Source: Aquincola sp. (GTDB lineage: Bacteria; Pseudomonadota; Gammaproteobacteria; Burkholderiales; Burkholderiaceae_C). From it: DNA of 64,000 nt. The stretch lies in contig JALHQP010000003.1 in the NCBI GenBank assembly GCA_022841885.1, forward strand, positions 1 through 64,000, given 5' to 3'. Within the stretch, counting starts at the first letter, position 1. Every line of letters starts with the position of its first letter. The notes below the pieces were generated by a model. That model worked only from the letters and a program-made list of their open reading frames with translations, was not told where the DNA came from and ran no database searches. Shown piece by piece: positions 1 to 64,000 of the stretch. Made by a program: the position numbers and the translations under genes.

Positions 1-49
1 GGCGTGCCGCCGATCAGGCCGGCGGCGCTGGGCTGCAGCGGCGGTGCGC

Positions 50-1006
50 TCACGCCGCGCGCGACAGCAGCGGGCGCAGGTTGTCGAGCATCGCGTCGAC
101 CATCGCGCCGAGGTCGTAGCGCGGCTGCCAGCCCCAGTGCTCGCGCGCGGGCCGGTCGTCGATCGAGCGCGGCCAGCTCGCGGCGATGGCCTGGCGGAAG
201 TCGGGCACGCAGTCCATCGTGAACTTCGGGATGCGCTGGCGGATCGCGGCCGCAATCTCGAGCGGCGTGAAGCTGATGCCCGCCAGGTTGTACGAGTGGC
301 GGTCGCGCACGCGCTCGGCGGGTGCATCCATCAGCTCGAGCGTCGCGCGGATCGCGTCGTCCATGTACATCATCGGCAGCGCCTGATCCTCCTGCAGGAA
401 GCAGGTGTAGCGGCCGTCCTTCAGCGCGGCGTGGAAGATCTCCACCGCATAGTCGGTGGTGCCGCCGCCGGGTGGCGTCTTCCAGCTGATCAGGCCGGGG
501 TAGCGCAGGCTGCGCACATCCACGCCATGGTGCTGGTGGTACCAGGCGCACCAGCCCTCGCCCGCGAGCTTGCTGATGCCGTAGACCGTGCTCGGGTCCA
601 TCACGGTCTTCTGCGGCGTGTGTTCCTGCGGCGTGCCGGGGCCGAATGCCGCGATCGAGCTGGGCCAGAAGATGCGCTCCAGCTTGTGCGAGCGCGCCAC
701 CTCGAGCACGTTGAGCAGGCCCTTCATGTTCAGGTCCCAGGCCCACATCGGGTGCTTCTCGCCGCGCGCCGACAGCGCCGCGGCCAGGTGGTAGACCTGC
801 GTGATGCCGTGGCGCTCGACGATCGAAGTCAGCGCCCCGATCTCTGTGCAATCGAGCGCCTCGTGCGCCAGGCCGGGCACCTTGCCCTGCGGCGCCAGGT
901 CGCTCGTGACGACGGCGCCTTCGCCATGACGCTCGGCCAGCGCCACGGCCAGTTCGGTGCCGATCTGCCCGTTGGCGCCGATGATCAGGATCTTCGGTAC
1001 GGTCAT
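50..1006 (-). CDS. Epimerase-type L-threonine 3-dehydrogenase (NAD-dependent)
   Basis: A 318-residue extended short-chain dehydrogenase. The N-terminus carries the NAD-binding motif GANGQIG (about residues 10-16), and the catalytic Tyr-x3-Lys appears in [10 protein letters not shown] near residue 142. It should oxidise L-threonine to 2-amino-3-ketobutyrate in the cytoplasm. The family is the short-chain threonine dehydrogenase known from Cupriavidus and Flavobacterium, not the zinc alcohol-dehydrogenase-type Tdh of E. coli. The assignment rests mainly on its partner: the ATG overlaps the TGA of kbl by 4 bp, so the two steps of threonine breakdown to glycine and acetyl-CoA are translationally coupled. 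A UDP-sugar epimerase is the alternative reading but fits the context less well. Confidence 0.87.
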
Positions 1007-2199
1007 TTGACGAGCCCGAGTTCCTTGCCGGCCTGCGCAAACGCCTTCACCGCCGCCTCCAGGTGATGGCGGTCGTGCACCGCGCTCATCTGCACGCGGA
1101 TGCGCGCCTGGCCCTTGGGCACCACCGGGAAGAAGAAGCCGACCACGTAGACGCCGAGTTCGAGCAGTCGCGCGGCCAGTTGTTGCGCCTTGACCGCGTC
1201 GTAGACCATGATCGGCACGATCGGATGCTCACCGGGTTTGACCTCGAAGCCGGCCTCGACGATCGCACGCCGGAAGTAGGCAGTGTTGTCCGCCAGCTTG
1301 TCGCGCAGCGCGGTGCTGCCTTCGAGCAGGTCGAGCACCGCGATCGAGGCGCCGGCGATGGCCGGCATCAGCGTGTTGGAGAAGAGGTAGGGCCGCGAGC
1401 GCTGCCGCAGCAGTTCAACGACTTCTCGTCGCGCCGCGGTGAAACCACCGGACGCGCCGCCCAGGGCCTTGCCGAAGGTGCCGGTGATCACATCGATTTT
1501 GCCGAACACGCCGCGATGCTCGTGCGTGCCGCGCCCGGTGCGGCCCATGAAGCCGCTGGCATGGCACTCGTCGATGGCGAGCAGCGCGTCGTGCCGGTCG
1601 CACAGCGCACGCATGGTGTCGAGCTGGGCAATCGTGCCGTCCATCGAGAACACGCCGTCGGAAAAGACCATGACGAAGCGCGCACCCTTCTCCCGCGCTT
1701 CCTTCAGGCAGCGCTCCAGGTCGGCCATGTCGTTGTGCTTGTAGCGCCAGCGCGAAGCCTTGCTGAGGCGGATGCCATCGATGATCGAGGCGTGGTTCAG
1801 CTCGTCGCTGACGATCGCGTCCTGCTCGCCGAGCAGCGGCTCGAACAGGCCGCCGTTGGCGTCGAAGGCCGCCGCGTAGAGGATCGCGTCCTCGCAGCCG
1901 ACGAACCGCGCGATGCGATGCTCGAGCGTCTTGTGCAGGTCCTGCGTGCCGCAGATGAAGCGCACGCTGCTCATGCCGTAGCCGTGGGTGCGCAACGCCT
2001 CGTGCGCGGCCTCGATCACCTTCGGGTGCGAACTCAGTCCCAGGTAGTTGTTGGCGCACAGGTTGATGACCTCGCGACCGTCGGCGGTGCGCACCGTGGC
2101 GCCCTGCGGCGTGGTAATCACGCGCTCGGACTTGAACAGGCCGGCGCTCTTCAGGCCGTCGAGTTCGGATTGCAGGTGGGCGAGAAAGGTGGTGTTCAT
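1003..2199 (-). CDS. kbl: Glycine C-acetyltransferase (2-amino-3-ketobutyrate CoA ligase)
   Basis: A 398-residue PLP enzyme of the alpha-oxoamine synthase family, the same length as E. coli Kbl. It cleaves 2-amino-3-ketobutyrate with CoA to glycine and acetyl-CoA. Visible motifs are [12 protein letters not shown] near residue 50, the PLP-contacting [10 protein letters not shown], and the Schiff-base lysine in [14 protein letters not shown]. The open frame continues far upstream, but the ATG at 2199 ([20 protein letters not shown]) gives the canonical N-terminus. The gene reads into the threonine dehydrogenase gene with an ATGA overlap and diverges from the XRE/cupin regulator. Confidence 0.96.
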
Positions 2200-2239
2200 G
2201 GCCGGGCTCCGGGGCTGTACACTGAGGCGGAATCTGTGC

Positions 2240-2259
2240 AGTATATCGAACGAACGTTC
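2240..2259. promoter_or_regulatory. Divergent kbl / XRE-cupin control region with GAACGTTC palindrome
   Basis: On the minus strand a good -10 element, TATACT (2245 to 2240), lies about 40 bp before kbl. The perfect 8-bp palindrome GAACGTTC (2252-2259) falls between this -10 and the position of its -35. A TATATC (2242-2247) could serve as the -10 for the regulator on the plus strand. I infer that the XRE/cupin protein binds here and controls both directions. Confidence 0.4.
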
Positions 2260-2265
2260 ACTATC

Positions 2266-2847
2266 GTGCCACGCACCGCCCGCCCCCCGCAAGAGCCGCC
2301 GCGCGTCGGCGCCGCGCTGGCCGCCCTGCGCCAGCAGCGCGGGCTGTCGCTGGACGAACTGTCGCGCCTGGCCGGCGTGAGCAAGTCGATGTTGTCGCAG
2401 ATCGAGCGCAACCAGGCCAACCCCACGGTGGCCGTGGTCTGGCGCCTGTCCACCGCGCTGGGCATCGGCCTGGGCGACCTGCTCGGCGACGCGCGCCCGG
2501 CCGAGCCGCTGCTCACCACTGTGCCGGCGCACGCCACGCCGCTGCTGGCCAGCCCGGACGGCAAGTGCGAGCTGCGCATCCTGGGGCCGATCGAGCTGGC
2601 GGGCCGCTTCGAGTGGTACCAGCTGACGGTGCAGGCCGGCGGCAGCCTGGACTCGCAGGCCCACGAGCCCGGCTCGCGCGAACACCTGACGGTGCACAGC
2701 GGCACGCTCGAGGTGCACGCCGGCCCCGAAAGCACGCGCCTGCGCCATGGCGAGACCGCGCGCTATGCGGTCGACGTACCGCACCGCATCCACAACCCAG
2801 GGAAAACCACCGCCCAGGCGCTGCTCGTCGTGCTTCATTCGGTGTGA
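2266..2847 (+). CDS. XRE-family regulator with C-terminal cupin domain
   Basis: About 193 residues. The first 75 contain an XRE-type helix-turn-helix ([21 protein letters not shown], shortened here to [19 protein letters not shown]), and the last 70 form a cupin_2 barrel ([12 protein letters not shown], then HRIHNPG). Such fusions are small-molecule-responsive regulators. The gene is divergent from kbl, so regulation of threonine or glycine catabolism is the likely job, though this is inferred from position. No ATG is available; GTG at 2266 is chosen, with GTG at 2236 as a longer alternative. Confidence 0.85.
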
Positions 2848-2860
2848 CGCCATCCACGCC

Positions 2861-2897
2861 GGCCTGTCATTCCCTCTTCGGAGTGAATGACAGCGCC
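2861..2897 (+). terminator. Stem-loop after the XRE/cupin gene, overlapping the next start codon
   Basis: CTGTCATTC (2864-2872) and GAATGACAG (2885-2893) form a perfect 9-bp stem around a 12-nt loop. GGC/GCC extend it past a one-base bulge. It starts 14 bp after the regulator stop codon. There is no T-tract, so it is only terminator-like. The first ATG of the diguanylate cyclase frame (2887) lies inside the right arm. Confidence 0.4.
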
Positions 2898-4227
2898 GCG
2901 ACTCGATGCCACGATGCCGGCATCGCCTGCTGCAGTACCGATGAAGCTTGACGACACCCCCGCCCGTGCCCTCTCGGCCGACCCAGCCGAGCGCCTGGTC
3001 GACGCGATCGACCTGCCGATCGGACGCTGGGTCATGTCCGGCGACGAGGCCCGGCTGCTGTTCTGCAACCTGCCCTACACGCGCTGGGCCTGCCGGTCGA
3101 GTTCGGAGCTGGTCGGGCGCACGCTGACCGAGCTTTACGGACCGAGCGCCTGGGCCGCGGCGAAGGATGCCTTTGCCGTGGCCTTCACCGGCAAGGCGGT
3201 GTACTACGAACGCCGCATCACGCACCAGGGTGCCGCCGCGCGCTGGGTGCGGGTGCAGGTGTTCCCGGACCGCAATGCCGACGGCGAGGTCGAGGCCGTC
3301 TACACGATCGGCTGGGACATCCACCAGGACGTGATGGAGCGCGAACAGCTGCTGGCCGCACGCTTGCGTCTGGACCGTTTCACCGAGCACATCCCCTACC
3401 CGCTGACCTACGTCGACCGCGAGTACAAGCTGCGCTTCGTCAACCTGGCCTACCAGGAGGCGGTGGGCATGACGGCGGCCGAGCTGCTGGGCCACCCGAT
3501 CGGCGAAGTGCGCGGCGCGGCGCGCTGGGCGCAGCACCAGCCCTACTTCGACCGCGCACTGGCCGGCGAGGCGGTGCAGTACACGCGACTGGTGTCCAAC
3601 CTGCCGCAGGGCGCGCGCTGGATGCGCACGAGCTACGTGCCCGACCTCGACGACCAGGGCCAGGTGCAGGGCGTGTACACGGTGACGATCGACGTGCACG
3701 AACTCACCGAGGCGCAGCAGCGCCTGGCACTGCGCGCCGAGCGCGACGCGCTGACCGAGGCGCTGTCGCGGCGCACGATGATGGAGCGGCTGGACGCTGC
3801 GGCCGCGATCAGCGCGTCGCATCCGGTGGCGCTGTTCTTCATCGACCTCGACGGCTTCAAGGCGCTGAACGACGCGCACGGCCATGCCGCCGGCGATGCG
3901 CTGCTGGTGGCCCTGGCGCAGGCGCTGCAGCAGGCAGTGCGCGCCGACGACGCGGTGGGCCGCTTCGGTGGCGACGAGTTCCTGGTGCTGGCCGGCGTGC
4001 GCGACGTTGATGGCGCCGCGGTGCTGGCCGAGCACCTGCTCGAGGCAGTGCGCGCCTGCGCAGCGTTATGCCCGGGCGCGGTCGCGGTCTCGGCCAGCAT
4101 CGGCTACGCGCTGGCGCCGCACGACGCGACACAACCGCTGCGCCTGCTGCAGCTGGCCGACAGCGCGATGTACGCCGCCAAGCACGCGGGCAAGAACCGC
4201 GTCACGCACTGCGCCGCATCGGCGTAG
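2887..4227 (+). CDS. PAS-PAS-GGDEF diguanylate cyclase
   Basis: Up to 446 residues. Two PAS domains (about 40-155 and 160-280) are each followed by a PAC-like strand ([22 protein letters not shown]). A GGDEF domain follows, with an intact GGDEF signature at 361-365. An RxxD inhibitory site (R352, D355) sits exactly five residues upstream, so product feedback is expected. It should make cyclic di-GMP from two GTP. No EAL domain or membrane segment is present, so it is a cytoplasmic sensor-cyclase. The start is uncertain: ATG 2887 is buried in a hairpin, and ATG 2941 ([10 protein letters not shown]) is a good alternative giving 428 residues. Confidence 0.93.
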
Positions 4228-4236
4228 CGTGCCAGC

Positions 4237-5463
4237 TCAGATCAGGTCGGCGACCGTCAGGCGATCGATGGCGAAGCGCTCTCGCAGCGCACGCGCGGCG
4301 GGCGTCGGACTGAGCAACAGCGTGTCGATCAGCGGCCGCGCCGAGGTGGCGGCCGGATCGGCCAACAGCACCAGGCGTTGGCCGCCCTCCTCGTCCAGGC
4401 GTGCCAGCCAGTCCATGCCCACCAGGGCTTCGACCACCGGCTCGACCTGCAGCGGGTCGGTCGCCACGGCCGCAGCGATCTCGTGCATCGCGAGCCCCCG
4501 GGACGGGCCTGCGCGCGCACGTGACAGCGCACCGAGCACGGCCAGCGCCAGCGTGAAGCGGTGCCCCGGTGCGTCGGGCAGGCGCACGATGCGCATCGAC
4601 AGGCTGGGCGCGTAGGCCGCGATCACCGCGCCCCAGAGCACGATCAGCCAGGCGACGTAGATCCAGAGCAGGAAGATCGGCACCGCGGCGAAGGCGCCGT
4701 AGACCGCCGAGTAGTGGGGCATCGTGCCGACGTACCAGGCGAGCACGCGCTTGGCCACCTCCAGCCCTGCGGCGACGAACACGCCGCCGGCGATGGCGTG
4801 GCGCCAGCGCACATGCGTGTTGGGCACGTAGTGGAACAGGCCCGCCATGCCGGCCGCCATCAGCACGAACTCGAGCGTGTTCAGCAGCAGGCTGACACCG
4901 CCGGGCAGTGCCGACACCACGCCCTTGCTCGCGGTCAGCGCCCACGAGGTCAGCGACAGGCTCACGGCCAGCACCAGCGGCCCGAGCGTCAGCGCGGCCC
5001 AGTAGATCAACACACGCTGCGCGAGCGGGCGCGGCCGGCGCACGCGCCAGATCGCGCTGAGCGCGCGGTCGATCGTCAGCATCAGCGCCAGCGCGATCAG
5101 CACCAGCAGTGCCAGGCCCGCGGTGCCCAGGCGCGCGGCCTTGCCCGCGAACTGCGTCAGCGCGCCCATCACTGGCTTGGCGATGCCGTCGGGCACCAGG
5201 CTCTGCAGAAAGTACTTCTCGAGTGCGACCTGGAAGCTCGAGAACATCGGAAAGGCACTGAAGATCGCGAGCATCACCGTCACCAGCGGCACCAGCGCGA
5301 TCAGGGTCGTGAAGGTGAGGCTGCTCGCGGTGAGGCCGAGCCGGTCCTCGCGGAAACGCTCGCGCAGCGTGCGCGCGGTGTCGAGCCAGGGCCAGCGCTG
5401 CAGCGTCTCGGCCAGCTCGGCCACGCGACCGCGCCACTGGTTCAGGGTGAAGGACAAAGCCAT
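4237..5463 (-). CDS. YihY/UPF0761 inner-membrane protein
   Basis: A 408-residue protein with about six membrane segments (for example LALLVLIALALMLTI and FLLWIYVAWLIVLWGAVIAA) in the order typical of the YihY family, once mislabelled ribonuclease BN. The conserved segment HAIAGGVFVAAGLEVAKR is present. The C-terminal 110 residues form a soluble, winged-helix-like tail. Its molecular function is not established. The gene is divergent from the DUF2069 gene 16 bp away and convergent with the diguanylate cyclase. ATG 5463 (MALSFTLNQW) is preferred to the longer frame. Confidence 0.87.
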   Translation of the reverse strand: MALSFTLNQWRGRVAELAETLQRWPWLDTARTLRERFREDRLGLTASSLTFTTLIALVPLVTVMLAIFSAFPMFSSFQVALEKYFLQSLVPDGIAKPVMGALTQFAGKAARLGTAGLALLVLIALALMLTIDRALSAIWRVRRPRPLAQRVLIYWAALTLGPLVLAVSLSLTSWALTASKGVVSALPGGVSLLLNTLEFVLMAAGMAGLFHYVPNTHVRWRHAIAGGVFVAAGLEVAKRVLAWYVGTMPHYSAVYGAFAAVPIFLLWIYVAWLIVLWGAVIAAYAPSLSMRIVRLPDAPGHRFTLALAVLGALSRARAGPSRGLAMHEIAAAVATDPLQVEPVVEALVGMDWLARLDEEGGQRLVLLADPAATSARPLIDTLLLSPTPAARALRERFAIDRLTVADLI

Positions 5464-5479
5464 CGCCCTATGATGCCGC

Positions 5480-5848
5480 ATGGCCGATGCGCCCCCCGCC
5501 GCCCCCGACGCGATGCTGCTGCGCCTGCGCGCGCTGGCCGCGGGCAGCCTGCTGGCGCTGATCGCGCTCGGCCTGGCCTGGGAGCTGTGGCTCGCGCCCA
5601 CCGGCGCGCGCAGCTGGTCGCTCAAGGTGCTGCCGCTGGCACTCGGCCTGGTGGGCGTGCTCAAGTTCCGCATGTTCACCTACCGCTGGCTGGCCCTGCT
5701 GGTGTGGCTGTACGTGGCCGAGGGCGCCGTGCGGGCCTTCACCGAGCGCGGACCGGCCGTGCCACTGGCGCTGACGCAGGCGGTGCTTGGCCTGCTGCTG
5801 TTCGCCACCTGCGCGACGCACGTGCGCTGGCGGCTGCGCAAGCCATGA
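5480..5848 (+). CDS. DUF2069 membrane protein
   Basis: A 122-residue protein with about four short hydrophobic helices (SLLALIALGLAWELWL, VLPLALGLVGVL, LALLVWLYVAEGAV, AVLGLLLFATCATHV). It matches the size and pattern of DUF2069 inner-membrane proteins, whose role is unknown. Its stop codon overlaps the ATG of the following flavoenzyme (ATGA), so the two are coupled. Confidence 0.83.
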   Translation: MADAPPAAPDAMLLRLRALAAGSLLALIALGLAWELWLAPTGARSWSLKVLPLALGLVGVLKFRMFTYRWLALLVWLYVAEGAVRAFTERGPAVPLALTQAVLGLLLFATCATHVRWRLRKP

Positions 5849-7251
5849 GCACGTCCTTGCTCGACGCGCTGCGATCGGTCGTCGGTGCGGCCCATGTGCT
5901 GACCGAGGGTGATCTGTCGGCGTGGCAGAACGACTGGCGCAAGCGTTGGCACGGCAAGGCACTGGCCGTCGTGCGGCCGGGATCCACCGACGAAGTGGCC
6001 GCGATCGTGCGCGCCTGCGCCCGCCATGGCGTGTCGATCGTGCCGCAGGGCGGCAACACGGGGCTGGTCGGTGGCGGCGTGCCGGATGCCAGCGGCACGC
6101 AGGTGCTGCTCTCGCTCGGCCGCCTGAACCGCATCCGCGAACTCGATCGTGCCAACCTGACACTGGTGGCCGAAGCCGGCTGCGTGCTGCAGTCCGTGCA
6201 GGAGGCCGCCGACGCCGCCGGCCTGCTGTTCCCGCTTTCGCTGGCGGCCGAAGGCAGCTGCACCATCGGCGGCAACCTGGCCACCAATGCCGGCGGCACG
6301 CAGGTCGTGCGCTACGGCAACGCGCGCGCGCTGTGCCTCGGGCTCGAGCTGGTCACGGCCACGGGCGAGGTCTGGCATGGCTTGTCGGGGCTGCGCAAGG
6401 ACAACACCGGCTACGACCTGCGCGACCTCTTCGTCGGCAGCGAGGGCACGCTGGGCATCATCACCGCGGCGACGTTGGCGCTGCACCCCCGGCCCGCGGC
6501 GGCGATGACCGCGCTGGCCAGCGCCGGCTCGCTCGAAGCCTGTGTGGCCCTGCTCGGCCTGGCACACGAGCGGCTCGGACCGGGGCTGACCGGCTTCGAG
6601 GTGATGAACGGATTCTCGCTTGCGCTGGTGGCGCGCCACATGCCGCAGCTGCGCCAGCCGCTGGCCGCCGCGTCGTGGACCGTGCTGGTGGAGCTGTCCG
6701 ACAGCGAGGGCGAGGCGCATGCACGCGAGCGCTTCGAGGGCCTGTTCGGCGACGCGCTCGAACGCGGCCTGATCGCCGACGCGGCGGTGGCCGAGACGCT
6801 GGCGCAGTCGCACACGATGTGGCACCTGCGCGAGTCGATCCCGCTGGCGCAGGCCGAGGAGGGCCTGAACATCAAGCACGACATCGCGCTGCCGGTGTCG
6901 CGCATCGCGGCCTTCTGCGCCTCGACCGGCGCAGCGCTCGAGCGCGCGGTGCCCGGCGTGCGCATGGTCAACTTTGGCCACCTGGGCGACGGCAACCTGC
7001 ACTACAACGCGCAGGCCCCGGAAGGCGGCGATGCTGCCGCCTTCCTGCGCGAGCGCGAACCAGAGATCAACCGCATCGTCTACGACGCCGTGCTCGCACA
7101 CGCCGGTTCGATCTCGGCCGAGCACGGCATCGGCGTGCTCAAGCGCGACGAATTGCCGCACTACAAGGACCCGACCGCGCTGGCGTTGATGCGCGCGGTG
7201 AAGCGGGCGTTGGACCCGCAGGGCTTGTTGAACCCCGGTCGTGTGCTCTAA
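5845..7251 (+). CDS. FAD-binding 2-hydroxyacid dehydrogenase (GlcD / D-2-HGDH family)
   Basis: A 468-residue FAD_binding_4 plus FAD-oxidase C-terminal domain protein. The PP-loop VPQGGNTGLVGGGVPD (about residues 68-83), GGNLATNAGG, the FVGSEGTLGIITAATL segment and the C-terminal GHLGDGNLHYN and SAEHGIGVLK motifs are those of D-lactate, D-2-hydroxyglutarate and glycolate dehydrogenases. It should oxidise a D-2-hydroxyacid and pass electrons onward. The exact substrate cannot be told, and no glcE/glcF partners are adjacent. It is translationally coupled to the DUF2069 gene. Confidence 0.9.
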   Translation: MSTSLLDALRSVVGAAHVLTEGDLSAWQNDWRKRWHGKALAVVRPGSTDEVAAIVRACARHGVSIVPQGGNTGLVGGGVPDASGTQVLLSLGRLNRIRELDRANLTLVAEAGCVLQSVQEAADAAGLLFPLSLAAEGSCTIGGNLATNAGGTQVVRYGNARALCLGLELVTATGEVWHGLSGLRKDNTGYDLRDLFVGSEGTLGIITAATLALHPRPAAAMTALASAGSLEACVALLGLAHERLGPGLTGFEVMNGFSLALVARHMPQLRQPLAAASWTVLVELSDSEGEAHARERFEGLFGDALERGLIADAAVAETLAQSHTMWHLRESIPLAQAEEGLNIKHDIALPVSRIAAFCASTGAALERAVPGVRMVNFGHLGDGNLHYNAQAPEGGDAAAFLREREPEINRIVYDAVLAHAGSISAEHGIGVLKRDELPHYKDPTALALMRAVKRALDPQGLLNPGRVL

Positions 7252-7269
7252 GGGGGCACGCGCGGCACG

Positions 7270-7716
7270 CTACTGCAGCGTGTCCTTCAACCCCGCCGGG
7301 ATCGGCAGCGGCATCACCTCGATGCCCTCGTCGCGCAGCGCCTCGCGTTCGTCGGCGCTGGCCTGGCCGCGGATGCCGCGCTGCGGCGTCTCGCCGTAGT
7401 GGATGCGGCGCGCCTCGTCGGCGAACTTCTCGCCCACGTCCTCGGTATTCTGGAGCACTTGCCGCACCATCTGCATCCAGCGTGTCTGCAGTTCGGTCGC
7501 CGCATCGGGCGGGGTCGCAGGCGCCTGGCCCGGCGCCGGCTCGCGTGCACCAGACAGGTTCAGGCGCGGCGCGCTCGGCATGCGCACGATCACCTTGTCG
7601 GCGCACAGCGGGCACTCGATCAGGCTGCGGCCATTCTGCTCGAGGAAGTCATCGTCGCTCGCGAACCAGCCTTCGAAACGGTGGCCGCTCTGGCAGCGCA
7701 GGTCGATGACTTTCAT
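7270..7716 (-). CDS. DUF1178 family protein
   Basis: A 148-residue protein opening MKVIDLRCQSGHRFEGWF with paired cysteines (C8, then CPLC near residue 36), which suggests a small zinc-ribbon-like N-terminus. A Pro/Ala-rich linker and a helical C-terminus (FADEARRIHYGE) follow. This is the DUF1178 pattern; its function is unknown. It lies 12 bp downstream of the NUDIX gene as the last gene of the complex I transcript, an arrangement commonly seen in Burkholderiales. Confidence 0.87.
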   Translation of the reverse strand: MKVIDLRCQSGHRFEGWFASDDDFLEQNGRSLIECPLCADKVIVRMPSAPRLNLSGAREPAPGQAPATPPDAATELQTRWMQMVRQVLQNTEDVGEKFADEARRIHYGETPQRGIRGQASADEREALRDEGIEVMPLPIPAGLKDTLQ

Positions 7717-7728
7717 GGCAACGACATC

Positions 7729-8334
7729 TTAGGCCGGCGGGCTTGGAGGTGCCGGCCGCCAGACCATGGGCCACGCGCCCGAGCGCGACTTTTGCAGCCA
7801 AAGCAGGCCGATCAGGGTCTTAGCGTCGGTGACCTCGCCGCGGGCGCAGAAGGCGTCGATCTCGGCCTCGCTGTGCACCACGGTTTCCAGAAACTCCTCG
7901 GCATCCAGGCGCGCCGCACCGCGCTCAAGCCCGCGCGCGAACCAGATCTCGATGATTTCGTCCGAGTAGGCAATCGCGTTGTGCAAGGCACCGGCGCGCG
8001 CCCATTCGCGCGCGCGATAGCCGGTCTCCTCGGCCAGCTCACGCACGGCGGTGGTGAACGGCGCTTCGCCCGGGTCGATCTTGCCGGCGGGAAACTCGAG
8101 CATCACGCGCTGCATCGGATAGCGGTACTGGCGCTCCATGACCAGCCGGCCGTCGTCGAGGATCGGCACCACCATCACCGCACCCGGGTGCACGATGTAC
8201 TCGCGCGTGGCCTGCGCACCGCCGGGCAGTGCCACGGTGGCCCGCCGCACGTCGAGAAAGTGCCCCTGCCAGACCCGCTCCTGCGAGAGCGTGGTCTCGC
8301 GCAGATGCGCGTCGCCCTTCGCGCCGTCAGCCAC
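7729..8334 (-). CDS. NUDIX hydrolase, ADP-ribose pyrophosphatase type
   Basis: A 201-residue protein with a complete Nudix box, GKIDPGEAPFTTAVRELAEE followed by TGY (about residues 96-118), in the ADP-ribose pyrophosphatase setting (REYIVHPGAVMVVPILDDGR upstream). It probably hydrolyses ADP-ribose or a related nucleotide sugar. The start is GTG, overlapping the DUF2818 gene by 8 bp. Its position behind complex I suggests a housekeeping role in NAD-derived metabolite clearance; that part is inference. Confidence 0.9.
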   Translation of the reverse strand: MADGAKGDAHLRETTLSQERVWQGHFLDVRRATVALPGGAQATREYIVHPGAVMVVPILDDGRLVMERQYRYPMQRVMLEFPAGKIDPGEAPFTTAVRELAEETGYRAREWARAGALHNAIAYSDEIIEIWFARGLERGAARLDAEEFLETVVHSEAEIDAFCARGEVTDAKTLIGLLWLQKSRSGAWPMVWRPAPPSPPA

Positions 8335-8632
8335 GCTGCCGCCTCAGGTAGCGCCAGACGAAACCGGGAAAGGCGAACGTGACGAACATCGCCAGCGCCG
8401 CGGCGTAGAACTCCCAGCCCTGCTCGTGGCGCTGGCCGATGCGGGCCTCGAGCACGAAGCCCAGGCCGAGCGAGGCAGCGAACAGCAGCGCCAGTTCCAG
8501 CAGCCGCCAGCCGAAGCCCTTGTGCGGCGCGCGCCTCGGGCCGACGACGAACAGCCGCTCGTTGACGAAGGGCAGGTTGGCGGCGACCAGCGCGACGATC
8601 AGAACCAGCCAGACTTCGATCGCGAAATTCAC
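8327..8632 (-). CDS. DUF2818 membrane protein
   Basis: A 101-residue protein with three hydrophobic helices (VWLVLIVALVAANLPFV, LLELALLFAASLGLGFV, YAAALAMFVTFAFPGFVW), fitting DUF2818. The GTG start overlaps the nuoN stop as GTGA. It is regularly found behind nuoN in betaproteobacteria, so a role in complex I assembly or stability is possible but not established. Confidence 0.85.
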   Translation of the reverse strand: MNFAIEVWLVLIVALVAANLPFVNERLFVVGPRRAPHKGFGWRLLELALLFAASLGLGFVLEARIGQRHEQGWEFYAAALAMFVTFAFPGFVWRYLRRQRG

Positions 8633-10119
8633 GACGCGAGTGCGCGAAGAATGGCCATGCTGCACAGGGCCATTAGCCCGCCGGGCAGGATGCCCAGGAT
8701 CAGCACCGCGCTGCCGTTGATGGCCAGCAGCGTGTGCGCGCCGCCGCCCTCCTCGGACGGTGCCGCGGCCTCGGCCGTCGGCTCGTCGAAATACATGACC
8801 TTGACGATGCGCAGGTAGTAGAAGGCGCCGATCAGCGAGATCAGCACCGCAAAGATCGCCAGCCACAGGTGGTGCGGCAGGTTGGTGGTGATCAGCGCCT
8901 GCAGCACCGAGAGCTTGGCGTAGAAGCCGGCCGTCGGCGGGATGCCGGCCAGGGAGAACATGAAGACCGCCATCACGCCGGCCATCCACGGGCTACGCTG
9001 GTTCAGGCCCGACAGGTCGGAGATTTCCTCGCACTCGAAGCCGCGTCGCGCCAGCAGCATGATCAGCCCGAACGAGCCGAGCGTGGTGAGCACGTAGATC
9101 ACCATGTAGAACAGCGCCGACGAGTACGCATTGCCGGCCGACAGTGTGTTGCCGCTGACCACGCCGGCGGTCAGCGCGAGCAGCATGAAGCCGATCTGCG
9201 CGATCGCCGAGTAGGCGAGCATGCGCTTCAGGTTGGTCTGTGCGATCGCAGCCAGGTTGCCGATCAGCAGCGACATCACCGCCAGCACGGCCAGCATCTG
9301 CTGCCAGTCGGTGGCCAGGCCGAGCATGCCCTCGACCAGCAGGCGCAGGGTCATGCCGAAGGCGGCCAGCTTGGGCGCGCCGGCGATCAGCAGCGTGATC
9401 GCGGTCGGCGCACCGTGGTACACGTCCGGCACCCACATGTGGAAGGGCGCGGCACCGAACTTGAAGGCCAGGCCGGCGACCACGAAGACGAGGCCGAAGA
9501 TCAGCACGCTCTGGTTGACCTGGCCCTTGCCAATGACCTCGAACACTCGCGGGATGTCCAGGCTGCCGGTGGCGCCGTACATCATCGACAGGCCGTAGAG
9601 CAGGAAGCCCGAGGCCAGCGCGCCGAGCACGAAGTACTTCATCGCCGCCTCGGTGGCGTTGGCGTTGTCGCGGCGCAGCGCGGTCAGCGCGTACAGCGAC
9701 AGGCTCATCAGCTCGAGGCCGAGATAGACGACCAGGAAGTTGTTGGCCGCCACCATCACGCACACACCGAGCAGCACGAACAGCGAGAGCGTGTAGAACT
9801 CGCCCTTCTGCATCTCGCGCGGGCCGATGTAGGGGCGCGCATAGGCGATCGTGGTCATCACTGCGAGCGTGGCGAACAGCGCGAGCAGGTGGCCGAGCGA
9901 GTCGGACACGAACATCGACTGCATCGCGAACACCGATTCGGCAGCGTCGAGCGCGCGCAGGTGCAGCAGGGCGACGACGGCCAGCGAGGCCTGTGTCAGC
10001 CAGAAGGTGACGCGGCGCTCGGCGTCGGTGACGAAGAGGTCGACGATGGCGATCACGCAGGCCATCGTCAGCAGCACGATCTCGGGCGCGACGACGGACC
10101 AGTTCATAGCGGCGTTCAT
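8629..10119 (-). CDS. nuoN: NADH-quinone oxidoreductase subunit N
   Basis: A 496-residue membrane protein with about 14 helices, an antiporter-like proton-pumping subunit of complex I. The family lysine/proton-channel segments are visible (GAAPFHMWVPDVYHGAPTAI; NLKRMLAYSAIAQIGFML). It is the last of the 14 nuo genes, overlaps nuoM's stop region by 4 bp and overlaps DUF2818. An internal ATG four codons in (10107) is an alternative start. Confidence 0.97.
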   Translation of the reverse strand: MNAAMNWSVVAPEIVLLTMACVIAIVDLFVTDAERRVTFWLTQASLAVVALLHLRALDAAESVFAMQSMFVSDSLGHLLALFATLAVMTTIAYARPYIGPREMQKGEFYTLSLFVLLGVCVMVAANNFLVVYLGLELMSLSLYALTALRRDNANATEAAMKYFVLGALASGFLLYGLSMMYGATGSLDIPRVFEVIGKGQVNQSVLIFGLVFVVAGLAFKFGAAPFHMWVPDVYHGAPTAITLLIAGAPKLAAFGMTLRLLVEGMLGLATDWQQMLAVLAVMSLLIGNLAAIAQTNLKRMLAYSAIAQIGFMLLALTAGVVSGNTLSAGNAYSSALFYMVIYVLTTLGSFGLIMLLARRGFECEEISDLSGLNQRSPWMAGVMAVFMFSLAGIPPTAGFYAKLSVLQALITTNLPHHLWLAIFAVLISLIGAFYYLRIVKVMYFDEPTAEAAAPSEEGGGAHTLLAINGSAVLILGILPGGLMALCSMAILRALAS

Positions 10120-11588
10120 AGCTTGCTCTTGCCCACGTGCTGGATCAGCTGCGTGACGCTGGTGTGCATCACGTCGGTGAAGGGCTTCGGGTACACCCCC
10201 ATCCAGAGCACCGCCACCGCCAGCAGCGACAGCATCGTGAACTCGCGCCGGTTGATGTCGGTGAGTGCCTTGACGTCGTCGTTGGCCACGTCACCGAAGT
10301 ACACGCGCTTGACCATCCACAAGGTGTAGGCCGCGCCGAACACCAGCGTGGTGGCGGCCAGCAGGCCGAGCCAGAAGTTGAACTTGACGGTGCCCAGGAT
10401 CACCATCCACTCACCGACGAAGCCGCTGGTGCCCGGCAGGCCACAGTTGGCCATCGCGAAGAAGACGGCGAGCGCGGTGAACTTGGGCATCGTGTTGACG
10501 ACGCCGCCGTAGGACGCGATCTCACGGCTGTGCACACGGTCGTAGAGCACGCCGATGCACAGGAACATCGCCCCGGAGATGAAGCCGTGGCTGATCATCT
10601 GCACGATGCCGCCCGAGATGCCGAGCTCGCTGAAGATGAAGAAGCCCAGGGTCACGAAGCCCATGTGCGCGATCGACGAGTAGGCGACCAGCTTCTTCAT
10701 GTCGACCTGCACCAGGGCCACCAGGCCGATGTACAGCACTGCGATCAGCGACAGCGCGATGATCAGCCAGTCCCAGTGGCGCGAGGCGTCGGGTGCGATC
10801 GGCAGCGAGAAGCGCAGGAAGCCGTAGGCCCCAAGCTTGAGCATGATGGCCGCCAGCACCACCGAACCGCCGGTGGGGGCTTCGACGTGCGCGTCGGGCA
10901 GCCAGGTGTGCACCGGCCACATCGGCACCTTGACCGAGAAGGCGGCGAAGAAGGCGAAGAACAGCAGGCTCTGCGCGGTCAGCGGCAACGGCAGCTTGTG
11001 CCAGTCGAGGATCGAGAAGCTGCCGCCCGACTTGTAGTACAGGTAGATCAGCGCCACCAGCATCAGCAGCGAGCCGAGCAGTGTGTAGAGGAAGAACTTG
11101 AAGGCCGCGTAAACGCGGCGCGGGCCGCCCCAGACGCCGATGATGATGTACATCGGGATCAGGGTGGCTTCGAAGAAGACATAGAACAGCAGGCCGTCGA
11201 CCGCGCAGAACACACCCACCATCAGGCCCGACAGGATCAGGAACGCGCCCATGTACTGGTGCACGCGCTCGGTGATCACCTCCCAGGCCGAGATCACGAC
11301 GACGATCGTGATGAAGGCGGTGAGCAGCACGAACCAGACCGAGATGCCGTCGACGCCGAGGTGGTAGTTGACCTTGAAGCGCTCGATCCAGGGCAGCTTC
11401 TCCTCGAACTGCATCGCCGCGCTGGCGACATCGAAGCCGGTCACCAGCGGGACCGTGACGAGGAAGCTGGCGATGGCCGCCGCCAGTGCGAGCCAGCGCA
11501 CGGCCTGGGCGTTCTCGTCGCGGCCGATCGCGAGCAGCACGGTGCCCGCCAGGATCGGCAGCCAGATCGATACGCTCAGCAGTCCCAT
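10116..11588 (-). CDS. nuoM: NADH-quinone oxidoreductase subunit M
   Basis: A 490-residue polytopic protein, the second antiporter-like subunit. Motifs typical of NuoM are YHLGVDGISVWFVLLT, the conserved Glu in FYVFFEATLIPMYIIIGVWG, and VPMWPVHTWLPDAHVEAPT. It translocates protons in the membrane arm. It lies between nuoL and nuoN in the standard order. Confidence 0.97.
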   Translation of the reverse strand: MGLLSVSIWLPILAGTVLLAIGRDENAQAVRWLALAAAIASFLVTVPLVTGFDVASAAMQFEEKLPWIERFKVNYHLGVDGISVWFVLLTAFITIVVVISAWEVITERVHQYMGAFLILSGLMVGVFCAVDGLLFYVFFEATLIPMYIIIGVWGGPRRVYAAFKFFLYTLLGSLLMLVALIYLYYKSGGSFSILDWHKLPLPLTAQSLLFFAFFAAFSVKVPMWPVHTWLPDAHVEAPTGGSVVLAAIMLKLGAYGFLRFSLPIAPDASRHWDWLIIALSLIAVLYIGLVALVQVDMKKLVAYSSIAHMGFVTLGFFIFSELGISGGIVQMISHGFISGAMFLCIGVLYDRVHSREIASYGGVVNTMPKFTALAVFFAMANCGLPGTSGFVGEWMVILGTVKFNFWLGLLAATTLVFGAAYTLWMVKRVYFGDVANDDVKALTDINRREFTMLSLLAVAVLWMGVYPKPFTDVMHTSVTQLIQHVGKSKL

Positions 11589-11619
11589 CGGGTTCCTCTT
11601 GTTCTTGTCGTGCGGCGGC

Positions 11620-13632
11620 TCAGAAGCCGAACAGGCGGCTGACTTGCGGCCAGAGCTGCCAGGTCATCAGCGCGAAGACGCCCAGCAGCATCACCAGCGC
11701 GTAGAAGTACAGGTAGCCGGTCTGGAGCAGGCGCGTCAGCTGGGCGATGGCGCCCACCGCACGCGCCGAGCCGTTGATCGCGATGCCGTCGATCAGCGCC
11801 ACGTCGCCGCCCTTCCACAGGCCGGTGCCGAGCAGGCGCGCGCCGGCGGCGAGCACATGCTCGTTGAACCAATCCATGTAGTACTTGTTGTCGAGCAGGC
11901 GATAGACCCACTCGAAACGCAACTTGATCGCGGCCGGGATCGAGGGCTGCTTGAGGTAGAACCACCACGCGGTCACGACCCCGCCGAGTGCGAGCCAGAA
12001 CGGCAGCGTGACCAGGCCGTGCGTGGCCATCGCAAGCGCACCATGGAACTGCTTGCCGAGTTCGGCCATCGCCGGATGCCGGGCGGCGTCCACGAAGATC
12101 GAGTCCTTGAAGAACTCGCCGTGCAGCATCGGGCCGATGGTCCAGTAGCCGATGAACACCGAGGGCAGCGCCAGCAGGATCAGCGGCGCGGTGACGACCC
12201 AGGGCGACTCGTGCGGATCGTGGTGTTCCGCGTGCTCGTCGTGGTGGTCGTGTTCGCCCGGGAAGGGTTTGTGGTGGAAACGCTCCTCGCCGTGGAAGAC
12301 GAGGAAGTACATGCGGAACGAGTAGAAGGCAGTGACGAACACGCCGGCCACGACCGCGAGGTAGGCGAAGCCTGAGCCGTAGAGCGGGCTGGCCTGCACC
12401 GCGAGAATGATGCTGTCCTTGCTGTAGAAGCCGGCGAATAGCGGCGTGCCGATCAGGGCCAGCGAACCCACCAGCGAGGTCAGCCAGGTGATCGGCATGT
12501 ATTTGCGCAGGCCGCCCATGTTGCGGATGTCCTGGTCGTGGTGCATGCCGATGATCACGCTGCCGGCGGCCAGGAACAGCAGGGCCTTGAAGAAGGCGTG
12601 CGTCATCAGGTGGAACACGCCCACCGAGTAGGCCGACACGCCGAGCGCCACCGTCATGTAGCCGAGCTGGGACAGCGTGGAATACGCGACCACGCGCTTG
12701 ATGTCGTTCTGGATGATGCCGAGGAAGCCCATGAACAGGGCCGTGATCGCACCGATGATCAGCACGAACGAGAGCGCGGTGTCCGACAGCTCGAACAGCG
12801 GGCTCATGCGCGCGACCATGAAGATGCCGGCCGTGACCATGGTGGCAGCGTGGATCAGCGCCGAGATCGGGGTCGGGCCTTCCATCGAGTCGGGCAGCCA
12901 GACATGCAGCGGCACCTGCGCGCTCTTGCCCATGGCGCCGATGAACAGGCAGATGCACGCGACCGTGATCAGCATCCAGTCGCTGCCAGGAAAGTTCAGC
13001 TTGGCCAGCTCGCCACCCTTGGCGAACACCTCGGCGTAGTTCAGCGAGCCGGCGTAGGCCACCAGCAGGCCGATGCCGAGGATGAAGCCGAAATCGCCGA
13101 CCCGGTTGACCAGGAAGGCCTTCATGTTGGCGAAGATCGCGGTCGGCTTCTTCCACCAGAAGCCGATCAGCAGGTAGCTCACCAGGCCCACCGCTTCCCA
13201 GCCGAAGAACAGCTGCAGGAAGTTGTTGCTCATCACCAGCATGAGCATCGAGAAGGTGAACAGGCTGATGTAGGCGAAGAAGCGCTGGTAGCCCGGATCC
13301 TCCTCCATGTAGCCGATGGTGTAGATGTGCACCATCAGGCTGACGAAGGTGACGACCACCATCATCATTGCCGTGAGGCCGTCGACCAGGAAGCCGACTT
13401 CCATCTTCAGGCCGCCGAGCACCATCCACTCGTAGACGGTGGCATTGAATCGCGCGCCGCCGTTGACCTGCCACAGCACGGCCACCGAGGCGATGAAGGA
13501 CACCAGCACGCCAAGGATGGTGATGGCGTGCGCACCACGGCGCCCGACCGTCTTGCCGAAGAAGCCGGCGACCACGGCGCCGACCAGCGGCGCCAGCGCG
13601 GCGGTGAGCAGGAGGTTCTGGGAGATGGCCAT
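11620..13632 (-). CDS. nuoL: NADH-quinone oxidoreductase subunit L
   Basis: A 670-residue polytopic protein, the distal antiporter-like subunit with the long C-terminal lateral helix. Hallmarks are LQLFFGWEAVGLVSYLLIGF, VPLHVWLPDSMEGPTPISAL and NDIKRVVAYSTLSQLGYMTV. A His/Glu/Asp-rich loop (HDHHDEHAEHHDPHE, around residue 445) sits between late helices and could bind metal, though such loops vary in the family. Confidence 0.97.
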   Translation of the reverse strand: MAISQNLLLTAALAPLVGAVVAGFFGKTVGRRGAHAITILGVLVSFIASVAVLWQVNGGARFNATVYEWMVLGGLKMEVGFLVDGLTAMMMVVVTFVSLMVHIYTIGYMEEDPGYQRFFAYISLFTFSMLMLVMSNNFLQLFFGWEAVGLVSYLLIGFWWKKPTAIFANMKAFLVNRVGDFGFILGIGLLVAYAGSLNYAEVFAKGGELAKLNFPGSDWMLITVACICLFIGAMGKSAQVPLHVWLPDSMEGPTPISALIHAATMVTAGIFMVARMSPLFELSDTALSFVLIIGAITALFMGFLGIIQNDIKRVVAYSTLSQLGYMTVALGVSAYSVGVFHLMTHAFFKALLFLAAGSVIIGMHHDQDIRNMGGLRKYMPITWLTSLVGSLALIGTPLFAGFYSKDSIILAVQASPLYGSGFAYLAVVAGVFVTAFYSFRMYFLVFHGEERFHHKPFPGEHDHHDEHAEHHDPHESPWVVTAPLILLALPSVFIGYWTIGPMLHGEFFKDSIFVDAARHPAMAELGKQFHGALAMATHGLVTLPFWLALGGVVTAWWFYLKQPSIPAAIKLRFEWVYRLLDNKYYMDWFNEHVLAAGARLLGTGLWKGGDVALIDGIAINGSARAVGAIAQLTRLLQTGYLYFYALVMLLGVFALMTWQLWPQVSRLFGF

Positions 13633-13639
13633 AAGGTGG

Positions 13640-13957
13640 TCAGCCCTTGAGGGAATCCAGTTCCTGCACGTTGATCGATGAGCGGTTGCGGAACAGCACG
13701 ACCAGGATCGCCAGGCCGATGGCCGACTCGGCGGCCGCCACGGTGAGGATGAAGAACACGAACACCTGGCCCGCCATGTCGCCGAGGAAGTGCGAGAAGG
13801 CGATGAAGTTCATGTTCACCGCCAGCAGCATCAGTTCGATGGCCATCAGCAGCACGATCAGGTTGCGCCGGTTCAGGAAGATGCCGATCACCGACAGCGC
13901 GAACAGGATCGCGCCCAGCGACAGGAAGTGCGACAGGGTCAGTGCGCCGGCCATCAT
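13640..13957 (-). CDS. nuoK: NADH-quinone oxidoreductase subunit K
   Basis: A 105-residue protein with three transmembrane helices. The conserved acidic residues of the quinone-to-pump coupling region are present ([16 protein letters not shown] and [13 protein letters not shown]). Two consecutive ATGs are available (13957 and 13954). The gene overlaps the nuoJ stop. Confidence 0.97.
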
Positions 13958-14592
13958 GCACCCTCCTTCGGGGCGTCGGCGGCGGCCGACGGCGTGTCGA
14001 CCTCGGGCGCCATCTTGACGATGCGCACACGGTCGGCCTTCTTCACGCGCACCTGCTGCGACGGGTCGAGGTGGCGCGAGTCCTTGCGCTCGCGCAGCGT
14101 CAGCGCGATGGCCGCGATGATCGCCACCAGCAGCAGCACCGCCGCGAGCTGCAGCGGGTACAGGTAGTCGGTGTAGATCTCGATGCCCAGCGCCTTGGTG
14201 TTCGGCACCGCCGCCACGTCGGCCGGCATCGGTTGCGCCACGCCGAGGTCGAAGCCGCCGCGCAGCACCAGGGTCATCTCGAGCGCGATCAGCGCGCCGA
14301 CGATGCCAGCCAGCGGAAAGTGCTTCCAGAAGTTCTGGCGGAAGCTGTCGGTGTTGATGTCCAGCATCATCACGACGAACAGGAACAGGACCATCACCGC
14401 GCCGACGTAGACCAGCACCAGCGCGATGGCGAGGAACTCGGCCTTGAGCAGCATCCACACGCAGGCGGCGCTGAAGAAGGCCAGCACCAGGTAGAGCGCC
14501 GCATGCACCGTCGAGCGCGCGGTGATGACGCCGAAGCTCGCGCCGAGCAGCACGGCGGAGAAGACGTAGAACAGGGCCGTCGTGGAGTTCAT
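13954..14592 (-). CDS. nuoJ: NADH-quinone oxidoreductase subunit J
   Basis: A 212-residue membrane protein with five helices. [20 protein letters not shown] holds the pi-bulge helix characteristic of NuoJ. The C-terminal soluble tail (about residues 165-212) is longer than in E. coli. The ATG at 14592 overlaps the nuoI stop codon. Confidence 0.96.
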
Positions 14593-15086
14593 CGGTAGGG
14601 AGCGTCTGCGGCGCGTGCGGCGGCGATGTCCTTCTCGTAGCGGTCGCCCACCGCGAGCAGCATGTCCTTGGTGAAGTACAGGTCGCCGCGTTTCTCGCCG
14701 TGGTACTCGAGAATGTGGGTCTCGACGATGCTGTCCACCGGGCAGCTCTCCTCGCAGAAGCCGCAGAAGATGCACTTGGTCAGGTCAATGTCGTAGCGCG
14801 TCGTGCGGCGCGTGCCGTCGGCGCGCACGTCGGACTCGATCGAGATCGCCATCGCCGGGCACACCGCCTCGCACAGCTTGCAGGCGATGCAGCGCTCCTC
14901 GCCGTTCTCGTAGCGGCGCAGCGCGTGCAGGCCGCGGAAGCGCGGCGACAGCGGCGTCTTCTCTTCCGGGAACTGGATCGTGATCTTGCGGGCGAAGAAG
15001 TACTTGCCGGTCACGGCCATGCCCTTGATCAGCTCGGTCAGCAGGAAGCTGCTGGCGAAATCCTTGATCGTGGCGAGTGCGGACAT
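14589..15086 (-). CDS. nuoI: NADH-quinone oxidoreductase subunit I
   Basis: A 165-residue peripheral-arm subunit with two 4Fe-4S clusters (N6a, N6b): [14 protein letters not shown] near residue 68 and [14 protein letters not shown] near residue 107. It relays electrons toward NuoB. The ATG at 15086 is chosen because it gives the standard N-terminus ([20 protein letters not shown]). Confidence 0.97.
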
Positions 15087-15097
15087 CCCTCGGCCCC

Positions 15098-16165
15098 TCA
15101 CTTCCAGATGTTCCAGGGCGACTGGATCCAGGCGCCCACGACCACCAGCCACACCAGCGTGACCGGGATGAAGATCTTCCAGCCCAGGCGCATGATCTGG
15201 TCGTAGCGGAAGCGCGGGAAGGTGGCGCGCACCCAGAGGAACATCGTCACGACGACGAAGACCTTGGCCGCGAGCCAGATCCAGCCCGGGATCCAGTTGA
15301 ACAGCGCCGAGTCGATCGGGCTCAGCCAGCCACCCAGGAACATGACCACGCACAGCGTGGACACCAGGATCATGTTCGCGTACTCGGCCAGGAAGAACAT
15401 CGCGAACGACATGCCCGAGTACTCGACCATGTGGCCGGCGACGATCTCGCTCTCGCCCTCGACCACGTCGAAGGGGTGGCGGTTGGTCTCGGCCAGGCCG
15501 GCGATGAAGTAGACGAGGAAGATCGGCAGCAGCGGCAGCCAGTTCCAGGACAGGAAGTTCAGGCCCATGGCGGCGAACTGGCCCTTGCCCTGCGACAGCA
15601 CGATGTCGGTCATGTTCATGCTGGCCGAGACCATCAGCACGACCACGAGCGCGAAGCCCATCGCGATCTCGTAGCTCACCATCTGCGCCGAGGCGCGCAG
15701 CGCGCCGAGGAAGGCGTACTTCGAGTTGCTGGCCCAGCCGGCGATGATGACGCCGTAGACCTCGAGCGAGGTGATCGCCATCAGGAACAGCAGGCCGGCG
15801 TTGACGTTGGCCAGTGCCACGTCGGGGCCGAAGGGCACCACGGCCCAGGCCGCCAGCGCCGGCATGATGGTCATGACCGGGCCGAGGAAGAACAGGCTCT
15901 TGTTGGCGGCGGTGGGTCGGATGATCTCCTTGAAGATCAGCTTGACCGCGTCGGCGATCGGCTGCAGCAGCCCGAGCGGGCCGACCCGATTCGGGCCGAG
16001 GCGGATCTGCGTGAAGCCAATGCCCTTGCGCTCCCACAGCGTCAGGTACGCGACGCAGATCATCAGCGGCAGCACCAGTGCGACGATCTTGATCAGGCTC
16101 CAGACCACGAGCCAGAGCGTGGGCCCGAGGAGCTGCGCACCGACGCTGTTGATCTGCTCGATCAT
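15098..16165 (-). CDS. nuoH: NADH-quinone oxidoreductase subunit H
   Basis: A 355-residue membrane subunit that forms the quinone-binding chamber with NuoB and Nuo[20 protein letters not shown] and the acidic loop [20 protein letters not shown] are diagnostic. The ATG overlaps the nuoG stop by 4 bp. Confidence 0.97.
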
Positions 16166-18459
16166 GCGCCGGCCCTTTCCACGCTGAGCGCGCCGAACAT
16201 CGCGGCACCCAGCGGCGCCGCCAGGCGCACCGCGTTGGGTGCCAGCGTGGCGTCCTCGCGCGCCGACAGCGTGACGCTGGTCGTGCCCTGCTTCACGGTG
16301 ACCTTGGCGCCGAGCTGCTGCCACAGCGCGCTCGGCAGCCCGACCACCGGCGCGGCCGCATCGGCCGTGGCCTGCAGCGACGGCGCGCGGCGCACGATCG
16401 GGTCGGTGGCGTAGATCGGCAGGTCGGCGATGCGCTCGAGACCGGCGTTGGCGGCGGCCGGCACGGCGATCGCGGCGCTGGCGCTGTTGTCCAGGCGCGC
16501 AGCGATGTCATTGCCCAGCGCCTCGGCCCGCACTTCCTCGACCGTTTCCTGCTCGAAGCCTTGCAGGCCGAGCAGGTTGCCGAGCACGCGCAGCACCTTC
16601 CAGGCCGGCCGCGTGTCGCCCAGCGGCTTGACCACACCGTGGAAGCTCTGCAGCCGGCCCTCGGCATTGACCAGCGCGCCGCCGGTCTCGGTGAACGGTG
16701 CGACGGGCAGCAGCACGTCGGCGATGTCGGTGTTGGCGTCCTTGAACGGCGTCATCGACACCACGAGGCCGGCGCCCTTCAGCGCGGCGCGCGCCGCAGC
16801 GGCATCGGCCGCGTCGAAGGCAGGCTCGACGCCGAGCAGGAACAGCGCCTTCATCGGCTGCGACAGCATCTGGCCGGCGTTCAGGCCGCCCGCGCGCGGC
16901 AGCGCACCGACGAGCTGGGCGCCGACGCTGTTGCCCGACTCGCTGAGATAGCCGACCGTGGCCCCGGTGTGTGCAGCGATCCATTGCGCCAGCGCGAGCA
17001 GCTGCGCGGCCTGCGGATGCTGCGCGGCGGCATTGCCGAGCAGCACGGCCTTGCGCTCGCCGGACAGCAGCGAATTCGCGACCGCCTTCGCGGCGGCACT
17101 GGCATCGGCGGGCGCGGGTGCCGCCACGCCCTTGACCGCGGCGACGGCCGCGGCCACCTGGGCCAGCGCATCGGCCCAGCCGCTCGGCGCGGCGCTCAGC
17201 TTGTGCGCCACCGTCATCGCCCAATCGTCGTGCACTGCGTTCAGGCTCGAGATCTCGGCGCCATGGCGCTGGGCCTGGCGCAGGCGCTGCGCGAACAGCG
17301 GATGGTCCTTGCGCAGGAACGAGCCGATCACGAAGGCACGCTGCAGGCTCGACAGCGAGGCAATCGAGGTACCGAGCCAGCGCGCGCGGCCCGCCGGTGC
17401 CGCATTGCCGAAGTCGGCATGGCGCGTGCGCACATCGATGTTCTCGCTGCCCAGGCCCCGCACCAGCTTGGCCAGCAGGTGCAGCTCCTCGACCGTCGCG
17501 TGCTGTGCGCCGAGCGCACCGAGGCCCTGGGTGCCGAACTCCGCGATCACGCGCTTGACGCCGTCGGCCACGTAGCCGAGCGCGGTGTTCCAGTCCACCG
17601 CCTGCCACTGGCCGCCCTGCTTGATCATCGGCTGGGTCAGGCGCCGGTCGCTGTTCAAGGCCTCGTACGAGAAGCGGTCGCGGTCGGCGATCCAGCACTC
17701 GTTGACCTCGTCGTTCTCGAGCGGCACCACGCGCATCACCTGGCCGCCCTTGACCTGCACGATCAGGTTGGCGCCGGTGCTGTCGTGCGGGCTCACGCTC
17801 TTGCGGCGCGACAGCTCCCAGGTGCGGGCGCTGTAGCGGAAGGGCTTGCTGGTGAGCGCGCCGACCGGGCAGATGTCGATCATGTTGCCCGACAGCTCGC
17901 TGTCGATCGTGCCGCCGTGCACCGTGGTGATCTCGCTGTGCTCGCCGCGGTGGATCATGCCCAGCTCCATCACGCCGGCCACCTCCTGGCCGAAGCGCAC
18001 GCAGCGGGTGCAGTGGATGCAGCGGCTCATCTCCTCCATCGAGACCAGCGGGCCGACGTCCTTGCGCAGCACGACGCGCTTTTCTTCCTGATACCGCGAG
18101 GCGCTGCCACCGTAGCCCACCGCCAGGTCCTGGAGCTGGCACTCACCACCCTGGTCGCAGATCGGGCAGTCCAGCGGGTGGTTGATGAGCAGGAACTCCA
18201 TCACCGACTGCTGTGCCTTGAGCGCCTTGTCGCTCTTGGTGTGCACGATCATGCCGTTGGTGACGGGCGTGGCACAGGCCGGCATCGGCTTGGGCGCCTT
18301 CTCGATGTCCACCAGGCACATGCGGCAGTTGGCCGCGATCGTGAGCTTCTTGTGATAGCAGAAGTGCGGGATGTAGACGCCCGCGGCGTCGGCGGCGTGC
18401 ATCACCATGCTGCCGTCGGGCACGGTGACTGGTTTGCCGTCGAGGGTGATGTCGGCCAT
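16162..18459 (-). CDS. nuoG: NADH-quinone oxidoreductase subunit G
   Basis: A 765-residue iron-sulfur subunit. The N-terminal 2Fe-2S ferredoxin domain has C-x10-C-x2-C ([15 protein letters not shown]) and a later Cys. It is followed by the His/Cys-ligated cluster ([10 protein letters not shown]) and a molybdopterin oxidoreductase-like region. The C-terminal half is Ala-rich and divergent, as usual for betaproteobacterial NuoG. ATG 18459 ([13 protein letters not shown]) is the standard start inside a longer open frame. Confidence 0.96.
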
Positions 18460-18461
18460 GG

Positions 18462-19810
<1,349 letters not shown>

Positions 19811-19814
<4 letters not shown>

Positions 19815-20305
19815 TTGGCGTGCGCCTTCAGGGTGTCGACCAGTTCATCGAGCCGCTTCTCGTCCATGAAGCTGAGCATCTCGCGGTCGTTGACCAGCAT
19901 CACCGGCGCGTCGGCGCAGGCACCGAGGCACTCGCTCGGCTGCACCGTGAACACGCCATCCTCGGTCGTGCCGTAGGGCTCGACGCCGAGCTTGTGGCAC
20001 AGGTGCTTGAGCGCGCCCTCGCCGTTGCGCAGCGCGCAGGGCAGGTTGGTGCAGACGTTGAGCTTGAACTGCCCGACCGGCTGCTGGTTGTACATGTTGT
20101 AGAAGGTCGTCACCTCGTGCACCGCGATCGGCGCCATGCCCAGGTGCGCGGCGACCGCTGCCTCGGCCTCCTGCGAGACGTAGCCCTCTTCCTGCTGCAC
20201 GATGGCCAGGCAGGCCATCACGGCCGACTGCTTCTGGTCGGCCGGGTACTTGGCGACCTCGCGGTCCCAGCGCGCGCGCGTGCTGTCGTTCAGTTGATAG
20301 CTCAT
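19811..20305 (-). CDS. nuoE: NADH-quinone oxidoreductase subunit E
   Basis: A 164-residue thioredoxin-like 2Fe-2S subunit (cluster N1a). Ligands are in [12 protein letters not shown] and [14 protein letters not shown] 20305 ([17 protein letters not shown]) is chosen; the longer frame upstream lies inside nuoD. It overlaps nuoF and nuoD by 4 bp each. Confidence 0.97.
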
Positions 20306-21558
20306 CGGTCGACCTCGCCGAACACGATGTCCATCGTGCCGATGATCGCCACCGCGTCGGCGATCATGTGGCCACGGCTCATCTCGTCGAGCGCGGCCAG
20401 GTGCGCGAAACCGGGCGCGCGGATCTTCAGGCGATAGGGCTTGTTGGCACCGTCGCTCACCAGGTAGATGCCGAACTCGCCCTTCGGATGCTCGACCGCG
20501 GCGTAGGCCTCGCCCTCGGGCACGTGGAAGCCCTCGGTGAAGAGCTTGAAGTGGTGGATCAGCTCTTCCATGTTGGACTTCATGTCCACGCGCGACGGCG
20601 GCGCCACCTTGTGGTTGTCCGTGATCACCGGCAGGCCGGGGTGCGCGCGCAGCCAGTCGACGCACTGGCGGATGATGCGGTTGGCTTGGCGCATCTCCTC
20701 GATGCGCACCAGGTAGCGGTCGTAGGTGTCGCCGTTGACGCCGATCGGCACGTCGAAGTCCATCCGGTCGTAGACGTCGTAGGGCTGCTTCTTGCGCAGG
20801 TCCCAGGCGATGCCCGAGCCGCGCAGCATCGGGCCGGTGAAGCCGAGGTTGAGCGCACGCTCGGGGGTCACGACGCCGATGCCCACCGTGCGCTGCTTCC
20901 AGATGCGGTTGTCGGTCAGCAGGGTCTCGTACTCGTCGACATAGGCCGGGAAGCGCTGGCAGAAGTCGTCGATGAAGTCGAGCAGCGAGCCCTGGCGGTT
21001 CTGATTGAGCGCCTTGATGGCCTTGTCGTTGCGGATGCGGCTGGCGCGGTATTGCGGCATGGTGTCCGGCAGGTCGCGGTACACGCCGCCGGGGCGGAAG
21101 TAGGCCGCGTGCATGCGCGCACCAGACACCGCCTCGTACATGTCGAAGATGTCCTCGCGCTCGCGGAAGCAGTAGATGAAGATGTTCATCGCACCGCAAT
21201 CCAGGCCATGCGCGCCCAGCCAGAGCAGATGGTTGAGCACGCGCGTGAGTTCCGCAAACAGCACGCGGATGTACTGCGCGCGCTCCGGCACGTCGACGCC
21301 GAGCAGCTTCTCGATCGCCAGGCAGTAGGCGTGCTCGTTGGCCATCATCGACACGTAGTCGAGACGGTCCATGTACGGCAGGTTCTGGATGTAGGTCTTG
21401 CTCTCGGCCAGCTTCTCGGTGGCCCGGTGCAGCAGGCCGATGTGCGGGTCGGCGCGCTGGATCACCTCGCCGTCGAGCTCGAGCACCAGGCGCAGCACGC
21501 CGTGCGCAGCCGGGTGCTGGGGACCGAAGTTCAGCGTGTAGTTCTTGATCTCGGCCAT
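20302..21558 (-). CDS. nuoD: NADH-quinone oxidoreductase subunit D
   Basis: A 418-residue [NiFe]-hydrogenase-like large subunit without metal ligands, forming the quinone pocket. The N-terminal [15 protein letters not shown] contains the quinone-contacting His, and the C-terminus ends in the conserved GEVDR. It is not fused to NuoC, unlike in E. coli. Confidence 0.98.
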
Positions 21559-21568
21559 TCGCGGACCC

Positions 21569-22168
21569 TCAGTGGAGGCCCCCGTAGTTCTCTTCGCGAA
21601 CGATGCGCGGCACGATCTCGCGCGGCTCGATCGTCACCGGCTGGTAGATCACGCGCTTCTGCTCGGCGTCGTAGCGCATCTCGACATGCCCGCTGACGGG
21701 GAAGTCCTTGCGCATCGGGTGGCCGATGAAGCCGTAGTCGGTGAGGATGCGGCGCAGGTCCGCATGGCCCTCGAACAGGACGCCGTACAGGTCGAAGGCC
21801 TCGCGCTCGAACCAGTTGGCGCTGCTCCACACGTCGGTCACCGAGGCCACCAGCGGCAGGTCATCGTCCGGGCAAGTTACCTTCAGGCGCACGCGCCAGT
21901 TCTTGACCACGCTCAAGAGCTGCGAGACCACCACATAACGCGGGCCCTCTTGCTCGGCGTTCTTCCAGGCACTCAGGTCGAGGCCGCAGAGGTCGATCAG
22001 CTGCTCGAAGGCCAGCGTGGGGTCGTCGCGCAGCTGCAGCGCCACCGCGGCGTAATCGGCCGCCTTGACGGAAAGGGAGATCTCGCCGCGGTCGCGCACG
22101 AGCTTCTGGATCTTCGGACCGAGCGCTGCCTCCAGCGCCGCCTGCAAGGCGTCAAGCTTGGCGCTCAT
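21569..22168 (-). CDS. nuoC: NADH-quinone oxidoreductase subunit C
   Basis: A 199-residue peripheral-arm subunit of the 30-kDa family. [20 protein letters not shown] and the following [17 protein letters not shown] are signature segments. ATG 22168 is preceded by nuoB with a 4-bp overlap. Confidence 0.97.
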
Positions 22169-22641
22169 CGTGCGATCGTGTTTTCTCTGCGGATCTTGCT
22201 CTGCAGCTGCAGCACGCCGTACAACAGCGCCTCGGCGGTGGGGGGGCAGCCGGGCACGTAGACGTCCACCGGCACGATGCGGTCGCAGCCGCGCACGACC
22301 GAGTAGCTGTAGTGGTAGTAGCCGCCGCCGTTGGCGCACGACCCCATGCTGATGACCCAGCGCGGCTCGGCCATCTGGTCGTAGACCTTGCGCAGCGCCG
22401 GCGCCATCTTGTTGCACAAGGTGCCGGCCACGATCATCAGGTCGCTCTGACGCGGACTGGGACGGAACAGCATGCCGAAGCGGTCGATGTCGTAGCGCGC
22501 CGCGCCGGCGTGCATCATCTCGACCGCACAGCAGGCCAGGCCGAAGGTCATCGGCCACAGCGAGCCGGTCTTCGACCAGTTCATCACCGCGTCGACCGAG
22601 GTGGTGACGACGCCTTCCTTGAGGATGCCTTCGATGCCCAT
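22165..22641 (-). CDS. nuoB: NADH-quinone oxidoreductase subunit B
   Basis: A 158-residue subunit carrying the terminal 4Fe-4S cluster N2. Cysteine motifs are [32 protein letters not shown] and [12 protein letters not shown], all intact. It donates electrons to quinone at the NuoD interface. Confidence 0.98.
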
Positions 22642-22653
22642 CGTGTTGCCGCC

Positions 22654-23013
22654 TTACTCCCAGTCGAGGGCGCCCTTCTTCCACTCGTAGACGAATCCGA
22701 CCACCAGGATGCCGAGGAAGACCATCATGGCCCAGAAGCCGGTCGCACCGATCTCGTGCAGCGCAACGGCCCAGGGGAAGAGAAAGGCGATCTCGAGGTC
22801 GAACAGGATGAACAGGATCGCGACGAGGTAGTAGCGCACGTCGAACTTCATGCGCGCGTCCTCGAAGGCCTCGAAGCCGCACTCGTAGGGGCTGTTCTTC
22901 TCGGCGTCGGGGCGGTTGGGCCCGATCAGGAAGCCGATCAGCTGCGGCGCGACGCCGACGGCCACGCCGACCAAGATGAACAGGATGACGGGCAGGTACT
23001 GTTGCAGGTCCAT
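22654..23013 (-). CDS. nuoA: NADH-quinone oxidoreductase subunit A
   Basis: A 119-residue three-helix membrane subunit. The conserved loop [21 protein letters not shown] contains the Cys that lies near the quinone site. It is the first gene of the complex I operon, 65 bp after the tRNA-Leu gene. Confidence 0.97.
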
Positions 23014-23078
23014 GTCGTCGTCGTGTTCGCGGCGCGTGCTTCGAAACGGATCCCGGAGGATCCCGGCTGGGAGGTGTC

Positions 23079-23163
23079 TGGTGCCGACGGCGAGACTCGA
23101 ACTCGCACAGCTTTCGCCACTACCCCCTCAAGATAGCGTGTCTACCAATTTCACCACGTCGGC
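23079..23163 (-). tRNA. tRNA-Leu (anticodon GAG)
   Basis: An 85-nt class II tRNA with encoded CCA. The acceptor stem GCCGACG/CGTCGGC pairs perfectly and the discriminator is A. The D-arm reads TGGTGAAATTGGTAGACACG. The anticodon stem CTATC/GGTAG carries the loop TTGAGGG with anticodon GAG. A short variable arm (GGCGAAAGCT) and a T-arm with GTTCGAGTC follow. It sits between secG and nuoA, a position conserved in related betaproteobacteria, and is probably processed from the same transcript or has its own promoter. Confidence 0.96.
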
Positions 23164-23170
23164 GGCCTGC

Positions 23171-23217
23171 TTTCGCAGTGTTCGGATGGCGTGAGGATGG
23201 CGCTCCGAACAGCGAAA
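23171..23217 (-). other. Stem-loop between secG and tRNA-Leu
   Basis: TTTCGC (23171-23176) pairs with GCGAAA (23212-23217), and after a two-base bulge TGTTCGGA (23179-23186) pairs with TCCGAACA (23204-23211), leaving a 17-nt loop. Read on the minus strand it ends 7 nt before the mature 5' end of tRNA-Leu. No T-tract follows, so a processing site is more likely than a terminator. Confidence 0.5.
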
Positions 23218-23234
23218 GATTCTAAGCCCAATCG

Positions 23235-23648
23235 TCAGGGTTTCTGAGGTGCGGCAGAGGCCGCGGCCGATGCCGGCAATGCAGGCGCGACCGTCGGCGC
23301 GACAGGGATCTGCGCCACCGGCGCCGGCGCACTCGCCCCAGGGGCGGTCGGGGCGCTGGCGGCCGCGGCACGCTCGAACACGCTCGTGCCCTCGGGCCGT
23401 TGGCCCAGGCCGGCGGTCCCGAAGTAGGCCAGCACCAGGGTACAGGCGAAGAAGATGCTCGCGCACACCGCGGTGGAGCGCGACAGGAAGTTGGCGCTGC
23501 CGGTGGCACCGAACAGGCTGCCCGAGGCGCCGCTGCCGAACGAGGCCCCCATGTCGGCGCCCTTGCCGTGCTGCACGAGCACGAGGCCGATCATGGCGAT
23601 GGCGCTGATGATTTGCGCGCCCAGCACGAGGTTCATCCAGATCTGCAT
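23235..23648 (-). CDS. secG: Protein-export membrane protein SecG
   Basis: A 137-residue SecYEG accessory subunit. Two helices (LVLGAQIISAIAMIGLVLVQ; CASIFFACTLVLAYF) flank the conserved KGADMGASFGSGASGSLFG loop, which faces the cytoplasm. The C-terminal 50 residues are a Pro/Ala-rich tail, longer than in E. coli SecG and common in betaproteobacteria. It is followed by the tRNA gene and preceded by tpiA. Confidence 0.95.
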   Translation of the reverse strand: MQIWMNLVLGAQIISAIAMIGLVLVQHGKGADMGASFGSGASGSLFGATGSANFLSRSTAVCASIFFACTLVLAYFGTAGLGQRPEGTSVFERAAAASAPTAPGASAPAPVAQIPVAPTVAPALPASAAASAAPQKP

Positions 23649-23678
23649 TGTTGGCTTTGCTTGTCGAAAGGGTGTTCT

Positions 23679-24419
23679 TCAGGTGGTGGCGCGGCAGATG
23701 GCGACGAAGTCGGCCGCTTTCAACGACGCGCCGCCGACCAGGCCGCCGTCGATGTCCGCTTGTGCGAACAACTGCGCCGCGTTGTCGGGCTTGACGCTGC
23801 CGCCGTACAGGATCGTCATCGCGTCGGCGCGCGGCGTGGCCGCGTGCAGCTGCGCGCGCAGCAGGTGGTGCACCGCCTGCGCCTGCTCGGGCGTGGCCGT
23901 GCGGCCGGTGCCAATGGCCCACACCGGCTCGTAGGCCACCACCATCTCGCCAGCGCAATGTGCCAGCGTGTGGATCACGGCCGAGAGCTGGCGCTTGACG
24001 ACGGCCTCGGTGTCGCCGGCCTCGCGCTGCGCCAGCGTCTCGCCGACGCAGACGATCGGCGTCACGCCGCGCGCCAACGCCGCCTTGGCCTTGTCGGCGA
24101 CGAGTTGGTCGCTCTCCGCGTGGTACTGGCGGCGCTCGCTGTGACCGACGATCGCGTAGCGGCAACCGAACTCTTGCAGCATGGCGGCCGACACCTCGCC
24201 GGTGTAGGCGCCCTGCTCGTGCGCCGAGCAGTCCTGCGCACCCCAGCGAATATCGGTGGCGGCCAGCGCCACCGCCGTCTCGGACAGATAGGGAAAGGGC
24301 ACGCACACGGCCACGTCGGCCAGGTAGGGCCGGCCGCCGACGATGCCGGCCAGCAGCTCGGCATTGGCCGAGTGGCTGCCGTACATCTTCCAGTTGCCGA
24401 CGATCAGCTTCCTGCGCAT
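23679..24419 (-). CDS. tpiA: Triosephosphate isomerase
   Basis: A 246-residue TIM barrel interconverting dihydroxyacetone phosphate and glyceraldehyde 3-phosphate. Active-site residues are all visible: Lys in GNWKMYG, His in [10 protein letters not shown], Glu in [11 protein letters not shown], and the phosphate-binding [12 protein letters not shown] 24419 ([10 protein letters not shown]) is the canonical start inside a longer frame. The secG gene follows 30 bp downstream. Confidence 0.98.
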
Positions 24420-24427
24420 CGAATCGC

Positions 24428-25414
24428 TCACCAGGTCAGGACAATCTTGCCGACATGGGTGCTCGACTCCATCAGCGCGTGCGCCTGGGCGGCCTGCGCG
24501 GCGGGGAACACCTTGTGAATCACCGGCTTGAAACGACCGGCCTCGATCAGCGGCCACACGGTGTCGCGCAGCGCCTTGGCCAGCAGGCCCTTGTACGCCA
24601 CGCTGCGCGCGCGCAGCGTCGAGCCGGTGATGGCAAGGCGCTTGCGCAGCACCGCACCGGTGTCGAGTTCGCTCCTGGTGCCGCCCTGCACGGCGATGAT
24701 CGCCAGGCGGCCGTCGTCGGCCAGGCACTTCACTTCGCGTGCGACGTACTCGCCCGCGACCATGTCGAGGATCACATCGACGCCGCGCTTGCCGGTCAGT
24801 CGCTCGACCTCGGCGACAAAGTCCTGCGTCTTGTAGTTGATCGCATGGTCGGCGCCGAGCGCGACGCAGGCCGCGCACTTGTCGTCGCTGCCCGCCGTGA
24901 CGATCACCTTGGCGCCGAGCGCCTTGGCGAGCTGAATCGCCGTCACGCCGATGCCGCTCGAGCCGCCCTGCACCAGCAACCACTCGCCGGCCTTGAGCTT
25001 CGCGATCTCGAACACGTTCTGCCAGACGGTGAACACCGTTTCGGGCAGGCTCGCGGCCTCGATGTCGGTCAGGCCCTCGGGCACTGGCAGCGTCTGCACG
25101 ATCGGCGCGACGCAGAGTTCGGCGTAACCGCCACCGGCCACCAGCGCGCAGACGCGGTCGCCCCGCTTCAGGCCTGCCGCGGCCAACTCTGCCGCATCCC
25201 CGCCCGCGACCGTGCCGGCGACCTCGAGCCCCGGCAGGTCCGACGCGCCCGGCGGCGGCGCGTAGAAGCCCTTGCGCTGGATCACGTCGGGCCGGTTGAC
25301 GCCCGCCGCGGCCACGCGCACCAGCACCTCGCCCGGTGCGGGCACCGGGTCGGGGCGGATGGTCTCGCGCAGCACCTCGGGGGCGCCGAACTGGCCGATC
25401 TCGATCGCGCGCAT
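24428..25414 (-). CDS. NAD(P)H quinone oxidoreductase (zeta-crystallin / PIG3 family)
   Basis: A 328-residue medium-chain dehydrogenase without zinc ligands. The nucleotide-binding segment [19 protein letters not shown] lies near residue 145, and the opening [15 protein letters not shown] is typical of the PIG3-like quinone oxidoreductase group. It should reduce quinones or enals with NADPH. It sits 8 bp upstream of tpiA and 10 bp downstream of pnp, so the group pnp-qor-tpiA-secG looks like one transcript. Confidence 0.93.
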
Positions 25415-25424
25415 CTCGTGCGGG

Positions 25425-27719
25425 TCAGGACTGCGGTTCGTCGTGCGGCACGGGTTGCGGCACGCCCTCGCCCTCGGCGCGGGGTTGCTCGCGCTCACCG
25501 CCCTGGTCTGCACGCGGCGGACGGTCGCCGCGGTCACGGCGCGGACCCCGGTCGCGGTCGCCGCGGCCACCGCGATCGCGGTCGCCGTAGTCACGGCGCG
25601 GACGCTCTTCCTCGACATAACCTTCCGGCTTGTCGAGCAGCGCCTTCAGCGACAGCTTGATGCGGCCCTTCTCGTCGGTCTCGAGCACCTTGACCTTGAC
25701 GATCTGGCCTTCCTTCAGGAAGTCCTCGACCTTTTCGACGCGCTGGTGCGCGATCTGGCTGATGTGCAGCAGGCCGTCCTTGCCCGGCAGGATCTGCACC
25801 AGGGCGCCGAAGTCCAGGATCTTGGTGATCGGGCCTTCGTAGACCTCGCCCGGGATCGCCTCGGCGGTGATGTCCTCGATGCGCTTGCGCGCAAAGGCCG
25901 CCTTGTCGGAGTCGGTCGAGGCGATCGTGATCGTGCCGTCCTCGCCGATGTCGATCGTGCAGCCGGTCTCTTCGGTCAGCGCGCGGATGACCGAGCCCCC
26001 CTTGCCGATCACGTCGCGGATCTTCTCCGGGTTGATCTTCATCGTGTACAGGCGCGGCGCGAACTCGCTGACCTCGGTCTTGGCGCTGCCCACGGCCTCC
26101 TGCATCTTGCCCAGGATGTGCATGCGCGCTTCCTTGGCCTGGTCCAGGGCGACCTTCATGATCTCCTTCGTGATGCCCTGGATCTTGATGTCCATCTGCA
26201 GGGCCGTCACGCCGCCGGTGGTGCCGGCCACCTTGAAGTCCATGTCGCCGAGGTGGTCCTCGTCACCCAGGATGTCGGTCAGCACGGCGAAGCGGTTGCC
26301 GTCCTTGATCAGGCCCATCGCGATGCCGGCCACATGGGCCTTCATCGGCACGCCGGCGTCCATCAGCGCGAGGCAGCCGCCGCACACCGAGGCCATCGAC
26401 GACGAACCGTTACTCTCGGTGATCTCGGAGACCACGCGGATCGAGTACGGGAACTCTTCCTTGCTCGGCAGCATCGCGACCAGCGCGCGCTTGGCCAGGC
26501 GGCCGTGGCCGATCTCGCGCCGCTTGGGCGAACCCACGCGGCCGGTCTCGCCGGTGGCGAAGGGCGGCATGTTGTAGTGGAGCATGAAGCGCTCCTCGAA
26601 CTCGCCGGCCAGCGCGTCGATGCGCTGGGCGTCGCGGTCGGTGCCCAGCGTGGCCACCACCACCGCCTGCGTCTCGCCGCGCGTGAACAGCGCCGAGCCG
26701 TGGGTGCGCGGCAGGATGCCGGTGCGGATCTCGATCGGGCGCACGGTGCGGGTGTCACGGCCGTCGATGCGCGGCTCGCCGGCCAGGATCTGGCCACGCA
26801 CGATCTTGGCTTCCATGTCGAACAGCAGGCCCTCGACCTTGACGCTGTCGAACTCGGCGCCTCCGGCCTTCAGCGCGGCCATCGTCTCGGCATAGGCGGC
26901 GCGGCACGCTTGCGTGCGCGCCTGCTTGCTGCGGATCTGGTAGGCGGCTTGCAGCTTGGCTTCGGCCAGCGCGGTCACCTTGGCGATGAAGGCCTCGTCC
27001 TTGGCGGGCGCGGCCCATTGCCACTCGGGCTTGCCGGCGTCGCGCACCAACTCGTTGATCGCGGCGATGGCGATGTTGCCCTGGTCGTGGCCGAACACCA
27101 CGCCGCCGAGCATGATCTCCTCGGACAGCTGCTGGGCCTCGGACTCGACCATCAGCACGGCCGCTTCGGTGCCCGCGACCACCAGGTCGAGCTGGCTGTC
27201 GAGCAGCTGGGTCTTGCCCGGGTTGAGCACGTACTCGCCGTTGATGTAGCCCACGCGCGCAGCGCCGATCGGGCCGTTGAACGGGATGCCGGAGATCGAC
27301 AGCGCAGCGCTGGTGCCGATGAGTGCGGCGATGTCGGCCTGCACTTCCGGGTTCAGGCTCAGCACGTGGATCACGACCTGGACTTCGTTGAAGAAGCCGT
27401 CCGGGAACAGCGGGCGGATCGGGCGGTCGATCAGGCGGCTGGTCAGGGTTTCGAGTTCGCTCGGGCGGCCTTCGCGCTTGAAGAAGCTGCCGGGGATCTT
27501 GCCCGCGGCGTAGGTCTTCTCGATGTAGTCGACGGTCAGCGGGAAGAAATCCTGCCCCGACTTGGCCTCGGTGCGCGCGACCACGGTGGCCAGCACGACG
27601 GTGCCTTCGATGTCGACCAGCACGGCACCGGTGGACTGGCGGGCGATCTCGCCCGTTTCCATCGTGACGGTGTGTTGGCCCCACTGGAAGGTCTTGGTGA
27701 CCTTGTTGAACATGCTCAT
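25425..27719 (-). CDS. pnp: Polyribonucleotide nucleotidyltransferase (PNPase)
   Basis: A 764-residue exoribonuclease with two RNase PH domains (about 10-230 and 320-540), a KH domain ([17 protein letters not shown] near 565) and an S1 domain ([20 protein letters not shown] near 625). It degrades RNA 3' to 5' with phosphate and is a core partner of RNase E. After the S1 domain comes a disordered tail of about 60 residues rich in Arg, Asp and Gly ([18 protein letters not shown]). It is absent from E. coli PNPase and resembles RNA-binding RGG tails. The gene follows rpsO, the classic arrangement. Confidence 0.98.
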
Positions 27720-27853
27720 GGTGTCTCCTTACGGATGGGGGAAGGAGCAACTGCGAGCCGTCGGCGGGATGCCATTCCAGAGCGGCTCGTCGGATGAGCG
27801 GCGTTGGAATGACATGAGCAGCGCGTCGGGCAGGCGGTTCTCCGGGAACAAGG

Positions 27854-27874
27854 ACGGGGCGCAGCGCGCCCCGT
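27854..27874 (-). terminator. rpsO-pnp intergenic hairpin
   Basis: ACGGGGCGC (27854-27862) and GCGCCCCGT (27866-27874) form a perfect 9-bp GC-rich stem with a 3-nt loop, starting 9 bp after the rpsO stop on the minus strand. There is no U-run. By analogy with E. coli rpsO-pnp it may be a leaky terminator or an RNA-processing and stability element. Confidence 0.5.
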
Positions 27875-27882
27875 GACCCTGT

Positions 27883-28152
27883 TTACTTGCGCAGGCCCAG
27901 CTTCTGGATCAGCGCGGTATAGCGGTCGGCGTCCTTGTCCTTCAGGTAGGACAGCAGGCGCTTGCGCTGGTTCACCATCTTCAACAGGCCGCGCCGGCCA
28001 TGGTGGTCCTTGGCGTGCGTCTTGAAGTGGGGGGTGAGTTCGTTGATGCGCGCGGTCAGCAGCGCGACCTGCACTTCGGGGCTGCCGGTGTCGGCGGCGC
28101 CACGGCCATTGGCCTTGACGATCTCGGCCTTCTGAACGGTATTGAGCGACAT
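27883..28152 (-). CDS. rpsO: 30S ribosomal protein S15
   Basis: An 89-residue protein matching S15 exactly in length. Typical segments are [40 protein letters not shown] and [12 protein letters not shown]. It binds 16S rRNA in the platform. The upstream longer frame is not used; ATG 28152 ([12 protein letters not shown]) is standard. Confidence 0.98.
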
Positions 28153-28299
28153 GGAATCGAGTTTCCTGAGTTCATGGAAACCGTCCGGGGACCCGCCTTG
28201 CACGGGCCGACGCCGCATCGGTTTCCTGGTTCCACTTGCGGTCACGGGTGAAACCGACCCGTGCCGTGCGAGGTGCACCCCTGGCGGGGAGCGGTCGCG

Positions 28300-28328
28300 A
28301 TTATAGCCGCAGCGCCGTCCGCAGCCGC
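28300..28328 (-). promoter_or_regulatory. Probable rpsO promoter
   Basis: A perfect TATAAT (minus strand, 28305 to 28300) overlaps the stop codon of the upstream aminotransferase gene. The -35 position, 17 bp away, reads GCGGCT, which is weak. Transcription would start near 28293 and give a leader of about 140 nt before rpsO, long enough for S15 autoregulation. Confidence 0.5.
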
Positions 28329-29461
28329 TCCAGCCCCTGGTCCAGCCGCGCCGGGTCGCGCGAGGCGAAGCACCAGCGCAGCCAGCCCTCGGCCTCGGGC
28401 CCGAAGGCCACGCCCGGTGCCAGGCCCAGGCCGTGCTCGGCCACCAGGCGCTTGGCGAAGGCCAGCGAGTCGTCGCTGACCCCGGGCAGGCGGAAGAAGG
28501 CGTACATGCCGCCGCGCGGCCGCGCCAGCGTCAGCCCGGGCAGCCGCTGCAGCCCGTCCACCAGCCGGTCGCGACAGGCGCGCAAGCGTGCCGCCAGCGC
28601 GGGCACCGAGCGCTCGGCGTCGGCCAGGGCCGCCAGGCCGGCGCGCTGCACGAACACCGGGGCGCAGGAGCTGTTGAACTCGATCAGCTTGGCCACCGCC
28701 CCGTCGTGTCCGGCGGGCAACACCATCCAGCCCAGGCGCCAGCCGGTCATCAGGAAGGACTTCGAGAAGCTGTGCACGACGATTAGCCGGTCGTCGGGTT
28801 CGGCGATGTCCAGGAAGCTCGGCGCTGCGGCGCCACCATCGAACCAGACTCGCTCGTAGACCTCGTCGGCCACGATCCAGGTGCCGGTGCGGCGGCAATG
28901 GTCGAGCAAGGCCTGCTGCTCGGCGCGCGTCAGCGTCCAGCCGGTCGGGTTGTTCGGCGCGTTGACCAGCAGCATGCGCGTCGCGGGCGTCACGGCCGCG
29001 AGCAGGCGCTCCAGGTCGAGCGTCCAGGCGCCCTCGTTCGAGCGCGGCGGCACGAGCGGTACGCGCACGACGTTCGCGCCCAGGATCGCCGGCTGCGCCG
29101 GCAGGTTGGGCCACACCGGCACCACGACCACCACCTCGTCTGCGGCACCGACCAGAAGCTGCGTGGCCAGCATCAGCGCCGACACGCCTGAGGAGGTAAC
29201 GGCGACGCGATCCATCGATACCGGCCGGTGCAGGCTGCTCGTATAGCCGGCCAGCGCCTCGCGCAACTCGGCCAGGCCGAGGTTGTGCGAGTAGAAGGTC
29301 TCGCCGCGCGCCAGCGAGTCGGCCGCGGCCTGGCGCACCGGCTCGGGTGTGACCTCGTCGCTTTCGCCAAACCAGAAGGCCAGCACGTCGCTGCGTCCCA
29401 GGCCCGCGTTGGCGACCTCGCGGATGCGCGAGGCCGGTAGTTGTTCGATCGTCGGTCGCAT
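28301..29461 (-). CDS. PLP-dependent aminotransferase, class I/II
   Basis: A 386-residue fold-type I aminotransferase. The PLP-binding segments are [27 protein letters not shown] and the Schiff-base lysine in [16 protein letters not shown]. The substrate cannot be read from sequence; an aspartate/aromatic or alanine-type role is possible. It follows the periplasmic binding protein gene after 15 bp, so the two may share a transcript and an amino-acid-related role. Confidence 0.9.
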
Positions 29462-29476
29462 GGGGCTCGGTGGTGG

Positions 29477-30763
29477 TCAGGCGGGGCGCTGCATCTTGCA
29501 GCTCGTAGCTTGCTCGATCTCGGCAGCGGTGAAACGTCGCACCGTGCGGAAGCCGAAGCCCGAGCCCTCGACGTCGTGCTTGACACCGGGTGCACCGGCA
29601 CGGTCCATCACGCTGACCAGCAAGGGCTGCTGCAACTGGTGGTCCGATACGCGCATCACGGCCGTCTGCAGCCCACCGAGGTGCCGCGCGTCGAAGCTCG
29701 CACCCGACAGCGCGCGCGCCACCGCGGCCGCCTCGGCACTGCCGGCACGCTCGACCGCCGCCGCGAGCATCTCGATCATCGCCTGCATCCGCAAGTGCAC
29801 GTAGTCGTCGCGCGGGTCCGGAAAGCGCTCGCGGAACGCGGCGTAAAACGCGTCCGACGCCGCGCCGCCGGCGTTCGGGTGCCACTCGGCCACCGCGTAG
29901 ACCGCACCGACGCCGGCCTCGCCGATCGCCGCCGGTGCCCCAAGCGCATTGCCGTAGAAGGTGAAGAACTTGGTGCTGGCACTGACCTCGCGTGCCGCCT
30001 TGACGAGCAAGGTCAGGTCGTTGCCCCAGTTGCCGGTCAGCACCGCCTGCGCGCCGCTGGCCTGGATCTTGGCCGCATACGGCAGGAAGTCCTTGATGCG
30101 CCCCAGCGGGTGCAGTTCGTTGCCGACGATCTCGATGTCCGGGCGCTTGACAGCGAGCATCGCCCGCGCCTGGCGCAGCACGTGCTGGCCGAAGCTGTAG
30201 TCCTGTCCGATCAGGTAGACCTTCTTCAGCGCGGTGTCGGCGCGCAGCACTTCGACCAGGGCCGCCAGGCGCATGTCGGCATGGGCGTCGAAGCGAAAGT
30301 GCCAGGGGCTGCAGCGCTCGTTGGTCAGCACCGGATCGACCGCCGAGTAGTTCAGCAGCAGCACGCGGCGCTGCGGATCGCGCTCGTTGTGACGGTCGAT
30401 GGCCTCGAGCAGCGCCGACGCCGTGGCCGAGCTGTTGCCCTGGGCGACGAAGCCGATGCCCTGGTCGACAGCGGCGCGCAGCATTGCGATCGCCTTCTCC
30501 GACTGGCCCTCGCTGTCGAAACGCACGATCTCGACCCGGCGCGTCGCCGTGCCGACCTTGACACCGCCGCGGCGGTTGACGCGCTCGGCCGCCCAGACCA
30601 GGTTGCGGAACACCGCCTCGCCGGCGTTGGCGAACGGGCCCGACAGGCCCTCGATCAGCGCGATGCGCAGCGGCGCCTGCGGCGTCTGCGCCAGCGCGGC
30701 CCCGCTGGCGGCCGCGGCCGCCAGCACCAGTGCCCGGCGCCGCGAAACAGGAACTTGATGCAT
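29477..30763 (-). CDS. ABC transporter substrate-binding protein (branched-chain amino acid type)
   Basis: About 428 residues. The N-terminus has a twin-arginine-like or Sec signal (SRRRALVLAAAAASGAALA, cleavage near AQTPQ), followed by a type I periplasmic-binding fold (IALIEGLSGPFANAGEAVFR). This resembles LivJ-like proteins in family PF13458. No permease or ATPase genes are adjacent, so it is an orphan receptor here and the ligand is unknown. ATG 30763 is preferred over an in-frame ATG at 30814, because the longer form would overlap a terminator-like hairpin. Confidence 0.87.
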   Translation of the reverse strand: MHQVPVSRRRALVLAAAAASGAALAQTPQAPLRIALIEGLSGPFANAGEAVFRNLVWAAERVNRRGGVKVGTATRRVEIVRFDSEGQSEKAIAMLRAAVDQGIGFVAQGNSSATASALLEAIDRHNERDPQRRVLLLNYSAVDPVLTNERCSPWHFRFDAHADMRLAALVEVLRADTALKKVYLIGQDYSFGQHVLRQARAMLAVKRPDIEIVGNELHPLGRIKDFLPYAAKIQASGAQAVLTGNWGNDLTLLVKAAREVSASTKFFTFYGNALGAPAAIGEAGVGAVYAVAEWHPNAGGAASDAFYAAFRERFPDPRDDYVHLRMQAMIEMLAAAVERAGSAEAAAVARALSGASFDARHLGGLQTAVMRVSDHQLQQPLLVSVMDRAGAPGVKHDVEGSGFGFRTVRRFTAAEIEQATSCKMQRPA

Positions 30764-30780
30764 GTCAGAAGGTGCTCTTG

Positions 30781-30812
30781 AAAACAAAAAAGCCGCTCCT
30801 AAGTTCAGCGGC
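30781..30812 (-). terminator. Intrinsic terminator in the leader of the binding-protein gene
   Basis: On the minus strand GCCGCT (30812-30807) and AGCGGC (30797-30792) form a 6-bp stem with a 9-nt loop, followed at once by TTTTTTGTTTT (30791-30781). This is a convincing rho-independent terminator. It ends about 18 nt before the ATG of the periplasmic binding protein. No minus-strand gene ends here, so it may act as an attenuator or stop antisense transcription from tsaD through hsp20. Confidence 0.65.
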
Positions 30813-30865
30813 ATGAGGGCCGGTCTTCCACTGTCAACGCAGGCACGGCACTCTCAACCCATTGT

Positions 30866-30871
30866 AGGAGG
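30866..30871 (+). promoter_or_regulatory. Strong Shine-Dalgarno site of hsp20
   Basis: AGGAGG lies 7 nt before the ATG at 30879 and fixes the start of the small heat-shock protein inside a longer open frame. Confidence 0.8.
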
Positions 30872-30878
30872 TCGCACC

Positions 30879-31316
30879 ATGTTCCTCGTTCCCGTCACCC
30901 GTTCCGCATCCGAGCTGGCGCGATCGTTCGACCGCCTGTTCGACGACAACTTCGACCGCTTCTTCGGCAATGCCGGCAGCGACGGCGCGCTGCGCACGCC
31001 CTCGCTGGACGTCGCCGAGACCGAGCGCGGCTACAACGTCTCGATCGACCTGCCCGGCGTGGCCAAGGAAGACGTGAAGATCACGATCGAGGGCCGCCGC
31101 GTGCACGTCAACGCGCGCAGCCAGCGCGAGGAAACGAAGAAGGAAGGCGAACGCGTGATCTATCGCGAGCGCTCGTCGTCCAGCTTCGCGCGCGCCTTCA
31201 CGCTGCCCGAGGAGGTGGACCAGGAAACCTCGCAGGCCAAGCTGGAGAACGGCGTGCTGTCGCTCGCGCTGTCCAAGAAGCGCGTCGTCGCGGCCAAGCA
31301 GCTGACGATCAACTGA
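30879..31316 (+). CDS. Hsp20 / alpha-crystallin small heat-shock protein
   Basis: A 145-residue chaperone. The N-terminal arm is Phe/Arg/Asp-rich ([15 protein letters not shown]). The alpha-crystallin domain spans about residues 40-130 ([42 protein letters not shown]). There is no clear IxI motif at the very end (KQLTIN). It holds unfolding proteins under stress in the cytoplasm. It converges on tsaD and their 3' ends overlap by 8 bp. Confidence 0.95.
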
Positions 31317-32367
31317 GCACTGGCGCTGCGGTTGCGTCGATCGCATCCAGCGCCCAGCGCGGCTTCACGTCGAACGTGAGGTCGCGCTGCGGCGTCGCGC
31401 GGCCGGCGTCGCAACGCATCGCGGCGGCCAGGGCGATCATCGCCCCGTTGTCACTGCACAGGTGCAGTTCCGGGTAGTGCACCTGCACGCGTGCCTTGTG
31501 GCACGCCGCATCGAGTTGCTCGCGCAGCAGGTGGTTGGCGCCCACCCCGCCGGCGACGACCAAGCGTGCAAGCCGGGTTTCGCGCAGGGCGCGCATCGAC
31601 TTCTTCACCAGCACGTCGACGATCGCCGCCTGCGTGGCGGCGGCCAGGTCGGCGCGCCAGGCATCGCAGGTCGATGCCTCGAGCTTGCGCACCTGCGTCA
31701 GCACGGCCGTCTTGAGGCCGGCGAACGAGAAGTGAAGGTCACCGCTGCCGAGCATCGGTCGCGGCAACTCGAAAGCCGCCGCATTGCCGTGCGCCGCCAG
31801 TCGCGACAGCGCCGGCCCGCCCGGGTAGCCCAGCCCCAACAGCTTGGCGCTCTTGTCGAAGGCCTCGCCGGCGGCGTCGTCGATCGTTTCGCCGAGCAGT
31901 TCGTAGTCGCCGACGCCTGCGACCCGCATCAGCTGCGTGTGCCCGCCCGAGACCAGCAGCGCGACGAAGGGAAAGCGCGGCGGGTCGGCCGACAGGAAGG
32001 GCGAGAGCAGATGGCCTTCGAGATGGTGCACGCCGAGCGCCGGCTTGCCGAGCGCCGCCGCCAGCGCGACGCCCATCCCGGCACCCACCAGCAGCGCGCC
32101 GGCCAGGCCGGGACCGCGCGTGTAGGCCACCAGGTCGACCTCGCCGAGCGAGCGGCCCGCCTGCGCCAGCACGCCGCGCGCCAGCGGCAGCAGACGCCGG
32201 ATGTGGTCTCGCGAGGCCAGTTCGGGCACCACACCGCCGTAGGCCTGGTGCATGTCGGCCTGGCTGTGCAGGGCGTGGGACAGCAGTTGTGGCGTCGCGT
32301 CGGGCCGGGTTCGCACCAACGCAACGCCGGTTTCGTCGCAGGAGGATTCGATGCCCAGCACGATCAT
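31309..32367 (-). CDS. tsaD: tRNA N6-threonylcarbamoyladenosine transferase subunit TsaD
   Basis: A 352-residue ASKHA-family protein that transfers threonylcarbamoyl to A37 of ANN-decoding tRNAs. Visible are [12 protein letters not shown] at the N-terminus, the metal-binding [20 protein letters not shown], and [16 protein letters not shown] 32367 ([12 protein letters not shown]) is standard; the longer frame is not used. Confidence 0.98.
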
Positions 32368-32545
32368 CGGGCCAGTGTAGCCAGCGTGAACTGCGGCACG
32401 CGTTCCTACAAAACGACACACCTGCGCATCGGAACAAACCCTGGTTCGTGCACGAGACCATTGGCACGAGCCGAAGCACGGCGTTACTCTTGAGGCGAAA
32501 TCAACATCTGGAGGGGACCCGGCTCGCGGGCCCGCGCGTTGGGAC

Positions 32546-32833
32546 ATGAAGGAATTCAAGCTCGCTGCTTGGCCGGAATTGCCCGCTCCGTTCCACCGGA
32601 CGGTGTACCGCCGCATGCTGAGCGACATGTCCCACCGTTACATGTCTGTGTCCGCACTGGTGCTGTCCAGCGGGGCGTCCAAGATGGATGTGCGTCTGTT
32701 CCTGCAGATGCTCGACGAGAAGGACCTGCTGCTCGAACGCGAGGGCGAACCCGATTCGTTCCTCGACTCGCTGCGCCCGGTGGGCGACTGGTTCCGGCGC
32801 ACCATCTTCGGCGCCGACGTGCCGAAGTCCTGA
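32546..32833 (+). CDS. Small conserved-looking protein, possible winged-helix fold
   Basis: A 95-residue basic-acidic protein I do not recognise by name. A GGAGGGG Shine-Dalgarno region lies 25-30 nt upstream. The centre reads as a helix-turn-helix-like unit ([20 protein letters not shown]) followed by a possible wing ([13 protein letters not shown]). The end has an aromatic patch ([12 protein letters not shown]). It is convergent with fdx and divergent from tsaD. A small DNA- or protein-binding role is a guess from this pattern. Confidence 0.65.
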
Positions 32834-32848
32834 TCCGCTTGAAGGCCG

Positions 32849-33190
32849 CTAGGCCTTCTTCTCCTTCGCGTGGTTGATCGAGTACTTCGGGATCTCGACC
32901 GTCACGTCCTTGTTCGACACGATGGCCTGGCAGGACAGGCGCGAGCTCGGCTCCAGCCCCCAGGCGCGGTCCAGCAGGTCCTCTTCGCTCTCGTCCATCT
33001 CGCCGAGCGAATCGAAGCCCTCGCGCACCACCACGTGGCAGGTGGTGCAGGCGCAACTCATCTCGCAGGCATGCTCGATGTCGACGCCGTGCTCGAGCAT
33101 CGCCTCGCACAGCGACGTGCCCTGGGCCGCCTCGAAGCTTGCGCCCTCGGGGGCGTACTCGGGATGCGGGAGGATGCGGATCACCGGCAT
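32849..33190 (-). CDS. fdx: ISC-type 2Fe-2S ferredoxin
   Basis: A 113-residue adrenodoxin-like ferredoxin that supplies electrons to IscS/IscU during cluster assembly. Ligands are CEMSCACTTC (C-x5-C-x2-C with the preceding Glu/Met) and the distal CQAI. It is the last gene of the isc operon, 13 bp after hscA. No iscX follows. Confidence 0.96.
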   Translation of the reverse strand: MPVIRILPHPEYAPEGASFEAAQGTSLCEAMLEHGVDIEHACEMSCACTTCHVVVREGFDSLGEMDESEEDLLDRAWGLEPSSRLSCQAIVSNKDVTVEIPKYSINHAKEKKA

Positions 33191-33203
33191 GGCTGCGCGC
33201 CCC

Positions 33204-35063
<1,860 letters not shown>

Positions 35064-35065
35064 GG

Positions 35066-35584
35066 TCAGCTCTCGTGGGCCTCGAGCCGACGCGCGACGT
35101 CGGCATGGAAGCGCGAGATGAACATGAGCGCCCTCACCCGCTCGGCGGCCGCCGGCGCGTCGCCGCGCTCGTCGAGCAGCAACTGCAACTCGGCCAGCAG
35201 GGCCGACTCCGCGCGGCGCACCTCGTCGCCGAGCCGTTCGAGTTCGGGTTCATCGCGTGCCTCGTCCAGCGCCTCGCGCCAGGCCATCTGCTGGCCCAGG
35301 AATGCCGCAGGCATCGCGGTGTTGCGCTCGGCGTCGATCGGTGCACCGCGCAGCTCGCACAGGTAGGCCGCGCGCGACACCGGTTCGCGCAGGCGTCGGT
35401 GGGCCTCGTTGATGCGTACCGACCATTGCATCGCCACGCGCTGCGCCGCAGCCCCTTCGGCCGAGAACTTGTCCGGGTGCGCGCTTGCTTGCAGCTGCCG
35501 CCAACGCGCGTCGAGGTCGGCCCGGTCGAGCGCGAACCGCTCGGGCAGGCCGAACAGCACGAAGTCGTTGTCGGAGAGCTTCAT
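35066..35584 (-). CDS. hscB: J-domain co-chaperone HscB
   Basis: A 172-residue J protein. The HPD motif ([12 protein letters not shown]) lies near residue 36, and a C-terminal helical domain for IscU binding follows. It stimulates HscA ATPase. The start overlaps the stop of the GNAT gene by 4 bp. Confidence 0.96.
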
Positions 35585-36066
35585 GCCAGCGCCTTCTGCA
35601 TGAACACCGACAGGCCGTTGTCCGGATAGCCGCCGAACGCGGCACGGCGCACATAGCCGCAGCGTTCGTACAGGCGCACGGCGGCATGCTGGGCCTGGCC
35701 GGTTTCGAGCAGCGCACGGTCGACGCCTCGCTCGCGCAGCGAGCCTTCCAGCCGCTCGAGCATGCGCTCGCCGATGCGTTGCCCGCGCAGCGCCGGGTCG
35801 ACATACATGCGCTTGACCTCGCCGTAGGCACGGCCCTCGGTGTCGGGTCGGCCCGGCATGCGGCGCACAGCGCCGGTGCCGACGATCCGTTCTCCCCGCC
35901 AGGCGGCGACGAAGGTCACCTCAGGCGCCAGCAGCTCCTGCACCGAGAGGATGTGGTTGGCTTCCGGTTCGTACAGCTCGCCCAGGTAGCGGTCGAGCGC
36001 GTCGAGCAGCGCGATGACCTGGGGGTGATCGGCGCGCTCGGGTCGGATCTCGACGACGGCATTCAC
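35581..36066 (-). CDS. GNAT-family N-acetyltransferase embedded in the isc operon
   Basis: A 161-residue GNAT protein. The acetyl-CoA-binding loop is [19 protein letters not shown] (about residues 95-113), preceded by [12 protein letters not shown] and followed by [18 protein letters not shown]. The substrate is unknown. It overlaps iscA and hscB by 4 bp on each side, so it is translated as part of the Fe-S assembly operon. This gene is not part of the usual iscRSUA-hscBA-fdx set. Confidence 0.9.
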
Positions 36067-36386
36067 ACGCGAAAGGACTCGCCGCAGCCGCAGCGGTCTT
36101 TCTCGCGCGGGTTGTGGAATTTGAAGCCCTCGTTCAGGCCCTCGCGCACGAAGTCGAGTTCGGTGCCGTCGATGTAGGGCAGGCTCTTTGGATCGACCAG
36201 CACCTTGACGCCATGACCCTCGAAGACCACGTCCTCGGGCGCCACGTCGTCGGCGTACTCGAGCTTGTAGGCCAGGCCCGAGCAGCCGGTGGTCTTGACG
36301 CCCAGGCGCACGCCCACGCCCTTGCCGCGGCGGGCAAGGTAGCGTGTGACATGGCGTGCCGCGGCCTCAGTGAGCGTGACTGCCAT
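36063..36386 (-). CDS. iscA: A-type Fe-S carrier IscA
   Basis: A 107-residue A-type carrier with the three conserved cysteines: one in [14 protein letters not shown] and two in DRCGCGESF at the C-terminus. It delivers or holds clusters and iron. Its start lies inside the 3' end of iscU (20-bp overlap), which implies coupling. Confidence 0.96.
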
Positions 36387-36762
36387 GCTTGTTCTTGTAG
36401 TCCTCGACGGCGGCCTTGATCGCGTCCTCGGCCAGGATCGAGCAGTGGATCTTGACCGGCGGCAGCGCCAGTTCCTGTGCGATCTGCGTGTTCTTGATCG
36501 TGGCCGCCTCGTCGAGCGTCTTGCCCTTGACCCACTCGGTCACCAGCGACGACGAGGCGATCGCCGAGCCGCAGCCGTAGGTCTTGAATCGCGCGTCCTC
36601 GATCAGGCCCGTGGCCGGGTTGACCTTGATCTGCAACTTCATCACGTCGCCGCAGGCCGGGGCGCCGACCATGCCGGTGCCCACCGTGTCGTCACCCTTG
36701 TCGAACGAGCCGACGTTACGCGGATTTTCGTAGTGGTCGATGACCTTGTCGCTGTATGCCAT
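36367..36762 (-). CDS. iscU: Fe-S scaffold protein IscU
   Basis: A 131-residue scaffold. The cluster cysteines are in [20 protein letters not shown] and [10 protein letters not shown], with the conserved Asp after the first Cys. The LPPVK chaperone-recognition motif precedes the third Cys. The sequence is fully canonical. Confidence 0.98.
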
Positions 36763-36783
36763 GTCTGAAACTCCTTGTACTGC

Positions 36784-38004
36784 TCAATGCGCCGTCCACT
36801 GGATCGTGGAGATGTCGATGCCGTCCTTGAACATCTCCCACAGCGGCGAAAGTTCTCTCAGCTTGGCCACGCGCTCGCGGATCAGGCCCGCGGCGTGGTC
36901 GATCTCCTCGGCCGTCGTGAAGCGGCCGATCGTCATGCGCAGGCTCGAGTGCGCGAGTTCGTCGCTGCGGCCGAGCGCGCGCAGCACGTAGCTCGGCTCG
37001 AGGCTGGCCGAGGTGCAGGCCGAGCCCGAGGACACCGCGATGCCCTTGCAACCCATGATCAGCGACTCGCCCTCGACGAAGTTGAAGCTCATGTTCAGGT
37101 TGTGCGGCACCCGCCTTTCGAGGTGGCCGTTGACGAACACCTGCTCGACGTCCGACAGGCCGCGCAGCAGGCGCTGCTGCAAGCCGCGGATGCGCTCGCC
37201 CTCGGTGGCCATCTCCTCGCGCGCGATGCGAAACGCCTCGCCCATGCCGACGCACTGGTGCGTGGGCAGCGTGCCGCTCCTCATGCCGCGCTCGTGGCCG
37301 CCGCCGTGCATCTGGGCCTCGATGCGCACGCGCGGCTTGCGCCGCACATAGAGCGCGCCGATGCCCTTGGGCCCGTAGGTCTTGTGCGAGGCCAGGCTCA
37401 TCAGGTCGACCGGCAGCGTCGCCAGGTCGATCTGCACCTTGCCGGTGGCCTGCGCCGCGTCGACGTGGAAGACGATGTTGCGCTCGCGGCAGATCGCGCC
37501 GATGGCCGGGATGTCCTGGATCACGCCGATCTCGTTGTTGACCAGCATCACCGAGGCCAGGATCGTGTCGGGCCGCAGCGCGGCCTCGAACCTGTCGAGG
37601 TCGATCAGACCGTCTTCCTGCACGTCGAGGTAGGTGGCCTCGAAGCCCTGGCGCTCGAGCTCGCGCACCGTGTCGAGCACCGCCTTGTGCTCGGTCTTCA
37701 CGGTGACGATGTGCTTGCCGCGCCCCTTGTAGAACTGCGCGGCGCCCTTCAGCGCCAGGTTGTTCGACTCGGTCGCGCCCGAGGTCCAGACGATCTCGCG
37801 CGGGTCGGCCCCCACCAGTTCGGCCACCTGCACGCGCGCCTTCTCGACCGCTTCTTCGGCCTCCCAGCCCCAGGCGTGGCTGCGCGAGGCCGGGTTGCCG
37901 AAGTGCTCGCGCAGCCACGGCACCATCGCGTCGACGACGCGGGGGTCCACCGGCGTCGTGGCGCCGTAGTCCAGGTAGATCGGAAAGTGGGGCGTCATGT
38001 CCAT
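36784..38004 (-). CDS. iscS: Cysteine desulfurase IscS
   Basis: A 406-residue PLP enzyme that extracts sulfur from cysteine. The Schiff-base Lys lies in [16 protein letters not shown]. The mobile-loop catalytic Cys lies in [17 protein letters not shown]. It provides sulfur for Fe-S clusters and for tRNA thiolation. It follows iscR after 15 bp. Confidence 0.98.
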
Positions 38005-38019
38005 CGGGCCACCGCGCTC

Positions 38020-38556
38020 CTACTTGACCAGCGCCGCGCCGAGCGCGAACACCGAGTTCGGCCCCGTGACGCGGATCGGCTTGACCACCGGCGCCGACGA
38101 GATCGCGCGCTTCATCGGTGCCTGCTCGGACACCGACACCCCCTTGGCGATCTGCTCGTCGACCAGCTTCTTCAAGGTCACCGAACTCAGGAAGTCGATC
38201 ATCTTGCTGTTGAGCTCGGTCCACAGGTCGTGCGTCATGCACTTGCCGTTGTCATCGCCCATGCAGTTTTCCTTGCCGCCGCAGCCGGTGGCGTCCAGCG
38301 GCTCGTCGACGGCCAGGATGATGTCGGCCACGGTGATCTGGGCCGCCTCGCGGCCCAGCGAGTAGCCGCCGCCGGGGCCGCGCGTGCTCTCGACCAGCTC
38401 ATGTCGACGCAGCTTGCCGAACAGCTGCTCGAGGTAGGACAGCGAGATCTGCTGGCGCTGGCTGATCGCGGCCAGCGCGACCGGTCCGTTGGTGGAGCGA
38501 AGACCGAGGTCGATCATCGCGGTGACGGCAAAACGGCCTTTGGTTGTGAGTCGCAT
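38020..38556 (-). CDS. iscR: Fe-S cluster-responsive regulator IscR
   Basis: A 178-residue Rrf2-family regulator. The N-terminal winged helix (MRLTTKGRFAVTAMIDLGLR) is followed by the cluster motif CGGKENCMGDDNGKCMTH, giving C-x5-C-x7-C. The second spacing is two residues longer than in E. coli IscR. Holo-IscR should repress this operon. The C-terminal tail, about 30 residues, is longer than in E. coli. ATG 38556 is chosen over the upstream extension. Confidence 0.96.
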   Translation of the reverse strand: MRLTTKGRFAVTAMIDLGLRSTNGPVALAAISQRQQISLSYLEQLFGKLRRHELVESTRGPGGGYSLGREAAQITVADIILAVDEPLDATGCGGKENCMGDDNGKCMTHDLWTELNSKMIDFLSSVTLKKLVDEQIAKGVSVSEQAPMKRAISSAPVVKPIRVTGPNSVFALGAALVK

Positions 38557-38625
38557 GGGGGCTCCTGTGGAGGAATCTGCGGGTAAACCCGTCTCGATTC
38601 CGAGCGGATCGCTCAAGTTTACCGG

Positions 38626-38648
38626 AAGTCGACAGATTTGGTCGGATA
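38626..38648 (-). promoter_or_regulatory. Candidate IscR type-1-like binding site
   Basis: The plus strand reads AAGTCGAC, AGATTTG, GTCGGATA across these 23 bp. The minus strand is TATCCGACC, AAATC, TGTCGACTT, an imperfect dyad like type-1 IscR sites (half-sites near YCGAC around an A/T-rich centre). It lies 70 bp upstream of iscR in the only non-coding gap before the phosphatase gene, so operon autoregulation is the natural reading. Confidence 0.5.
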
Positions 38649-38652
38649 CAGC

Positions 38653-39116
38653 TCAGGAAGTTCCCAGCCTGCGGGTCAGTTCGCGGGCCAGCGCCTCACT
38701 CGCCGCCTCGACCTGGTCGAGCACCTGTTCAAAGCCGGCCGGGCCGCCGGTGTAGGGGTCGGGCACCGGCCGGCCGGCGAACAGACGCAGCTCAGCCCGG
38801 CTGGCGGCCGGCCGCAGTTGCACCAGCTCGGCCAGATTGGCCTCGTCCATCGCCAGGATCAGGTCGAAACGATCGAAGTCCGCCTCCGACACCTGGCGCG
38901 CGCGCAAGGTGGACAAGTCGTAGCCGCGTCGTTGCGCGTGCTGCTGCGAGCGCAAGTCCGGCGGATGGCCGACATGCCAGCTGCCGGTGCCCGCCGAGTC
39001 CACCTCCACATGCCCGTCGAGGCCAGCCACCGCCAGCTTGTGGCGCAGCACGGCCTCGGCAGTCGGCGAGCGGCAGATGTTGCCCAGGCACACCATCAGC
39101 ACCCGCAGGCGCGCCG

Positions 39117-39120
<4 letters not shown>
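38653..39120 (-). CDS. Low-molecular-weight protein tyrosine phosphatase
   Basis: A 155-residue enzyme with the P-loop [15 protein letters not shown] (C-x5-R-S) at residues 10-24 and the general-acid Asp in VPDPYTG. It hydrolyses phosphotyrosine; the target is unknown. It overlaps uvrB by 4 bp and is followed by iscR, an arrangement frequent in related bacteria. Confidence 0.94.
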
Positions 39121-41243
<2,123 letters not shown>

Positions 41244-41349
41244 CGATGGCACTAGGGTTGACCCGTAAAATCCGCGCAATCCGTCAGCGTAGCGCATCGC
41301 GCCGCGCCCTTCCCGCCCCGCCCTCGACCCCTCCCGCCAACGCCCTGTC

Positions 41350-42555
41350 ATGAGCCTCTTCTCGACCGTTGAAATGGCCCCCCGCGACCCGATCCTGGGC
41401 CTCAACGAACAGTTCGCCGCCGATCCGAACCCGAACAAGGTCAACCTCGGCGTGGGTGTGTACTACGACGAGAACGGCACGCTGCCGCTGCTCAAGTGCG
41501 TGGCCGCGGCCGAGCAGCAGCTGGTCGAGGCCGCCAAGCCGCGCGGCTACCTGCCCATCGACGGCATCGCGGCCTACGACCTGGCGGTGCAGGGCCTCGT
41601 GTTCGGCGCCGACAGCCCGCTCGTGAAGGGCAGGCGCGTGGCCACCGTGCAGGCACTGGGCGGCACCGGCGGCCTGAAGATCGGCGCCGACTTCCTGAAG
41701 CAGCTCAAGCCCGCGTCGCGCGTGCTGATCAGCGCGCCGAGCTGGGAGAACCACCGCGCGCTGTTCACCCGTGCCGGCTTCGAGGTCGGCGAGTACCCCT
41801 ACTACGACCCGGCCCGGCGCCAGGAAGGCGGCATCGACTTCGCCGCCATGAAGGCCGCACTGCTGGCCGCGGCGCCCGGCACCATCGTCGTGCTGCACGC
41901 CTGCTGCCACAACCCGACCGGCTACGACCTGACGCCGGGCCAATGGGACGAGGTGATCGCGGTGGTGCAGTCGCGCCAGCTCGTGCCCTTCCTCGACATG
42001 GCCTACCAAGGCTTCGGCGCCGGCATTGCCGAGGACGGCGCCGCGGTGGCCAAGTTCGTGGCCACCGGCATGGACTTCTTCGTCGCGACCTCGTTCTCGA
42101 AGAGCTTCTCTCTGTACGGCGAGCGTGTCGGCGCGCTGTCGGTGGTGTGCGAGAGCGCCGATGAAGCCGCGCGCGTGTTGTCGCAGCTGAAGATCGCGAT
42201 CCGCACCAACTACTCCAACCCGCCGATCCATGGCGCGCAGATCGTCGCCACGGTGCTGTCCACGCCCGCGCTGCGCGCCCAGTGGGAGCAGGAACTGGCC
42301 GCCATGCGCAGCCGCATCAAGATCATGCGCACGGCGCTGGTGGGCAAGCTCGCCGCCGCCGGGGTGAAGCAGGACTTCTCGTTCATCGCCCGCCAGCAGG
42401 GCATGTTCAGCTATTCCGGCCTGAATGCAGCGCAGATGCAGCGCCTGCGCAGCGAGTTCGGCGTCTACGGTGTGGACTCCGGGCGCATCTGCGTGGCCGC
42501 ACTGAACCCGAAGAACATCGACGCCGTGGTGGCGGCGATCGCAAAGGTGCTGTAA
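41350..42555 (+). CDS. Aromatic amino acid / aspartate aminotransferase
   Basis: A 401-residue class I aminotransferase of the AspC/TyrB group. Motifs are [27 protein letters not shown], the PLP Lys in [14 protein letters not shown], and the substrate-carboxylate Arg in [11 protein letters not shown]. It interconverts aspartate, phenylalanine or tyrosine with their keto acids using 2-oxoglutarate. It is divergent from uvrB. A strong hairpin follows. Confidence 0.94.
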
Positions 42556-42620
42556 GCCCAGGCTGTCACGCTGTCGACAAGCTGCCCGAGAAAAGGCGGC
42601 CGTCGGTACGTGTTTTCTCG

Positions 42621-42647
42621 CTGTCCCGGACCTTGCGTCCGGGGCAG
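42621..42647 (+). terminator. Hairpin downstream of the aminotransferase gene
   Basis: CTGTCCCGGAC (42621-42631) and GTCCGGGGCAG (42637-42647) form an 11-bp stem with one G-T pair and a 5-nt loop. Only a weak T-bearing stretch follows (CATTGTTGCATTG). It lies 66 bp after the stop and before phaZ. Confidence 0.55.
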
Positions 42648-42684
42648 CATTGTTGCATTGCACCATTCGAGGGCATCCCCCGCC

Positions 42685-44007
42685 ATGCTGTACCAGCTCT
42701 ACGAGACCCAGCGCGCGATGCTTGCGCCCTTCAGCGAGTTCGCCAGCGCGTCGTCCAAGCTGTACAACCACCCGCTGTCGCCCTTCGCGCATGCGCCGAT
42801 GTCGCAGCGCGTGTCGGCCGGCTTCGACCTGCTGCACCGCCTGGCCAAGGAGTACGAGAAGCCCGAGTTCGGCATCACGGCGGTCGAGGTCGACGGCGTG
42901 CAGGTCGCCGTGCAGCAGCAGGTGGCGATCGACAAGCCCTTCTGCCGTCTGCTGCGCTTCAAGCGCTTCACCGACGACCCGACGGCGCTCGGCGACATGA
43001 AGCAGCAGCCGCCAGTGCTGGTGGTGGCGCCGCTGTCGGGCCACCACTCGACGCTGCTGCGCGAGACCGTGCGCAGCCTGCTGTCGCACCACAAGGTCTT
43101 CATCACCGACTGGACCGACGCGCGCATGGTGCCCGCCGACGCCGGCGCCTTCCACCTCGACGACTACGTGCGCTACATCGAGGAGTTCATCCGCCACGTC
43201 GGCCCCGAGGTCAACGTGATCTCGGTGTGCCAGCCGACGGTGCCGGTGCTGGCCGCGGTGTCGCTGATGGCCAGCCGCGGCGAGTTCACGCCGCGCACGC
43301 TGACGATGATGGGCGGCCCGATCGACGCCCGCAAGTCGCCCACCGCGGTCAACAACCTGGCGATGAACAAGAGCTACGAGTGGTTCGAGGCCAACGTGAT
43401 CTACCGCGTGCCGCCCAACTACCCGGGCGCCGGCCGCGCCGTCTACCCCGGCTTCCTGCAACACACCGGCTTCGTGGCGATGAACCCGGACCGGCACCTG
43501 AGTTCGCACTACGACTACTTCCTCGACCTGGTGCGCGGCGACGAGGACAGTGCCGAAGGGCATCGCCAGTTCTACGACGAGTACAACGCGGTGCTCGACA
43601 TGCCGGCCGAGTACTACCTCGACACGATCAAGACCGTGTTCCAGGACTTCGCGCTGGTGAACGGCACGTGGCGCGTCAAGGGCGAACTCGTCAGGCCGCA
43701 GGACATCCAGACCAGCGCCCTGCTGACGATCGAGGGCGAGCTCGACGACATCTCGGGCGCCGGCCAGACGCGCGCCGCCCATGGCCTGTGCACCGGCGTG
43801 CCGAAGGCGCGCCAGTTCCACTACGACGTGGTTGGCGCCGGCCACTACGGCATCTTCTCGGGCCGGCGCTGGCGCGAAAAGGTGTACCCGCAAGTGCGAG
43901 AGTTCATCGCCAAGTTCGGCAGCGGGCCGCTGCCGAGGGCCGCTGCCAAGTCGACGGCGAAGGCACCGCGCAAGGCCGCCAAGAAGGCCACGACACGCCG
44001 CCGATAA
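42685..44007 (+). CDS. phaZ: Intracellular polyhydroxybutyrate depolymerase
   Basis: A 440-residue alpha/beta-hydrolase of the PhaZa1 group, which mobilises native intracellular PHB granules. The nucleophile elbow is [10 protein letters not shown], so a Cys replaces the usual Ser, exactly as in Ralstonia i-PHB depolymerase. The distal catalytic His is probably in [15 protein letters not shown]. The C-terminus is a Lys/Ala-rich tail ([20 protein letters not shown]) that could bind DNA or granule proteins. It is 7 bp upstream of rsxB. Confidence 0.95.
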
Positions 44008-44014
44008 TCGGCGC

Positions 44015-44686
44015 GTGACCGCACGGCCCCTCGCCACCGCCCTCTTCGAGCGCCTCGACGCGGCGCTGCCGCAGACCCAATGCACGCGCTGCGGCTACGC
44101 CGATTGCGCCGCCTACGCACGCGCCATCGCCGACGGCGAGGCCATCAACCGCTGCCCGCCGGGCGGTGCCGAGGGCGTGGCGCGGTTGGCCGCGATCAGC
44201 GGTCGCGACGTCCTGCCGCTGGACCCGGCGTGCGGCGCCGAAGGCCCGCGCAAGCGGATGTTCATCGACGAAGCCTGGTGCATCGGCTGCACGCTGTGCA
44301 TCAAGGCCTGCCCGGTGGACTGCATCGTCGGCGCACCGAAGCAGATGCACACCGTCATCGAGTCGCTGTGCACCGGCTGCGAACTGTGCCTGCCGGCCTG
44401 CCCGGTGGATTGCATCCTGGTCGAGGACGCCACGCCCGGCCGCACCGGCTGGGACGCCTGGAGCGAAGACGATGCCGGGCGCGCACGCGAGCGCTACGCC
44501 GCGCACCGTGAGCGCACGCAGCGCGCCGCGCACGAGAACGATCAACGACTGGCGGCGAAGGCCGAGGCCAAGCTGGCCGATCTGGCGGCCGCGAGCACGC
44601 TGACCGACCCCACAGCGCTCGAACGCAAGCGCGCCGTGATCGAGGCGGCAATGCAGCGCGCCCGGGAGCGGGCCGCCAAGGCATGA
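44015..44686 (+). CDS. RsxB/RnfB-like ferredoxin, soluble form
   Basis: A 223-residue protein. An Fes-type 4Fe-4S domain ([16 protein letters not shown], then RCPPGG) is followed by two bacterial-ferredoxin clusters ([15 protein letters not shown] and [15 protein letters not shown]) and a charged helical C-terminus (about 165-223). The N-terminal membrane helix of E. coli RsxB is missing. The start is GTG, 7 bp after phaZ, and the end overlaps nth as ATGA. RsxB partners (rsxA, C, D, G, E) are not in the window. It probably serves as an electron carrier, and pairing with nth is common in betaproteobacteria. Confidence 0.88.
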
Positions 44687-45321
44687 AGCCCGCCGACGTC
44701 GAGACCTTCTTCGCCACGCTGCGCGACGCCAACCCGCAGCCGGCCTCCGAACTGGTCTACAGCAGCGTGTTCGAACTGCTCGCCGCGGTGTTGCTGTCGG
44801 CGCAGGCCACCGATGTCAGCGTCAACAAGGCCACGCGTGCCCTGTTCGCACTCGCGCCGACGCCGTGCAAGATGCTCGCGCTGGGCGTGGCCGGCATCGA
44901 GGCCCACATCAAGACCATCGGTCTGTTCCGCAACAAGGCGAAGAACCTGCACGAGACCTGCCGGATCCTGATCGAGCAGCACGGTGGCCAGGTGCCACGC
45001 AGTCGCGAAGCGCTCGAGGCCCTGCCCGGGGTCGGCCGCAAGACGGCCAACGTGGTGCTCAACGTGGCCTTCGGCGAACCGACGATGGCGGTGGACACGC
45101 ACATCTTCCGCGTCGGCAACCGCAGCGGCCTCGCACCCGGCAAGACGCCCTACGAGGTGGAGATGGGGCTGCTCGAGGTGGTGCCCGAGGCCTACCGCGT
45201 CGACGCGCACCACTGGCTGATCCTGCACGGGCGCTACGTGTGCCTGGCGCGCTCGCCGCAATGTTGGCAATGCCGCGTGGCGGCGCAGTGCGCATTCGAA
45301 CCCAAGACGCCGGCGCCATGA
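44683..45321 (+). CDS. nth: Endonuclease III
   Basis: A 212-residue DNA glycosylase/AP lyase for oxidised pyrimidines. The helix-hairpin-helix [18 protein letters not shown], the catalytic Lys in that loop (GRKTA), and the Asp in AVDTHIFRV are present. The 4Fe-4S motif [17 protein letters not shown] (C-x6-C-x2-C-x5-C) is intact. It overlaps both rsxB and btuF by 4 bp. Confidence 0.97.
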
Positions 45322-46187
45322 GCCGCCATGCCTTCGCGGCCCTGGCACTGGCCGTCGCCTGGTCGACGGCGCTTGCGGACGTGCGCGCCATCGACGACAC
45401 CGGCCACGCTGTCGTGCTCGCCGCGCCGGCCAGGCGCGTCGTGAGCCTGGGCCCGCACCTGACCGAGCTGGCCTTCGCCGTCGGCGCCGGCGAGGCGGTG
45501 GTCGGCGTGATCCGCTACAGCGACCATCCCGAGGCTGCCAAGGCGCTGCCGATCGTCGGCGACGCGCACGCGATCGACTTCGAGCGCATCGTGCAGCTCA
45601 GGCCCGACCTGGTGCTGGTCTGGGGCAGCGGCCTGAACGAGCGCCACAAGGCGCGCCTGCGCTCGCTCGGGCTCACGGTGTACGAGAGCGAGATCCGCCA
45701 GGCCCAAGGCATCGCCGACACGCTGCGCCGCCTCGGCATCCTGCTCGGCCGCGCGGACGGCGCCGAGGCCGCGGCGCGCCGCTTCGAGGCGCAATGGCAG
45801 GGCCTGGCGGAGCGCTACCGCGGCAAGGCCCCGGTGCGCGTGTTCTGGCAGCTCTGGCACGAGCCGCTGATGACGGTCAACCGCGAGCACTTGATCAGCG
45901 AAGCGATGCGTGCCTGCGGCGGCATCAACGTGTTCGGCGACCTGCCGCTGCTGACACCGACCGTCAGCTGGGAGGCCGCCGTGCGCGCCGACCCGCAACT
46001 GATCGCCACCTCGGGCCGCGCGGAGGACAAGGCACGCGACTTCGCGGCCTGGCAGCGCTTCGCCGCGGTCAGCGCGGTGAAGCAGCAGCGCTACGCGTCG
46101 ATCGACGGCAACCTGATCGGCCGCATGGGGCCGCGGTTTGTAGAAGGCGCGGCGGCCTTGTGCGAGGCGATCGAGCGGGCGCGGTAG
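45318..46187 (+). CDS. btuF: Vitamin B12 ABC transporter, periplasmic binding protein
   Basis: A 289-residue protein with a Sec signal (FAALALAVAWSTALA, cleavage near residue 20) and a type III periplasmic-binding fold (RRVVSLGPHLTELAFAVGAG; EPLMTVNREHLISEAMRACG). It should deliver cobalamin to BtuCD. Its ATG overlaps the nth stop. The rest of the B12 uptake system lies 14.6 kb away at the right edge of the window. Confidence 0.9.
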   Translation: MSRHAFAALALAVAWSTALADVRAIDDTGHAVVLAAPARRVVSLGPHLTELAFAVGAGEAVVGVIRYSDHPEAAKALPIVGDAHAIDFERIVQLRPDLVLVWGSGLNERHKARLRSLGLTVYESEIRQAQGIADTLRRLGILLGRADGAEAAARRFEAQWQGLAERYRGKAPVRVFWQLWHEPLMTVNREHLISEAMRACGGINVFGDLPLLTPTVSWEAAVRADPQLIATSGRAEDKARDFAAWQRFAAVSAVKQQRYASIDGNLIGRMGPRFVEGAAALCEAIERAR

Positions 46188-46190
46188 GCC

Positions 46191-46595
46191 TCACGGATCG
46201 TCGCCGCCATCCACGACCATCGACAGCCGAGGGCGGTCTTGTCGCGCACTGGCCGTTTGCTCGTGCCCCGGCGGCGGGTACGCGTCGGCAACGTAGGCTG
46301 GGCCCTTCATCAGCATGACGATGACGCAGCCGATCGCCACGGTGAAGACCAGCGTCCAATGCAGGACCACCAGACCCATCAGTCGGTACGTCAGCAGCAG
46401 CAGGTCGCGTTCTTCGGCCGCAGACGGCTGGCCGGGCGCGGCCCACCAGAAGGCCAGCGCCAACCCCAGCGGCAAGGCGGTGCCGAGCACCAGGATGGCG
46501 GGCAGGCGCTTGAACAGCGCCCACTCGCGGCCGGGCGGCGACCGTTGAAAGCCGGGCAAACGATTCAGCGCGTTCACGCGCGGGTCTTCGTTCAT
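46191..46595 (-). CDS. Small two-helix membrane protein, last gene of the light operon
   Basis: A 134-residue protein of unknown family. A cytoplasmic N-terminus (NRLPGFQRSPPGREWALFKR) is followed by two transmembrane helices (LPAILVLGTALPLGLALAFWW and LVVLHWTLVFTVAIGCVIVML) and a Pro/Asp-rich tail. It is 16 bp after the SDR gene on the same strand and nearly abuts btuF, which is convergent. No function is suggested. Confidence 0.7.
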   Translation of the reverse strand: MNEDPRVNALNRLPGFQRSPPGREWALFKRLPAILVLGTALPLGLALAFWWAAPGQPSAAEERDLLLLTYRLMGLVVLHWTLVFTVAIGCVIVMLMKGPAYVADAYPPPGHEQTASARQDRPRLSMVVDGGDDP

Positions 46596-46611
46596 GTCGG
46601 ACTCGGTCGTG

Positions 46612-47343
46612 TCATTTCACCAAGGGCCGAACGGTGGTGAAGCCCCCGTCGACCGCGATCACTTGACCGGTCAGGCGGGCCGCACCGTCGCCGAGCAGCC
46701 AGGCCATCACGTCGGCCACCTGGTCGGCGCGCTGCACACCGCCCAGAGGGTACTGCCGTCCGGCACCTTCGCGCATCGCGGGCATCTTCAGCATGCCGGC
46801 CGTCATCGGCGTGTCGGTCATGCCCGGCGCGACGGCGTTCACGCGCACGCCTTGCGTTGCGTAGGTGGCTGCCGCGCTGCGCACCAGGGCTTCGACGCCG
46901 CCTTTGGCCGCGGCAATCGCCTCGTGGTTGGCCACGCCGATGCGCGCCACGACCGAACTCGCGAGCACCGCCGAGCCCGGCCCGCCCTGCAGCGCAGCGA
47001 TCCAAGCCTGCAGCATGAAGACCGCGCTGTCGAGGTTGACGCGCATCACTTCGCGGTACGCATCGGCGCGAGTGCGGTGCAGGGGCGCGATCAGCGTGCT
47101 GCCCACGCAGTGCGCCAGCAGCGTCGGCGCGGCGCCGAGCGCTTCTTGACACGCGGCGATGGCCAACGCCGCGCCGTCGGGCGTGGTCGTGTCGGCGGCA
47201 ATGCGCACCGCCGCGTCGACGTCAGCCAGGCGGCCGGCATCGCGTCCCACCGCGGCGACGCGGCAGCCTTGGGCGCGCAACTGGCGCGCCACGGCGCGGC
47301 CGATGCCGCCGCTGGCACCGGTGACGAGGGCGATGGAAGTCAT
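46612..47343 (-). CDS. SDR-family protein lacking the catalytic tyrosine
   Basis: A 243-residue short-chain dehydrogenase fold. The cofactor motif TGASGGIGRAVARQL and the NAG-like HCVGSTL segment are present. The active-site region reads SSVVARIGVANHEAIAAAKG: the Ser and Lys are in place, but Ile occupies the Tyr position of Y-x3-K. It may be a non-catalytic NAD(P)-binding protein or use a different mechanism. It belongs to the light operon, 41 bp after the DCC gene. SDR genes next to cryptochrome/photolyase genes are familiar in light-inducible clusters of pseudomonads and Burkholderia. Confidence 0.88.
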   Translation of the reverse strand: MTSIALVTGASGGIGRAVARQLRAQGCRVAAVGRDAGRLADVDAAVRIAADTTTPDGAALAIAACQEALGAAPTLLAHCVGSTLIAPLHRTRADAYREVMRVNLDSAVFMLQAWIAALQGGPGSAVLASSVVARIGVANHEAIAAAKGGVEALVRSAAATYATQGVRVNAVAPGMTDTPMTAGMLKMPAMREGAGRQYPLGGVQRADQVADVMAWLLGDGAARLTGQVIAVDGGFTTVRPLVK

Positions 47344-47384
47344 GGGTTGCTTTCGAAACAGCGGGTTGAAGTGCTTGGCGCGGG

Positions 47385-47786
47385 TCAGGCGGGTCGCTCC
47401 AGGCGGAAGGCCCAACGCTGCAGCATCGGCCGCACGCGCAGGAAGAGCCGGTAGACGCGCTCCATCAGCCAGGCAGCGCCGGGCAGTCGTCCGAACCGGG
47501 CCAGCCAGCGCCAACCTGGCAGCACATCCCACAGCGCCAGGAACGCCTGCGCGCCGCTGAGCAACCGGCCGTCGCTGCCGCGCACGTGAAAGCGCGCCAG
47601 CAGTTGCTGGCGCGTGGTGTCGCCGGGCAAGGGCGACGCGGGGTCGCTCACATCGGCAAAACACACCGGCGTGTCCGGCCGCAGGCCGCGGTAGATGCCG
47701 ATCTCACGCCGGCACAGAGGGCAGGCACCGTCGTACAGCACGGTGAGCGGGGCTGCCGGAGCGGCGGGTTCGGGAGCGTTCACCAT
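47385..47786 (-). CDS. DCC-family thiol-disulfide oxidoreductase-like protein (DUF393)
   Basis: A 133-residue protein with the defining motif LYDGACPLCRREI (residues about 15-27), a thioredoxin-like C-x2-C start, followed by FADVSDP and SGAQAFLALWDVLPGWRWL. The function of DCC proteins is not established; a redox role is assumed from the CPLC motif. It overlaps the photolyase-like gene by 7 bp. Confidence 0.88.
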   Translation of the reverse strand: MVNAPEPAAPAAPLTVLYDGACPLCRREIGIYRGLRPDTPVCFADVSDPASPLPGDTTRQQLLARFHVRGSDGRLLSGAQAFLALWDVLPGWRWLARFGRLPGAAWLMERVYRLFLRVRPMLQRWAFRLERPA

Positions 47787-48976
47787 GCAGGGACCTCGTT
47801 GACGGCCAGCAAGTCTGCCGCCGATTGCAGGCCGCGCGAGCTGCGGGCCCACCATTGGGAGAACGAATCGCAGCGCCCAGCCACCGGCGGAAACAACGCC
47901 GGCGCCGCGACGCACTCCGCCCAGCACGCAAGCCACGGCGCGAGGTGCGGTTCGTCGACGCTGCGCACGCGCCGCGCGCCGGCCAGGGCGGCACCGAGGG
48001 TGGCGGCGTCGCCATACCAGCGGTGCGGGGTGAGTGCCGCCATGCGCGCGCCGACGAAGCGCCAGCGCCGCTCGCTCCACGGCCAGGCGCGATGAAACTC
48101 GGCCGCGAACACGCCGAGCACCTGCGTGTCGGGCGGCAGTGCGGGCAGTTCACCCAGGTTCCACGGGTGCACGAGCCACACGTCGCGGCCGTTCACGAGC
48201 GCAGGGTCGGGCGCCGCCGTGTCTACGTCACGCGGCGGGTCGACACGCGGCGGTGGCTCCATCACCTGCGGCTCCTGCGCCGCGCCGGCTGGGGCCGAGG
48301 TCGGTCGACGCGCCAGGCGGTCCAGCGACTCGTAGGACGCGTCGATCACGCTGCCCGGGCTGTGCCACGGGGCCGGCGCGTAGCGGGCCACGTTCTCCGC
48401 GTTGAACAGGTAGGGTTTGTGGCTGGCGGTGCCCGCCACCCATTGCCAGGAGAGGTGGTTGCTCGCCAGGTCGCCGTCGAGCAGATGACCATAGAGCCAG
48501 TCCGCCCCGCAGCGCCAGTGCACCTTGCGCAGGTGCACCACGTAGCTGGCCAGCCACATGCGCGCGTGGTTGTGCATCATGCCGGTGGCATACAGCGCGC
48601 GCACCGCCTCGTCGATGGCCGGCACGCCCGTGCAAGCGTTGCGGATGTCGGTCGGCAGTTCGGTGGCATAGGCGGCGTCGCTCAGCGGACCGTCGTGGAA
48701 AGACCGCAAGATGCCGTCGCCACGCTGCTGCCAGACACGGCGGAAGTACGCGCGCCACCCCAGTTCATAGACGAACTTGTGCTGCACCTCCAGTTCATGG
48801 CGCGCCGCCACGCCGGCCAGCACATCGGCAAGCGATACGAAGCCATGCGTGATGTACGGCGACAGCCCGCTCACCGCGCCGTTGATCGCGTTGCGCGTGC
48901 GTGCATAGGTCGCCGGCCGGAAGGCGGCGATGCGGGCCTGCGCCGCGGCCAGCGTGGGCGGGTAGATCTCACGCAT
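47780..48976 (-). CDS. Photolyase-like flavoprotein with permuted domain order
   Basis: A 398-residue protein. Residues about 30-200 are the FAD-binding helical domain of photolyases and cryptochromes: GLSPYITHGFVSL (37-49), TGMMHNHARMWLASYV (131-146) and DGDLASNHLSWQWVAGTAS (167-185). The usual N-terminal alpha/beta antenna domain is absent in front. Instead, after a Pro-rich linker (225-260), the C-terminal 135 residues look alpha/beta (RDVWLVHPWNLGELPALPP; TQVLGVFAAEFHRAWPW). Domain order therefore appears swapped. It should bind FAD; repair activity is unproven. ATG 48976 overlaps the upstream photolyase stop. GTG 48985 is an alternative. Confidence 0.85.
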   Translation of the reverse strand: MREIYPPTLAAAQARIAAFRPATYARTRNAINGAVSGLSPYITHGFVSLADVLAGVAARHELEVQHKFVYELGWRAYFRRVWQQRGDGILRSFHDGPLSDAAYATELPTDIRNACTGVPAIDEAVRALYATGMMHNHARMWLASYVVHLRKVHWRCGADWLYGHLLDGDLASNHLSWQWVAGTASHKPYLFNAENVARYAPAPWHSPGSVIDASYESLDRLARRPTSAPAGAAQEPQVMEPPPRVDPPRDVDTAAPDPALVNGRDVWLVHPWNLGELPALPPDTQVLGVFAAEFHRAWPWSERRWRFVGARMAALTPHRWYGDAATLGAALAGARRVRSVDEPHLAPWLACWAECVAAPALFPPVAGRCDSFSQWWARSSRGLQSAADLLAVNEVPAW

Positions 48977-50531
48977 GCGCCACACCCACCTCGCCGCGGC
49001 GGATCGCCGACGCGCGCTCGACCACCTCCAGCCGCTGCGTGGCGTTCATGCGCGCCAGGTTCTTCACCTGCAGCGCCATGCGCGGGTTCTTCGCCAGCGT
49101 CGCCTCGTGACGCATCAGGAAGTCCCAGTACAGGGTGGTGAACGGACACGCCGTCTCGCCCGCGCGCAGCGCCGGGTCATAGCGGCAGCCCTTGCAATGC
49201 GGGCTCATGCGCTCGATGTACTTGCCGGTGGCCACATAGGGCTTGCTGCCCATCATGCCGCCGTCGGCGTACTGGCTCATGCCCAGCGAGTTGGGCAGCT
49301 CGACCCATTCCACCGCATCGACGTAGACGGCCAGGTACCAGGCGTGCACCTGCTTCGGCTCCACGCCCAGCATCAGCGCATACAGGCCGGTGACCATCAG
49401 GCGTTGGATGTGGTTGGCATAGCCGTGCGTCAAGGTCTGCTCGATCGCATCGTGCAGGCAGGCCATGTCGGTGGCACCGGTCCAGTACCAGGGCGGCAGG
49501 TCGGCGTGCGCGCCGAGCGTGTTGCGCTCGAGGTAGCCGGGCATCTGGGTCCAGTAGATGCCGCGCACGTATTCGCGCCAGCCGAGGATCTGGCGCACGA
49601 AGCCTTCGACGCTGGACAGCGGCGCCTGGCCCGCGTGATACGCCGCCTCGGCAGCGGCCACCACCTCGCGCGGGTTCAGCAGTTTCAGATTGAGGGCAGC
49701 GGAGATGTGCGAGTGGTACAGCCAGGGGTCGCCCGGCCACATCGCATCCTGGTAGCGGCCGAACAGCGGCAGACGCTGCTGGATGAAGGCATGCAGCGAT
49801 TGCAGCGCCTGCGCGCGCGTCAGCGGCCAGGCGAAGCTGTCGAGGCGGCCGGGATGTTCTGCGAAGCGCTCGTCGACGAGGGCGATCACCTCGCGCGTCA
49901 GCGCATCGGGCTCGAAGGTGCGGCGTGGCGGCACGGCACTCGGGCCTGCCGGGCCGAAAGCCTCCCGGTTGTCGGCATCGAAGTTCCACTGGCCGCCGAG
50001 CGGCGCGTCCGCGTCCTGCGCGTCCATCAACACGCGGTGCCGCTTGCGCTGCTCGCGGTAGAAGTACTCCATGCGCAGCGATTTGCGGCCGCGCGCATGC
50101 GCCGCGAACTCGCGCACGCTGCAGAAGAAGTGGCGGTCCTCGCGGATCTCCAGCGGCAGCTTGCAAGCCTCGGCGACAGCCTTGATCGACTGCAGCACGC
50201 GCCAGTCGCCCGGCGCCGTCATCACCAGTTGCTGCGGCTTCAGGCGCAAGACGTCGGCTTGCAGTTGCGCTGCCAGGCTGCCGCAGTTGCCCGGGGTGTC
50301 CAGGCGCATGTAGTGCAGCGGGCGGCCGGCCGACTGCAGCGCCAGCGCGAAGTGGCGCATCGCGGCCAGGAACAGCGCGATGCGAGGCCGACCCGACCAA
50401 ACGTGCGTCGACTCCTCGGCCACCTCGGCCATCCACACTGCGTCCGTGGCGGCGTCGAAGCTGTCGAAGGCCGCAGCGTCGAGGTCGAGCTGGTCGCCCA
50501 GCACCAGCACCAGGGAACGCAACTCAGCCAC
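48969..50531 (-). CDS. Iron-sulfur photolyase/cryptochrome (FeS-BCP, PhrB/CryB type)
   Basis: A 520-residue photolyase-related protein. The N-terminus (LRSLVLVLGDQLDLDAAAF) is that of the FeS-BCP group, and the C-terminal half holds the FAD domain. Four cysteines at 358, 446, 449 and 462 have spacings 88, 3 and 13, identical to the 4Fe-4S ligands of Agrobacterium PhrB (350, 438, 441, 454). Characterised members repair (6-4) photoproducts or act as blue-light regulators, and bind a lumazine antenna. The start is GTG. It overlaps DUF2256 by 8 bp. Confidence 0.94.
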   Translation of the reverse strand: MAELRSLVLVLGDQLDLDAAAFDSFDAATDAVWMAEVAEESTHVWSGRPRIALFLAAMRHFALALQSAGRPLHYMRLDTPGNCGSLAAQLQADVLRLKPQQLVMTAPGDWRVLQSIKAVAEACKLPLEIREDRHFFCSVREFAAHARGRKSLRMEYFYREQRKRHRVLMDAQDADAPLGGQWNFDADNREAFGPAGPSAVPPRRTFEPDALTREVIALVDERFAEHPGRLDSFAWPLTRAQALQSLHAFIQQRLPLFGRYQDAMWPGDPWLYHSHISAALNLKLLNPREVVAAAEAAYHAGQAPLSSVEGFVRQILGWREYVRGIYWTQMPGYLERNTLGAHADLPPWYWTGATDMACLHDAIEQTLTHGYANHIQRLMVTGLYALMLGVEPKQVHAWYLAVYVDAVEWVELPNSLGMSQYADGGMMGSKPYVATGKYIERMSPHCKGCRYDPALRAGETACPFTTLYWDFLMRHEATLAKNPRMALQVKNLARMNATQRLEVVERASAIRRGEVGVAHA

Positions 50532-50685
50532 GCGCGACTTTCATGCGCCGGCAGGCATCGCTGCAGTACTTCACCTCGGCCCAGTTCTTCGCCCAGTGTC
50601 TGCGCCAGCTCATGGCGCGGCCGCAAGCCACGCAAGGCTTGTTCGGCAGCGCGGCCTTGTTGCCGCGGAAGCCCGCGTCGCTCAT
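50524..50685 (-). CDS. DUF2256 small zinc-finger-like protein
   Basis: A 53-residue protein with KPCVACGRAMSWRRHW and KYCSDACRR, giving two C-x2/3-C knuckles. This is the DUF2256 pattern, whose genes are repeatedly found beside FeS-type cryptochrome/photolyase genes. The role is unknown. ATG 50685 is 25 bp after the HiPIP stop. Confidence 0.88.
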   Translation of the reverse strand: MSDAGFRGNKAALPNKPCVACGRAMSWRRHWAKNWAEVKYCSDACRRMKVARG

Positions 50686-50710
50686 GGGTGTCGTCTGAAC
50701 CAGCGCGCGA

Positions 50711-51019
50711 TCAGGCCTTCTTGGCCCACGCGTTGCACCAGCCCGCCCCGGCCACCTGCTTCGTTCCAAACAGCGGGCAGCCGGCCTGCTTGTCGGTAGG
50801 CTTGCCCTGGTAGAGCGCGCAGTTGGTACAGACCTGGCCTGCCGCGTACTTGGGGTACTTCTTGGTGTCCACGCGCTTGGCGTCGGCCACATAGCCGAGT
50901 GCGACGGCCTGAGGGTCCTTCTCGTCGAGGAGAGATTGCGCATGCGCCAGCGTGCCGGCGGCAACGGTGGAGGAGGCCACGGTCATCAGGAACACGCGGC
51001 GCTGCATCGGTCGGGTCAT
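50711..51019 (-). CDS. High-potential iron-sulfur protein (HiPIP)
   Basis: A 102-residue periplasmic electron carrier. A twin-arginine signal (MQRRVFLMTVASSTVAAGT, cleavage near AHA-QS) is followed by the 4Fe-4S cysteines C64, C67, C81 and C95 (VCTNCALYQGK; GCPLFGTK; GAGWCNAW). The signal fits a cluster inserted before export. It lies between the flavoprotein gene and DUF2256 in the light operon and has a good ribosome-binding site (AAGGAGC). Confidence 0.94.
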   Translation of the reverse strand: MTRPMQRRVFLMTVASSTVAAGTLAHAQSLLDEKDPQAVALGYVADAKRVDTKKYPKYAAGQVCTNCALYQGKPTDKQAGCPLFGTKQVAGAGWCNAWAKKA

Positions 51020-51072
51020 GGGAAGCTCCTTGAAAGAAGTGGACGGAAGAAGCCAGAGGGCAGCGCGACCCT

Positions 51073-52164
51073 TCAGGCGGCGCGCGGCAGGGGAAGGTCT
51101 GCGAAGGGGGACTCGGCTGGCGTCGTGGCGCGCGCCAAGTCGGGTCGCATGGCGTTCCGCAAGGCCTGCGCGGATTGCCAGGCGCCTTCGACGCCGGTGC
51201 TGCCGAAGAAGTCGCCGCAGACTCCGAGGCCGCGGGCTCCGTCCCACCAGCATCGCGGCGTCGGCAAGGCGCCCGACGGCAGCGGCATCGCGTAGCGCCA
51301 GCGATGCACGACGGCATGCTGCCACTCGATCGGCTCACCGAGCACCTCCTGCAGCGCAGCCTGCATCTGGCGCTGCACCCAGTCGGCCGGATGCTCGAGA
51401 TGTTGCCGGCTCCAGCCGGCGCGTGCGTGCGCCACCCAGTGGGTTTCGTCGCTGGACGACCCGCGCCCGGGTCGGGCGTCATTGCGCATGACCCAGGCCA
51501 GCAGGCCTTGATCGGGCAGGGCGAGATCCCAGCGCAGGTCCGGTACCGTACGGCGCGACACCCCCATCAGCGTCCAGCAGGGCTGCATGAGGGCGAGCGA
51601 CGCACGTTGCGCCCAGTCCCTGCGGAGCGGTGCCAGCAGCGGCGCGGCCTGGGCCGGCGGCAGCGCCAGCACGACCGCGTCGAAGTGCCCGGGCAGCGTC
51701 GAACCGGCCGCCTCGATCCGCCAGCCCAGCGGACCCTGCCGCAGGCGATCGACGGTCGACGACCAGCTCGCGGGAATATCGCGCAGCAACCCGCGGCACA
51801 ACGACGGCATGCCTGGCGTCGGCAAGATCAGCCGACCCGCATCGTCGAGCGGCCGGCTGCCGGGCGCCAGTCGCGGCCTCCATGCCGTCAGGCTCCCCGA
51901 CGGAAGCGCGTCGGCGAGGTACTGCCGGAAGGCGGGGTCCGAGGCCGCGAACGCCGGTGCCCCATGGTCGACCTTGGCGACGCGTCGCTGTCCTTGCGCA
52001 TCCAGCCACTCCAGTCGACGCGTGGCCAGCCGTCCGCCGGCGCCTCGAGCCTTGTCGACGACATGCACCGAGACGCCTGCTGCCGTCAGCGCCCGAGCGC
52101 AGGAAGCCCCGGCGATGCCGGCGCCGATCACGGCGACCTTGAAGTCGGACGGGCTGCGCTTCAT
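51073..52164 (-). CDS. Renalase-like FAD-dependent oxidoreductase 1
   Basis: A 363-residue flavoprotein (369 if ATG 52182 is used). The dinucleotide motif VAVIGAGIAGASCARALTAA and ARGAGGRLATRR are N-terminal; the C-terminal FAD segment is GLGVCGDFFGSTGVEGAW. This is the COG3380 renalase/amine-oxidase-like group with unknown substrate. It is the first gene of the eight-gene light operon and is paralogous to the flavoprotein at 57591-58742. It is divergent from the MerR gene. Confidence 0.88.
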   Translation of the reverse strand: MKRSPSDFKVAVIGAGIAGASCARALTAAGVSVHVVDKARGAGGRLATRRLEWLDAQGQRRVAKVDHGAPAFAASDPAFRQYLADALPSGSLTAWRPRLAPGSRPLDDAGRLILPTPGMPSLCRGLLRDIPASWSSTVDRLRQGPLGWRIEAAGSTLPGHFDAVVLALPPAQAAPLLAPLRRDWAQRASLALMQPCWTLMGVSRRTVPDLRWDLALPDQGLLAWVMRNDARPGRGSSSDETHWVAHARAGWSRQHLEHPADWVQRQMQAALQEVLGEPIEWQHAVVHRWRYAMPLPSGALPTPRCWWDGARGLGVCGDFFGSTGVEGAWQSAQALRNAMRPDLARATTPAESPFADLPLPRAA

Positions 52165-52182
52165 GCACTCGAGGATATTCAT

Positions 52183-52263
52183 TTCCGATTCATAATCTCT
52201 TCATCCAACTCATCACCCTGCTTTTACGTCTGATACTCGGCGTCAAAACCACTTCAAATTGCC
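52183..52263. promoter_or_regulatory. Divergent control region of the light operon and the MerR gene
   Basis: These 81 bp are markedly AT-richer than the flanking coding sequence. They contain a small dyad, GATT-CAT-AATC (52187-52197), and on the minus strand TTGAAG with TATCAG 16 bp later as a possible sigma-70 promoter. The divergent layout suggests the MerR protein controls both sides. No match to the ECF motif found elsewhere in the island is seen. Confidence 0.4.
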
Positions 52264-53361
52264 ATGCCCAAGCGAAAGTCGCCAGCCACAGCGTCCCCCG
52301 TCGAGTCCGCCGCGCGACACCGCAGCGGCGCCGTGGCCCGCATGCTGCGCATGCCGGTGGCCACGCTGCGCGTGTGGGAGCGGCGCTATGGCGTGACGCG
52401 GCCGGTGCTGTCGCCCAGCGGGCAGCGCCTGTACTCGGCCGACGATGTGCGGCGCCTGGCCCTGCTCAAGCAGCTCACCGACCTGGGCCATGCGATCGGC
52501 AGCCTGGCCGGGCTGGACATGGCACAGCTCCAGAAGGTGGCGGGCACGCACGCCAGCGTGTTGGCGGCTCGTGCGAACGTGGAACCGTTGCGGGACCCGC
52601 CGTCGGCCACGCAGACCTGGCGCGTGGCGGTCATCGGCAAGGCACTGGGCACGCGCTTGCAACGACCCGCGCTGTTGCGGCGCCTGTCGCGCCCGGTGCA
52701 GTTGCGCGGCCCGTTTGCCGATGCGGTCGAGGCCCACGCGGTCTTGCAGGGCGCCGCGGTCGACCTGCTGGTGGCGCATGAACCGCGGCTGCACGAGGCA
52801 TGGCTGGCCGGCCTGCAAGCCGCTGCACCTTCGCTCGCCGCGCTGCCGAAGGCGGTGCTGTACCGCTACGCCGCCGAGTCGACGTGCACGGCGCTGGGTA
52901 CCGCCGGCACGGCCTTGCTGCGCGAGCCGCAGAACGACACCGTGCTCGGCCAATGGCTGCAAGGCGTGCTGCAGGCCCTGCCGCCGGCTCTTGGCTCGGC
53001 GCGCGACCCGGCGCAGCCGCTGCCTGCGGTACCGCCGCGGCGCTGGGATGACGCCGCGTTGGCCGACTTCGCCGGCCTGTCGTCGACGATCGCCTGCGAG
53101 TGCCCGCGCCATGTCGCCGAGCTGCTGATGCAACTGTCGCACTTCGAGGCCTACAGCGCCGAATGCCGTCACCTCAGCCCGGCCGACGCAGAACTGCATG
53201 CGTACCTGCAGCAGATGGCGGCGACATCGCGCGCGCGCTTCGAGGAAGCGCTGGAGCATGTCGCGTTGCATGAAGGATTGATCCTGCCGCCCTCAACTCC
53301 CGAGCCGTCCGAGCGGATTCAGTACTCGAGCGCCGTCGCCTTGCCTCTGAACACCAGGTAG
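52264..53361 (+). CDS. MerR-family regulator, LitR/CarH-like without cobalamin motif
   Basis: A 365-residue protein. The MerR DNA-binding domain (SGAVARMLRMPVATLRVWER, then YGVTRPVLSPSGQRLYSADD) spans residues 20-90. The rest has the length of a cobalamin-binding photoreceptor, but the E/DxHxxG cobalamin motif is absent. Three cysteines (278, 280, 301) occur in ACECPRHVAELL and SAECRHLS. It resembles the B12-motif-lacking LitR proteins of pseudomonads and Burkholderia, which control cryptochrome/photolyase genes. Its 3' end overlaps the convergent cydB by 43 bp. Confidence 0.87.
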   Translation: MPKRKSPATASPVESAARHRSGAVARMLRMPVATLRVWERRYGVTRPVLSPSGQRLYSADDVRRLALLKQLTDLGHAIGSLAGLDMAQLQKVAGTHASVLAARANVEPLRDPPSATQTWRVAVIGKALGTRLQRPALLRRLSRPVQLRGPFADAVEAHAVLQGAAVDLLVAHEPRLHEAWLAGLQAAAPSLAALPKAVLYRYAAESTCTALGTAGTALLREPQNDTVLGQWLQGVLQALPPALGSARDPAQPLPAVPPRRWDDAALADFAGLSSTIACECPRHVAELLMQLSHFEAYSAECRHLSPADAELHAYLQQMAATSRARFEEALEHVALHEGLILPPSTPEPSERIQYSSAVALPLNTR

Positions 53362-54350
53362 CTGAACACCGTGTAGCCGACGATGACCGGCAGGACCACG
53401 CAGGCGCCGACGAAGATGATCCACAGCGACTCGGTGCCGCTCGCCGCCTGCCAGACCGTCAGCCGGTCGACCACGAGCCACGGGAACAGGCTGTAGGCCA
53501 GACCGTAGAAGGACAGCATCACGATGCCCACCGCGCCCGCGAAGGGCACCCAGTCGCCGTAGGCACTGCCCTGCGCCAGGCGTGTAGGCAGCCGCCGCAA
53601 CGAGCGATCGACGATGAAGAACAGCAGCAGTGTTGCCAGTGGCAGCGGAGCCAGTAGCACCACGTAGGGCAAGCTGAACCAGCGCTCGAAGATGGCAGGG
53701 CTGACGAGCGGTGTTGCCGCCGAGATCGCCGCCACGCCTGCCGCGGTGAGCCCGAGGGACACTTGCCCCCAACGGACCGCCGCGAGTTGCAGGGAGCCTT
53801 GGGTCTTCATGATCAGCCAGCCGGCACCCAGCAGCATGTAGGTGCCGAGCAGGCACACCGCGATCAGGGCCGAGAACAGCGTGGCCCAGCCATCACTGCG
53901 AAAACCGGTCACCCACTGACCGAGCATGTAGCCCTGCGCCAGGCTGGTCAGCACCGACCCGGCGTTGAAAGCCCGGTTCCACAATGCCTTGCGGTCGGCA
54001 CCCGCCTTGGTGCGGAAGTCGAATGCCACGCCGCGCAGCGTCAGACCCACCAGCATCAGTGCCACCGGCAGGTACAGCGCACCCAGGATCAGCCCGTGCG
54101 CCGGCGGAAAGGCAACCAACAGGATGCCCACGCCCAGCACGAGCCAGGTCTCGTTCGCGTCCCAGAACGGACCGATCGAGGCGACCATCGTGTCCTTGTC
54201 GCGGTCACCGGCGGCACCCAACAAGGTGCCCACGCCCAGGTCGTAGCCGTCGAGGACGACGTAAGCCAGCATCGCCAAACCCATGATGGCGAGAAAGGCC
54301 AACGGCAACCAGCCTCCTGGCGCCGCCAGTGCGGCTTCGATTTCGTTCAT
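53319..54350 (-). CDS. Cytochrome bd quinol oxidase subunit II (CioB type)
   Basis: A 343-residue polytopic protein of the CydB family. LAMLAYVVLDGYDLGVGTL and WDANETWLVLGVGILLVAFP are diagnostic; about eight helices follow. It pairs with CydA as a two-subunit quinol oxidase in the inner membrane. The start overlaps the cydA stop (ATGA). No cydX-like small frame is visible downstream, where the MerR gene overlaps it. Confidence 0.95.
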   Translation of the reverse strand: MNEIEAALAAPGGWLPLAFLAIMGLAMLAYVVLDGYDLGVGTLLGAAGDRDKDTMVASIGPFWDANETWLVLGVGILLVAFPPAHGLILGALYLPVALMLVGLTLRGVAFDFRTKAGADRKALWNRAFNAGSVLTSLAQGYMLGQWVTGFRSDGWATLFSALIAVCLLGTYMLLGAGWLIMKTQGSLQLAAVRWGQVSLGLTAAGVAAISAATPLVSPAIFERWFSLPYVVLLAPLPLATLLLFFIVDRSLRRLPTRLAQGSAYGDWVPFAGAVGIVMLSFYGLAYSLFPWLVVDRLTVWQAASGTESLWIIFVGACVVLPVIVGYTVFSYLVFRGKATALEY

Positions 54351-55741
54351 GCGGCGCCAGCACGCATGCGCCCAAGTGCTGGCAGCGGCCCAGTGGCCGA
54401 ACGCGACGTCTCCGCGGCATTGACCTTGCGCGCGAGCCGGAAGACCGTCGCGACATAGGCCACTGTCAGCGCGAGGTACATGGCGACGTAGATCGCCAGC
54501 GTCAGCGCAATCGTGGGTGCCGGCACCGGCCCGGCGGCTTGGGCCGTGGTGAGCACGCCATGGACCAGCCACGGTTGACGGCCCACTTCAGTCGTGTACC
54601 AGCCAGCGAGCACGGCCAACCAGCCCGAGAACGTCATCGCGAGCAAGGCCGCCGTCAGCAGCGGCGATGGCCCAGGGCGGCTGTTCGAGCGCAATTGCCA
54701 CCATCCGATCCAGCTGACGGCCAGCATCAGCACTCCGATGCCGACCATCAGGCGAAAGCTGAAAAACACCGGTGCCACGGGCGGGTGCTGGCCTTCATAC
54801 GCGTCCAGCCCCTTCACCTCCCCGTCGAGCTCGTGCGTCAGCACCAGCGAGGCGAGCTTGGGCAGTTCGATCGCAAAACGGGTCTCGCGCGCCGCTTCAT
54901 CGGGCAGGCCGAACACGGTCATCGGCGCACCTTTCTGGGTCCGCCAGATGCCTTCCATGGCGGCCACCTTGGCCGGCTGGTGCTGCAGGGTGTTCAAGCC
55001 ATGCAGGTCGCCGACCACGATCTGCAGCGGGATCAGCAGTGCCGCCACCGCCACGCCAGTGCGCATCGTCAGCTTGACATCGTCACCCCGGTCACCCTGC
55101 CGCCAGCGGTAGGCGCTGATGCCGGCCACGAGGAACGCCACTGTGAGCCCCGAGGCGATCATCATGTGCGACAGCCGGTAGGGCAGCGACGGGTTGAAGA
55201 TGATGGCCCACCAGTCGGTGGCATGCGCCACGCCGTCGCGCAACTCGAAACCGGCTGGCGTGTGCATCCACGAGTTGAGCACCAGGATCCAGAACGCCGA
55301 CAGGGTGGTGCCGCCCGCGACGAGCACCGTGGCCAGCGTGTGCACGCGGTTGCCGACGCGGCGGTGCCCGTAGAGCATGATGCCGAGGAACGTGGCCTCG
55401 AGGAAGAAGGCCGTCAGCACTTCATAGGCCAGCAACGGGCCGGCGATGTTGCCGACCGCCTGCATGAAGCCTGGCCAGTTGGTGCCGAACTGGAAGCTCA
55501 TCGTGATGCCGCTGACCACGCCGAGCGCGAAGGTCAGTGCGAACACCTTGACCCACAGGTGATAGGCCCGCAACCATGGGGTGTCGGCGGTGAAGGGCAG
55601 CCCGTGGCGGCGAGCCCACCGGTTGTGCCGCAGCTTGAAGTACAGGAGTGCCCAGCCGAGCGCGATGCTGATCGTCGGGAACAGGATGTGGAAGGTGATG
55701 TTGGACGCGAACTGGACGCGTGCGAGCAGAAGGGGGTCCAC
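54347..55741 (-). CDS. Cytochrome bd quinol oxidase subunit I (CioA type, short Q-loop)
   Basis: A 464-residue subunit carrying the three haems. The haem b595 His is in ASNITFHILFPT near residue 18; GRQPWLVHGVL and the quinol-binding region before it are typical. At 464 residues it is well short of E. coli CydA, matching the short Q-loop, cyanide-insensitive oxidase group. It reduces O2 with ubiquinol without pumping protons. The start is GTG 55741 with AGGACC upstream. A candidate ECF promoter lies 30-58 bp upstream. Confidence 0.94.
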   Translation of the reverse strand: MDPLLLARVQFASNITFHILFPTISIALGWALLYFKLRHNRWARRHGLPFTADTPWLRAYHLWVKVFALTFALGVVSGITMSFQFGTNWPGFMQAVGNIAGPLLAYEVLTAFFLEATFLGIMLYGHRRVGNRVHTLATVLVAGGTTLSAFWILVLNSWMHTPAGFELRDGVAHATDWWAIIFNPSLPYRLSHMMIASGLTVAFLVAGISAYRWRQGDRGDDVKLTMRTGVAVAALLIPLQIVVGDLHGLNTLQHQPAKVAAMEGIWRTQKGAPMTVFGLPDEAARETRFAIELPKLASLVLTHELDGEVKGLDAYEGQHPPVAPVFFSFRLMVGIGVLMLAVSWIGWWQLRSNSRPGPSPLLTAALLAMTFSGWLAVLAGWYTTEVGRQPWLVHGVLTTAQAAGPVPAPTIALTLAIYVAMYLALTVAYVATVFRLARKVNAAETSRSATGPLPALGRMRAGAA

Positions 55742-55769
55742 GATGAGGGTCCTGAGAGGGTCTACCCTC

Positions 55770-55799
55770 TGATAACGAGATACCGCGGCCGAAGTTGCA
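55770..55799 (-). promoter_or_regulatory. Candidate ECF-sigma promoter of cydAB (site C)
   Basis: On the minus strand TGCAACTTC (55799-55791), a 14-nt spacer ending in C, and GTTATCA (55776-55770). The expected start of transcription is near 55762, giving a leader of about 20 nt. The arrangement is identical to the two sites around the sigma gene. Confidence 0.68.
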
Positions 55800-55975
55800 C
55801 CGGTCGGCTCGACGGTCAACAACCCTTCGAGACTCGTGCGTTCCACCGTACCTCCCACCGGGCGGGGATCCGCAAGTTGCTATGCTTTGAACAGCGTTTG
55901 CATCGTGGCGATGGACCGCTCGTGTTCTTGTCGCCGGACAGACGTCCTCACAGCATCGTTGAACAGATCCGAACC

Positions 55976-56398
55976 GTGTTGATTCGCCTGATCTACCTGA
56001 GCAGACCCGTCGGCCCGCAGACCGCTGAGCTCACCGATTCGATCCTGCGCAAGGCCCACGCCTGGAACACGCAAAACGACATCACGGGCATGCTCTGCGA
56101 GGGCCAGGGTGTGTACCTGCAGGCGCTGGAAGGGGAGCGCAACAAGGTCACGGGTCTGTACGCGCGCATTCATGCAGACCCGCGCCACAAGGACCTGGAG
56201 CTGCTTCATTGCGAGAGCATCACCGAACGGCGCTACCGGGGATGGTCCATGGCCCGCGTCAGTCTGTCCGACGTGGACCCGCAAACCAAGATCGTCTGGC
56301 CGGAGTTCGATCCCTACTCGGCCAGCGGCGCGCTGGTCATGGCGCGCATCGACGAACTCGTCGCCCGCGGCAGCCCCTTGCAGGCATCACAGTCCTGA
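55976..56398 (+). CDS. BLUF-domain blue-light sensor
   Basis: A 140-residue single-domain BLUF protein. The flavin-site residues Y7, N31, Q49, W90 and M92 have exactly the spacing of AppA (Y21, N45, Q63, W104, M106). Segments are LIRLIYLSR, ITGMLCEGQGVYLQALEG and RYRGWSMARVSL. There is no output domain, so it must signal through a partner; a MerR-type protein is the precedent (E. coli BluF with BluR). The start is GTG 55976, which gives the usual BLUF N-terminus. It is divergent from cydA and convergent with the anti-sigma gene. Confidence 0.95.
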   Translation: MLIRLIYLSRPVGPQTAELTDSILRKAHAWNTQNDITGMLCEGQGVYLQALEGERNKVTGLYARIHADPRHKDLELLHCESITERRYRGWSMARVSLSDVDPQTKIVWPEFDPYSASGALVMARIDELVARGSPLQASQS

Positions 56399-56405
56399 GC
56401 GCGAC

Positions 56406-56430
56406 CTGCCCGGGCTTCGTCGCCCGGCAG
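56406..56430. terminator. Hairpin between convergent BLUF and anti-sigma genes
   Basis: CTGC-C-CGGGC (56406-56415) and GCCCG-GCAG (56422-56430) pair around a TTCGTC loop with one bulged C. It lies in the 57-bp gap between the two stop codons and could end transcription from both sides, though there is no T-tract. Confidence 0.45.
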
Positions 56431-56455
56431 CGCCTGCGCTTGTCGCAATCCTCGC

Positions 56456-56668
56456 TCAGCCTTTGCGCGGTTGGGCTCGGCGCACCGCGGCGAGGATTCG
56501 CAGCGTGTAGCCCGCGTCCAGTGAGCGGAGCCCGGCCAGACCGTCGCGAATCAGCTGCTGCGCCGAGACTTCGTCGCGCAGAGCCGCGTCGTGCTTCAGG
56601 CGCTCGAGCAGCGTCGTCAGCTCGGCTTGAGTCAGCTCGCCGTCCAGCAGGCGTGAGGCGTCATTCAT
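56456..56668 (-). CDS. Minimal anti-sigma factor (RseA N-terminal-like)
   Basis: A 70-residue soluble protein (MNDASRLLDGELTQAELTTL, then HDAALRDEVSAQQLIRDGL). The LLDGEL-start and the following helices resemble the sigma-binding N-terminal domain of RseA. There is no membrane helix, no zinc-binding HxxxCxxC and no sensor domain. It lies 10 bp after the sigma gene on the same strand. I infer that it binds the sigma factor; how it would sense a signal is unclear. Confidence 0.72.
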   Translation of the reverse strand: MNDASRLLDGELTQAELTTLLERLKHDAALRDEVSAQQLIRDGLAGLRSLDAGYTLRILAAVRRAQPRKG

Positions 56669-56678
56669 GGCATGGTTC

Positions 56679-57281
56679 CTACCAGCGCCTGTCGCGCGTG
56701 GGCGCAAGCAGCGGGCGCACGCGATCGGCGATCGCGTCACGCGCCCGGAAGATGTGGGACTTGACGGTATTCAAGGGCTGCCCGAGCGCCGCCGCGATGG
56801 TCTTGTAGTCCAGCCCATCGACTTCACGCATCAGCAGCGCTCGGCGCTGGGCCTCCGGCAAGGCCGCGACTTCCGTGTCGATGCGTTCGAACAGTTGGTT
56901 GGCCATGGCCTCTTCCTCGGGGCTGGGGGCGGACCCGAATTTCTCGTCCCCGCCGGCATCGTCGAGCCCAGGTATGGGCCGATCGTCTTGCCGGTTCTGC
57001 GCGCTGCGCAGATAGCTCCTGGCCGCATTGCGGGCGATCGTGAACAGCCAGGCCGCGAAGTTGCCATCGGGCCTGTAAGTCGGCAGGGCAAGAAAGGCGC
57101 TCAAGAAAACCTCCTGGGTCAATTCTTCGGTGATCGAGTCGTCGCGCACGAACCGGCCAATCGTTGCGGCGACCCGCCGCTGGTACTTCACCACCAGCAC
57201 TTCGAACGCCACGGTCTCGCCCTGCTGGGCCCGCGCGACCAGCGCCGCGTCGATACCGCCTGCGAGCAGGGGTTCACTCAT
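56679..57281 (-). CDS. ECF (RpoE-like) sigma factor
   Basis: A 200-residue group IV sigma factor. Region 2 covers about residues 25-95 (FEVLVVKYQRRVAATIGRFV; ITEELTQEVFLSAFLALPTY; NFAAWLFTIARNAARSYLR). Region 4 covers 135-190 (LPEAQRRALLMREVDGLDYK; TIAAALGQPLNTVKSHIFRA). The linker is acidic and disordered. A promoter-like motif 95-120 bp upstream matches two others in the island, suggesting autoregulation. Confidence 0.94.
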   Translation of the reverse strand: MSEPLLAGGIDAALVARAQQGETVAFEVLVVKYQRRVAATIGRFVRDDSITEELTQEVFLSAFLALPTYRPDGNFAAWLFTIARNAARSYLRSAQNRQDDRPIPGLDDAGGDEKFGSAPSPEEEAMANQLFERIDTEVAALPEAQRRALLMREVDGLDYKTIAAALGQPLNTVKSHIFRARDAIADRVRPLLAPTRDRRW

Positions 57282-57374
57282 TGCAGCCGCCCTGATCCAT
57301 TCAGGCTGCGAGCGGCCGGGGACCTCCGTCTCGAGTCCTGATGCTCCCCGTCGAAGACGTGGGTGGCACAGACC

Positions 57375-57404
57375 CCAGTACGCAGCGGCGACATCAAAGT
57401 TGCA
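57375..57404 (-). promoter_or_regulatory. Candidate ECF-sigma promoter of the sigma gene (site B)
   Basis: On the minus strand TGCAACTTT (57404-57396), a 14-nt spacer ending in C, and GTACTGG (57381-57375). It lies in the 309-bp non-coding stretch (57282-57590) between the sigma gene and the divergent flavoprotein gene and gives a leader of about 85 nt. Confidence 0.65.
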
Positions 57405-57527
57405 GCGGGGAGTGTCAGGCCGAGCGTGCGCCGGCGTGGAAGACCTGTCCCCACCTCACGCCTTGAACCCATCGCCAACGCTCGATGGCCCACCGGCTGA
57501 GTCCACTGCAGTTCGTCGCCGATCAAG

Positions 57528-57557
57528 TGCAACTTTCAAGATGTCTCGGCGTTATGG
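57528..57557 (+). promoter_or_regulatory. Candidate ECF-sigma promoter of the flavoprotein-coq7-ubiG-SOUL operon (site A)
   Basis: TGCAACTTT (57528-57536), a 14-nt spacer ending in C, and GTTATGG (57551-57557). Transcription should start near 57564, about 27 nt before the ATG at 57591; a GGAGGGG Shine-Dalgarno follows. Same geometry as sites B and C. Confidence 0.68.
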
Positions 57558-57590
57558 AAGACACAGGTCACTAACGCGGAGGGGATAGCC

Positions 57591-58742
57591 TTGATGACAC
57601 ATCAGTGCAGCATCGATGCGGCCAGTATATGGACCCGCCAGTCCCTGCCGCGCGTGGCGGTCATCGGCGCCGGCTTCGCGGGGCTGAGCTGTGCCCGGGC
57701 GTTGTCTCAGCGCGGCTGCAACCCCGTTGTCTTCGAGGCCGACGATCGCCTCGGCGGGCGCTGCAGCTCGCGCTCCACCCCCATCGGCGTGTTCGACGAC
57801 GGCGCCCAGTGCATCAACGGCGCCCCCCGCCTGGCCACTCTGGCCGTGCAACGCCCCGGTGAGCTGGTTGCGATGCATCCATGGACCGTGCCGGCGACAC
57901 CCGCCGAAGAGGCGCGCGACCGCAAGGACTGGAAGCTAGAGGTAGACGAAGCGAACGTCGACCGCACCTTGAACCTGATGGGCTCGGTGGGCGTGCCGTC
58001 GATGCAAACGCTGGCCGAGGCCCTGGCAGAGCCACTGGACGTTCGGCTGCGCACGCCCATCCTGCAAGCCCGACGTCGAGGCTCCAACTGGCTTCTGCGG
58101 GGACCCGCTGGGGGGTTCGACGAGGACTTCCAGGCCCTGGTGCTCGCCCTCCCGGCGCCTCAGGCGATGCCGCTCCTGCACGAGTCCGCACCGCTCACGG
58201 ACGCTCTGCGCGCCGTTCGCTTCCGCAGCCGTTGGGTGCTCCTGCTCGGGTCCGAGCGTCCGGTCCCGTTGCCCGGGTACCGGGAGTTCCAGGGCAGTCC
58301 CATCGAAAGGGTCGCTGCCATGCACAGCAAGCCGGGGCGCCCTGGCTTCAGGCCCCAGCGCTGGTTCATCGAGGCCGACGAGCGGTGGTCGCTACAGCAT
58401 GAGCATGACGACGCGGAGACCGTGGCCGATCTGCTGCTCGAGAACTTTTGCGCGCACGCGGGCCGGAAGGTGACTCCCAACTACCTGCGAGCGCACCACT
58501 GGCCTCACGCGTTCGTCGAGAAGCCCGCCACCACGCCCCGGCACTCGCAATGCCTGTGGGACGGCGACGTGCAGCTTGGCGTCTGCGGCGACAGCGTGGT
58601 CACGAGTACGGTCGGCCGCGTTCACGACAGCGGTGTCGCCATGGCACGAGCGGTCGCCGAGGGCCTGACGTCTCGCCGCCGAAGCATCGTCGCGGCCCCA
58701 CTCGACAGGAGCCGAAGCCCGCAGCTGGAGCCGCAGCTGTGA
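57591..58742 (+). CDS. Renalase-like FAD-dependent oxidoreductase 2
   Basis: A 383-residue flavoprotein. VAVIGAGFAGLSCARALSQR and DRLGGRCSSRSTPIGVFDDG bind FAD; the C-terminal LGVCGDSVVTSTVGRVHDSG matches the equivalent segment of flavoprotein 1. The substrate is unknown. ATG 57591 follows GGAGGGG; a second ATG lies one codon later. Its end overlaps the coq7-like gene as GTGA. It is the first gene of the ECF-type operon. Confidence 0.88.
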   Translation: MMTHQCSIDAASIWTRQSLPRVAVIGAGFAGLSCARALSQRGCNPVVFEADDRLGGRCSSRSTPIGVFDDGAQCINGAPRLATLAVQRPGELVAMHPWTVPATPAEEARDRKDWKLEVDEANVDRTLNLMGSVGVPSMQTLAEALAEPLDVRLRTPILQARRRGSNWLLRGPAGGFDEDFQALVLALPAPQAMPLLHESAPLTDALRAVRFRSRWVLLLGSERPVPLPGYREFQGSPIERVAAMHSKPGRPGFRPQRWFIEADERWSLQHEHDDAETVADLLLENFCAHAGRKVTPNYLRAHHWPHAFVEKPATTPRHSQCLWDGDVQLGVCGDSVVTSTVGRVHDSGVAMARAVAEGLTSRRRSIVAAPLDRSRSPQLEPQL

Positions 58743-59341
58743 CGGCCGGATCGATCGTCGCGCCCTCGCGAGGTAGCGCCGGTCTCGGCGATTCGAGCCC
58801 GTTGCCGTCGAGGCTGCTATCGGACCTGCGCACCGACCACGCCGGCGAAACCGGCGCCGTGATGATCTACCGCGGCATCCTGGCTGTATCGCGCGACGCG
58901 GCCGTTCGTCGGTTTGCGTCAGGCCATCTCGCGACGGAAGCGGAACATCTCGCCGCGATCGAGCGGCTGCTGACGCCGCGGCGGCGCAGCCGGCTGTTGC
59001 CGCTGTGGCGCGCCGCCGGATGGCTGACCGGCGCGTTGCCGGCGAGGGTCGGGCCGCGCGCGGTGTACGCCACCATCGAGGCCGTCGAGACCTTCGTCGA
59101 TCATCACTACACCGATCAGATCGAGTTCATCGACCGGCTGGACTCGGGCCGCACGCATGCACCCCTGCAGGCGTTGCAGGCGCTTCTGCTGTCGTTGCGT
59201 GGCGACGAAATCGGCCATCGCGACGAGGCCGCCGCGCTCCTCGACTGCCACGCGGGCCCACCGTCCCTCGTGCTGCGTCTTTGGACCCGCGCGATCGGCA
59301 TCGGCTCGCGCGTGGCAGTGCGGATCTGCCGCCGGGTTTGA
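58739..59341 (+). CDS. COQ7-type demethoxyubiquinone hydroxylase
   Basis: A 200-residue membrane-associated di-iron hydroxylase. Ligands fit E37 (DHAGETGAVMIYRG), E67/H70 (ATEAEHLAAIE), E117 (IEAVETFVDHHY) and E157/H160 (RGDEIGHRDEA). It hydroxylates C6 of the quinone ring in the penultimate step of ubiquinone synthesis. The start is GTG, overlapping the flavoprotein stop. UbiG, the next enzyme in the pathway, is encoded 3 bp downstream. Confidence 0.9.
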   Translation: MTAGSIVAPSRGSAGLGDSSPLPSRLLSDLRTDHAGETGAVMIYRGILAVSRDAAVRRFASGHLATEAEHLAAIERLLTPRRRSRLLPLWRAAGWLTGALPARVGPRAVYATIEAVETFVDHHYTDQIEFIDRLDSGRTHAPLQALQALLLSLRGDEIGHRDEAAALLDCHAGPPSLVLRLWTRAIGIGSRVAVRICRRV

Positions 59342-59344
59342 CGC

Positions 59345-60109
59345 ATGACCTCCGACACGGATTCAATGGCACCGACCAGCACCATTCGCAGCGACGAAGT
59401 CGAGCGCTTCAACCGGCTCGCCGCGACCTGGTGGGACCGCACCGGACCGATGCGGCCCTTGCACGTCGTCAACGAACTGCGGCTGGGCCATGTGCTCGAA
59501 CAGATCGCCCGGCGTTTCGGGCGGCCGGCCGGTGCGCTGCAGGGCCTGCGTATCCTCGACGTCGGTTGCGGCGCCGGCCTGATGTGCGAACCGCTGGCGC
59601 AGCGCGGCGCGCAGGTGGTCGGTATCGACGCCGCCGCGAACAACATCGCCGCCGCGCGGCTGCATGCGAACGCCAGTGGTCTGCCCATCGACTATCGCGT
59701 CGGCGAGCCGCAGGCCGCGTTGCACGACGGCGAGTCCTTCGACGTGCTGCTGCTGCTCGAGGTGGTCGAGCATGTCGACGATGTGCCGACCTTCGTGCGC
59801 GACGCGGTGGCCCACCTCGCGCCCGGCGGGCTGCTGCTGGCCTCGACCATCAACCGCACGCTGCGCAGCTACCTGGCCGCGATCGTCGGCGCCGAGGTGG
59901 TCTTCCGGGTGCTGCCCCGGGGCACGCACCGCTGGGCGCAGTTCGTGCGACCCGAAGAACTCGAGCAGGCCGCTGCGGCCTGCGGCCTGGCCCCCGGCGA
60001 GCGTCGCGGCATGGCTTACCTGCCGGCTGTTCACCGCGCGTGGTGGACCCGAAACCTGTCCGTCAACTACATCGCCAGCTTCGCCAAGCCCGGCAACGCC
60101 ACGCCATGA
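59345..60109 (+). CDS. ubiG: Ubiquinone O-methyltransferase UbiG
   Basis: A 254-residue SAM-dependent methyltransferase. FNRLAATWWDRTGPMRPLH at the N-terminus, the SAM motif ILDVGCGAGLMCEPLAQRGA, EVVEHVDDVP, STINRTLRSYLAAIVGAEVV and LPRGTHRWAQFVRPEEL are all UbiG hallmarks. It methylates the hydroxyl that COQ7 introduces, the last step to ubiquinone. It overlaps the SOUL gene by 4 bp. Whether this is the only ubiG copy in the genome cannot be told from the window. Confidence 0.94.
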   Translation: MTSDTDSMAPTSTIRSDEVERFNRLAATWWDRTGPMRPLHVVNELRLGHVLEQIARRFGRPAGALQGLRILDVGCGAGLMCEPLAQRGAQVVGIDAAANNIAAARLHANASGLPIDYRVGEPQAALHDGESFDVLLLLEVVEHVDDVPTFVRDAVAHLAPGGLLLASTINRTLRSYLAAIVGAEVVFRVLPRGTHRWAQFVRPEELEQAAAACGLAPGERRGMAYLPAVHRAWWTRNLSVNYIASFAKPGNATP

Positions 60110-60738
60110 ACCGTAACCTGTCTTCAACTCTGCTGCGCCACCTGCTGTGGCTCACACTTGCCGCCATGCCGCTCGCTGGCCACGCCATCGAAGAGCCCGA
60201 CTACCAGGTCATCCGCCAACTCGACCGCAACGTGGAGCTGCGCCAGTACGCGCCCTATGTTGTGGCCGAGGTGGTGTTGAACGCCAGCGCCGACACGGCG
60301 GGCAACCAGGCCTTTCCGATCCTCGCCGGCTACATCTTCGGCAAGAACAAGGGCGAGCGGAAGTTCGCGATGACCGCGCCGGTGACGCAGAGCGCCGAGC
60401 CCGTGACGATGGCGATGACCGCACCGGTGACGCAGGCCGCCGTGCCGGGCGGCATGCGCGTGCAGTTCGTGCTGCCCAAGGGTGTGACACTCGAGTCCGC
60501 CCCCGAGCCGCTCGACCCCCGTGTGCAATTGCGCCTGGTGCCGGCCAGCCGATGGGCAGCGATTCGCTACTCGGGCACCTGGTCGCAGTCCAACGATGAC
60601 GAGCACCTGGCGCTGCTGAAGGCCACGCTCGACACGGCGGGCGTGGCGACGCAAGGCGGACCGGTGCTGGCGCGCTACAACGCGCCCTACACGCCATGGT
60701 TCCTGCGCCGCAACGAGATCTGGCTGGCTCTGCGCTGA
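60106..60738 (+). CDS. SOUL-family haem-binding protein, exported
   Basis: A 210-residue protein with a Sec signal (LLRHLLWLTLAAMPLAGHA, cleavage near residue 27) and a SOUL domain: EEPDYQVIRQLDRNVELRQY, GYIFGKNKGERKFAMTAPVT and a second MAMTAPVTQ. Family members bind haem or porphyrins. The periplasmic location and the quinone-gene neighbours suggest porphyrin handling under oxidative stress; that is inference. It is the last gene of the operon. Confidence 0.92.
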   Translation: MNRNLSSTLLRHLLWLTLAAMPLAGHAIEEPDYQVIRQLDRNVELRQYAPYVVAEVVLNASADTAGNQAFPILAGYIFGKNKGERKFAMTAPVTQSAEPVTMAMTAPVTQAAVPGGMRVQFVLPKGVTLESAPEPLDPRVQLRLVPASRWAAIRYSGTWSQSNDDEHLALLKATLDTAGVATQGGPVLARYNAPYTPWFLRRNEIWLALR

Positions 60739-60803
60739 GCGCGAGTGCCCGGTCGAACGCCTGGCTGTCGCACCCGTCGCGCCTGTCTGGCGCGCGTGCG
60801 CGC

Positions 60804-61535
60804 TCAGTCAGCGATCCACACCCCACCCACCTCCCGCCACCCGCACCCATAGACGCGCGCCAGCAGGTCGGCGCGCAACAGGTCTGCTGCGGCCCCCTGC
60901 TCGCATACACCGTCGGGCAACAGCGCCAGCACATGCGTCGCGGTGCGCGCGATCCAGTTCACGTCGTGGGCCGAGATCACGAGCGCCTGGTCGGGCGGCA
61001 GTGAAGAGGCAAGCCAGCGCGCCACCAGCGCCTGGTGCGCCGGGTCCTGGAAGGCGACGGGCTCGTCGAGCAGCAGCAGCGGTGCGCCCTGCAGCGTGCA
61101 TTGCGCGAGCGCAACACGCTGGCGTTCGCCGCCCGAGAGTTCGAGCACCGGACGGTCCGCGAGCGCCTCGAGGTCGAGTGCGGCGAGTACCGCATGCGCG
61201 TCGTGGCGCGGACGCACGACGCTGAGCTCGAGCAGGCGCTCGACCGTGATCGGGAAGCGGTCGACCACCTGCTGCGGCATGAAGGCGCGCAGCGACGCGG
61301 CGTCGAACGCCGACCAGTCGCGCTGCGGCTGGCCTTGCCAAAGCAGGTCACCGCGCTGCGCCACGCCGGGCTCGCCGACGCCGGCAAGGGCACGCAGCAG
61401 CGTGCTCTTGCCGGCCGCGTTGCGGCCGATCACGCACCAGCGCTCGCCCGGTTGCACTTGCCAGTCGAGCCCGCGCACGAGCTCTCTTCCCGCCGCCGAA
61501 AGCGACAGGCCGTGAACGCCCAACAGCGCGCTCAC
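60804..61535 (-). CDS. btuD: Vitamin B12 ABC transporter ATP-binding protein
   Basis: A 243-residue ATPase of the iron-siderophore/B12 family. Walker A is GRNAAGKSTLL, the signature is LSGGERQRVALAQ, Walker B is PLLLLDEPVAFQD, and the switch His is in VISAHDVNW. The start is GTG, overlapping the btuC stop by 4 bp. It drives cobalamin import with BtuC and BtuF. Confidence 0.9.
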   Translation of the reverse strand: MSALLGVHGLSLSAAGRELVRGLDWQVQPGERWCVIGRNAAGKSTLLRALAGVGEPGVAQRGDLLWQGQPQRDWSAFDAASLRAFMPQQVVDRFPITVERLLELSVVRPRHDAHAVLAALDLEALADRPVLELSGGERQRVALAQCTLQGAPLLLLDEPVAFQDPAHQALVARWLASSLPPDQALVISAHDVNWIARTATHVLALLPDGVCEQGAAADLLRADLLARVYGCGWREVGGVWIAD

Positions 61536-62467
61536 CGCCCACCCCGCGCCAGGAACCACACGAACACCGGTGCGCCGACCAAGGCCATCACCGCACCGAC
61601 CGGCAGCTCGATCGGCAACACGACAGTGCGTGCACCGAGGTCCGCCGCCACCAGCAGCGCGGCGCCGCCGAGCGGCGACAGCAACGCCAGGTCGCGCGTG
61701 CGCTGCACGCCGGCCAGGCGCAGCGCGTGCGGGATCACGAGGCCGACGAATCCGATGGCCCCGGCGCTGGCCACGGCGAGTGCGGCGGCCAGCGACGCGC
61801 CGAGCAGCAGCTCGAAGCGCAGGCGCCGCACCGGCTCGCCGAGCAGGTGCGCGGCCACGCTGCCGAGCAACAGGCGGTCGAGCGCGCGCTCGCGCCAGAC
61901 GAACCAGGCCACCAGGGCCAGCGCGGCCAACAGGCAGCGCCCGCCATCGTCGGCCCCCGACAGGTCGCCGACGAGCCAGAAGATCGCGCCGCGCAGGCGC
62001 TGGTCCGGCGTCAGCGCCAGCAGCAGCGAAGCCATCGCGCCGAACAGGGCCGCGAGCATCGCGCCGGCCAGGATCAGGCGCGGCGACGCATCGTCGGTGG
62101 TGGCCAACGCGCGCCGCGCCAGCCACAGCAGCAGCGCACCGGCGGCGAGCGCGCCCGCCGCGGCGCCCGCGGTGATTGCGGCGCCGAACATCAACGCGAG
62201 CAGCGCGCCCACCGCCGCGCCGCCCGAGGTGCCGAGCACATAGGGGTCGGCCAGCGGGTTGCGCAGCAGCGACTGCATCGCGAGCCCCGACAGCGCGAGC
62301 AGCGCACCGACGCCGGCGGCCGCGGCCACGCGCGGCGCGCGCAGCGTGCGGATCATCTCGACATCCAGCCCCGCGCTGCCGAGGGCGAGCGCCGCCGCCA
62401 CCACCAGCAGCGTGGCCAGCACCAGCCCTGCGGCCAGCGCGATCAGGCGAGCGCCAGCCAACGGCAT
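61532..62467 (-). CDS. btuC: Vitamin B12 ABC transporter permease
   Basis: About 311 residues and ten helices, FecCD/BtuC family. LRAPRVAAAAGVGALLALSG, NPLADPYVLGTSGGAAVGAL and GFVGLVIPHALRLA (the coupling helix region facing BtuD) are diagnostic. ATG 62467 is used; TTG 62485 or GTG 62470 would extend it by up to six residues. B12 specificity is inferred from the neighbours, since the family also carries iron siderophores. Confidence 0.9.
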   Translation of the reverse strand: MPLAGARLIALAAGLVLATLLVVAAALALGSAGLDVEMIRTLRAPRVAAAAGVGALLALSGLAMQSLLRNPLADPYVLGTSGGAAVGALLALMFGAAITAGAAAGALAAGALLLWLARRALATTDDASPRLILAGAMLAALFGAMASLLLALTPDQRLRGAIFWLVGDLSGADDGGRCLLAALALVAWFVWRERALDRLLLGSVAAHLLGEPVRRLRFELLLGASLAAALAVASAGAIGFVGLVIPHALRLAGVQRTRDLALLSPLGGAALLVAADLGARTVVLPIELPVGAVMALVGAPVFVWFLARGGR

Positions 62468-62495
62468 CACCAGTCGATGGCGCAACGGGGGTGGG

Positions 62496-64000
62496 TCATC
62501 TCATCGTGCCCTGCAGTGACAGCAGCACGCTGCGCGGCGGCGCCGTGTAGCCGAGCACCTCGGGGCGCGAGGTGTCGGTGGCGTTCTCGACCTTGAGCGC
62601 CACGCGCCACTGCGGCGTGAGCTGGCGCGCCACGCGCAGGTCGAGCGTGCTGCGCGAGGGGTTGGTGGCATCGCCAAACGTCACCGGGTCGGTGTCCAGC
62701 CGCTTGCCGGTGTGGCGCAATGCGGCGCCGAGCTGCCACCCCGCCAGGCGCGTCGCGTAGTTGAGCGCCAGCGATTGCTTGGCGCGGCGCTTGAGCGGCC
62801 GGTCGCTGTCGCGGTCACGCGGGTCCTGCAGCGTCAGCTCCGCGATCAGCAGGCCCTCAGTGTCGAACGGCAGCGGCGTCTGCGCCATCAGTTCGAAGCC
62901 CTGGTTCTCGGCGCGCGCGATGTTCACCGTCTCGAACGTCACCGGGTCGAAGGCGATGCGGTCACGCTGGCGCTGTGCGAACAGCGCCCCGCGCAGCAGC
63001 GTCGCACCCTCGGACCATTGCAGCGCCAGCTCGGCCTGGCGCGAACGCTCGGGCATGAGTGTCGTGGCCGGGTTGGCGAACAGCTGGTCGAGGAAGGACG
63101 GCGCGGAGAAGCCGCTCGCCCATTGCGCGCTCAGCTTCCAGGCCGGTAGCCATTGCCAGGCCACGGCGGCCAAGCCGGTCGTGGCGCGGCCGTAGTCGCT
63201 GCTGTCGTCGCTGCGCACGGCCAGCTGGGTCTGCCAGCCGGCGGCCGGCTTGCCGAGCCAGGCCACGCGCAGGCTGTCGGTGCTGCGCGTGCGCTCCGGC
63301 GTGCCGCTGTCACCGAAACGCTCGCGCCGCGTCTCGACGCCGGCCTGCAGTTCGTGGCCCGGCGCCAGCGCGTAGCCCAGTTGCAGTGCGCCCAGGCGCA
63401 CGCGGTTGCGGCCCTCGGTGGCGAAGCCGGTCGGGTCGTCGAAGCGCTCGCGTGTCTCGCCGAGTTCGAGCTCGAGCCGCGTGGCCGCACCGAGCGCGTG
63501 ACGGCTCTTCAGGCCGGCCGACTCGACGCGCGTGGTCAGCACGTCGTCCAGGCCGGGCGCGAAGCCGTCGTACTCGCTGCGCGTGCGGGTGGACAGCAGG
63601 CTCAGCGCGCTCTGGTGACCCGCCGCCCAGGTCTGCTCGACGCGGGCACTGCCGCCACTCTGGCGCGCGGCGTCGCGGTCCGGATTCGCGCCGGGGTCGA
63701 CGCTGGCGTCGCGTGCCGAGAAGCCGTCGGTGCGGCGCCAGGCGAGCGAGGCCGACAGCTGCGTCGGCGTGGTGGCGTCACCGAAGCGCGCACCGCCGGC
63801 GAATGACGCCTGTTGCGTGCCATGGTCGCCCACCGCCACGCTGGCCTGCGGCGCGCTCGCGCGCCGCGTCACGATCTGCACCACGCCGCCGACCGCCTGC
63901 GCGCCATAGAGCGACGACAGGTTGCCGCGCACGATCTCGATGCGCTCGATCTGTTCGGGCAGCAGGTGCTGCCACGACGCGGTGCCGAAGTCGGCGCGCA
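62496..64000 (-). CDS. btuB: TonB-dependent outer-membrane receptor, probably BtuB (5' end beyond the window)
   Basis: At least 500 residues of a TonB-dependent receptor. The frame is open to the right edge and enters inside the plug domain (LLPEQIERIEIVRGNLSSLY, then GAQAVGGVVQIVTRR), followed by the 22-strand barrel ending in a typical aromatic-poor LLSLQGTMR. The plug N-terminus, TonB box and signal peptide are missing from the window. It lies 28 bp upstream of btuC, so cobalamin is the likely substrate. A cobalamin riboswitch, if present, would be outside the window. Confidence 0.88.
   Translation of the reverse strand, partial: RADFGTASWQHLLPEQIERIEIVRGNLSSLYGAQAVGGVVQIVTRRASAPQASVAVGDHGTQQASFAGGARFGDATTPTQLSASLAWRRTDGFSARDASVDPGANPDRDAARQSGGSARVEQTWAAGHQSALSLLSTRTRSEYDGFAPGLDDVLTTRVESAGLKSRHALGAATRLELELGETRERFDDPTGFATEGRNRVRLGALQLGYALAPGHELQAGVETRRERFGDSGTPERTRSTDSLRVAWLGKPAAGWQTQLAVRSDDSSDYGRATTGLAAVAWQWLPAWKLSAQWASGFSAPSFLDQLFANPATTLMPERSRQAELALQWSEGATLLRGALFAQRQRDRIAFDPVTFETVNIARAENQGFELMAQTPLPFDTEGLLIAELTLQDPRDRDSDRPLKRRAKQSLALNYATRLAGWQLGAALRHTGKRLDTDPVTFGDATNPSRSTLDLRVARQLTPQWRVALKVENATDTSRPEVLGYTAPPRSVLLSLQGTMR

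Follow-up and report, generated by a model that had tools for sequence, protein, structure and literature searches.

Ubiquinone synthesis is commonly regarded as a housekeeping function. In Rhodobacter sphaeroides, photolyase is a target of the singlet-oxygen response; a quinol oxidase may belong to the same regulon, a precedent which we did not use as evidence. This RpoE-ChrR/RpoHII response resembles the locus described here in its use of alternative sigma factors, and the RpoHII regulon is said, in the portion of the source consulted, to include 'quinone pool retention' (PMC8307010). The Class II LitR light clusters of Pseudomonas are similar in another respect, as they place the regulator beside photolyase, CryB, SDR and FAD-oxidoreductase genes; however, the word 'ubiquinone' is absent from the main text of that report (PMC9758184), and the sites found in our locus point to an ECF sigma factor. 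A survey of coq7 and other hydroxylases across 67 proteobacterial genomes mentions two copies of ubiL in the sections consulted, which name no second type of COQ7 (PMC5069965); excerpts of two further papers were also considered (PMC11417400, PMC5241685). Searches of open-access literature turned up no title or abstract opening that describes the Coq7L family or operon reported below.

The stretch analysed here (the window) comprises bases 1–64000 of one contig (C3) in a 4.08-Mb draft genome of 240 contigs that is 97.5% complete. It carries the following features:

47385..47792, minus strand: DCC1-like thiol-disulfide oxidoreductase (PF04134, E 2.7e-24), of a domain family that many relatives carry as a fusion to Coq7L
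47780..48985, minus strand: photolyase FAD-domain protein (PF03441, E 7.5e-24)
48969..50531, minus strand: photolyase-related protein (PF04244, E 2.6e-76), which we take to be of the CryB/PhrB type
50711..51025, minus strand: high-potential iron-sulfur protein, HiPIP (PF01355, E 1.5e-24)
51073..52182, minus strand: second renalase-like FAD protein (PF13450/PF01593)
52264..53361, plus strand: MerR-family regulator with a CarH/LitR-like DNA-binding domain (PF13411)
53319..54350, minus strand: CydB-type quinol oxidase subunit II (PF02322, E 2.3e-76)
54347..55741, minus strand: CydA-type quinol oxidase subunit I (PRK15097, 234.2 bits, below its cut-off of 968; start placed by analogy to locus L053)
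55775..55799, minus strand: ECF-type site upstream of cydA (exact match; aligned)
55979..56398, plus strand: BLUF blue-light sensor protein (PF04940, E 2.7e-27; Tll0078 structure 1x0p, E 1.6e-20)
56456..56668, minus strand: small putative anti-sigma protein of 70 aa, so named for its position beside the sigma gene
56679..57281, minus strand: ECF sigma factor, RpoE-like (PF04542/PF08281; 1or7_A, E 3e-34)
57380..57404, minus strand: ECF-type site upstream of the sigma gene (exact match; aligned)
57528..57552, plus strand: ECF-type site of the flavoprotein-coq7L-ubiG2-SOUL operon (exact match; aligned with loci L089 and L060)
57594..58742, plus strand: renalase-like FAD protein, ren2 (PF01593/PF13450; renalase structure 4zcc, E 3.1e-23)
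58739..59341, plus strand: Coq7L, divergent COQ7-family di-iron protein, predicted hydroxylase (PF03232, E 2.4e-37; separate clade, ligands and fold as below)
59345..60109, plus strand: UbiG2, divergent UbiG, predicted O-methyltransferase (TIGR01983, 246.7 bits; separate clade)
60106..60738, plus strand: SOUL haem-binding-family protein (PF04832, E 2.4e-43) with an apparent signal peptide, judged by eye

The last four genes form an operon (57594–60738) in which adjoining genes overlap or are separated by no more than 4 bases. The preliminary description, made from the sequence alone, had reported adjoining COQ7-type and UbiG genes coupled to a renalase-like flavoprotein and a SOUL protein, and both observations hold: the two genes match their family models and lie 3 bp apart, the GTG start of coq7L overlaps the flavoprotein stop by 4 bp and the ubiG2 stop overlaps the SOUL ATG by 4 bp. 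The flavoprotein more likely starts at the ATG at 57594 than at the TTG at 57591, and the renalase label fits it, since its top match among solved structures is the 4zcc chain, named Renalase.

Where the pair had been described simply as COQ7 and UbiG, family membership was borne out; what had been missed is that both enzymes sit in divergent paralogue clades. A scan of named genomes returned at least 248 profile relatives of Coq7L, not all necessarily of its clade, the best 80 of which were kept. A COQ7 tree of 93 rows (46 chosen from these 80 loci, the window's own copy, two repeats, human COQ7 and 43 further COQ7 proteins), built by a quick method with SH-aLRT support and no bootstrap, recovers a Coq7L clade of 49 rows and a canonical beta/gammaproteobacterial clade of 34 rows, each at SH-aLRT 100; the ten alphaproteobacterial and human rows fall between them and form no single supported clade. 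Coq7L thus groups with neither canonical COQ7 clade, and its members are Alpha-, Beta- and Gammaproteobacteria by record title. UbiG2, too, is set apart from canonical UbiG in a clade of its own, with 17 operon-type rows separate from 26 canonical ones (100/99). One of the 17, the Magnetovibrio row L167, has a long branch and is unsure; without it, the remaining 16 hold at 99/95. Identity to the window's UbiG2 is 58–82% within the clade (41% for the unsure row), while canonical UbiG matches reach 35–48%.

Both proteins nevertheless keep the hallmarks of their families. When aligned to human COQ7, the Coq7L residues E37, E67/H70, E117 and E157/H160, presumably the E, ExxH, E, ExxH di-iron ligands of the COQ7 family, are each conserved at 1.00 among the clade rows having the column. 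Like human COQ7 (7ssp/7sss) and canonical proteobacterial Coq7, Coq7L combines these ligands with residues matching H148, Y149 and Q152 of the human protein and a six-helix fold, and it retains much of the alpha/human-type ligand surroundings. Its AF2 model has a pLDDT of 90.4, and in a Foldseek search the only matches at E <= 0.001 were 7sss (E 1.2e-06) and 7ssp, with TM-scores by target of 0.85/0.88. Because all the ligands are kept and the model is closest to human COQ7, Coq7L should function as a di-iron hydroxylase acting on a quinone-like ring. Its substrate may differ, however, since several near-invariant positions of the clade, e.g. H63, T66, P101, T112, F119 and W182, depart from both canonical types. 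The model NF033656 (cut-off 180) was dropped as a test of COQ7 function after a control: Coq7L scores 40.2 bits and the canonical copy of the same genome 278.3, but an alpha-type COQ7 (locus L172) also fails with 62.1, so that the score is informative for the beta/gamma type only. UbiG2 lies far above the TIGR01983 equivalog cut-off of 102.95 and, like UbiG, matches the solved UbiG-type structure 4kdc (E 5.6e-45); it should be an O-methyltransferase acting on quinone-like rings.

The window's coq7L and ubiG2 are distinct from the housekeeping genes. Elsewhere in the genome, contig C5 encodes a canonical COQ7 that scores 157 bits, compared with 128.6 for Coq7L, so that the pair are not the sole ubiquinone genes as far as coq7 is concerned. 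The suggested search for second copies thus succeeded for coq7 and failed for ubiG, as the draft holds no other UbiG above cut-off. The gene following canonical ubiG in two relatives (G002 and G003; gph by eye) likewise has no close match in the draft (best 30% identity) and, because this usual neighbour is missing too, the absence of canonical ubiG is likely an assembly gap. Three relatives (G004, G015 and G079) have a canonical-like UbiG besides UbiG2. Among 35 Coq7L genomes which we selected from the best 80 of at least 248 relatives, an additional COQ7 match is present in 31, although it is partial or weak in G159, G173 and G177; no such match was found in the other four (G151, G152, G158 and G183). 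The window genome's third COQ7 match, an alternative-oxidase-like gene on contig C113, is below cut-off and was set aside.

The preliminary description had also claimed that the operon and the quinol oxidase genes share a promoter motif. This was confirmed and extended: an exact TGCAACTT-N14-CGT site precedes each, and a third precedes the sigma gene, which would be compatible with autoregulation. The cydAB genes are divergent from the BLUF gene, and the sigma gene and its 70-aa neighbour are divergent from the operon and upstream of it. The sigma gene and its putative targets thus share three exact sites, which are the only matches in the entire draft (the reversed pattern has 4). With up to one mismatch, the window has 4 matches against 0.60 expected, a number reached by 0 of 100 shuffles. 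The betaproteobacterial MAG locus L089, which shares the window's gene order between cydB and ubiG, retains the three sites, two of them exact and the third with a single mismatch (7 matches with two mismatches allowed, 2.55 expected). L060, from the window's genus, keeps the flavoprotein site with one mismatch and has an exact diverging site at the position of the window's sigma-gene site, the sigma gene itself being outside the L060 locus. In alignments, the -35 TGCAACT stands out as conserved amid otherwise diverged sequence, as does the -10 CGT of the operon, and the -10 before the sigma gene is weaker. These comparisons support a link through the motif between the operon, cydAB and the sigma gene. 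The motif is presumably unlike that of the RpoE-ChrR type, and compared with that system the locus has the 70-aa neighbour in place of ChrR and places a coq7L-ubiG2 operon directly behind the sigma site.

Of the best 80 loci from at least 248 relatives, five (L089, L091, L092, L098 and L146) carry GCAACTT-N13-15-CGT in the 1.8 kb upstream of Coq7L, and none carries it there on the opposite strand. Four looser or other ECF patterns tried in the same best 80 loci showed little or no enrichment upstream of Coq7L, two of them giving at most one match; the counts were 7 versus 3 loci for AACTT-N13-15-CGT, 4 versus 3 for GCAAC-N15-18-CGTW and 1 versus 2 for GGAAC-N15-18-CGTT. The ECF site therefore appears particular to this genus and a few relatives rather than to Coq7L generally. 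The exact-type motif is also found away from Coq7L operons, in 20 of 171 fetched loci, overlapping window loci included. When the regions upstream of Coq7L were searched with dyads for further promoters in common, the patterns obtained were GC-rich and coding-like and were rejected.

Among the other neighbours, the 70-aa protein has no Pfam match, and its comparison with the RseA N-domain (1or7_C) is non-significant (E 0.55, second of five weak matches). The MerR regulator fails the CarH model NF052513 (34.9 bits, cut-off 400); its MerR HTH is the sole domain at E 0.001, and no B12-binding domain was found. The cyd genes, labelled CioAB-type in the preliminary description, are assigned here to the bd-oxidase family by their matches, and cydAB also adjoins coq7L in one other genome (G045, locus L053).

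In the wider family, a DCC domain lies upstream of Coq7L in the same open frame (fused) in 28 of the best 80 loci of at least 248 relatives. A further 10 loci have it on the same strand no more than 1.5 kb away and 12 have it in divergent orientation, making 50 of these best 80 in total; in the other 30, some of them on short contigs, it was not seen within that distance. UbiG2 directly follows Coq7L in 12 of the same best 80 loci and does not in 68, some again on short contigs; UbiG matches within 8 kb number 14, the two additional ones being L167 (upstream, 41% identity) and L115 (47 bits). Within 8 kb of Coq7L, a photolyase FAD-domain gene occurs in 11, HiPIP in 7 and CryB in 6 of these best 80 loci, and a MerR gene in 10, adding to the likeness with LitR clusters. 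Clustering of all neighbours gave, besides the families counted, many antisense artefacts and some lineage genes. A plasmid collection contained no match to the query (P0002).

Coq7L tracks anoxygenic phototrophy. The reaction-centre family PF00124 was found in all 12 Coq7L-carrying relatives of the window genome, against 22 of 148 relatives overall with the window genome itself left out (hypergeometric 4e-12), which leaves ten phototrophs without Coq7L. The window genome has Coq7L and no PF00124 in its draft, so that its inclusion gives 12 of 13 carriers. The 12 relatives span 11 genera and four families, and the tests are not fully corrected for shared ancestry. A second sample of 150 genomes, from the family of Roseococcus thiosulfatophilus, separated Coq7L (at least 220 bits) from canonical copies (below 112); PF00124 was above cut-off in 15 of 16 Coq7L carriers (G287 being the exception) against 51 of 150 genomes overall, 36 of them without Coq7L. 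When the centre genome, chosen as a carrier, is left out, the comparison is 14 of 15 against 36 of 134 (Fisher 6.5e-7). Among 50 genomes that we selected, non-randomly, from those of the best 80 of at least 248 Coq7L loci, 38 have PF00124; at least two of these (L137 and L141) were already in the first sample, and L129 and L152 were in the second. It is absent from the other 12, including three Limnobacter, Polynucleobacter brandtiae, Magnetovibrio and L089. Phototrophs make up 5 of 11 genomes where UbiG2 adjoins Coq7L and 33 of 39 otherwise (p 0.014).

Coq7 makes the other methoxy position of ubiquinone and not the 2-methoxy; for this reason, a requirement of reaction centres for the 2-methoxy group was dropped as an explanation of Coq7L.

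We suggest, and consider it about as probable as all other readings taken together, that the operon serves as the effector branch of a dedicated light/photooxidative-stress regulon, with Coq7L and UbiG2 as stress isozymes for late ubiquinone steps. The ECF sigma factor encoded next to it, restrained by the 70-aa protein, would run a small regulon by transcribing its own gene, the bd-family quinol oxidase genes and the operon. Under stress, Coq7L and UbiG2 would perform the late ring hydroxylation and O-methylation of ubiquinone, maintaining a complete quinone pool whenever the housekeeping Coq7 and UbiG become limiting or suffer damage, and the quinol would be oxidised by CydAB. Substrate, ubiquinone as product, induction by light or singlet oxygen and benefit are supposed in this scheme, the quenching of singlet oxygen raised in the preliminary description is likewise conjectural, and gating of the sigma factor by the BLUF or the 70-aa protein is speculation. 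The stress-response setting proposed in the preliminary description is strengthened by the BLUF, photolyase-type and MerR genes nearby and by the phototrophy of Coq7L relatives; the strict two-step partnership it implied is disfavoured by the 68 loci without UbiG2 directly downstream and by the occurrence of UbiG2 without Coq7L in G004 (a 61% complete draft) and G079. We regard the case for a light-stress setting of the operon as strong, and the data suggest a light-stress role for its quinone chemistry. The lack of PF00124 in the window genome and in 12 of the 50 selected Coq7L genomes, and the poor enrichment of the looser promoter patterns, weigh against the proposed regulon.

Against a role as plain isozymes stand the length and separateness of the Coq7L branch, the residues specific to its clade, its fusions to DCC and the occurrence of each enzyme without the other. 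The same observations speak for a neofunctionalised pair, in which Coq7L (with DCC where present) would hydroxylate and UbiG2, where present, would methylate a phenolic lipid or a quinone other than demethoxyubiquinone, or would repair photodamaged quinone, to give a light-protective product: the Coq7L branch coexists with canonical COQ7, and a second enzyme for ubiquinone alone would look redundant. We hold this only tentatively, as the di-iron ligands and H148/Y149/Q152 are those of human COQ7 and UbiG2 scores so far above the UbiG equivalog cut-off. That the sigma factor is RpoE-like, that cydAB carries the motif and that the window genome lacks PF00124 would fit a general envelope or oxidative-stress regulon with an incidental light link and quinone genes serving respiration via CydAB, but the BLUF, photolyase-type and MerR genes close by and the association of Coq7L with phototrophy in two samples make this unlikely. 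It is highly improbable that this genome relies on UbiG2, and perhaps on Coq7L, for its housekeeping ubiquinone synthesis: the draft does hold no other UbiG above cut-off, yet canonical COQ7 is present, three relatives pair UbiG2 with a canonical-like UbiG, and the absence from the draft of a close match to the usual neighbour of ubiG is as expected of an assembly gap.

For the family as a whole, we offer a broader proposal, which is possible but somewhat doubtful. Coq7L, set apart from canonical COQ7 by its clade, its usual coexistence in a genome with another COQ7, its frequent DCC fusion and its phototroph bias, may be a phototrophy-linked extra COQ7 lineage which, with DCC and in some lineages UbiG2, forms a light-stress quinone-ring pathway apart from housekeeping ubiquinone synthesis, for repair of photodamaged quinone or for a modified protective quinone, and which has passed into non-phototrophs living in the light, where ECF or LitR-type regulators govern it. 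Coq7L is a widespread divergent paralogue of one hydroxylase of ubiquinone synthesis, whose distribution follows photosynthetic reaction centres, which in some genomes lies beside light-stress regulators and to which in many a thiol-oxidoreductase domain is fused. With this distribution and these neighbours and fusions, single-gene knockouts offer a direct test of how phototrophs protect or tailor their quinones when exposed to light and oxygen.

A quinol oxidase also adjoins coq7L outside the genus of the window. The phototrophic genome G045, which belongs to a different genus, has coq7L next to a divergent group made up of cydBA and a regulator that is MarR/GbsR-like by eye (locus L053, 1-3265). 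A search of this locus for the exact ECF motif found none, and the quinol oxidase-coq7L neighbourhood thus recurs without it.

In the window, a BLUF blue-light sensor gene (55979-56398) stands tail-to-tail with a small gene (56456-56668) that adjoins the ECF sigma factor gene. This order is the same in the betaproteobacterial MAG locus L089, and the arrangement is a possible light-gated anti-sigma system.

Of the 80 loci (the best 80 of at least 248 relatives), 13 were shown by neighbour clustering to have a 136-aa membrane-protein-like ORF near Coq7L, usually ~570 bases beyond its start, for example:

L090, 10589-10999: membrane-protein-like ORF

In a Roseococcus MAG (L125, 10864-12501), coq7L is adjoined by an ORF that is phytoene-desaturase-like by eye. 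The UbiG2 of L130, whose contig is labelled as a Devosia equisanguinis MAG, is nested among Burkholderiales sequences in the UbiG tree; this contig is probably misbinned.

The third COQ7-model match in the window's own genome, below the cut-off, is an alternative-oxidase-like gene, named by eye (contig C113, locus L003, 1291-1911). In each of three Falsiroseomonas/Roseomonas genomes (G151, G152, and G158), Coq7L is the only COQ7-family match, and these genomes offer a natural test of whether Coq7L makes ubiquinone.
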